23,343 nt of DNA, taken from a virus. Numbering within the stretch: position 1 is the first letter of the stretch; each line of letters starts with the position of its first letter. Under the pieces are notes generated by a model. It worked only from the letters and a program-made list of their open reading frames with translations. It searched no databases and was not told where the DNA came from. The stretch spans positions 1-23,343 of IMG/VR virus record IMGVR_UViG_3300007960_002713; one strand, given 5' to 3'. Both the position numbers and the translations under genes were made by a program. Below are positions 1 through 23,343 of the stretch, one piece after another.

Positions 1-898
1 AAACAAAAGTTGCTCCAACTGAAAGGGCAAGGTCTTTTAGAATATTTCTTCTTTCCTCGCCATAACGTGGTGCTTTGATGCCACACACTCGCATAGTTCC
101 TCGCATAGCATTCATAATGAGAGCGGCGAGTGCTTGACCTTCTATGTCTTCTGCTACGACAACAAAGGGGCGACCTTCTCGTGCTGCGATTTCAAGAGCG
201 GGTAGGAGTGTTTCTACGGACTCAATCTTTTCGTCTGTGACTAAAATGATAGGCTCGTCGTAACTTACAACGCCACGCTTTTCGTCGTTGATAAAAGCGG
301 TTGCTAAATAACCAGAGTCAAAGCGGAAACCTTCTACGAGGTCTAAACTTGTTTCTACGGAGCGTGCTTCCTCAATAGTGACCGACCCGTCTTTACCAGC
401 AAGGTCAACTGCTTTTGCGATAAGACGACCAATAACTTTATCGCCGTTTGCTGAAATAGTGGCGATAGATTCAATGTCGTCGATAGACTTGATAGGAGTT
501 GCTTGGTCTTTTATCTGGTTTACCAAGTAGTCAACGGCAAGGTCCATTCCTTTTTTAAGTTCTACCGGAGCAGCACCGGAAGCAAGATACTTTTGTGCTT
601 CACGATACATAGCATAGGTAAGGACGGTTGTAGTTGTAGTTCCGTCTCCTGCTTCTTGGTTTGTCTTTTCTGCTGCTTGCTTTACTATTTGAGCGCCAGC
701 ATTTTGGAATGGGTGTTCCAAGTCAATAAACTTGGCGACTGTTACACCGTCTTTTGTTGCGATAGGCATTTTGCCTTTCTGATGTAGGATAACTGTGCGT
801 CCTTTTGGACCGAGAGTAGAAGCAACATTACGTGCTATTGTTTCTATTCCTTTTTCTAACTGACCTCGTAGGTCTTCGGAGTTACTAAATTCTTTCAT
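1..898 (-). CDS. groEL: GroEL-type chaperonin, N-terminal 299 residues (partial)
   Basis: This is the 60 kDa chaperonin subunit that folds proteins in a double-ring cage with ATP. The gene runs off the left edge, so only the first 299 of about 540 residues are present. Reading the reverse strand from the ATG at 898 shows the equatorial-domain signatures LGPKGR (residues 29-34), KDGVTVA (49-55) and the ATP-binding GDGTTT (84-89). The intermediate and apical domains follow, with the start of the apical segment near residue 185. An SD-like AGAGGTG lies 5 bases before the ATG, and a strong sigma-70 promoter (918-945) precedes it. Phage GroELs are known from some large phages and are thought to fold capsid or other virion proteins. 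A bacterial origin is unlikely given the phage neighbours. A GroES-like gene lies about 14 kb upstream at 15075. Confidence 0.96.
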   Translation of the reverse strand, partial: MKEFSNSEDLRGQLEKGIETIARNVASTLGPKGRTVILHQKGKMPIATKDGVTVAKFIDLEHPFQNAGAQIVKQAAEKTNQEAGDGTTTTTVLTYAMYREAQKYLASGAAPVELKKGMDLAVDYLVNQIKDQATPIKSIDDIESIATISANGDKVIGRLIAKAVDLAGKDGSVTIEEARSVETSLDLVEGFRFDSGYLATAFINDEKRGVVSYDEPIILVTDEKIESVETLLPALEIAAREGRPFVVVAEDIEGQALAALIMNAMRGTMRVCGIKAPRYGEERRNILKDLALSVGATFV

Positions 899-917
899 AA
901 AAACACCTCTGCGGATT

Positions 918-945
918 ATTATAACAGGTTATTGGATTTTGTCAA
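918..945 (-). promoter_or_regulatory. Sigma-70-type promoter of groEL
   Basis: On the minus strand the -35 box is TTGACA (940-945) and the -10 box is TATAAT (918-923), with a 16-base spacer. The three bases before the -10 are TGT, which makes an extended -10 (TGnTATAAT). Both boxes match consensus exactly. It lies in the 88-base gap before groEL, leaving a leader of about 15 bases. This should be one of the strongest promoters in the window. Confidence 0.85.
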
Positions 946-966
946 GTGGTTTTTTAAATAATTTTA

Positions 967-988
967 AAGTGCTCTTGGATTAGCACTT
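967..988 (-). terminator. Hairpin after the 405-residue gene, possible weak terminator
   Basis: AAGTGCT and AGCACTT form a 7-bp inverted repeat with an 8-base loop, beginning at the stop codon of the gene at 987-2204. On the minus strand it is followed by an A/T-rich tract but not by a pure T run. It sits just before the groEL promoter, where a terminator would be expected. It could equally be an mRNA-stabilising 3' hairpin. Confidence 0.4.
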
Positions 989-2204
989 AATCCTCTTCTG
1001 GGTTTGGAAGGGTTGGAAATATTTTTTCTAATGATTTTGTAAATCCAGGTTTACTATCTTTTGCAAAATCTGCCCTTAGTGCAACTGTGTAAGAATAATT
1101 GGGACCATGATATTTTATCCTAAAGAGAGCGTATGCTCTTTCGATAGCACTAGAAAGTTGTGGCAAATCTGCATCTTTATCTTCTACTAGTGAATAAATG
1201 TCATTCCCAAGTACAGCGTATGTATCACCTTTTTCTCTGTAATATTCTTGTATTAAATTTTTACTTATTTCAAATTCCCTGACATCCCCACTTAAACTTT
1301 TTTTGCCTCTGGGTTCTCCAAGGGTATTCCAAAAATCCTCTGCCCCTTTGCTATTAATCATTGGACCGGTTGGGAACGGTTTATTTGTTGCTGGTCTTAT
1401 TTCAGTGTTTAAGGAAACTTTTATTTCATCAAACACTTTTTTCATCGTCTCGGTTTCTTTTCTTCTTTTTTTCGGGGCTTTTACCCACTGACCTTTTTTA
1501 CCTTTTTCGTTTTCGTATTTTATTGTAAACTGACCGAGATCTACTCTGCTACCTTTGCTTGTTTTTGTTTCAAATGAAAAAAGTGTTTTGCCCGTAACTG
1601 TATCTTTAATAACAACATCGCTTTCTCCACTAGATCCACCCTCGGCAGTTGCAGTTGCATCAACTATAACACCAGCAATAAAATCATCTTCTAACATTCT
1701 ATCTGCCAGAAAAGCATTGATTTGATTTGCAACTGTTTTTTCAAAACTATCGCCTTTGGAAGCAAGTGTTGCACTACCGCCGTGCTTCATAATTAATTTT
1801 ATAAACTGCTTTTTTCCACCTTTTGTAAGAAAATAATAGTTTGTAAGACCATCTCGCGACAGTCCCGCTCGGTAAGGTTCTGTCTCTGATACAATTCCTG
1901 CTTTCATAAGGTCTTTTATTATTTTGTCTCTATTTTTAAGTGGTCCGAAATTATCTAATGTGATTGTACGATTACCTGATTTGTATTTAACATCTTTCGG
2001 AATTGAGGATACTTGTGCTATTTTTCCTAATAGAATACTTGCGACTTCTTCACCGCTCAAAGACGAGTCAAGTTCAAAAGGATCTGTATCTTGTTCCTCT
2101 TGTTCTCTCAAAACCTCATCAAATATCTCATATAACATTTGTTTTGTCAAGGTTTTTGGTTTGGGAGCGAAGTAGTTTTCTACGAGGGTTTTAAGATCGG
2201 ACAT
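987..2204 (-). CDS. PD-(D/E)XK nuclease-like phage protein, 405 aa
   Basis: I do not recognise a named family. The middle of the protein carries a spaced set of residues typical of the PD-(D/E)XK nuclease fold: a helix with Glu155 (SFEKTVANQI), Asp196 in ESDVVI on a predicted strand, the E-T-K motif at 212-214 (FSFETKTS), and Gln225 in DLGQFTIKY. Before it (about residues 50-150) is a region rich in Lys that could be a winged-helix-like DNA-binding domain. The first 35 residues look like a separate helical tag with LxEQ-like ends. There are no membrane segments. The ATG at 2204 is preceded by AAGGA at a long 12-base spacing, so translation may be weak or coupled to the ClpP gene 15 bases upstream. 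Nuclease activity is inferred from motif geometry only. Confidence 0.55.
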   Translation of the reverse strand: MSDLKTLVENYFAPKPKTLTKQMLYEIFDEVLREQEEQDTDPFELDSSLSGEEVASILLGKIAQVSSIPKDVKYKSGNRTITLDNFGPLKNRDKIIKDLMKAGIVSETEPYRAGLSRDGLTNYYFLTKGGKKQFIKLIMKHGGSATLASKGDSFEKTVANQINAFLADRMLEDDFIAGVIVDATATAEGGSSGESDVVIKDTVTGKTLFSFETKTSKGSRVDLGQFTIKYENEKGKKGQWVKAPKKRRKETETMKKVFDEIKVSLNTEIRPATNKPFPTGPMINSKGAEDFWNTLGEPRGKKSLSGDVREFEISKNLIQEYYREKGDTYAVLGNDIYSLVEDKDADLPQLSSAIERAYALFRIKYHGPNYSYTVALRADFAKDSKPGFTKSLEKIFPTLPNPEED

Positions 2205-2219
2205 ATTATAAATAGTTCC

Positions 2220-2909
2220 TTATACGATGATATCGGCAATTCCGTATTTAACTGCTTCTTCTGCGGTTAGGTAAAGGTCTAGGTTTTTACCAAGCATTTT
2301 CTTGAGTTGTTTCTCGGTCAAGTTTGACTCTTCTACTAGTGCTTTGATAAGTTGGTTCTGAATCCAACGGGTTTCTACCATTTCGTTTTCGAGTGAGTGA
2401 ATAGTTCCAACGTGACCGCCACGAACGGAGTGCATCATAACTCGGCAGTGCTTACCAATCTTACGCTGTCCTTTTGTGCCTGAAGCGAGAAGTAGAACAC
2501 CAGCAGACATAACCTTGCCCAATCCGTAAGTTGTGATAGGGCACTCGTCACGGATGGATCTGATAAGGTCGTAAATGCCAAACATTCCAAGAGCGTCACC
2601 ACCCCAAGTTGAAATGTAGAATGTGATAGGTTTTGGTTCTGGTTTTTTGGGTTCTTCGTCTTCGCTTTTTTCTTCCAGGTCTTCTGGTTTGCCTAGTGGG
2701 AAGTCAGTATTGACGTTTGCTGTGTGTTTTAAATAAAGAAGACCAGAGCAAATGTCCTCAACTTTTTCTTCGTCCAAGTCTCCGAAAAGACCAATGGTTC
2801 GTAGAGGTTCTGGTGCGTTAGCAGCAGCGGCTAACTGTAAGTCAGCGAGACTGATTATCTCTTTGCCGTCTTCCATTTCTTCTTCTTTATTGTTTCTAGT
2901 CTTCAGCAT
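2220..2909 (-). CDS. clpP: ClpP-like serine protease with acidic insert
   Basis: This is an S14 (ClpP) family serine protease, 229 aa. The catalytic triad is visible as Ser135 in GKVMSAGVLL, His160 in RVMMHSVRGG and Asp211 in NLDLYLTAEEA, and the oxyanion/strand motif FYISTWGG is at 97-104. Cellular ClpP is about 200 aa. The extra length is an N-terminal extension and an acidic, Pro/Lys-rich insert at about residues 64-93 (rich in E, K and P) between the first helix and the YIS strand. The ATG at 2909 has AAGGAGGG 8 bases upstream, which supports it over the internal ATG at 2876, and overlaps the upstream gene by 14 bases. It may work as a Clp protease subunit or, as with other phage S14 proteases, in head maturation. 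The nearby acidic scaffold-like gene makes the second role worth considering. Confidence 0.9.
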   Translation of the reverse strand: MLKTRNNKEEEMEDGKEIISLADLQLAAAANAPEPLRTIGLFGDLDEEKVEDICSGLLYLKHTANVNTDFPLGKPEDLEEKSEDEEPKKPEPKPITFYISTWGGDALGMFGIYDLIRSIRDECPITTYGLGKVMSAGVLLLASGTKGQRKIGKHCRVMMHSVRGGHVGTIHSLENEMVETRWIQNQLIKALVEESNLTEKQLKKMLGKNLDLYLTAEEAVKYGIADIIV

Positions 2910-3315
2910 CTATATTGCCCTCCTTATTGACAATGTAATCACCCTCTAGGATACCATTATAATGATTTCCAATAGTATCCACAATTGTGTTCCAACCATC
3001 TATCTTAAGGGCAGAGCGGTAACGAGGGGGAACGGACTCGTTAAGACCTTTGACTGCTTCCTTTTTCCACTCTAATAGGTCCGCTTCGTCCGTATTCTTC
3101 ATTATTTTAATTTCTTCAGCATCGTGCTCATTTAAATCCAAATAAATGTACTTAGCGGCTGTAATTGCTGCCCACTGTTGGTAGGCATATCCAATAAGTT
3201 TATAGGAGAGGTGTTGGATGTCATTTAAAAACTTTACCTTCCTATAAAATGTGATGGCTTTGTCTACCATTAGATAGACGAAGCCACCCAAGAAAAACCA
3301 AAAGATCTCTTGCAT
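2896..3315 (-). CDS. Small membrane-anchored protein of unknown function, 139 aa
   Basis: I do not recognise a functional family. Residues 3-20 (IFWFFLGGFVYLMV and following) form one hydrophobic N-terminal segment, followed by a positive cluster (FYRKVKF), which suggests an inner-membrane anchor with the rest in the cytoplasm. The remainder is a soluble, mostly helical, mildly acidic domain with several Tyr and Trp. The ATG at 3315 has GAGGA 5-7 bases upstream. The gene lies between the acidic protein and ClpP and overlaps ClpP by 14 bases, so these genes are probably co-expressed. Similar short FWFFLGG-starting proteins occur, from memory, in marine phages. Confidence 0.8.
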   Translation of the reverse strand: MQEIFWFFLGGFVYLMVDKAITFYRKVKFLNDIQHLSYKLIGYAYQQWAAITAAKYIYLDLNEHDAEEIKIMKNTDEADLLEWKKEAVKGLNESVPPRYRSALKIDGWNTIVDTIGNHYNGILEGDYIVNKEGNIDAED

Positions 3316-3350
3316 CTAAATCCTCAATTGGAATGTCATAGTAAAAAAGA

Positions 3351-3947
3351 TTACTTGGACTTTTTTAACTTGTTAAGGCGGCGAGCAACACGACGGGCGA
3401 CCTCATTTACCATGTCGTCCATCATTGGCTCCTCTTCCATCTCTTCTTCGGCGTCTGCTGGTTCGACAGGTTCTTCCATTTCAGCGTCCATTTCGACACT
3501 CATGTCTTCCTCGTCGCCCATGCCCATGTCTGGTGCTGGGAGTTCTTCAGCAGGAGCGGCAGCATCCATAGCAGCACGAACTTTGTCGGCTACTTTAAGG
3601 AATACTTGAGCTTCTTCGTCAGAGAGAGTGAGTTCGCCCATATCACCGGCGTCCATATCCACTTCTTCTTCTGATTCTTCGCCTTCGTCTTCGATTTCAA
3701 GATCGTCAACCTCCATTTCTTCATCTTCGGGCATCTCTTCTTCCATTTCGTCGTCCTGCATAGGAGGCATCATTTCCTCTTCCATTGGACGATCTTCGTC
3801 ATCTTTCATGCGATATCCACCTTCTTCTAGATCCTCGTCGGCAGCATACATTTCATTAACGAAGCCAGTTCCAACTGCTTCCATGTTAGCAAGTTTCATA
3901 AAACGGCGAACTGTGCCCTCTTCAAGTAAAGTCTTCTTTTTAGACAT
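3351..3947 (-). CDS. Very acidic, Met/Glu-rich protein, scaffold-like
   Basis: This is a 198-residue protein of strongly biased composition. Residues about 37-160 are runs of Glu, Asp and Met (EEEMM, EDEEMEVDD and similar) with Pro. This acid block is flanked by a basic helical N-terminus (LLEEGTVRRFMKLANMEAVG) and a basic C-terminal helix (VARRVARRLNKLKK). A long acidic, extended middle with structured basic ends is typical of phage prohead core or scaffolding proteins and of internal capsid proteins, but no family is assigned here. The N-terminus contains LEE-G, an LxE-type site like those cut by T4-like prohead proteases. The ATG at 3947 has AAGGAGA 5 bases upstream, the strongest SD in this part. 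The + strand reading frames across it are shadows of its repeated GAA/GAG codons. Confidence 0.8.
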   Translation of the reverse strand: MSKKKTLLEEGTVRRFMKLANMEAVGTGFVNEMYAADEDLEEGGYRMKDDEDRPMEEEMMPPMQDDEMEEEMPEDEEMEVDDLEIEDEGEESEEEVDMDAGDMGELTLSDEEAQVFLKVADKVRAAMDAAAPAEELPAPDMGMGDEEDMSVEMDAEMEEPVEPADAEEEMEEEPMMDDMVNEVARRVARRLNKLKKSK

Positions 3948-3962
3948 CTCAATCTCCTTTCT

Positions 3963-3977
3963 AGATGCTTGGCATCT
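3963..3977 (-). other. Short leader hairpin before the acidic-protein gene
   Basis: AGATGC and GCATCT form a perfect 6-bp stem with a 3-base loop, 8 bases before the AAGGAGA SD of the gene at 3351-3947. There is no T run after it, so a terminator is unlikely. It may protect the 5' end of a processed mRNA or keep the SD open. Confidence 0.45.
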
Positions 3978-3988
3978 TTTGGTTTAGG

Positions 3989-4243
3989 TTATGTGTTATA
4001 AATAGTGTCTTCTAAGTCAAAATTTTTCTTTTTTAACTTCTTAAATGCTTCTTTTTCTATTTGAGAAACACGGACATATGATATACCTAGTCTCTCGCCA
4101 ACTTCTTTAAGACCTAATCTACCATTCTTTTTTACAGAAATCAAGGTGCAATTTAGATCTTCATTGTGTTTAATCCATAACCTACAATCTTCTTTATTGC
4201 ATATACTGTCGTTCTCCAAACTATCTGTGGCACATTTTCTCAT
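3989..4243 (-). CDS. Sigma-70 region 4-like HTH regulator with four cysteines
   Basis: This is an 84-residue protein. Residues 45-72 (LKEVGERLGISYVRVSQIEKEAFKKLKK) match the helix-turn-helix of sigma-70 region 4, which contacts the -35 box. Before it are four Cys at 4, 15, 20 and 32, in the context CNKEDCRLW...NC, which could bind zinc or an iron-sulfur cluster. No region 2 is present, so it is not a complete sigma factor. It could be an anti-sigma, a co-activator or a small alternative regulator of phage promoters. I start it at the ATG at 4243: GAGG lies 6 bases upstream and the previous stop ends 1 base away. A GTG at 4255 would add four residues but lacks this spacing. It sits just before the scaffold-like and protease genes, so control of late genes is possible. 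Confidence 0.75.
   Translation of the reverse strand: MRKCATDSLENDSICNKEDCRLWIKHNEDLNCTLISVKKNGRLGLKEVGERLGISYVRVSQIEKEAFKKLKKKNFDLEDTIYNT
3996..4005 (-). promoter_or_regulatory. CTATTTATAA decamer, possible phage-specific promoter element
   Basis: The minus strand reads CTATTTATAA inside the 3' end of the sigma-4-like gene, about 50 bases before the ATG of the acidic protein. The identical decamer occurs once more, at 2206-2215, before the 405-residue gene. It differs from the CTTGAC-type promoters used elsewhere in the window. Its reverse complement contains TATAAATA, the T4 late promoter core, but that reading faces away from the genes. The function is unproven. Confidence 0.25.
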
Positions 4244-4244
4244 A

Positions 4245-4574
4245 CTATTCCTCACTTTCTATTAGGTCAAAGATATCTTCTATTTCGTTTGGGTCTAATC
4301 CAAACTTGTTGATGATTTCTTTTTCCTTTTCGTATAGTTGGCGATTCTTTTTTAGTTTTCGTTTCCTCGCCATAATGCTTGTTTCTTTTACCTTTTCTAT
4401 GAAGGGTTGAAGAAGCGGGTCATCCAAGAGATAACCTTTAATGTATTCATTAAAAAACCAAAACTTTGTAATGTCGTCGAACTTTAGTTTTATTCTCAAG
4501 TTGGTGTCTAAGGTTTCCAGACTATCAATAGTTATGGTTTTCGCTTCTTCGGGTTTTGCTTTTCTTTTTTTCAT
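4245..4574 (-). CDS. Small charged protein of unknown function, 109 aa
   Basis: I do not recognise this protein. It is highly charged: a Lys-rich start (MKKRKAKPEE), a central aromatic patch (KFWFFNEYIKGYLLDDPLLQPF, about residues 37-58), then a basic helix (MARKRKLKKNRQLYEKEKE, about 68-86) and an acidic C-terminus (NEIEDIFDLIESEE). The last 45 residues probably form a coiled coil. It has no membrane segment or cysteine motif. The ATG at 4574 overlaps the stop of the IMPDH-like gene as ATGA, so translation is probably coupled. The basic helix could bind nucleic acid, but that is only a guess from composition. Confidence 0.75.
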   Translation of the reverse strand: MKKRKAKPEEAKTITIDSLETLDTNLRIKLKFDDITKFWFFNEYIKGYLLDDPLLQPFIEKVKETSIMARKRKLKKNRQLYEKEKEIINKFGLDPNEIEDIFDLIESEE

Positions 4575-5584
4575 TTAGTTAGAATGTGGGTTCTACTTTC
4601 TGTTTGACCGGCAGCGGTTTGTCTTGTCCATTTGGCATTAGTTTGTAGTCCCTTGATAGTTCTACAACCAGAGTAGGACAAACCAGACAACATGCCGCCA
4701 CGGAGGTCTTCTAAAACATTTACAACTGAACCTTTATATCTAACAAAAGCACTAATGCCCTCGTTGGAACTATAAGATCCACGCCAAGCAAGTTGAGCGT
4801 CTTTTGACGCCATTCCACGATAACTCTTCTTAAGACCTTCCGGTGTTGCTATAGTTTCTCCTGGTGTTTCGTCTGTTCCTGCTAGAAGAGAACCTAGCAT
4901 TACAAAGTCGGCACCAGCAGCAAGTGCTTTTACAATATCGCCAGCAGTTCTAATACCACCGTCTGCGATAATGGCAACATCGTGCTGGGTCTTGGCACAG
5001 TCAATAATAGTTTGTAGACCGGGTAGTCCGTGTCCTGTTTGTATCCTTGTAGAACAAATAGAACCTCCACCGATATTACAACGGATAGAATCAGCGCCCC
5101 ATTTAGCAAGGTCGTTGATACCTTCTAATGTCGCAACATTACCTGCCATAATGTGAACTGCTTCACCAAAAGACTTTTTGAGTACACCAAGTGTCTCTTT
5201 CATTAGAATGTGGTGCCCGTGTGCTACGTCAACACAAATAACATTAGCACCGTTTTCTACAAGAGTTTGTGCTCTCTCAAAGAAATCACCGCTTACACCA
5301 ATAGCAGCACCAACATTATCAGCGCCAGCATTTACCACTTCGGCAACTAAACCTGCTTGTTCTTCTATTGAGTTGTAGCGGTGGATAATCCCTATGCCTC
5401 CTAGCGAATCCATTATGTAAGCCATTTCTGACTCTGTGACTGTATCCATAGGAGACGAAATGATGGGGAGTTGTAGAACTATATTATCGTCAAGAGCGGA
5501 AGTTAGGTGAACTTCGCTGCGACTTCTAATATCTGAAAACTGTGGCGTTAGTAGAACGTCGTCATAAGTTAGTGCTTCTTTCAT
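4571..5584 (-). CDS. IMP dehydrogenase / GMP reductase family enzyme without CBS domains
   Basis: This is a TIM-barrel enzyme of the GuaB/GuaC family, 337 aa. It shows the N-terminal LTYDDVLLTP (5-14), SSPMDTVTE (43-51), the catalytic loop NIGGGSICSTR with Cys177, the phosphate-binding ADGGIRTAGD (207-216) and the GSLLAG motif (231-236). IMPDH makes XMP from IMP with NAD+; GMP reductase converts GMP to IMP with NADPH. The two CBS domains of cellular IMPDH (about 490 aa) are absent. The mobile flap after YRGMAS is about a dozen residues shorter than in IMPDH, lacks the Arg-Tyr pair, and contains NEG (274-276) much like the AEG of GMP reductase. The C-terminal TES-R-H resembles IMPDH. The substrate direction is therefore open. 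The ATG at 5584 follows AGGAGA closely and overlaps the previous stop as ATGA. Confidence 0.93.
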   Translation of the reverse strand: MKEALTYDDVLLTPQFSDIRSRSEVHLTSALDDNIVLQLPIISSPMDTVTESEMAYIMDSLGGIGIIHRYNSIEEQAGLVAEVVNAGADNVGAAIGVSGDFFERAQTLVENGANVICVDVAHGHHILMKETLGVLKKSFGEAVHIMAGNVATLEGINDLAKWGADSIRCNIGGGSICSTRIQTGHGLPGLQTIIDCAKTQHDVAIIADGGIRTAGDIVKALAAGADFVMLGSLLAGTDETPGETIATPEGLKKSYRGMASKDAQLAWRGSYSSNEGISAFVRYKGSVVNVLEDLRGGMLSGLSYSGCRTIKGLQTNAKWTRQTAAGQTESRTHILTK

Positions 5585-5859
5585 TTAGTCTCCTCATCAT
5601 TCGCCATTCCTAATAGGGCATAACCACAAATATCTTTCCAGGGACTTTCACCAAAGGCGTCTTTCCTTGTTGCTAATCTAAACAACTTATCAATAACTCT
5701 TGTGATAGCAAGAGCATCATCATAAGAGTTTGGTGGGATGCCCTCTGGGTAGAGAATTTGCAAAATGTCCGATGCTTTTGAGAAAGAATCACCATAGGCT
5801 TTATTTTTCTCTGCGGTAAGTTTACCAATTTCAGATGCTAATAGTTCGTATTTATTCAT
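5581..5859 (-). CDS. DUF1599/Nmad1-like small phage protein, 92 aa
   Basis: This is a small all-helical protein. Its core KNKAYGDSFSKASDILQILYPEGI, then SYDDALAITRVIDKLFRLATRKDAFGESPWKDICGYALL, resembles, from memory, the short phage proteins assigned to DUF1599 (nucleotide-modification-associated domain 1) and somewhat the MazG-like fold. The conserved acidic and basic pairs (YGDSF, DDALA, RVIDK, ESPWKD) would suit a nucleotide-binding pocket. The gene overlaps the IMPDH/GMPR gene by 4 bases, so a job in nucleotide metabolism is plausible. I use the ATG at 5859, which overlaps the previous stop as ATGA; a TTG at 5874 would add five residues but has no matching context. Confidence 0.72.
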   Translation of the reverse strand: MNKYELLASEIGKLTAEKNKAYGDSFSKASDILQILYPEGIPPNSYDDALAITRVIDKLFRLATRKDAFGESPWKDICGYALLGMANDEETK

Positions 5860-6203
5860 CCTAACTCTGCCCAAGACCCCTCAATAACGTCAATATCCAT
5901 CTCTTCCATAGTTGCAATAAACTTTTCCCACTCTTCAGGATATTGTTCTTCAACCCAAGTATCGAAAAGAAGGTATTCTCTGTCCCAATCAAAACCTTGC
6001 AGACCTTGAACGTATCCACCTTTTTTCCACTCGAAGTCTTTTGGATACTCTGGTTCTACGCCATATTTCTCGTTGAATGCCTCGTTGAAAGGATCGTAGT
6101 CATAATCCTCTTGATAGAGTTGATACTCTTCTAGTAGTCCAAGTTGCTCGGCAACGTCCTCATTAAGAAGTAAACCTTTCATTGTCTTAGGGTAATACTG
6201 CAT
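5856..6203 (-). CDS. Acidic Tyr/Trp-rich protein of unknown function, 115 aa
   Basis: I do not recognise this protein. It is strongly acidic and rich in aromatic residues, with stretches such as EEYQLYQEDYDYDPF (about 25-39) and REYLLFDTWVEEQYPEEWEKF (about 75-95). That composition resembles DNA-mimic or acidic binding proteins. It has no membrane segment and no cysteines. The ATG at 6203 has GGAGG 6 bases upstream; an in-frame ATG at 6182 (MKGLLL) has no SD. It overlaps the previous gene by 17 bases and the next by 4. DNA mimicry is only suggested by composition. Confidence 0.75.
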   Translation of the reverse strand: MQYYPKTMKGLLLNEDVAEQLGLLEEYQLYQEDYDYDPFNEAFNEKYGVEPEYPKDFEWKKGGYVQGLQGFDWDREYLLFDTWVEEQYPEEWEKFIATMEEMDIDVIEGSWAELG

Positions 6204-6468
6204 CTTTTTCCTCCATATAATCTTTTACTATTTGTTGTGCGTTGTCCCAGCAGTCAGGACAATAAAGATGAACTTTTTCTTCCTGTTGTCTTACAACAAC
6301 ATTCCAACTCATTACTTGTTCTCGGTTTAGTTTATCAAAAGGTTGTTCACAAGTCAAGCATTTATTGGGTAAATTTCCAAAAAGTGCAACTTTTGTTGCT
6401 AGTGCTTTGTTTGCGTCTTTCTTTGCTTTGTGTGCTTGTTTGCGTCTTAGTTTTCTTTCAAGACTCAT
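6187..6468 (-). CDS. Small double-CxxC zinc-finger-like protein, 93 aa
   Basis: The N-terminal 25 residues are very basic (SLERKLRRKQAHKAKKD) and probably helical. Two CxxC pairs follow, Cys37/Cys40 (CLTC) and Cys70/Cys73 (CPDC), which together would bind one zinc ion. Between them is the well-ordered block REQVMSWNVVVR. From memory this layout is a conserved small protein of marine T4-like phages with no known function. A basic tail plus zinc ribbon suggests RNA, DNA or RNA-polymerase binding. AGAGG lies about 7 bases before the ATG, and the gene starts with a TAATG overlap. Confidence 0.82.
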   Translation of the reverse strand: MSLERKLRRKQAHKAKKDANKALATKVALFGNLPNKCLTCEQPFDKLNREQVMSWNVVVRQQEEKVHLYCPDCWDNAQQIVKDYMEEKDAVLP

Positions 6469-6722
6469 TATGGAGCCTCTTGCAATACTTTTGATAAGAA
6501 ATCTTTAGAAATTGGTGTGATTTGATCTTTTCTATATTCTTCTAATCTATGGTCTGTGTGTGTTAGTTTCTTACGAAAGTCCATTGCTTCTTCGTAAATA
6601 TTATCGCTATGCCAGTTTACTTTATAAAAAGCCCAACCTGTTTCATCAACTCGTTTTGAACTTATTGTTCCAAAGCGTAGAACGCCGTGATAGTTATTCC
6701 AAACTAATTGTCCAATATTCAT
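6468..6722 (-). CDS. Small beta-rich phage protein of unknown function, 84 aa
   Basis: The first half (MNIGQLVWNNYHGVLRFGTISSKRV..GWAFYKVNWHSD) has the alternating pattern of a small SH3-like beta barrel. The second half is charged and helical and ends with KDFLSKVLQEAP. The pattern resembles other conserved marine-phage hypotheticals from memory, but no function is known to me. GGAGG lies 4 bases before the ATG, and TAATG overlaps occur at both ends, so it belongs to the same tightly coupled run. Confidence 0.75.
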   Translation of the reverse strand: MNIGQLVWNNYHGVLRFGTISSKRVDETGWAFYKVNWHSDNIYEEAMDFRKKLTHTDHRLEEYRKDQITPISKDFLSKVLQEAP

Positions 6723-7240
6723 TATCCCTCCGTATCTTTCTTATAAATCTCTATTGGATGTAACCAAGAAACCACGTCAAATGATCTCCCATAGAAGACG
6801 CCCTTGTAAGGACTTTCATCTCTTATAAACTCTAAAAGTTCGTTCCATTCTTCGCCTTTTCTCAAACCATAAACAGGGTGTTTGATTTGTTTGATATAAC
6901 CCTCTGGGTCTGTTTTCAAGTCATAAATCTGATCTGCTGGAACTTCTGTTGTGTAGAGTATTCTGCCTCCAACAACTATCTTTTCCACGTCTTCATTATT
7001 GACATAAAAGAAAACTCTTGGAACTGAACTTGTTTCCATTTCTTGTGTTGAGTGATAAGACTTTCCAAACTTTGCTGGACTTAACTCAAACTTTTCTGGC
7101 GCTTTTTCACCATATTCTTCTTCCAAGTCCCAAGGGTTGGCGTAATGATATAGGGTAACTTTTCCTCCCTCATTATAATCACTAAATGGCGCTTCTGTCA
7201 AGTATTTTTTAAAGTTTTCTAATAGTTTTTTCATTACCAT
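6722..7240 (-). CDS. Candidate packaged protein with LxE-type N-terminal tag, 172 aa
   Basis: The protein begins with a short amphipathic helix, MKKLLENFKKYLTE-A when counted from the second ATG (7234). It matches the start of the next gene upstream (MKEILNEWKRFLKE-S) position by position. Both end in LxE, the cut-site pattern of T4-like prohead proteases. The body is an alpha/beta domain with VTLYHYANP (near residues 28-36), PRVFFYVN and LYTTEVPADQIYDL, which loosely recalls ADP-ribosyltransferase-like folds (His in the first strand, aromatic second strand), but no full H-Y-E set can be assigned. AAGGA is 5 bases before the ATG at 7240; the ATG at 7234 gives the TAATG overlap seen in neighbours, so either start is possible. 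Packaging and enzyme activity are both inference. Confidence 0.7.
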   Translation of the reverse strand: MVMKKLLENFKKYLTEAPFSDYNEGGKVTLYHYANPWDLEEEYGEKAPEKFELSPAKFGKSYHSTQEMETSSVPRVFFYVNNEDVEKIVVGGRILYTTEVPADQIYDLKTDPEGYIKQIKHPVYGLRKGEEWNELLEFIRDESPYKGVFYGRSFDVVSWLHPIEIYKKDTEG

Positions 7241-7896
7241 TCAAGTCCTTGTTTGCTTTTCTTCATTGCCTCAAACCAAGATTTAGGTTGTGAAGTCTTT
7301 TTACCTTTGTTTCTGCGCTCAACAATAGACTTTACTGCCATTTTTGAGTTTCTTGAAAGGTTTTCATAAGTTTCTAACTCTTCGTTTATGTCTTTTGGGC
7401 TGAAAGTGTAAGGACGACCACCAACACGAGACATAAACTCTGCTTCATCACCCATTTTTAGAGCGCCGACTGATTCTTCTTTGCCGTATTGTGGAAACTC
7501 ACCTTCTGGTGAGGTTCCTAGAAGATAAGCATCCTCTGCGCCTTTTGGGACGATAAGGACTGAATCTTGGTTGAAATCTTCGCCAAGTCCAGCGATTTCA
7601 TTTCTAAAGTTGGGGTCGTCTTTTCTATTTGAGACAAAGAAACTTTCTTCTGCGACTTCAACTGCTTTTGGTGTCTCGAAGTTCTCGATGTAAGAACCTA
7701 GAATGCGAGTAACACCATAACCTCTACCGAGAAGTTCTGCTTTTAGTTCTCTGTTTCTTTCTAGGTTTTCTTTTTTTGTAAACTCATTTCTAAATGCTGA
7801 AAGAGCAGCACTATCGTGCTCCTGCATATGTCTGTAAAGTCTTGATAGTGAGGATTCTTTTAAGAACCTTTTCCACTCATTCAGTATTTCTTTCAT
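7234..7896 (-). CDS. DUF3293-like protein with LxE-type N-terminal tag, 220 aa
   Basis: Residues 1-14 (MKEILNEWKRFLKE) form a short amphipathic helix that matches the tag of the neighbouring gene. The middle, from SAFRNEF (33-39) through ENLERNRELKAELLGRGYGV (43-62), EVAEESFFV (80-88) and LGEDFNQDSVLIV (104-116), follows the order seen in DUF3293 proteins: an Asn/Arg helix, a Gly-Tyr turn, an E-(E/P)-S strand, and a F-x-Q-(D/N) helix. The function of DUF3293 is unknown to me. The C-terminus is basic (ERRNKGKKTSQPKSWFEAMKK). AGGGAG lies 8 bases before the ATG. The gap to the dUTPase gene is 1 base. Confidence 0.72.
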   Translation of the reverse strand: MKEILNEWKRFLKESSLSRLYRHMQEHDSAALSAFRNEFTKKENLERNRELKAELLGRGYGVTRILGSYIENFETPKAVEVAEESFFVSNRKDDPNFRNEIAGLGEDFNQDSVLIVPKGAEDAYLLGTSPEGEFPQYGKEESVGALKMGDEAEFMSRVGGRPYTFSPKDINEELETYENLSRNSKMAVKSIVERRNKGKKTSQPKSWFEAMKKSKQGLEW

Positions 7897-7897
7897 A

Positions 7898-8353
7898 TTA
7901 TCTACTCCCTGTGCTTCCTAACGCACCTTCACCTCTGGTACTATCTTTATTTAGTTCGCTAGGGTCAGAAACTTCTACAATTTCACAGAGATTTACGGGA
8001 ATAAGGACGCCTTGGGCAACCTTGTCGCCATTCTTAAACCATTGTGTTTGCTTGCCTACGTTGTGAAGATTTACGAAGATTTCACCGTCGTAACCAGAGT
8101 CAACAACACAAGCGCCAACAAGAAGTTGTTTCTTTGCGGCAATGCTGGATTTGTTTTTTACTTCCAGCATAAAGCCTCTTGGGATTTCTGCCTTGATTCC
8201 TGTTGGAAACATTTTTGTTTCGCCTGGATAGACAGGGACACTATCCGGTCCACCTTTCTCTGTGCAATAATAAAGATCCATTCCGGCATCACCATCGTGT
8301 GCTCGGGTTGGTAGTTTAGCGTTGCCTCGTAAACGAAATACTTTAAGTTCCAT
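7898..8353 (-). CDS. dut: Trimeric dUTPase
   Basis: This enzyme hydrolyses dUTP to dUMP and pyrophosphate, keeping uracil out of DNA and feeding ThyX. At 151 aa it has the family's usual length. All five motifs are in order: DAGMDL (22-27), KNKSSIAAK (66-74), VVDSGYDGEI (83-92, with catalytic Asp85 and Tyr88), GDKVAQ (109-114) and RGEGALGSTG (140-149). Motif 5 usually reads RGxGGFGSTG; here G-F is replaced by A-L, so the Phe that stacks on uracil is missing. Motif 2 has Lys where Arg is common. AAGGAG is 5 bases before the ATG at 8353. It lies 9 bases after dnaE in the same operon. Confidence 0.96.
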   Translation of the reverse strand: MELKVFRLRGNAKLPTRAHDGDAGMDLYYCTEKGGPDSVPVYPGETKMFPTGIKAEIPRGFMLEVKNKSSIAAKKQLLVGACVVDSGYDGEIFVNLHNVGKQTQWFKNGDKVAQGVLIPVNLCEIVEVSDPSELNKDSTRGEGALGSTGSR

Positions 8354-8362
8354 ATTAACTCC

Positions 8363-11300
8363 TTATCCTAATAGTTTCCAGTTTTGTAATCCACCCTTAG
8401 AAGAGAAACCCCATTGCTCATCAAAGTTGAGTTTCGCCATGTAGGGGCGGTTAATAAATAGTGTGTCTTTCTCTGGGTTTACACCCCAGCAGCGAATATC
8501 ATTCATTACGCTGTTTTTATCTATTGTCTTTACAATATAATAAGAGCGACCTTTTGCTGTCTTGCGTTGGATAATCTCTCTTGGAATAAACCAAGCGACA
8601 CCAAGGTCATGGTCCCAGTCTGAAATAGTTGGGACTTTGTAATAACTTAACCTCTGAACTATATCATCAGACACAACTAATGTCAAGGGGAACATGCCGG
8701 TTATGTCTGTTTTTGTTTGGATATATTCGTCTCGGGTAAAGTCCTCGCAACCTTTGCTTTCTTCTATGTTCTCGCCAAGTTTCTTCTTTGTCTTTGGTCT
8801 ATTATCTACGACTGATAACCAGAAGTGTTTAAGATTATCAAATCTGTCGTCCATTAGTCCCGTGACTGCTTCTGCTTTGACAAGAACGTCGAGTGCTTTC
8901 TTGTTGAGTTTAGAATAAAGAATCTCTTTGCTAAAGAGAAGTTCTTCAATAGTGTTAAATGGTCTATGTTCGATGATTTGTTCAATCGCTTTATCTCCCA
9001 AACCTTTGATAGAAGTTAGAGGCTGAATAAGAGTCGTTTCATCGTCGCCAATGTCCCAAACCACACCAGACTTATTTATGTTTACTGGTTCTATTTGGAA
9101 ACCAAACTTCTTTGCTATATTGATTGCTTTTTCTTTTCTGCTCTCTGGTTCTTTATCCAAGAATGCTGCCATCCAACAATCGGGGTAGTAGTTAAATAAC
9201 CAAGCACATTGAAAAGAAATAATAGAATATGAAATAGCATGAGACTTATTGAATCCATAACCAGAGAAGAACTCAAACTTCGCCCACATTTTCTCTGCCC
9301 ATTCTTCTGTTAATCCTTTTTCTACACAACCTGCAACAAACTTAAGTTTTATTTTATTTTTTTGTTCTGCTGCTGCTCCTGTGCCTTTCTTTGTTAGCAA
9401 TTTGCGAAGTTTATTTCCTTCATCAAGTGAAAGGTCTCTGCCCAACTTATGTGCCAACAAAGCGATTTGCTCTTGGAAAATAAGAAAACCATAGGTTTCT
9501 TTTGTAACTTCTTTTACAATATCATGTCCGTAGCGAATGCCTCGTGGATTTTCTTTTGCTTCCACAAAGTCTTCGTGAACATTCGCTGATAGGGGACCAG
9601 GACGATAGATAGAAGTGATAGAAGCAATATCAATAATGTTCTTTGGTTTAACCCACTTACAGAAGTTCTGCGCTCCTTTTTCAGCAAACTGAAAGATACC
9701 AGCCCACTTACCTTCCCAGAAAATGTTTTCATAAACCTTCTTATCGTTTAGGTTTATTTTATCTGGGTGGAGGTGTTTGTCGTAGTATTTTTTAATGTCC
9801 TCGAAAGAAGGGTTGGGGTTGCCTTGCTTTTTGAGAATGTGATAGACTGCCCCCTCAATCATTTTGAGTGTTGATAGACCTAGAATGTCAAACTTGATAA
9901 AACCCATAGGTTCTAACTGTCGGACGTGTTGCCCTTCGGACCAAGGAGTTTGAGTTACACCGCCACTATTGATAAGCGGCATGTATTTATCTAACTCTTC
10001 GCCAATAACAACACCGCCAGCATGACGAGACACAGAACGGACCTCACCTACAAGTGCCTCTACGTGTGTTTTTATCTTTGGATATTTTCGTAAAAACGCT
10101 TTTAGAGAATCAGAAAACTCCATTACCTCTTCAAATGTAGGAGTGTAAACACCCGCTTTAATGCCGTGTTTCTTTTTAGCAATAGGCGTTGCTTCTGCCA
10201 TCATTTTAGAAGTAACAGAGTTTGCCTCCACAAACGGAACCTCATAGAACTTTGCAATGTCCTTGATGAGAGAGCGAAGTTGTAGTTTATTGAAGTTAGA
10301 GATAGGCACAACTGTGTTGCCGCCCCACTCTTCTATCAACATTTCTTTTAGTTCCATAGGAGAAGACACATCATAGTCAATATCTGGATAGTCCTTGGAA
10401 TCTTTCGTCATAAAACGAGAGAACAGAAGGTTGTATTTAATAGGGTCAACTTGTGTAATGCCGAGAGCATAAGCAACCAAAGAACCAGCAGCAGAACCTC
10501 GACCGGCACCTGTAAGTTGGACTTCTGTTGCTTTGTCCGCAATAGACTTCATAGTGAGAAAGTATTTACTGAAACCTCGCTCACTAATAACATTCATTTC
10601 TTCTTTTAGACGCTCAACGTATTCTGGTTTGTTGGTTAGACCAAGACCTCGTAGACCATCCACACAAGCAGCGACAAGTGCTCTATCTGGAGTTTGACCT
10701 GCTGGAACAACGAAGTTCGGGAGACGAACAGTGTTGTCTGGCATAAAACGTTCAATTCTTTCGTGAGCGATTTGATGCGTTCTTTCAATAGATTCTCGGA
10801 TAAGATTATCATCGTATTCTACTCCTGCTTTTTGGGAATATTCTTTGTATGCCTCCCACATTTGGTCGCCATTCTTTGGGAATAACTCATAACCAATTTC
10901 TTCAACGCCTTGTGGAAGTTCTGTGTTTGTTGCCCACTTTGGCATTCCTTTACTCAACCAACCCAGTCTTTTGTAAAGTTCTCGGTCTTTCCAGGCAGTT
11001 CTGTTAGGATAGTGACTATCAGCGGTAGAAATAAGTTTAACGCCAAATTCACCACAAACTTTTACAATTAGGCGGTTTAATTCATGTTGTTCTGGAACAT
11101 TGTTCCATTGAAGTTCACCATACCAACGGTCGCCAAAGATATCAACCATATTCTTGGTTGTCTCACGCATTGCTGATAAAATAGCGTCTTCGCCTTCTTC
11201 TTTGTTCTCCCAGAAGTTTCCAGCATAAACACCACCGAGACAAGCGGAGGCAGCAATAACACCTTCGTTGTGCTCTTTCAGCATAGCATAGTCAATACGA

Positions 11301-11794
11301 GGGAAACGATAAAAGTTTTCTTCTCGGTAAGACTTTGAGACAAGTGAAAAGATGTTGTTTAGACCTGTCTGGTTTTGTGCTAGAAGAATAAGGTGTCGGC
11401 GTCTGTTGAGAAGGTTTTTGACTTCTCGCTTGTTGCCTTCGTCTTCGATAGTTGTGCCGGAAGCAGAGTTGTCGATAGACTTCTTTGCTTTCTTATCTTC
11501 TTTTGCCTTCTCTAACTCTTGTCGCCACTCTTCAATGCTGGGAAGAAAGTAAGCCTCTACACCAAAAATGGGTTTGAAGTCTTTGCCTTCTTTCATCATT
11601 TTTTGAGCGTGTTGGACCTGATAGGCAAAACCATTCATGTTGCCGTGGTCCGTGAGTGCGAGGGCGTCGTTGCCGTTTTGATAAGCGAAGTCCATGTGTT
11701 CGCCTGGATATCCAAGTCCGTCGAATGGACTACCTGTTCCGCTGTGAGCGTGTAAACCTACGAATGGAATGCTACTTTGTGTTCTTTCAGTCAT
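8363..11794 (-). CDS. dnaE: DNA polymerase III alpha subunit (DnaE-type, family C)
   Basis: This is the replicative DNA polymerase, 1143 aa, close to the length of bacterial DnaE (about 1160). The N-terminal PHP domain starts with HAHS (15-18) and has TDHGNM near residue 48. The palm has the GAGRGSAAGSLVAYALG motif (about 427-443), the two catalytic aspartates in PDIDYD (about 469-474) and the third in KFDILGL (about 631). A helix-hairpin-helix (IKGLGDKAIEQII, about 925) and an OB-like C-terminal region follow. PDIDYDV has Val where most DnaE have Phe. No separate 3'-5' exonuclease or clamp gene is visible in the window, so proofreading may rest on the PHP domain. GGAG is 5 bases before the ATG at 11794, and a near-consensus promoter precedes it. 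dUTPase follows directly. Confidence 0.97.
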   Translation of the reverse strand: MTERTQSSIPFVGLHAHSGTGSPFDGLGYPGEHMDFAYQNGNDALALTDHGNMNGFAYQVQHAQKMMKEGKDFKPIFGVEAYFLPSIEEWRQELEKAKEDKKAKKSIDNSASGTTIEDEGNKREVKNLLNRRRHLILLAQNQTGLNNIFSLVSKSYREENFYRFPRIDYAMLKEHNEGVIAASACLGGVYAGNFWENKEEGEDAILSAMRETTKNMVDIFGDRWYGELQWNNVPEQHELNRLIVKVCGEFGVKLISTADSHYPNRTAWKDRELYKRLGWLSKGMPKWATNTELPQGVEEIGYELFPKNGDQMWEAYKEYSQKAGVEYDDNLIRESIERTHQIAHERIERFMPDNTVRLPNFVVPAGQTPDRALVAACVDGLRGLGLTNKPEYVERLKEEMNVISERGFSKYFLTMKSIADKATEVQLTGAGRGSAAGSLVAYALGITQVDPIKYNLLFSRFMTKDSKDYPDIDYDVSSPMELKEMLIEEWGGNTVVPISNFNKLQLRSLIKDIAKFYEVPFVEANSVTSKMMAEATPIAKKKHGIKAGVYTPTFEEVMEFSDSLKAFLRKYPKIKTHVEALVGEVRSVSRHAGGVVIGEELDKYMPLINSGGVTQTPWSEGQHVRQLEPMGFIKFDILGLSTLKMIEGAVYHILKKQGNPNPSFEDIKKYYDKHLHPDKINLNDKKVYENIFWEGKWAGIFQFAEKGAQNFCKWVKPKNIIDIASITSIYRPGPLSANVHEDFVEAKENPRGIRYGHDIVKEVTKETYGFLIFQEQIALLAHKLGRDLSLDEGNKLRKLLTKKGTGAAAEQKNKIKLKFVAGCVEKGLTEEWAEKMWAKFEFFSGYGFNKSHAISYSIISFQCAWLFNYYPDCWMAAFLDKEPESRKEKAINIAKKFGFQIEPVNINKSGVVWDIGDDETTLIQPLTSIKGLGDKAIEQIIEHRPFNTIEELLFSKEILYSKLNKKALDVLVKAEAVTGLMDDRFDNLKHFWLSVVDNRPKTKKKLGENIEESKGCEDFTRDEYIQTKTDITGMFPLTLVVSDDIVQRLSYYKVPTISDWDHDLGVAWFIPREIIQRKTAKGRSYYIVKTIDKNSVMNDIRCWGVNPEKDTLFINRPYMAKLNFDEQWGFSSKGGLQNWKLLG

Positions 11795-11822
11795 TTATTC
11801 TCCAAGTGATTTTTACCTGTCT

Positions 11823-11851
11823 ATCATAATAAAATAGATTAGATTTGTCAA
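11823..11851 (-). promoter_or_regulatory. Sigma-70-type promoter of dnaE
   Basis: Minus strand -35 TTGACA (11846-11851) and -10 TATGAT (11823-11828), with a 17-base spacer. It lies in the 64-base gap before dnaE and would give a leader of about 22 bases that includes the GGAG SD. Confidence 0.85.
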
Positions 11852-11858
11852 GCAATAA

Positions 11859-11981
11859 TCACTTCTCTTTCTTTCTGCTGAATAAGTGTTGAACTTTATA
11901 ACCAATAGTGTAAGCAACCAGAGCGGTGTAAAACACTACAAGGTAAAACACTTCACTCATTATCTTCGTTAGTTTCTTCAT
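11859..11981 (-). CDS. 40-residue single-span membrane protein
   Basis: This is a short gene. It begins at an ATG at 11981 with GGAGG 6 bases upstream, one of the best SDs in the window, and ends with TGA at 11859. The product starts with basic MKKLTKIM, has one hydrophobic span at about residues 10-28 (EVFYLVVFYTALVAYTIGY), and ends with SRKKEK. It overlaps the upstream gene by 29 bases, and dnaE's promoter begins 7 bases after it. A second in-frame ATG at 11960 would give 33 residues but has no good SD. A holin-like, anchoring or host-membrane role is possible; nothing identifies the function. Confidence 0.65.
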   Translation of the reverse strand: MKKLTKIMSEVFYLVVFYTALVAYTIGYKVQHLFSRKKEK

Positions 11982-12207
11982 TTTCTTCCTCCTCAAAACG
12001 TTTAACAAAATCTTTTCTCATTTCATCTTTATCAAAATATTGCTCGATTTCATCAATAGTCCCATCATTAATCCATTTCTGAAGATTGTCTTTGAGACTA
12101 AAGTGTTCTGAACCGGGTGTTGCGCTCATAAACCGATAAAGTTTCCATTTTTCTTTACGTTCCAGACCTCGTATCCAGAACGTTATTCCAAAGCGTGGTG
12201 CGCTCAT
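11953..12207 (-). CDS. Small protein of unknown function, 84 aa
   Basis: I do not recognise this protein. The N-terminal half is basic and aromatic (SAPRFGITFWIRGLERKEKWKLYRFM), the middle is helical (LKDNLQKWINDGTIDEIEQYF), and the C-terminus is almost all Glu, Asp and Asn. The ATG at 12207 overlaps the previous stop as ATGA and has GGAGG 4 bases upstream, so I prefer it to the ATG at 12240, which lacks an SD. It sits between the GT-A-like gene and the 40-residue membrane gene. Confidence 0.72.
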   Translation of the reverse strand: MSAPRFGITFWIRGLERKEKWKLYRFMSATPGSEHFSLKDNLQKWINDGTIDEIEQYFDKDEMRKDFVKRFEEEENEETNEDNE

Positions 12208-13097
12208 TCTTCCTCCAAGTCCCTTCCAAGTGGGTTCCATTCATTATAAGACATTAGAAAGTCTTTTGGTCTGGGTAGACTGTGTTCTCCACCTAACCAA
12301 GTTTTTAGTCCCTCCCATGAAGAAACATCGTAATACCAAGGCAAACTACAAGTTGTTGCGCCTTCTGTGTTTACTTTGCTGAAAACAAAGTCGTGTGTAA
12401 AGTAGCGACCGGTCCAACTTTCGGCTGCTGGTAGTTTGTTTAGTTCGTCGTCATAGCCTTTTACTTCGCTCTTTCTAAAATGCTTACGACATTCTAAAAA
12501 GTCTTCTGAAAGAAAAGTAAAGGGCAAGAAGGAACCGTCTTTAAAGTTTTTGTTGTCGCATTCAGCATAAAAGTTTGTGCTTGTGTTTCTTATCGCTGGT
12601 CTGTGGTCTTTCAACCACCAAGGTGAGAACATTCCATAGGGAAATGAAACAAAGTATTTATCTGGGTGTGCGAAGCGGCTTATCTTTCTGCTTACGTGCC
12701 AAGCATATTGAGCGCCTGTAATAATGCTCCAAGCAAGACAGTCTCGTCGTCCCACATCTTTTGGGTGCATAGGAGTGTAGTAAATGGGAACTTCATAGAC
12801 TTTTGGGCGTTTGCCGAAGGTTGCACCTTTGTCGTAGCGGATAGGGTCTACAACCCAATCTCCCAAACGATAACGAATAAGAGGTTGCATATCTTTGGGA
12901 CAGACTAACCAAACGGTGTTACACCCTGCAACTACACAGTCAAAAACTGCTTTCTCAACTGCAAGATAGTTGTGACCGATGGGCATTAGACTATCGTGCC
13001 AAGGAAAGTTAAAGTCAAGAGGTTGTCCTGCTACTGGAACTATTCCTGCGAGGTTTATTTGAGTTTGGTTTTTTATGGTTAGTGCGGGGTCATTCAT
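12204..13097 (-). CDS. Nucleotidyltransferase / GT-A-like protein, 297 aa
   Basis: The first 85 residues follow the layout of nucleotide-sugar transferases: strand LAGIVPVAG (16-24), then SLMPIGHNYLAVEKAVFDCVVAGC (36-59), then strand TVWLVC (61-66) and QPLIRYRLGDWV. In sugar-nucleotidyltransferases the equivalent parts bind the NTP and sugar phosphate. The classical GxGTR loop after the first strand is absent, so the catalytic type is uncertain. The rest is rich in Trp, Tyr and His and is not recognised. The ATG at 13097 lacks a clear SD and overlaps the upstream gene by 8 bases, which suggests coupled translation. It might modify DNA bases, host surface sugars or virion proteins; this is inferred from the fold alone. 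Confidence 0.55.
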   Translation of the reverse strand: MNDPALTIKNQTQINLAGIVPVAGQPLDFNFPWHDSLMPIGHNYLAVEKAVFDCVVAGCNTVWLVCPKDMQPLIRYRLGDWVVDPIRYDKGATFGKRPKVYEVPIYYTPMHPKDVGRRDCLAWSIITGAQYAWHVSRKISRFAHPDKYFVSFPYGMFSPWWLKDHRPAIRNTSTNFYAECDNKNFKDGSFLPFTFLSEDFLECRKHFRKSEVKGYDDELNKLPAAESWTGRYFTHDFVFSKVNTEGATTCSLPWYYDVSSWEGLKTWLGGEHSLPRPKDFLMSYNEWNPLGRDLEEE

Positions 13098-13773
13098 AAA
13101 TAAATTTTATTTTTTCTGTGTCCTCGTAGAAGTTCATTTTGGGTTGGATGTCTCGTTGTTCCACTTCTAAAACTATTTCGTCTCTACTGTGGAAGTTTCC
13201 CATAAACCCTGCTTCTTTGAGGAGTGTTTCTGTTTTGAACTTCGCCATTGTATCAGAATAATCAAAGTCGTGCAACTGTTTTCTGTTTAAGTTTGAGATT
13301 GCTACTATTTTTGCGGGACTATTGATAGACTCTTTGCTGACGTGGAGTTCAGAAACCAAGTCATCACCAGTTTTCAGCATAAACCCTGCGTCTTTGAAAA
13401 CAAATGAAACAGCATACATAGCGTCTGTAATGACGTAGTGGTCTGCTTCTTTTACTTGGTCTGGTAAACCCATTACATTTTCGTCGTTGAAGACTGTAAT
13501 GTTTTCGTAAGTTATTCTATTTATTACGTTGTTTCTACAGGCAACGATAATGTCGTCGTCGTCGATGCGGATTGCATTTACATAATCACCACCGATTATC
13601 TTGCCGTCCATCATTAGTTTGTAGTAAAGTAGCCCCCAAGCGAGTTTTTCGCTTGAGGACTTGTAGGGAGGAGGGAATGAAAGTTTATTTATTATCAGTC
13701 TAGTCCCGTGCTGATAAGCCCATTGAAGGGCTTCTAAACTTCCACCTATTGTTATATTAACATTCTGGTTCAT
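13090..13773 (-). CDS. Protein of unknown function, 227 aa
   Basis: I do not recognise a family. The N-terminus NVNITIGGSLEALQWAYQHGTRLIIN (4-29) looks like a beta-strand, a Gly-rich turn and a helix, as in nucleotide-binding folds, followed by KLSFPPPYKSSSEKLAWGLLYYKLMM. The rest is alpha/beta with many Asp and Lys and a run of four Asp (RIDDDDIIVA). I start at the ATG at 13773; a TTG further upstream lies inside the transglycosylase gene and is not convincing. It overlaps the transglycosylase gene by 17 bases and the GT-A-like gene by 8. The tight pairing with the GT-A-like gene suggests the two products act together. Confidence 0.65.
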   Translation of the reverse strand: MNQNVNITIGGSLEALQWAYQHGTRLIINKLSFPPPYKSSSEKLAWGLLYYKLMMDGKIIGGDYVNAIRIDDDDIIVACRNNVINRITYENITVFNDENVMGLPDQVKEADHYVITDAMYAVSFVFKDAGFMLKTGDDLVSELHVSKESINSPAKIVAISNLNRKQLHDFDYSDTMAKFKTETLLKEAGFMGNFHSRDEIVLEVEQRDIQPKMNFYEDTEKIKFIYE

Positions 13774-14347
13774 GGTTTTTAAAGTTTTTCTTCCATTTTC
13801 TAAGTTTTTTCCAGTGTCTGGTTCGTTCAAAGCAACGGTAGCGATTTTCTTTCGTTTGTTTTCCTCTTACTGCTTGTGCCCATGCTGCTAACCATCTTTG
13901 TTTATCTGTAAGTCTGTATTCTTTGCAACGGTTTTTGTTGTAAGTCTTTACGATGTGTTGCATCCAAACGTGTGCTGAGTTAATAGGGTCAAGTCGGTTA
14001 AGGGCATATTTCTTTTCAGCCCATTGCCAGAACTGCAGAATGCCTTTTGCCATTGGGACTTTGTATTCTCTATTTCTTTTAGTTACTACTTTCCAATCAC
14101 CTTTTGCTTGTCCGTCATAACCACTTTCGGAACAAGCGGCAGCAAGCAGCATTCCTCGTAGGTCGTCTGGGATATTGTGTTTTACAAAGTAAGTGTCTTC
14201 TATTTCTATTAGTTTTTCTATTATTCCTGATTCTTTTGCTTTTTCTTTTGCGTTTTTACATTCGTATGCTTCTACTAATAAGTCGTTGTAATTATAACTT
14301 GGTTCTTGTTGTGTGCTTAATAAACTTAATACTATAATTCCTATCAA
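13757..14347 (-). CDS. Lytic transglycosylase / lysozyme-like protein (TTG start)
   Basis: This is a 196-residue protein with an SLT-type goose-lysozyme fold. LRGMLLAAACSESGYDGQAKGD (63-84) holds the likely catalytic Glu74, and MAKGILQFWQWAEKKYAL (99-116) matches the GA-x-GLmQ helix. DPINSAHVWMQHI follows as in phage transglycosylases. Such enzymes cut the peptidoglycan glycan chain for entry or lysis. The first ten residues (MIGIIVLSLL) are hydrophobic and could act as a short signal or anchor. The start is a TTG at 14347 that overlaps the ThyX stop as TTGA; AAGGAG lies 8 bases upstream. A GTG at 14437 lies inside thyX and would add a non-conserved stretch. The C-terminus is very basic (RHWKKLRKWKKNFK). 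Confidence 0.82.
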   Translation of the reverse strand: MIGIIVLSLLSTQQEPSYNYNDLLVEAYECKNAKEKAKESGIIEKLIEIEDTYFVKHNIPDDLRGMLLAAACSESGYDGQAKGDWKVVTKRNREYKVPMAKGILQFWQWAEKKYALNRLDPINSAHVWMQHIVKTYNKNRCKEYRLTDKQRWLAAWAQAVRGKQTKENRYRCFERTRHWKKLRKWKKNFKNHEPEC

Positions 14348-15072
14348 ACCGTGTTCTCCTTCCAAGCCTCCACTGTTATTGGGAAAAGCATTTCGGTGAT
14401 TTCCAACATTCCTTTGGCAAGTTGCTGGATTTCCCACTGTGCGCCTTCGTGAGTGCGGAGGTCAATAAACTTAAGTAGGTTGTTCAGGTTGCAAGTTGCA
14501 TAATAAGTTGTATAAAGGTTCTGTGGAAGTACTCCTCGTGCTTGTTCTCGGCAAACTCCTGCTTCGATAAGTCTGTTAAAAAGTTCTAAACTTTTAACGT
14601 GGTGATCTCTAACTGCCTCCGAAGCGGGATAGTCAGGAATGTGAACTACGCCATTAAAAGCAAAATTACTTGAGTTTTTAGTTACACTTGGGTTAATAAG
14701 GTCGTCAGTATTAGACGCTTGTCGGTTTGACTTGTGTTGGGTTCTGAACCTTTTTGGTTCGTAGAACTCCAAGTCAACTTCTGTGTAGCGTCTACTGATC
14801 TCGTTATAAGACCAAGTGCGGTGACGGTGGTGCTGGGAGCGAATGTAGAGCGGCACCTTCACACGGAACGTAACAGAACAGTGTTCCAGCACCGAAGTGT
14901 GGCGATGCTTTATCAGATAGTTAATAAGTTTTTTATCTTTCTCATTTATCTCTTCGACTTCTTTACCGAATGAGACACGGGCGCTATTGACAATAGTCAT
15001 GTCTGAACCCATGTGAGCGATAAAGTCAACTTTACCTATTCCATCACCAAACAACTCTACACTCTTTATCAT
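14344..15072 (-). CDS. thyX: Flavin-dependent thymidylate synthase ThyX
   Basis: ThyX makes dTMP from dUMP using methylene-tetrahydrofolate and FAD/NADPH. The 242-residue product carries the signature RHRTWSYNEISRR at 83-95 (RHRxxSxNExSxR) and the preceding EHCSVTFRVKVPLYIRSQ strand/helix. The length is typical. GGGGAG lies 5 bases before the ATG at 15072. It follows the GroES-like gene after 2 bases and shares a TTGA overlap with the transglycosylase. With dUTPase and dCMP deaminase in the same window it completes dUMP-to-dTMP synthesis for phage DNA. Confidence 0.97.
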   Translation of the reverse strand: MIKSVELFGDGIGKVDFIAHMGSDMTIVNSARVSFGKEVEEINEKDKKLINYLIKHRHTSVLEHCSVTFRVKVPLYIRSQHHRHRTWSYNEISRRYTEVDLEFYEPKRFRTQHKSNRQASNTDDLINPSVTKNSSNFAFNGVVHIPDYPASEAVRDHHVKSLELFNRLIEAGVCREQARGVLPQNLYTTYYATCNLNNLLKFIDLRTHEGAQWEIQQLAKGMLEITEMLFPITVEAWKENTV

Positions 15073-15074
15073 GC

Positions 15075-15359
15075 TTACTCCCCAAAAACTCCATAAACGT
15101 GGTTTTCTTGAATCAATAGAAACTCACCTTGGTCTAAACTTGCTGTCTCAACCATAGCGTCATTTACGACAACAAGAGAACCAACGTCGTCGATGCTGAC
15201 TTTTGTGCAGTCAGTAGACACTTGACTAATTTTATAAACAGCGAACGGGTTTGTTTTTACATTATAATCATCCGGCAGAAGGATAGTCGGACTATCTTCT
15301 TCTTTTTGTTTCGGCGCTTCTTCCAGTAATAGGAAACGATTTCGTGGGTCTAAACTCAT
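15075..15359 (-). CDS. groES-like: GroES-like co-chaperonin, 94 aa
   Basis: The size and layout fit the 10 kDa co-chaperonin: RNRFLLLEEA near the N-terminus, the SPTILLPDDYNV loop (23-34), VYKISQVSTDC strand, a DVGSLVVVND segment, and the end GEFLLIQENHVYGVFGE, much like the C-terminal strand of GroES/gp31-type proteins. It has clearly diverged from bacterial GroES, and the mobile loop is altered, as is common in phage co-chaperonins. A partner GroEL is encoded at the other end of the window. The ATG at 15359 overlaps the previous stop as ATGA. The match is by pattern, not by alignment. Confidence 0.7.
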   Translation of the reverse strand: MSLDPRNRFLLLEEAPKQKEEDSPTILLPDDYNVKTNPFAVYKISQVSTDCTKVSIDDVGSLVVVNDAMVETASLDQGEFLLIQENHVYGVFGE

Positions 15360-15652
15360 ACTTCCTCCTTCAAACCAAACTTCTTCTCAATAATGTCGAA
15401 CATTTCGTTTACTGCATCAAGGTCAGCAGACTTCTGATACATGCGAAGTGCTTTTACAGCAGACCAAATGTCTTCTTTTGTGAGCCAACCGTTCTCGATA
15501 TACTCACCTCGTAGTTCTTTCTTTTGCTCTTTATAAGGTTCGATTGCTTCTTCTAGCGCAATCATGGACTTAAGATAACTAACGATATACTCTTCTTTTG
15601 ATTTCTTGTCTTCTGTTTCGTCCTCGACGACTTGTAAAATTGCTTGATTCAT
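15356..15652 (-). CDS. Coiled-coil phage protein of unknown function, 98 aa
   Basis: This is an all-helical protein. Residues about 20-48 (EEYIVSYLKSMIALEEAIEPYKEQKKELR) form a likely coiled coil, followed by ENGWLTKEDIWSAVKALRMYQKSADLDAVNEMFDIIEKKFG. The pattern recalls conserved hypotheticals of marine T4-like phages, and distantly the helical GapR/DUF2312 type, but I would not assign a function. AAGGAG is 5 bases before the ATG at 15652. It overlaps the GroES-like gene by 4 bases. Confidence 0.78.
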   Translation of the reverse strand: MNQAILQVVEDETEDKKSKEEYIVSYLKSMIALEEAIEPYKEQKKELRGEYIENGWLTKEDIWSAVKALRMYQKSADLDAVNEMFDIIEKKFGLKEEV

Positions 15653-15661
15653 ATTTTCTCC

Positions 15662-15961
15662 TTAATAGCAAATGTAATCATAAGTTTCCCATTGGCAAGT
15701 ATCCCAATAGAAACAGTAGTCAACATAACACTCGTGATCTATGATGGTAGTATCTAGCGTTCTAAAACACTCACAATCTCCAAAACTGTCGTATGACCAA
15801 CAGTATTCATAATTTCTTGGTCCATTATGATAAAAGTTATACTCGCAAGCAGCAATAGACTGCTGTGATTGAGTAGCAAAGTTTACTCTTGAAAGTGGTA
15901 AAGGTCTTACCTCGCACCCAAGAGCAAGTGCGAGGACCAAACCAATTATCGATTTCTTCAT
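15662..15961 (-). CDS. Cys- and Tyr-rich secreted or lipoprotein-like protein, 99 aa
   Basis: The first 16 residues (MKKSIIGLVLALALGC) are a short signal peptide ending in Gly15-Cys16, a possible though imperfect lipobox (Leu rather than Ala/Ser at -2). The mature part carries eight more Cys and many Tyr, Phe and Trp, a pattern of disulfide-rich secreted domains. It would lie in the periplasm or outer envelope. Superinfection exclusion or surface modification is typical for phage lipoproteins, but there is no direct evidence here. The ATG at 15961 has no SD and lies 6 bases after the -10 box of its promoter, so the mRNA is probably leaderless. A GTG at 16033 would start within the RNR gene and is unlikely. 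Confidence 0.75.
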   Translation of the reverse strand: MKKSIIGLVLALALGCEVRPLPLSRVNFATQSQQSIAACEYNFYHNGPRNYEYCWSYDSFGDCECFRTLDTTIIDHECYVDYCFYWDTCQWETYDYICY

Positions 15962-15967
15962 GGGTAT

Positions 15968-15996
15968 ATAATAATAAAATTTTATTATTTTGTCAA
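15968..15996 (-). promoter_or_regulatory. Sigma-70-type promoter of the Cys-rich protein
   Basis: Minus strand -35 TTGACA (15991-15996), -10 TATTAT (15968-15973), spacer 17 bases. Only 6 bases separate the -10 from the ATG at 15961, so transcription should start at or next to the start codon. The spacer is part of a 20-base perfect palindrome (15970-15989). Confidence 0.8.
15970..15989. repeat. Perfect 20-bp AT palindrome within a promoter
   Basis: AATAATAAAA is followed directly by its reverse complement TTTTATTATT. The palindrome covers the whole promoter spacer and part of the -10 box of the Cys-rich gene. It may be an operator for a dimeric repressor, or simply an AT-rich cruciform or hairpin after the RNR gene, which ends 15 bases upstream. 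No T run for a strong terminator follows. Confidence 0.6.
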
Positions 15997-16004
15997 GGGG
16001 TTTT

Positions 16005-17867
16005 TTAGGAAACTTCGCAAGCACCACCAGCACAAGCCAGTTCGCCTTTGAGGTCTGTGTTATCGGATATTTCTACAACATTTGATAGGTCAATGTCTTG
16101 TAGAGTTTGGAGAAGGCGGTTGTAAGTTTCCTCGTCGCAGTCCTCGAAAGGCGCTTGCTTGTAGGTTCCACCGTCATAAGGAAGAACTGAAAGACCGTTA
16201 TAAACATCACGGTTCTCCCACATCCACTCACCAACAGTTTCCCACTCTTCTTCACGGATAGAGACAGTTGCTGAAACGTTATGAGTGTTTTGACCTTTTT
16301 GGTGTCCGCTTTTGACCCACTCTGTTGAAACTTTCTTTACTCTCTCCAACATATCCATAGCAGTTTCGTCTCGTGTAATAGCGCCTTCTGGTGCTTTCTG
16401 TGGGACAGAAATAACTGCTGTGTCGTGTGGTCGGAAGAACTCGTCCTCAACCAACTCTGGGTGGTTGATAGATAAATAAGTGTAAATAGCCTCGTTTTTA
16501 CCGACACGAAGGCGACGAATGTAGTAGTCGTTGTGCCAAGCGTGAATGCCAGAGGAAGTGCCAAGTGTTAGACTTGTTGTTCCTGCTGGTTTAACACAAG
16601 TTGTGCGTGCTGCTGGTTTGATGCCTATTTGGTTCGCTATTCTACGGTTTTCTTTCTTTACTTCCAAAGATGCCTCTTTCATATTCAGTTTTAGGACGTT
16701 TCCAGAAGCAATACCGGTCATAGAGACACCAACGAGAGCGTCTTTCTCTGTTGTTCTGCGCCAAACGTCTCGTAGATAGTGGAAGTCGGTGTAAGACGCT
16801 TGTAGAGTGCCGATAAATGAAGCAGCACGGGCTCTTGCGTTGATTTCCTCTTGACTATCTACGTCAGAAGCGTTGATTTCTGTAAGGTTGCAGAACTGAT
16901 AAGGTCGAAGGGCAATCTCACAGCAAGGGTTGGTGCCCCAATCCTTATCATTTGAGAAATAAAACCCTGGTTCTCCTGCTCCTGATGCTTTTACACGGAA
17001 CCAAAGGTCTTTGAAGAACTCTTCTGTGACCAAGTGTCGCATAAGAACAACAGAGTTGTTTGCTCTACCTCGTTGTGGGTTCTTCTCCCACCAGTGTCCG
17101 CTTTTTGCCGCAATCATTTCGTCGTCTCCTGCGGAAAATAGAGAGATAAGAGCAGCACGACGAATGCCTCCCGCTAAAACAGCGTCAGCGATATAGCAAA
17201 CCATATCGTGAACTTCAATAGGAGTAAGTTTTTCGCCAACTTCTTTGTTTGAGAGCAGACCCTCCAACTTTACAAGACACTCACGGAGAGGTTGTGGTCC
17301 TGGTGCTTTACCGCCTGAAGTAACAAGACTAGCACCTTTTGGTCTAATGTCGCTATAGTCAAAACGAACTTTAGAACCGCCAACAAAATAAGACTTCATA
17401 AGAACTTTAACTGCGTCTGCCCAACCTTCTATTGAATCACCGATAAGATGGCGTCGAGTACGCTTTGTAGATGGGTGAACAATTTCTGGTAATTCCCTGA
17501 CATGATGAAATTGTACGCTGTAACCAACACCAGTGCCTCCAAGAAGTAAAAACATAACTTCATGAAACGAACGCCAATCATCAATAGGAAGATAAGCGCA
17601 ATTAAAGATACGATTAGGGGCAACTTCAACAGGCTTGCCACCAAACTGCATCGAACGCATAGAAGGAAGAACTTTTTTATCATATACATATTCATAAGCA
17701 GCATTAATTTCTTCTTCCAACTCTGGAAATTTCTTTACGTGCATTGCTTTGTTTCGGTCAACTAATTCTGACCAAACTTCTCTTCGCTCTTTCTCTGGTA
17801 AATACTTTGCGTATTTCATGTGGACTGTAATATCTGATAGTGTCTTGTTAGCAATGTCTTGTGGCAT
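16005..17867 (-). CDS. nrdJ: Class II (adenosylcobalamin-dependent) ribonucleotide reductase
   Basis: This monomeric B12-dependent reductase turns ribonucleoside triphosphates into deoxy forms. The 620 aa product carries all five cysteines of the Lactobacillus leichmannii enzyme at matching spacing: Cys90 in FNCAY, Cys315 in the catalytic NPCCE loop (Asn313, Glu317), Cys326 in FCNLTEIN eleven residues later, and the reducing pair Cys612 and Cys617 (CAGGAC) at the C-terminus. It is shorter than that enzyme (739 aa). AAGGAG is about 10 bases before the ATG at 17867. It is 14 bases from the helicase gene. Only 14 bases separate the genes, so a cobalamin riboswitch is excluded here. It needs the host or medium to provide B12. 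Confidence 0.96.
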   Translation of the reverse strand: MPQDIANKTLSDITVHMKYAKYLPEKERREVWSELVDRNKAMHVKKFPELEEEINAAYEYVYDKKVLPSMRSMQFGGKPVEVAPNRIFNCAYLPIDDWRSFHEVMFLLLGGTGVGYSVQFHHVRELPEIVHPSTKRTRRHLIGDSIEGWADAVKVLMKSYFVGGSKVRFDYSDIRPKGASLVTSGGKAPGPQPLRECLVKLEGLLSNKEVGEKLTPIEVHDMVCYIADAVLAGGIRRAALISLFSAGDDEMIAAKSGHWWEKNPQRGRANNSVVLMRHLVTEEFFKDLWFRVKASGAGEPGFYFSNDKDWGTNPCCEIALRPYQFCNLTEINASDVDSQEEINARARAASFIGTLQASYTDFHYLRDVWRRTTEKDALVGVSMTGIASGNVLKLNMKEASLEVKKENRRIANQIGIKPAARTTCVKPAGTTSLTLGTSSGIHAWHNDYYIRRLRVGKNEAIYTYLSINHPELVEDEFFRPHDTAVISVPQKAPEGAITRDETAMDMLERVKKVSTEWVKSGHQKGQNTHNVSATVSIREEEWETVGEWMWENRDVYNGLSVLPYDGGTYKQAPFEDCDEETYNRLLQTLQDIDLSNVVEISDNTDLKGELACAGGACEVS

Positions 17868-17881
17868 TATGTTCTTCTCCT

Positions 17882-19240
17882 TTATCGTTTCATGTTTCTA
17901 AAAACTTCTCTTGCTTTTGAGAAATCTTTTTGTTGTTCTTTTGCTTGTTGTTGCAGTTGTAGTTTCACAACGTCTTCTCTATCGAGGACTTTGATAGCAA
18001 CATTCGAAGTATCCATAAACGCAGAATAAACTATTCCGTCTGGACCGTTTCGGTTTTTAGCGACAAAAATGCGAGCAACATTAGCATTTCTATCCTTGAT
18101 GGTTCTGGATAAACTAATGATAAAGTCAGCAACGAAGCATTTATTAAATGCTTCGGAGATCGACTCCATTGTGATTACTTCTTCGTTTAGACCCTTCCTG
18201 TTGGTCTGTGATGCGGTTACGACTGGACAGCCGAACTCTTGACCAATTCCTCGTAGTTCTTCATAAATAGATTCCAACTCGTGTCTTTTCTCAGAATTTT
18301 TACGAACTGTTGAACTTTTTAGCAAATCGCCATAGTCAACAATAATCATATCAATTTCCATTTCTGTCTGTCTAATCTTCTCTAAATGGTTCTTTAGAGT
18401 GACAGCAGAAGCAGACTTTGTTGGGAACTCTTTAATAATAAGTTGTCCGTCAATATCCTTAACCGTGTCAAAAACTTGATCTTTTTGATTTATAAGGTCG
18501 TCAAGTGGAATACCGGTAAGACAGGCATCATAACGTTGAGCAACTGCTGTATCTGCCAATTCTAGGGTGAAATGAACCACATTTCTACCTTGTTTTAGTG
18601 CCTGTGCTCCAAGATGAACCAAAACATGTGACTTTCCAGCACCAGTTGGAGCAACGACAACTACAAGTTCTCCTTGACCAACCCCACCCTTTGTTATTTT
18701 ATCTATTTTTGACCAACCAGTAGAAATAGGATTTCGCGCTCTTTCAATAAAACGTGCCTCAAAGTCTTTGATGTAATCATAACCGTGGTCGTTACTAATA
18801 CCAAGTCGTAGAGCATCTGAAATAAGTTTTTCTATTTCCTCAAAAGAACACTTATTTAGAAGCGGGACAGACTTCATCATCGCTTTTTTGAGAACTTGCT
18901 TACGGCAGAAGTCCACAGACTTTGAGACAATATAGTCTCGGTCTTGAATGTCTGGGAATGCCGTTAGTTTTACAAAGTAGTCCATTACTTGTTTTTGGAT
19001 TACTTCGTTCTCTTCGTTTAGTTCTGTGTTTAAAACAGAGTTTAGTGTTTCGTTTGTTGGGTGAATACCGTATTCTTTTTTATAGTTGAAAAGTTTTTCT
19101 GTAAACACCTGAAGGTATTTTAGTTCTAGGTATTTTACGTCCAGCACTTCCTGCATTTGGTCGCAGTAAGACCGGTCGTAAACCATAAGTTTACACATAT
19201 TTTCTTGGAATGTCTTTCCAAAAACTCCTAAGTTATCCAT
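17882..19240 (-). CDS. dnaB-like: Replicative DNA helicase (DnaB / T4 gp41 type)
   Basis: This is a hexameric 5'-3' helicase that unwinds the fork and loads primase. The product has 452 aa. After a helical N-terminal domain (1-150) comes the RecA-like motor with Walker A APTGAGKSH (197-205), HFTLEL (223-228) and Walker B IIVDYGDLL (299-307). Further conserved parts are ASQTNRKG and the VAKNRNGPDGI arginine-finger/H4 region. The C-terminus is basic and Gln-rich (LQLQQQAKEQQKDFSKAREVFRNMKR). GAGGAG lies 3 bases before the ATG at 19240, and a sigma-70 promoter precedes it. It heads the operon with nrdJ. Confidence 0.95.
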   Translation of the reverse strand: MDNLGVFGKTFQENMCKLMVYDRSYCDQMQEVLDVKYLELKYLQVFTEKLFNYKKEYGIHPTNETLNSVLNTELNEENEVIQKQVMDYFVKLTAFPDIQDRDYIVSKSVDFCRKQVLKKAMMKSVPLLNKCSFEEIEKLISDALRLGISNDHGYDYIKDFEARFIERARNPISTGWSKIDKITKGGVGQGELVVVVAPTGAGKSHVLVHLGAQALKQGRNVVHFTLELADTAVAQRYDACLTGIPLDDLINQKDQVFDTVKDIDGQLIIKEFPTKSASAVTLKNHLEKIRQTEMEIDMIIVDYGDLLKSSTVRKNSEKRHELESIYEELRGIGQEFGCPVVTASQTNRKGLNEEVITMESISEAFNKCFVADFIISLSRTIKDRNANVARIFVAKNRNGPDGIVYSAFMDTSNVAIKVLDREDVVKLQLQQQAKEQQKDFSKAREVFRNMKR

Positions 19241-19267
19241 TAACTCCTCGCTGTTTGGGTGGATATA

Positions 19268-19296
19268 AATATAACCTTTATTCTTTCAAAAGTCAA
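19268..19296 (-). promoter_or_regulatory. Sigma-70-type promoter of the helicase gene
   Basis: Minus strand -35 TTGACT (19291-19296), -10 TATATT (19268-19273), spacer 17 bases. The leader would be about 22 bases long. It lies in the 106-base gap between the 53-residue gene and the helicase; the rest of that gap holds the possible terminator at 19339-19366 and nothing else I can see. Confidence 0.8.
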
Positions 19297-19338
19297 GTTG
19301 AATCTGAACTATTTTATAAGTCGTGAGAGTTATAAGGC

Positions 19339-19366
19339 AAAAAAGTTTAGCGTCTTGGTAAACGCT
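19339..19366 (-). terminator. Possible Rho-independent terminator after the 53-residue gene
   Basis: Two overlapping stems are possible on the minus strand, AGCGT/ACGCT and GTTTA/TAAAC. They lie at the stop codon of the gene at 19347-19508 and are followed at once by six T. The stems are short (5 bp), so the terminator may be weak or leaky. Confidence 0.4.
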
Positions 19367-19508
19367 TTCTTTTCTTTTTCTTTTTGCCTTTACTAGTCTC
19401 GGAAGTGTCTGAAATGTTTGAGTTTTCACTCATGTCCATTGGTTGTACGAAGGCGCTAGATAACAGTATGTAAAGCATTAAGCCAAAACTGTATAAAAAT
19501 CTACGCAC
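19347..19508 (-). CDS. 53-residue hydrophobic-start, basic-end protein (GTG start)
   Basis: This short gene starts with GTG at 19508, preceded by CAGGAGG 6 bases away, a near-perfect SD, and by a sigma-70 promoter. The product begins MRRFLYSFGLMLYILLSSAF, a signal peptide or single membrane span, then a Ser/Asn/Glu-rich middle, and ends in an unusually basic tail (KGKKKKKRKRLPRR). The strong SD and dedicated promoter argue that it is real. A toxin-like, holin-like or anchoring role is possible; the sequence does not decide. Confidence 0.7.
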   Translation of the reverse strand: MRRFLYSFGLMLYILLSSAFVQPMDMSENSNISDTSETSKGKKKKKRKRLPRR

Positions 19509-19538
19509 TTGGTGCCTCCTGGGTTACACAGTAAATAC

Positions 19539-19567
19539 ATATTAACTTATACTAAACGCATAGTCAA
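19539..19567 (-). promoter_or_regulatory. Sigma-70-type promoter of the 53-residue gene
   Basis: Minus strand -35 TTGACT (19562-19567), -10 TAATAT (19539-19544), spacer 17 bases. It gives a leader of about 24 bases that holds the CAGGAGG SD. It partly follows the end of the 79-residue gene at 19576. Confidence 0.75.
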
Positions 19568-19575
19568 GTGCTATT

Positions 19576-19815
19576 TTATTTAAAAATTCTGTCTTTTGCT
19601 GTGAGAAACATTTTAGGTAGAAAAGATTTCTTCAGTCTGAGCAGTCTATCGAACTTTGCTCCTTTGCGAGCGTCGATAAATTCACCAGTTGGTTTGTTGA
19701 TTTCGCCGTCAATCATTTGATCTCCGAAGTCATAGAACTTTGACTTTCCTTCTGGTGGTTTTGCTGTTACGGTGAATGATAGTGTTAGTAGAATGGTAAT
19801 AAATAATTTTTTCAT
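19576..19815 (-). CDS. Small signal-peptide protein of unknown function, 79 aa
   Basis: Residues 1-18 (MKKLFITILLTLSFTVTA) form a typical signal peptide with likely cleavage after TVTA. The mature part KPPEGKSKFYDFGDQMIDGEINKPTG..FIDARKGAKFDRLLRLKKSFLPKMFLTAKDRIFK recalls a small conserved protein family of marine T4-like phages, without known function. In those relatives, from memory, the domain is cytoplasmic, so the signal peptide here is notable. I use the ATG at 19815, preceded by GGGGG; a GTG at 19848 lies within a hairpin. The gene follows the HExxH gene after 57 bases. Confidence 0.75.
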   Translation of the reverse strand: MKKLFITILLTLSFTVTAKPPEGKSKFYDFGDQMIDGEINKPTGEFIDARKGAKFDRLLRLKKSFLPKMFLTAKDRIFK

Positions 19816-19825
19816 TTGAGCCCCC

Positions 19826-19856
19826 ATAGTGGGTGTGAAGATGACCACACCCCTAT
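19826..19856 (-). other. Stable hairpin in the leader of the 79-residue gene
   Basis: GGGTGTG and CACACCC form a perfect 7-bp GC-rich stem (19831-19837 with 19846-19852), extended by ATAG/CTAT past one bulged base, with an 8-base loop. It lies between the HExxH gene and the 79-residue gene, ending directly before the G-rich SD. No T run follows, so it is more likely an mRNA stabiliser or translation control element than a terminator. Confidence 0.6.
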
Positions 19857-19872
19857 AGGTAACTAGTTGCTT

Positions 19873-20250
19873 TTATCTTTGACGACTAAACAAATCTCTT
19901 ACGTGACTTGTCCATGCCCAGCATTTTCTATTTGCTAGATATTCTGGGTCTGTGTCGTTCACATAGGCTTCCATTTCAAATGGGTTGCCATAATAAGCAG
20001 TTTTCCAACTTCCCTTTGTAAAGCGACCAATAACATAAAATAACCCATACAATATCCATTGAAGGACAAACAACATTTCAACTTGCTGTAAGAAGTGAAT
20101 TGTCTCGTGAGTTTTTGTTTTCTCGTTTAACTCTCCACGGCAAACAACAAATGGTCCAGCGGAAAATGCCCATACGTCAATAGGGGCAATCTTTGATAAC
20201 CAGACAGGTAGTTTGCTATTTTCAATAAAAATTGGTTTTAAGTTCTTCAT
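19873..20250 (-). CDS. Membrane-associated HExxH metallopeptidase-like protein
   Basis: A 125-residue protein with HETIH at 48-52, the zinc-binding HExxH motif, and a second candidate ligand Glu in NPFEMEAY (89-96). Between them lies a hydrophobic stretch MLFVLQWILYGLFYVIGRF (59-77), a probable membrane span, so the active site would sit near the membrane. From memory, a similar H-E-x-I-H...LEL...FEREAY layout occurs in a family of small bacterial (Bacteroidetes) proteins of unknown function. The substrate is unknown. The ATG at 20250 overlaps the exonuclease stop as ATGA, with AAGGA about 10 bases upstream. Confidence 0.65.
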   Translation of the reverse strand: MKNLKPIFIENSKLPVWLSKIAPIDVWAFSAGPFVVCRGELNEKTKTHETIHFLQQVEMLFVLQWILYGLFYVIGRFTKGSWKTAYYGNPFEMEAYVNDTDPEYLANRKCWAWTSHVRDLFSRQR

Positions 20251-21221
20251 TTATTAAGTTCCTTTTTATCCCTTTGGATTTTTGCGAACTGCTCGAACAT
20301 ACCGTTCCAATTAATCTCATTGATTCCGTCTTCCAGCATCATAACTTGTGTTTGAGTTTTATTGAAGGTGTGTTCGAAGTTGTCAAGAATCCATTCGATA
20401 CTCTGTTTAGTCTGTGCCGAAAGGCTTGGGCTATACAGTTGCATCAGGTTATAATTAGATTGCACAAGGTCTTTATGCTCTGTTATGGCATCGTACACCT
20501 TTGCTGTGCTCTCCTGGTTCTCGCAGAACTCTATTAGATCATTGAGATAAACATCGTCTTCTTTCTCAAAAAAAGGAAAGCGTTTTGCTACGGTTTTTAG
20601 TCCAACAGAGGGAACTCCGTCAAGGTTGTCTGACTTATCTCCAACAATAGCACGGGCAAGAGCAAAGTTGTTTGGGTGAATGCCGTGCTCTTTTATTACA
20701 GTTTTCTGTGTTAGTAATTGTTTCTGAACTGGTCTGTAAAGAATAGTGTTATGGTCCAGCAGTTGATAAAAGTCTTTATCGCTTGAAACAATAATCTTTT
20801 GAGCGTCTTTTAGAGACGAATAACGACAAAGGTAAGCAATAATGTCGTCTGCTTCTACTTCGTCTGCTATTAGTTGGACTACTGGAAGGTTATTCAGATA
20901 GTTCCAAATGCGTTCCATTTGCCAAATTTTATTTTCTTTTTCTTGGTCCTCCGTCAAAACCTTGAAGTTGCGGTTGAGACGAATAGGGGCACGACCCTCT
21001 TTGTAGTTCTTGTTTTGCTGTTTGCGCTTGCGAGAACCACCTCGTCCGTCCCAGCAGACAATAACTTGGGTTGGGTTCATTTCACGGCAAAGTTTCTGTA
21101 AGGACTTGAGAAAACCAGTTGTTCCACCGATAGGTTGTCCGTCTTTTGATATTTGTGGGACTACAATGTAGTTTCGTAGGAACATGTTTAGTCCGTCAAT
21201 AATAATAATTCGTTCGCTCAA
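20247..21221 (-). CDS. 5'-3' exonuclease / flap endonuclease (FEN, TTG start)
   Basis: This enzyme removes RNA primers and 5' flaps, like T5 exonuclease, T4 RNase H or the Pol I N-terminal domain. The 324 aa product shows the metal-binding acids of the family: Asp9 in IIIIDGLNMF, Asp58 in CWDG, EADDII (123-128), SSDKDF with Asp148 and Asp150, and GDKSDNLDGVPSVG with Asp195 and Asp198, leading into the helix-hairpin-helix. I start at the TTG at 21221, which overlaps the deaminase stop as TTGA; AAGGAG is 8 bases upstream. An ATG at 21308 lies within the deaminase gene and would add residues outside the conserved fold. A DnaE polymerase lacks its own 5' nuclease, so this gene fills that gap. Confidence 0.9.
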   Translation of the reverse strand: MSERIIIIDGLNMFLRNYIVVPQISKDGQPIGGTTGFLKSLQKLCREMNPTQVIVCWDGRGGSRKRKQQNKNYKEGRAPIRLNRNFKVLTEDQEKENKIWQMERIWNYLNNLPVVQLIADEVEADDIIAYLCRYSSLKDAQKIIVSSDKDFYQLLDHNTILYRPVQKQLLTQKTVIKEHGIHPNNFALARAIVGDKSDNLDGVPSVGLKTVAKRFPFFEKEDDVYLNDLIEFCENQESTAKVYDAITEHKDLVQSNYNLMQLYSPSLSAQTKQSIEWILDNFEHTFNKTQTQVMMLEDGINEINWNGMFEQFAKIQRDKKELNK

Positions 21222-21622
21222 AGTTTCATCTCCTTGAACCCTGTGTTGGTGGAATAGACTACTTTTTTTATTCCTACCCATTTCATCGCTGCTTTGCACA
21301 TTTCGCATGGTTTGCTCATCCTTAGTTTATCTTCTATACTCATTCTCACAACATAAACCGTAGCACCTTCTGTGTTCTTTCTTTCTACATTTAGAATAGA
21401 ACCCAACTCGGCATGAATAGTTGCCCACTCTTTTTGTCTTGGAAAGAAACGAGAAGCAAATGAGTTGAACTTGGTTTTGTTGTGGGAGGTGTTTATTACA
21501 CGGGAACCCTTTACAAGAACAGCACCATGTCGATGATGGTGGTCGGATTGATAACTTATCCGAGACGCCAACTCAACATAGTTCTGTTCTTTTTTAGAGA
21601 GGGTTTTAGTTCTGCACTCCAT
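21218..21622 (-). CDS. dcd-like: dCMP deaminase-type (cytidine deaminase superfamily) enzyme
   Basis: This zinc enzyme probably deaminates dCMP to dUMP, feeding ThyX. The 134 aa product has the core TIHAELGS (His70, Glu72) and SKPCEMCKAAM (Cys106, Cys109), the three zinc ligands plus the proton-shuttling Glu. It is shorter than T4 dCMP deaminase (193 aa) and lacks an obvious allosteric insert, so cytidine, dCMP or another nucleotide are all possible substrates. The N-terminus contains an unusual DHHHRHG stretch (27-33). No SD precedes the ATG at 21622; the -10 box ends 6 bases before it, suggesting a leaderless message. It overlaps the exonuclease gene by 4 bases. Confidence 0.88.
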   Translation of the reverse strand: MECRTKTLSKKEQNYVELASRISYQSDHHHRHGAVLVKGSRVINTSHNKTKFNSFASRFFPRQKEWATIHAELGSILNVERKNTEGATVYVVRMSIEDKLRMSKPCEMCKAAMKWVGIKKVVYSTNTGFKEMKL

Positions 21623-21628
21623 GATAGA

Positions 21629-21657
21629 ATACTAAACTAAATTATACTAAAAGTCAA
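21629..21657 (-). promoter_or_regulatory. Sigma-70-type promoter of the deaminase gene
   Basis: Minus strand -35 TTGACT (21652-21657), -10 TAGTAT (21629-21634), spacer 17 bases. The -35 overlaps the end of recA. Only 6 bases lie between the -10 and the ATG. A TATAAT hexamer at 21641-21646 is a rival -10 but has no fitting -35. Confidence 0.7.
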
Positions 21658-22760
21658 GCACTTTCTTCGTAGAACTCGGTTGCGTCTCCTGAACGCTTAT
21701 CAAACTTCATAACAACCTCTTCGTCCATGATTTCTAAAACACGGGCTTTAAACTTGTCGTCTTGAAGTTTAGTCAACCAATGTGCTGATTGGAACTTCTC
21801 ACCAGTTCCGTCAGCATATTTGAGTTCATACCAAGCACCAGAGCGTTCTAGCTGCTCTGAACCTTGAATGGCATCAAACCAACTTTCCTCATCAGCAACA
21901 CCTACGGTGTCTCCCCAGAGGATTTGGAACTGACACTGACGACCTTGTGAACCAAAACGAGACTTCTCAAGTTTTACTTTCACAGTATTGCCGATACGAT
22001 AACCCTTATCGTCGGTGACGAAAGATGCCTTTGCTTTTGGTCGGGTCAACCAAATGCGTAGCGAATAGGTGTAAATCATTGCTTTACCACCCGGTGTCAT
22101 GTAAGGAGTGGTAAGTGCTTCAGAAGGAGAACGAGTGATGTTGTCCTTCAACTGATTTAGAACCAAGAAAGTAGACTGACTATTCGCAATAGGAACAGTT
22201 AATTTTGACATTCCTTTGGATAGAATGCGTGCTTTAACCGCCATAGTTGACTGTGGGTTGAAGTCGCCTTCTACATCTGAAATAGAAGGAGTAAGAGCCA
22301 AACTATCCCAGATAAAAAGAAACTGACTGTCTGTTGAAGAGAGTAGTTCCTCGATTGTTTCCAAGACAAACTCTACCGAGGTTGCTTGAACGTAAAGAAT
22401 CTTTGAAGGATCGCATCCTGCTTTCTCCAAGAAACTAAAGTCAAGTGACGACTCTGAATCAAAATAAACAACATCAATGCCCATCTTTTGGGCATTACCT
22501 GCTATTTGTGCTGCCATATAGGACTTACCACTTGCTTCCAGACCAGCAATCTCTGTAACTTTACCAACTGGAATACCAGCAACTTTACCTCGGCAGATAA
22601 TACTATCTAACCAACGAGCGCCTGTTGGAATCCATTGCTTTACAGTTGTTGGATTGTTTGGGTCTGCTAAGTCAACAGAGACTTCCTGTCCTGCTTTTTT
22701 ATTAATTAATTTTCTCATCTGGTCTATTGATAAGCGACCAGCAGATTTCTTTTTAGACAA
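21654..22760 (-). CDS. recA/uvsX: RecA/UvsX-type recombinase (TTG start)
   Basis: This ATPase coats single-stranded DNA and drives strand exchange, important for phage recombination-dependent replication and repair. The 368 aa product has Walker A GLEASGKS (73-80), Walker B FIWDSLAL (149-156), and the core from GKVTEIAG to TPGGKAMIYTYSLRIWL, with a RecA-like length. The first 20 residues are basic (SKKKSAGRLSIDQMRK). The start is a TTG at 22760 with GGGAGG 6 bases upstream, a very strong SD; no ATG is near, and Met15 lacks an SD. It overlaps the previous gene by 8 bases. I cannot tell RecA from UvsX with certainty. Confidence 0.92.
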   Translation of the reverse strand: MSKKKSAGRLSIDQMRKLINKKAGQEVSVDLADPNNPTTVKQWIPTGARWLDSIICRGKVAGIPVGKVTEIAGLEASGKSYMAAQIAGNAQKMGIDVVYFDSESSLDFSFLEKAGCDPSKILYVQATSVEFVLETIEELLSSTDSQFLFIWDSLALTPSISDVEGDFNPQSTMAVKARILSKGMSKLTVPIANSQSTFLVLNQLKDNITRSPSEALTTPYMTPGGKAMIYTYSLRIWLTRPKAKASFVTDDKGYRIGNTVKVKLEKSRFGSQGRQCQFQILWGDTVGVADEESWFDAIQGSEQLERSGAWYELKYADGTGEKFQSAHWLTKLQDDKFKARVLEIMDEEVVMKFDKRSGDATEFYEESA

Positions 22761-23076
22761 CTTCTTCCTCCCCTATACTCCCGTTCTTATCAGGTCTAAA
22801 AGCATAAATAGTTCCACGGTAAGCACGTTTATCAACTTTCATTGAAACATTACCACCGAAGTCTCTTACTTCTAAAATATATTCCTTAGAGCGTTGGATA
22901 AGATTAGAAACATCACTGTTATCAGACCAGAACCAAGCATAACCTTCTTTAATATCTTGTTTTGAAGCATGAACTGAAGATTCGCTATCTGGTCCCCCGC
23001 CGAGACCTTTATAACGATGTGCTAAATCTTGAAGCGCATCATCCCAACCGTCCTCTCCTTTTTTCCACTTTTTCAC
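22753..23076 (-). CDS. Small protein of unknown function, 107 aa (GTG start)
   Basis: I do not recognise this protein. It begins KKWKKGEDGWDDALQDLAHRYKGLGGGPDSESS, a basic start followed by a helix and a Gly-rich turn, then YAWFWSDNSDVSNLIQRSKEYILEVRDFGGNVSMKVDKRAYRGTIYAF, which looks like a small alpha/beta domain. The GTG at 23076 has AGGAGA about 7 bases upstream. It overlaps recA by 8 bases, so it is co-translated with the recombinase; a role near recombination is possible but unsupported. Confidence 0.72.
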   Translation of the reverse strand: MKKWKKGEDGWDDALQDLAHRYKGLGGGPDSESSVHASKQDIKEGYAWFWSDNSDVSNLIQRSKEYILEVRDFGGNVSMKVDKRAYRGTIYAFRPDKNGSIGEEEVV

Positions 23077-23085
23077 GATTATCTC

Positions 23086-23343
23086 CTAAAATGTATAAGT
23101 TGAATTGGTTTCTTGTTTCTTTTGTTTGATCAACCCAAATTTATCTTCCATGTTTTCATAATCGTTATAAAGATCGTTTGGAGTTGCTTTAATGTTCATT
23201 TTGAGGGTTTTGAATTTTGTTTTTTTATCTTTGATATCATATTTGAAGTGAGTTAGAAAACCTCCGTAGACCATTACTCGTCCACACTCGCACTCTCTCA
23301 CGTCTTCTCTTGCTCTTGAATAAACAGTTGTATTACACTCTTC
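23086..23343 (-). CDS. CxC zinc-ribbon-like phage protein, 5' end cut by the window
   Basis: The frame stays open to the right edge, with no stop in the 14 codons upstream of the GTG at 23301. The visible part reads EECNTTVYSRAREDVRECECGRVMVYGGF, then a Lys-rich tail. Cys in EEC..., then REC-E-CG and the following GG match the layout C(xxC)...S-R-x-R-D...C-x-CG...V-x-GG of a small conserved phage protein family (DUF7695-like, from memory), with a probable zinc knuckle. The first Cys pair lies at or beyond the edge. A GTG start at 23301 would remove half of the knuckle, so I treat the gene as partial. The function is unknown. Confidence 0.68.
   Translation of the reverse strand, partial: EECNTTVYSRAREDVRECECGRVMVYGGFLTHFKYDIKDKKTKFKTLKMNIKATPNDLYNDYENMEDKFGLIKQKKQETNSTYTF

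Follow-up and report, generated by a model that had tools for sequence, protein, structure and literature searches.

In Bacillus subtilis, SigO and RsoA constitute a sigma factor that is split over two polypeptides. Late transcription in phage T4 is unusual in that it employs a sigma factor comprising region 2 only (gp55), an unrelated coactivator that binds the flap (gp33) and a sliding clamp. gp33 clamps the tip helix of the flap in the manner of sigma region 4, but it is structurally unrelated to region 4 and does not bind DNA on its own (PMC7892883); nor does it have discernible sequence similarity to sigma proteins, and the overlap of dsbA with gene 33, which implies translational coupling, is conserved among T4-related phages (PMC2988020). 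The locus described here lies in a viral stretch of 23,343 nt (IMG/VR record IMGVR_UViG_3300007960_002713), which is referred to in full as the window, and encodes a small protein, C4-sigma4, with the following parts:

3989..4243, minus strand: C4-sigma4 protein P0001, 84 aa, a Cys-rich N-terminal part plus a sigma region 4.2-type HTH (intact ORF, Pfam, AlphaFold2)
4148..4234, minus strand: Cys module, residues 4-32, C4-x10-C15-x4-C20-x11-C32, with W23 and N31 (62-row alignment and HTH-only scan)
4028..4111, minus strand: HTH, residues 45-72, aligned with Sigma70_r4 model positions 23-50 (Pfam match)

The ORF runs uninterrupted on the minus strand from an ATG at 4243 to a stop at 3991-3989, with GAGG, a Shine-Dalgarno-like site, just 5' of the ATG; an alternative in-frame GTG at 4255 would make the protein longer by 4 residues, and the plus strand contains many stops over the same interval. 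An earlier note, made from the letters of the window alone, had placed an 84-residue protein here; this stands, and the strand, which it did not give, is minus.

The reading of the C-terminal HTH as sigma-70 region 4, also taken from that note, is borne out by the profile search, which did not lead to an unrelated family: Pfam Sigma70_r4 (PF04545) matches at E=2e-9 and 37.3 bits, above the cut-off of 24.1. The best 25 NCBIfam matches are sigma factors throughout (25/25), the best PHROG match, confined to the HTH part, is 'RNA polymerase sigma factor' (2e-5), and the solved structures closest to a profile of the C4-sigma4 relatives are region 4 of RpoH, FliA and SigA. Region 2 is indeed missing, as had been claimed, in that Sigma70_r2 finds no match in the 84-aa chain, which is thus not a complete sigma-70 factor. 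Region 4 itself is not present as a whole domain (4.1 plus 4.2), since only the second half of the 50-position Sigma70_r4 model is covered and its region 4.1 half is unmatched. A full-length family for C4-sigma4 was found in none of Pfam, PHROG and NCBIfam. The AlphaFold2 model, built with 62 relatives, has a mean pLDDT of 91.1 and a pTM of 0.73, and places helices at residues 3-11, 33-40, 45-52 and 56-71; in a fold comparison, no solved structure matched this model significantly. Its nearest predicted viral structures in BFVD, A0A6J5KXK5 and A0A6J7WTI0 (E 4.5e-3 and 2.2e-2), are proteins of uncultured Caudovirales that are named 'RNA polymerase sigma-70 region 4' and are like C4-sigma4 by predicted structure; compared by model, they share 18-23% identity with it over the aligned part and superpose poorly (8-9 A).

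Successive scans of IMG/VR yielded 23, 37, at least 575 and at least 591 contigs with C4-sigma4 relatives. The feature is far beyond chance: besides 21 close homologues (68-100% identity), several hundred that are more distant also have intact ORFs. No full-length relative was found among 50,697 phage records (isolates), and plasmid matches were restricted to the HTH. The bacterial genomes of GTDB contain a single full-length relative, on the 27-kb contig NZBZ01000006.1 (L041), with the same upstream neighbour (-1 gene, see below) alongside; this contig is binned in the small-genome marine MAG ARS1290, the sole carrier among 287 genomes of its phylum, and it is probably viral, perhaps offering a hint at the host. 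Small bacterial proteins may also carry CPxxxCRxHL...CxLDvA ahead of a sigma-4 HTH; a search of plasmids and phages with a consensus of this type found no full-length counterpart.

The four Cys ahead of the HTH occupy residues 4, 15, 20 and 32, exactly where the earlier reading had put them, and are kept in every homologue long enough to show them. Across about 150 distinct viral homologues C4, C15, C20, C32, N31, R58 and Q61 are invariant and W23 is nearly always present; in a set of 82 distinct members C15, C20, C32, W23, N31, R58 and Q61 do not vary, and C4 occurs in 81, the remaining one being cut. All 62 rows of the alignment contain the four Cys, 61 of them at the spacing C-x10-C-x4-C-x11-C. 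The last family scan used a pattern taken from the HTH alone, with no Cys in it, and among the matches listed the four Cys were present in 68 of 68 distinct members. Four Cys conserved at fixed spacing (62/62, 68/68) are what a Zn or Fe-S protein would have, and this pattern is probably best read as a Cys4 metal site, with zinc as the simplest choice.

A fifth Cys at position 8 is found in 57 of the 82 members and, among the matches listed, in 67 of 68 of the distant set; it is absent from the window's clade, so that C4, C15, C20 and C32 make up the invariant set. The presence of C8 in most of the wider family would allow Fe-S or redox chemistry, and together with the nearly invariant W23 it could be taken to mean that the HTH is switched through the Cys, either by an Fe-S cluster bound to them or by their sensing of Zn, a WhiB-like logic on a different scaffold. 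We consider this very unlikely, however, because the window's clade manages without C8 and keeps its four Cys fixed, which is how a structural Cys4 site would behave, and because there is neither a CxxC nor a WhiB match.

The structural genes of the relatives are of the T4 superfamily (gp17-type terminase, portal, phrog_138 capsid, phrog_207 protease and tail sheath). The window encodes a DnaE-type DNA polymerase, ribonucleotide reductase, GroEL and a DnaB-type helicase, its translations, by reading, include RecA-, ThyX- and dUTPase-like genes, and a PolIII-alpha polymerase is encoded both here and in a 138-kb relative. The carriers of C4-sigma4 are uncultured marine T4-superfamily myoviruses with a PolIII-alpha replisome. 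Also conserved in the 138-kb relative is a small protein, encoded at 15662-16033 on the minus strand of the window, that begins like a signal peptide and has many Cys and Tyr residues.

Gene order around C4-sigma4 is fixed over 82 loci (IMPDH/GMP reductase, 109-aa protein, C4-sigma4, acidic protein, 139-aa protein, ClpP-like protease), and the neighbours in the window are:

4571..5584, minus strand: -2 gene, IMP dehydrogenase / GMP reductase (Pfam IMPDH 1.9e-105; conserved in 74 loci)
4245..4574, minus strand: -1 gene, 109 aa, possible ribbon-helix-helix DNA-binding protein (directly upstream in 80/82 loci)
3351..3947, minus strand: +1 gene, acidic protein, 198 aa, apparently the first gene of a late-type unit (conserved in 56 loci, nearly always +1)
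2896..3315, minus strand: +2 gene, 139 aa, hydrophobic N-terminus (conserved in 57 loci)
2220..2909, minus strand: +3 gene, ClpP-like protease (Pfam CLP_protease 1.3e-27; PHROG head maturation protease 9.7e-20)

A single nucleotide separates the stop of the -1 gene from the C4-sigma4 ATG in the window, and the two genes overlap or lie no more than 5 nt apart in 73 of 78 loci, with a 4-nt overlap in 43 of these; in the distant set a member of the -1 family is nearby in 79 of 80 loci, among the matches listed. The predicted structure of the -1 protein (pLDDT 79) has helices at 20-32 and 37-49 and a long helix at 56-91, and one of 47 members of the family has a Pfam NikA-like match (1e-4). Judged by its predicted helices and its sequence, it may be a DNA-binding protein of the ribbon-helix-helix type; a fold search with it gave no match. 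The -1 family (about 110 aa) has a conserved acidic C-terminal motif, EIEnIFDlIE, and no known family matched it. A relationship with T4 DsbA received no support from hhalign, run with a single DsbA sequence.

On the downstream side, the +1 protein has no family match and no PHROG match; it is very acidic, and its start (LLxEgTxRRFMKLA) and end (VxEVArRVAxRL) are conserved while the part between them varies. A GroEL fragment at the window edge (2-898, minus strand) lies near the ClpP-like protease gene, and both are kept in several loci. The genes downstream of C4-sigma4 had been described as scaffold- and protease-like. The second half of that description holds for the ClpP-like protease near GroEL, but the gene next to C4-sigma4 encodes the acidic protein, and the head genes are about 40 kb away in the 138-kb relative, where C4-sigma4 is located at 10 kb and the major capsid, gp21-type prohead protease, portal, terminase and tail sheath genes at 42-59 kb.

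Two copies of a candidate late promoter were located in this part of the window:

3998..4006, minus strand: candidate late promoter ACTATTTAT, within the last C4-sigma4 codons; the next start codon follows after about 58 nt
2208..2216, minus strand: second ACTATTTAT copy, just 5' of a 405-aa gene

Between C4-sigma4 and the next gene, ACTATTTAT occurs in 37 of 61 loci, with 2.0 expected. The top non-RBS motif 5' of genes in four long related contigs includes CTATTTA; sense and antisense counts of ACTATTTA in four long contigs are 18/0, 15/1, 22/3 and 7/1, and in the 138-kb relative the motif precedes several virion genes. Since ACTATTTAT falls between C4-sigma4 and the gene that follows, the C4-sigma4 gene appears to end one transcription unit, with a late-type unit starting directly downstream. 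The earlier suggestion that this site would suit a switch to late genes agrees with the position of C4-sigma4, right where a late-type transcription unit begins. The consensus of the candidate promoter, ACTA(T/C)TTAT, is strand-biased and differs from the T4 late promoter TATAAATA; the latter has no sense-orientation enrichment in any of the four contigs.

When C4-sigma4 is aligned to RpoH and sigma70, the invariant R58 and Q61 fall on R586 and Q589 of sigma70. In structures of sigma-4 with DNA, R584, E585 and Q589 read the -35 element, and R588 also belongs to the recognition-helix set. This set is not preserved in the family: the Q589 equivalent is kept as Q61, and the position of E585 is always V, A or S, that of R584 mostly Y or F and that of R588 mostly K, S or T. 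Upstream of the 36 best late-type promoters a -35 hexamer at fixed spacing is absent, and a weak W-rich position is found 14 nt upstream of ACTATTTAT. With the E585 and R584 equivalents lost and no such hexamer in the best late-type promoters, TTGACA-type -35 reading is unlikely; from its residues, the C4-sigma4 helix is expected to have kept DNA binding but not the usual mode of reading TTGACA. A mimic of only the -35-binding part of sigma, as the protein had been pictured, is thus not what we find. What survives of the idea of a metal-binding regulator that redirects host RNA polymerase is a sigma-4 HTH without region 2, the invariant Cys and the late-type unit border; the -35 mimicry, the WhiB likeness and the adjacent head genes have to be given up.

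The same residues bear on whether C4-sigma4 could be a host-takeover factor in the manner of AsiA or P7, whose early hold on the beta-flap or on the place of sigma-4 would lower host and early sigma70 transcription. A protein resembling sigma-4 would be a competitor of the host's own sigma-4, its binding would not restore -35 recognition given the loss of the E585 and R584 equivalents, and its gene lies upstream of the late unit. Yet that gene sits amid nucleotide-metabolism genes at the late border, not amid early host-takeover genes, and a pure competitor would not need invariant DNA-binding residues such as R58 and Q61; we hold this explanation to be decidedly unlikely.

Another explanation, unlikely to our minds though less so, takes C4-sigma4 for a stand-alone metal-stabilised repressor or activator that binds operators through its sigma-4-type HTH, alone or with its coupled partner, and leaves RNA polymerase untouched. 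Sigma-4-like HTHs do occur in repressors, and the conserved HTH with its invariant R58 and Q61, the coupling to a possible ribbon-helix-helix protein and late-type promoters without a -35 element would all suit such a role. The profile signal, however, points specifically to sigma factors, no motif resembling an operator turned up, and the late-unit border fits a general transcription role better, as does the company of a gp55-like factor.

This company is seen in the longer contigs. Twelve viral contigs (51-185 kb) each have one Sigma70_r4 match, which is C4-sigma4, and no Sigma70_r2 match. A gp55-type late sigma of 232 aa is encoded by the 138-kb relative (phrog_234 'late sigma transcription factor', 5.6e-8), gp55-like relatives were found in the four longest contigs with C4-sigma4, and relative contigs of at least 150 kb encode the gp55-type late sigma, that is, a region-2 factor, in 8 of 8 cases. 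The reverse search, starting from gp55-like, found C4-sigma4 in 6 of 6 contigs of at least 150 kb and in 0 of 15 contigs of 82-148 kb. When the two genes were first mapped together, in four contigs, the distance between them was about 90-110 kb, so shorter contigs rarely span both, and fragmentation would explain the 0 of 15 without proving it. As all relatives come from one lineage, these co-occurrences are not independent. C4-sigma4 has no phrog_234 match of its own, and gp55-like is a separate gene in the long relatives.

The gp55-like proteins of this lineage, at about 230 aa, are longer than T4 gp55 (4918-5613, minus strand, in the 138-kb relative, L143; also in L168, L169 and L170). Their conserved C-terminal region, NKKAIYLYxREITGLNTKQV..., is extra with respect to T4 gp55 and HTH-like by eye; it could not be recognised as a sigma-4, with no Pfam match and no similarity to the C4-sigma4 family. 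With an HTH-like region of its own, gp55-like may need no separate sigma-4 piece.

Neither gp33 (phrog_254) nor the gp45 clamp (phrog_223) was found in the long relative contigs; both were detected in T4 and in cyanophage Bellamy, which have no C4-sigma4 relative. A bacterial beta clamp (PF02768) was likewise not found in the phage contigs, with positive controls. The clamp searches covered the long relative contigs behind L007, L035, L040, L068, L224, L241, L242, L260, L270 and L278. Because gp33 is small and divergent, its non-detection is weak evidence.

The reading we favour, which we tentatively put a little short of an even chance, is that C4-sigma4 is a solo sigma-4 piece, stabilised by its Cys4 site, that takes the gp33/sigma-4 place on RNA polymerase and, together with the gp55-like factor, serves late genes from ACTATTTAT. 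C4-sigma4, held by a Cys4 site that probably contains zinc, would occupy the beta-flap tip, the site on host RNA polymerase that sigma region 4 and T4 gp33 use, and would touch upstream DNA; the gp55-like piece, a region-2 factor, would attend to the -10 element, and the resulting two-piece late sigma would transcribe late genes from ACTATTTAT promoters. We infer metal binding, RNA polymerase binding, the gp55-like partnership and the late-gene role alike. This reading draws on the Sigma70_r4 match, the gp55-like co-occurrence, the non-detection of gp33 and gp45, the dsbA-33-like coupling and the promoter at the unit boundary. Region 4.1 helps to bind the flap, and the unmatched region 4.1 half weakens the late-sigma reading, as do the missing -35 hexamer and the lack of a significant match among solved structures.

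A broader proposition, which we regard as somewhat unlikely, is that this marine T4-superfamily lineage replaced gp33 and gp45 by C4-sigma4 and thus runs a two-piece late sigma, uncoupled from the clamp, on the new ACTATTTAT promoter. If a sigma-4 homologue did stand in the place of gp33, with the clamp undetected, these phages would provide a natural halfway stage from an ordinary sigma factor to the T4 arrangement, and they could be used to test whether the coupling of late transcription to the clamp is the ancestral or the derived state. A function would then also be at hand for a family that occurs in at least several hundred contigs of marine viruses and is undescribed by PHROGs and Pfam.

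Set against known systems, C4-sigma4 has in common with sigma-70 region 4 (RpoH, FliA, SigA) the region 4.2-type HTH, at a score above the curated Pfam cut-off; unlike region 4, it stands alone, with a Cys4 module in place of region 4.1. SigO and RsoA resemble the two-piece sigma idea, but they are cellular and have no Cys module, and the partner proposed for C4-sigma4 is gp55-like. WhiB-like proteins are likewise small Cys4 transcription proteins tied to sigma-4 and the beta-flap; WhiB, however, binds sigma-4 and is not itself a sigma-4, and its Cys spacing differs. The WhiB-like profile search that the earlier note had called for gave no match at E up to 1, the spacing of C4-sigma4 being C-x10-C-x4-C-x11-C and not CxxC plus x5-C. 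The phages that carry C4-sigma4 are like those with the T4 gp33 system in belonging to the T4 superfamily and having a separate region-2 late sigma, and we propose a likeness in role (PMC7892883); the T4 dsbA-33 layout also resembles that of the -1 gene and C4-sigma4, a small upstream gene coupled to the gene for a small protein (PMC2988020). Homology with gp33 was considered and rejected (hhalign probability 0.4%; phrog_254 absent among the matches of 62 members). gp33 does not have the sigma-4 fold, whereas C4-sigma4 has a sigma-4 HTH, and the gp45 clamp of T4 is undetected in the C4-sigma4 phages. Sigma-4-only proteins are already known in principle, and such members are automatically annotated as 'RNA polymerase sigma-70 region 4'; C4-sigma4 differs from the known sigma-4-only proteins in its Cys4 module, in its fixed coupling and in occurring alongside a gp55-type factor but without detected gp33 or gp45.
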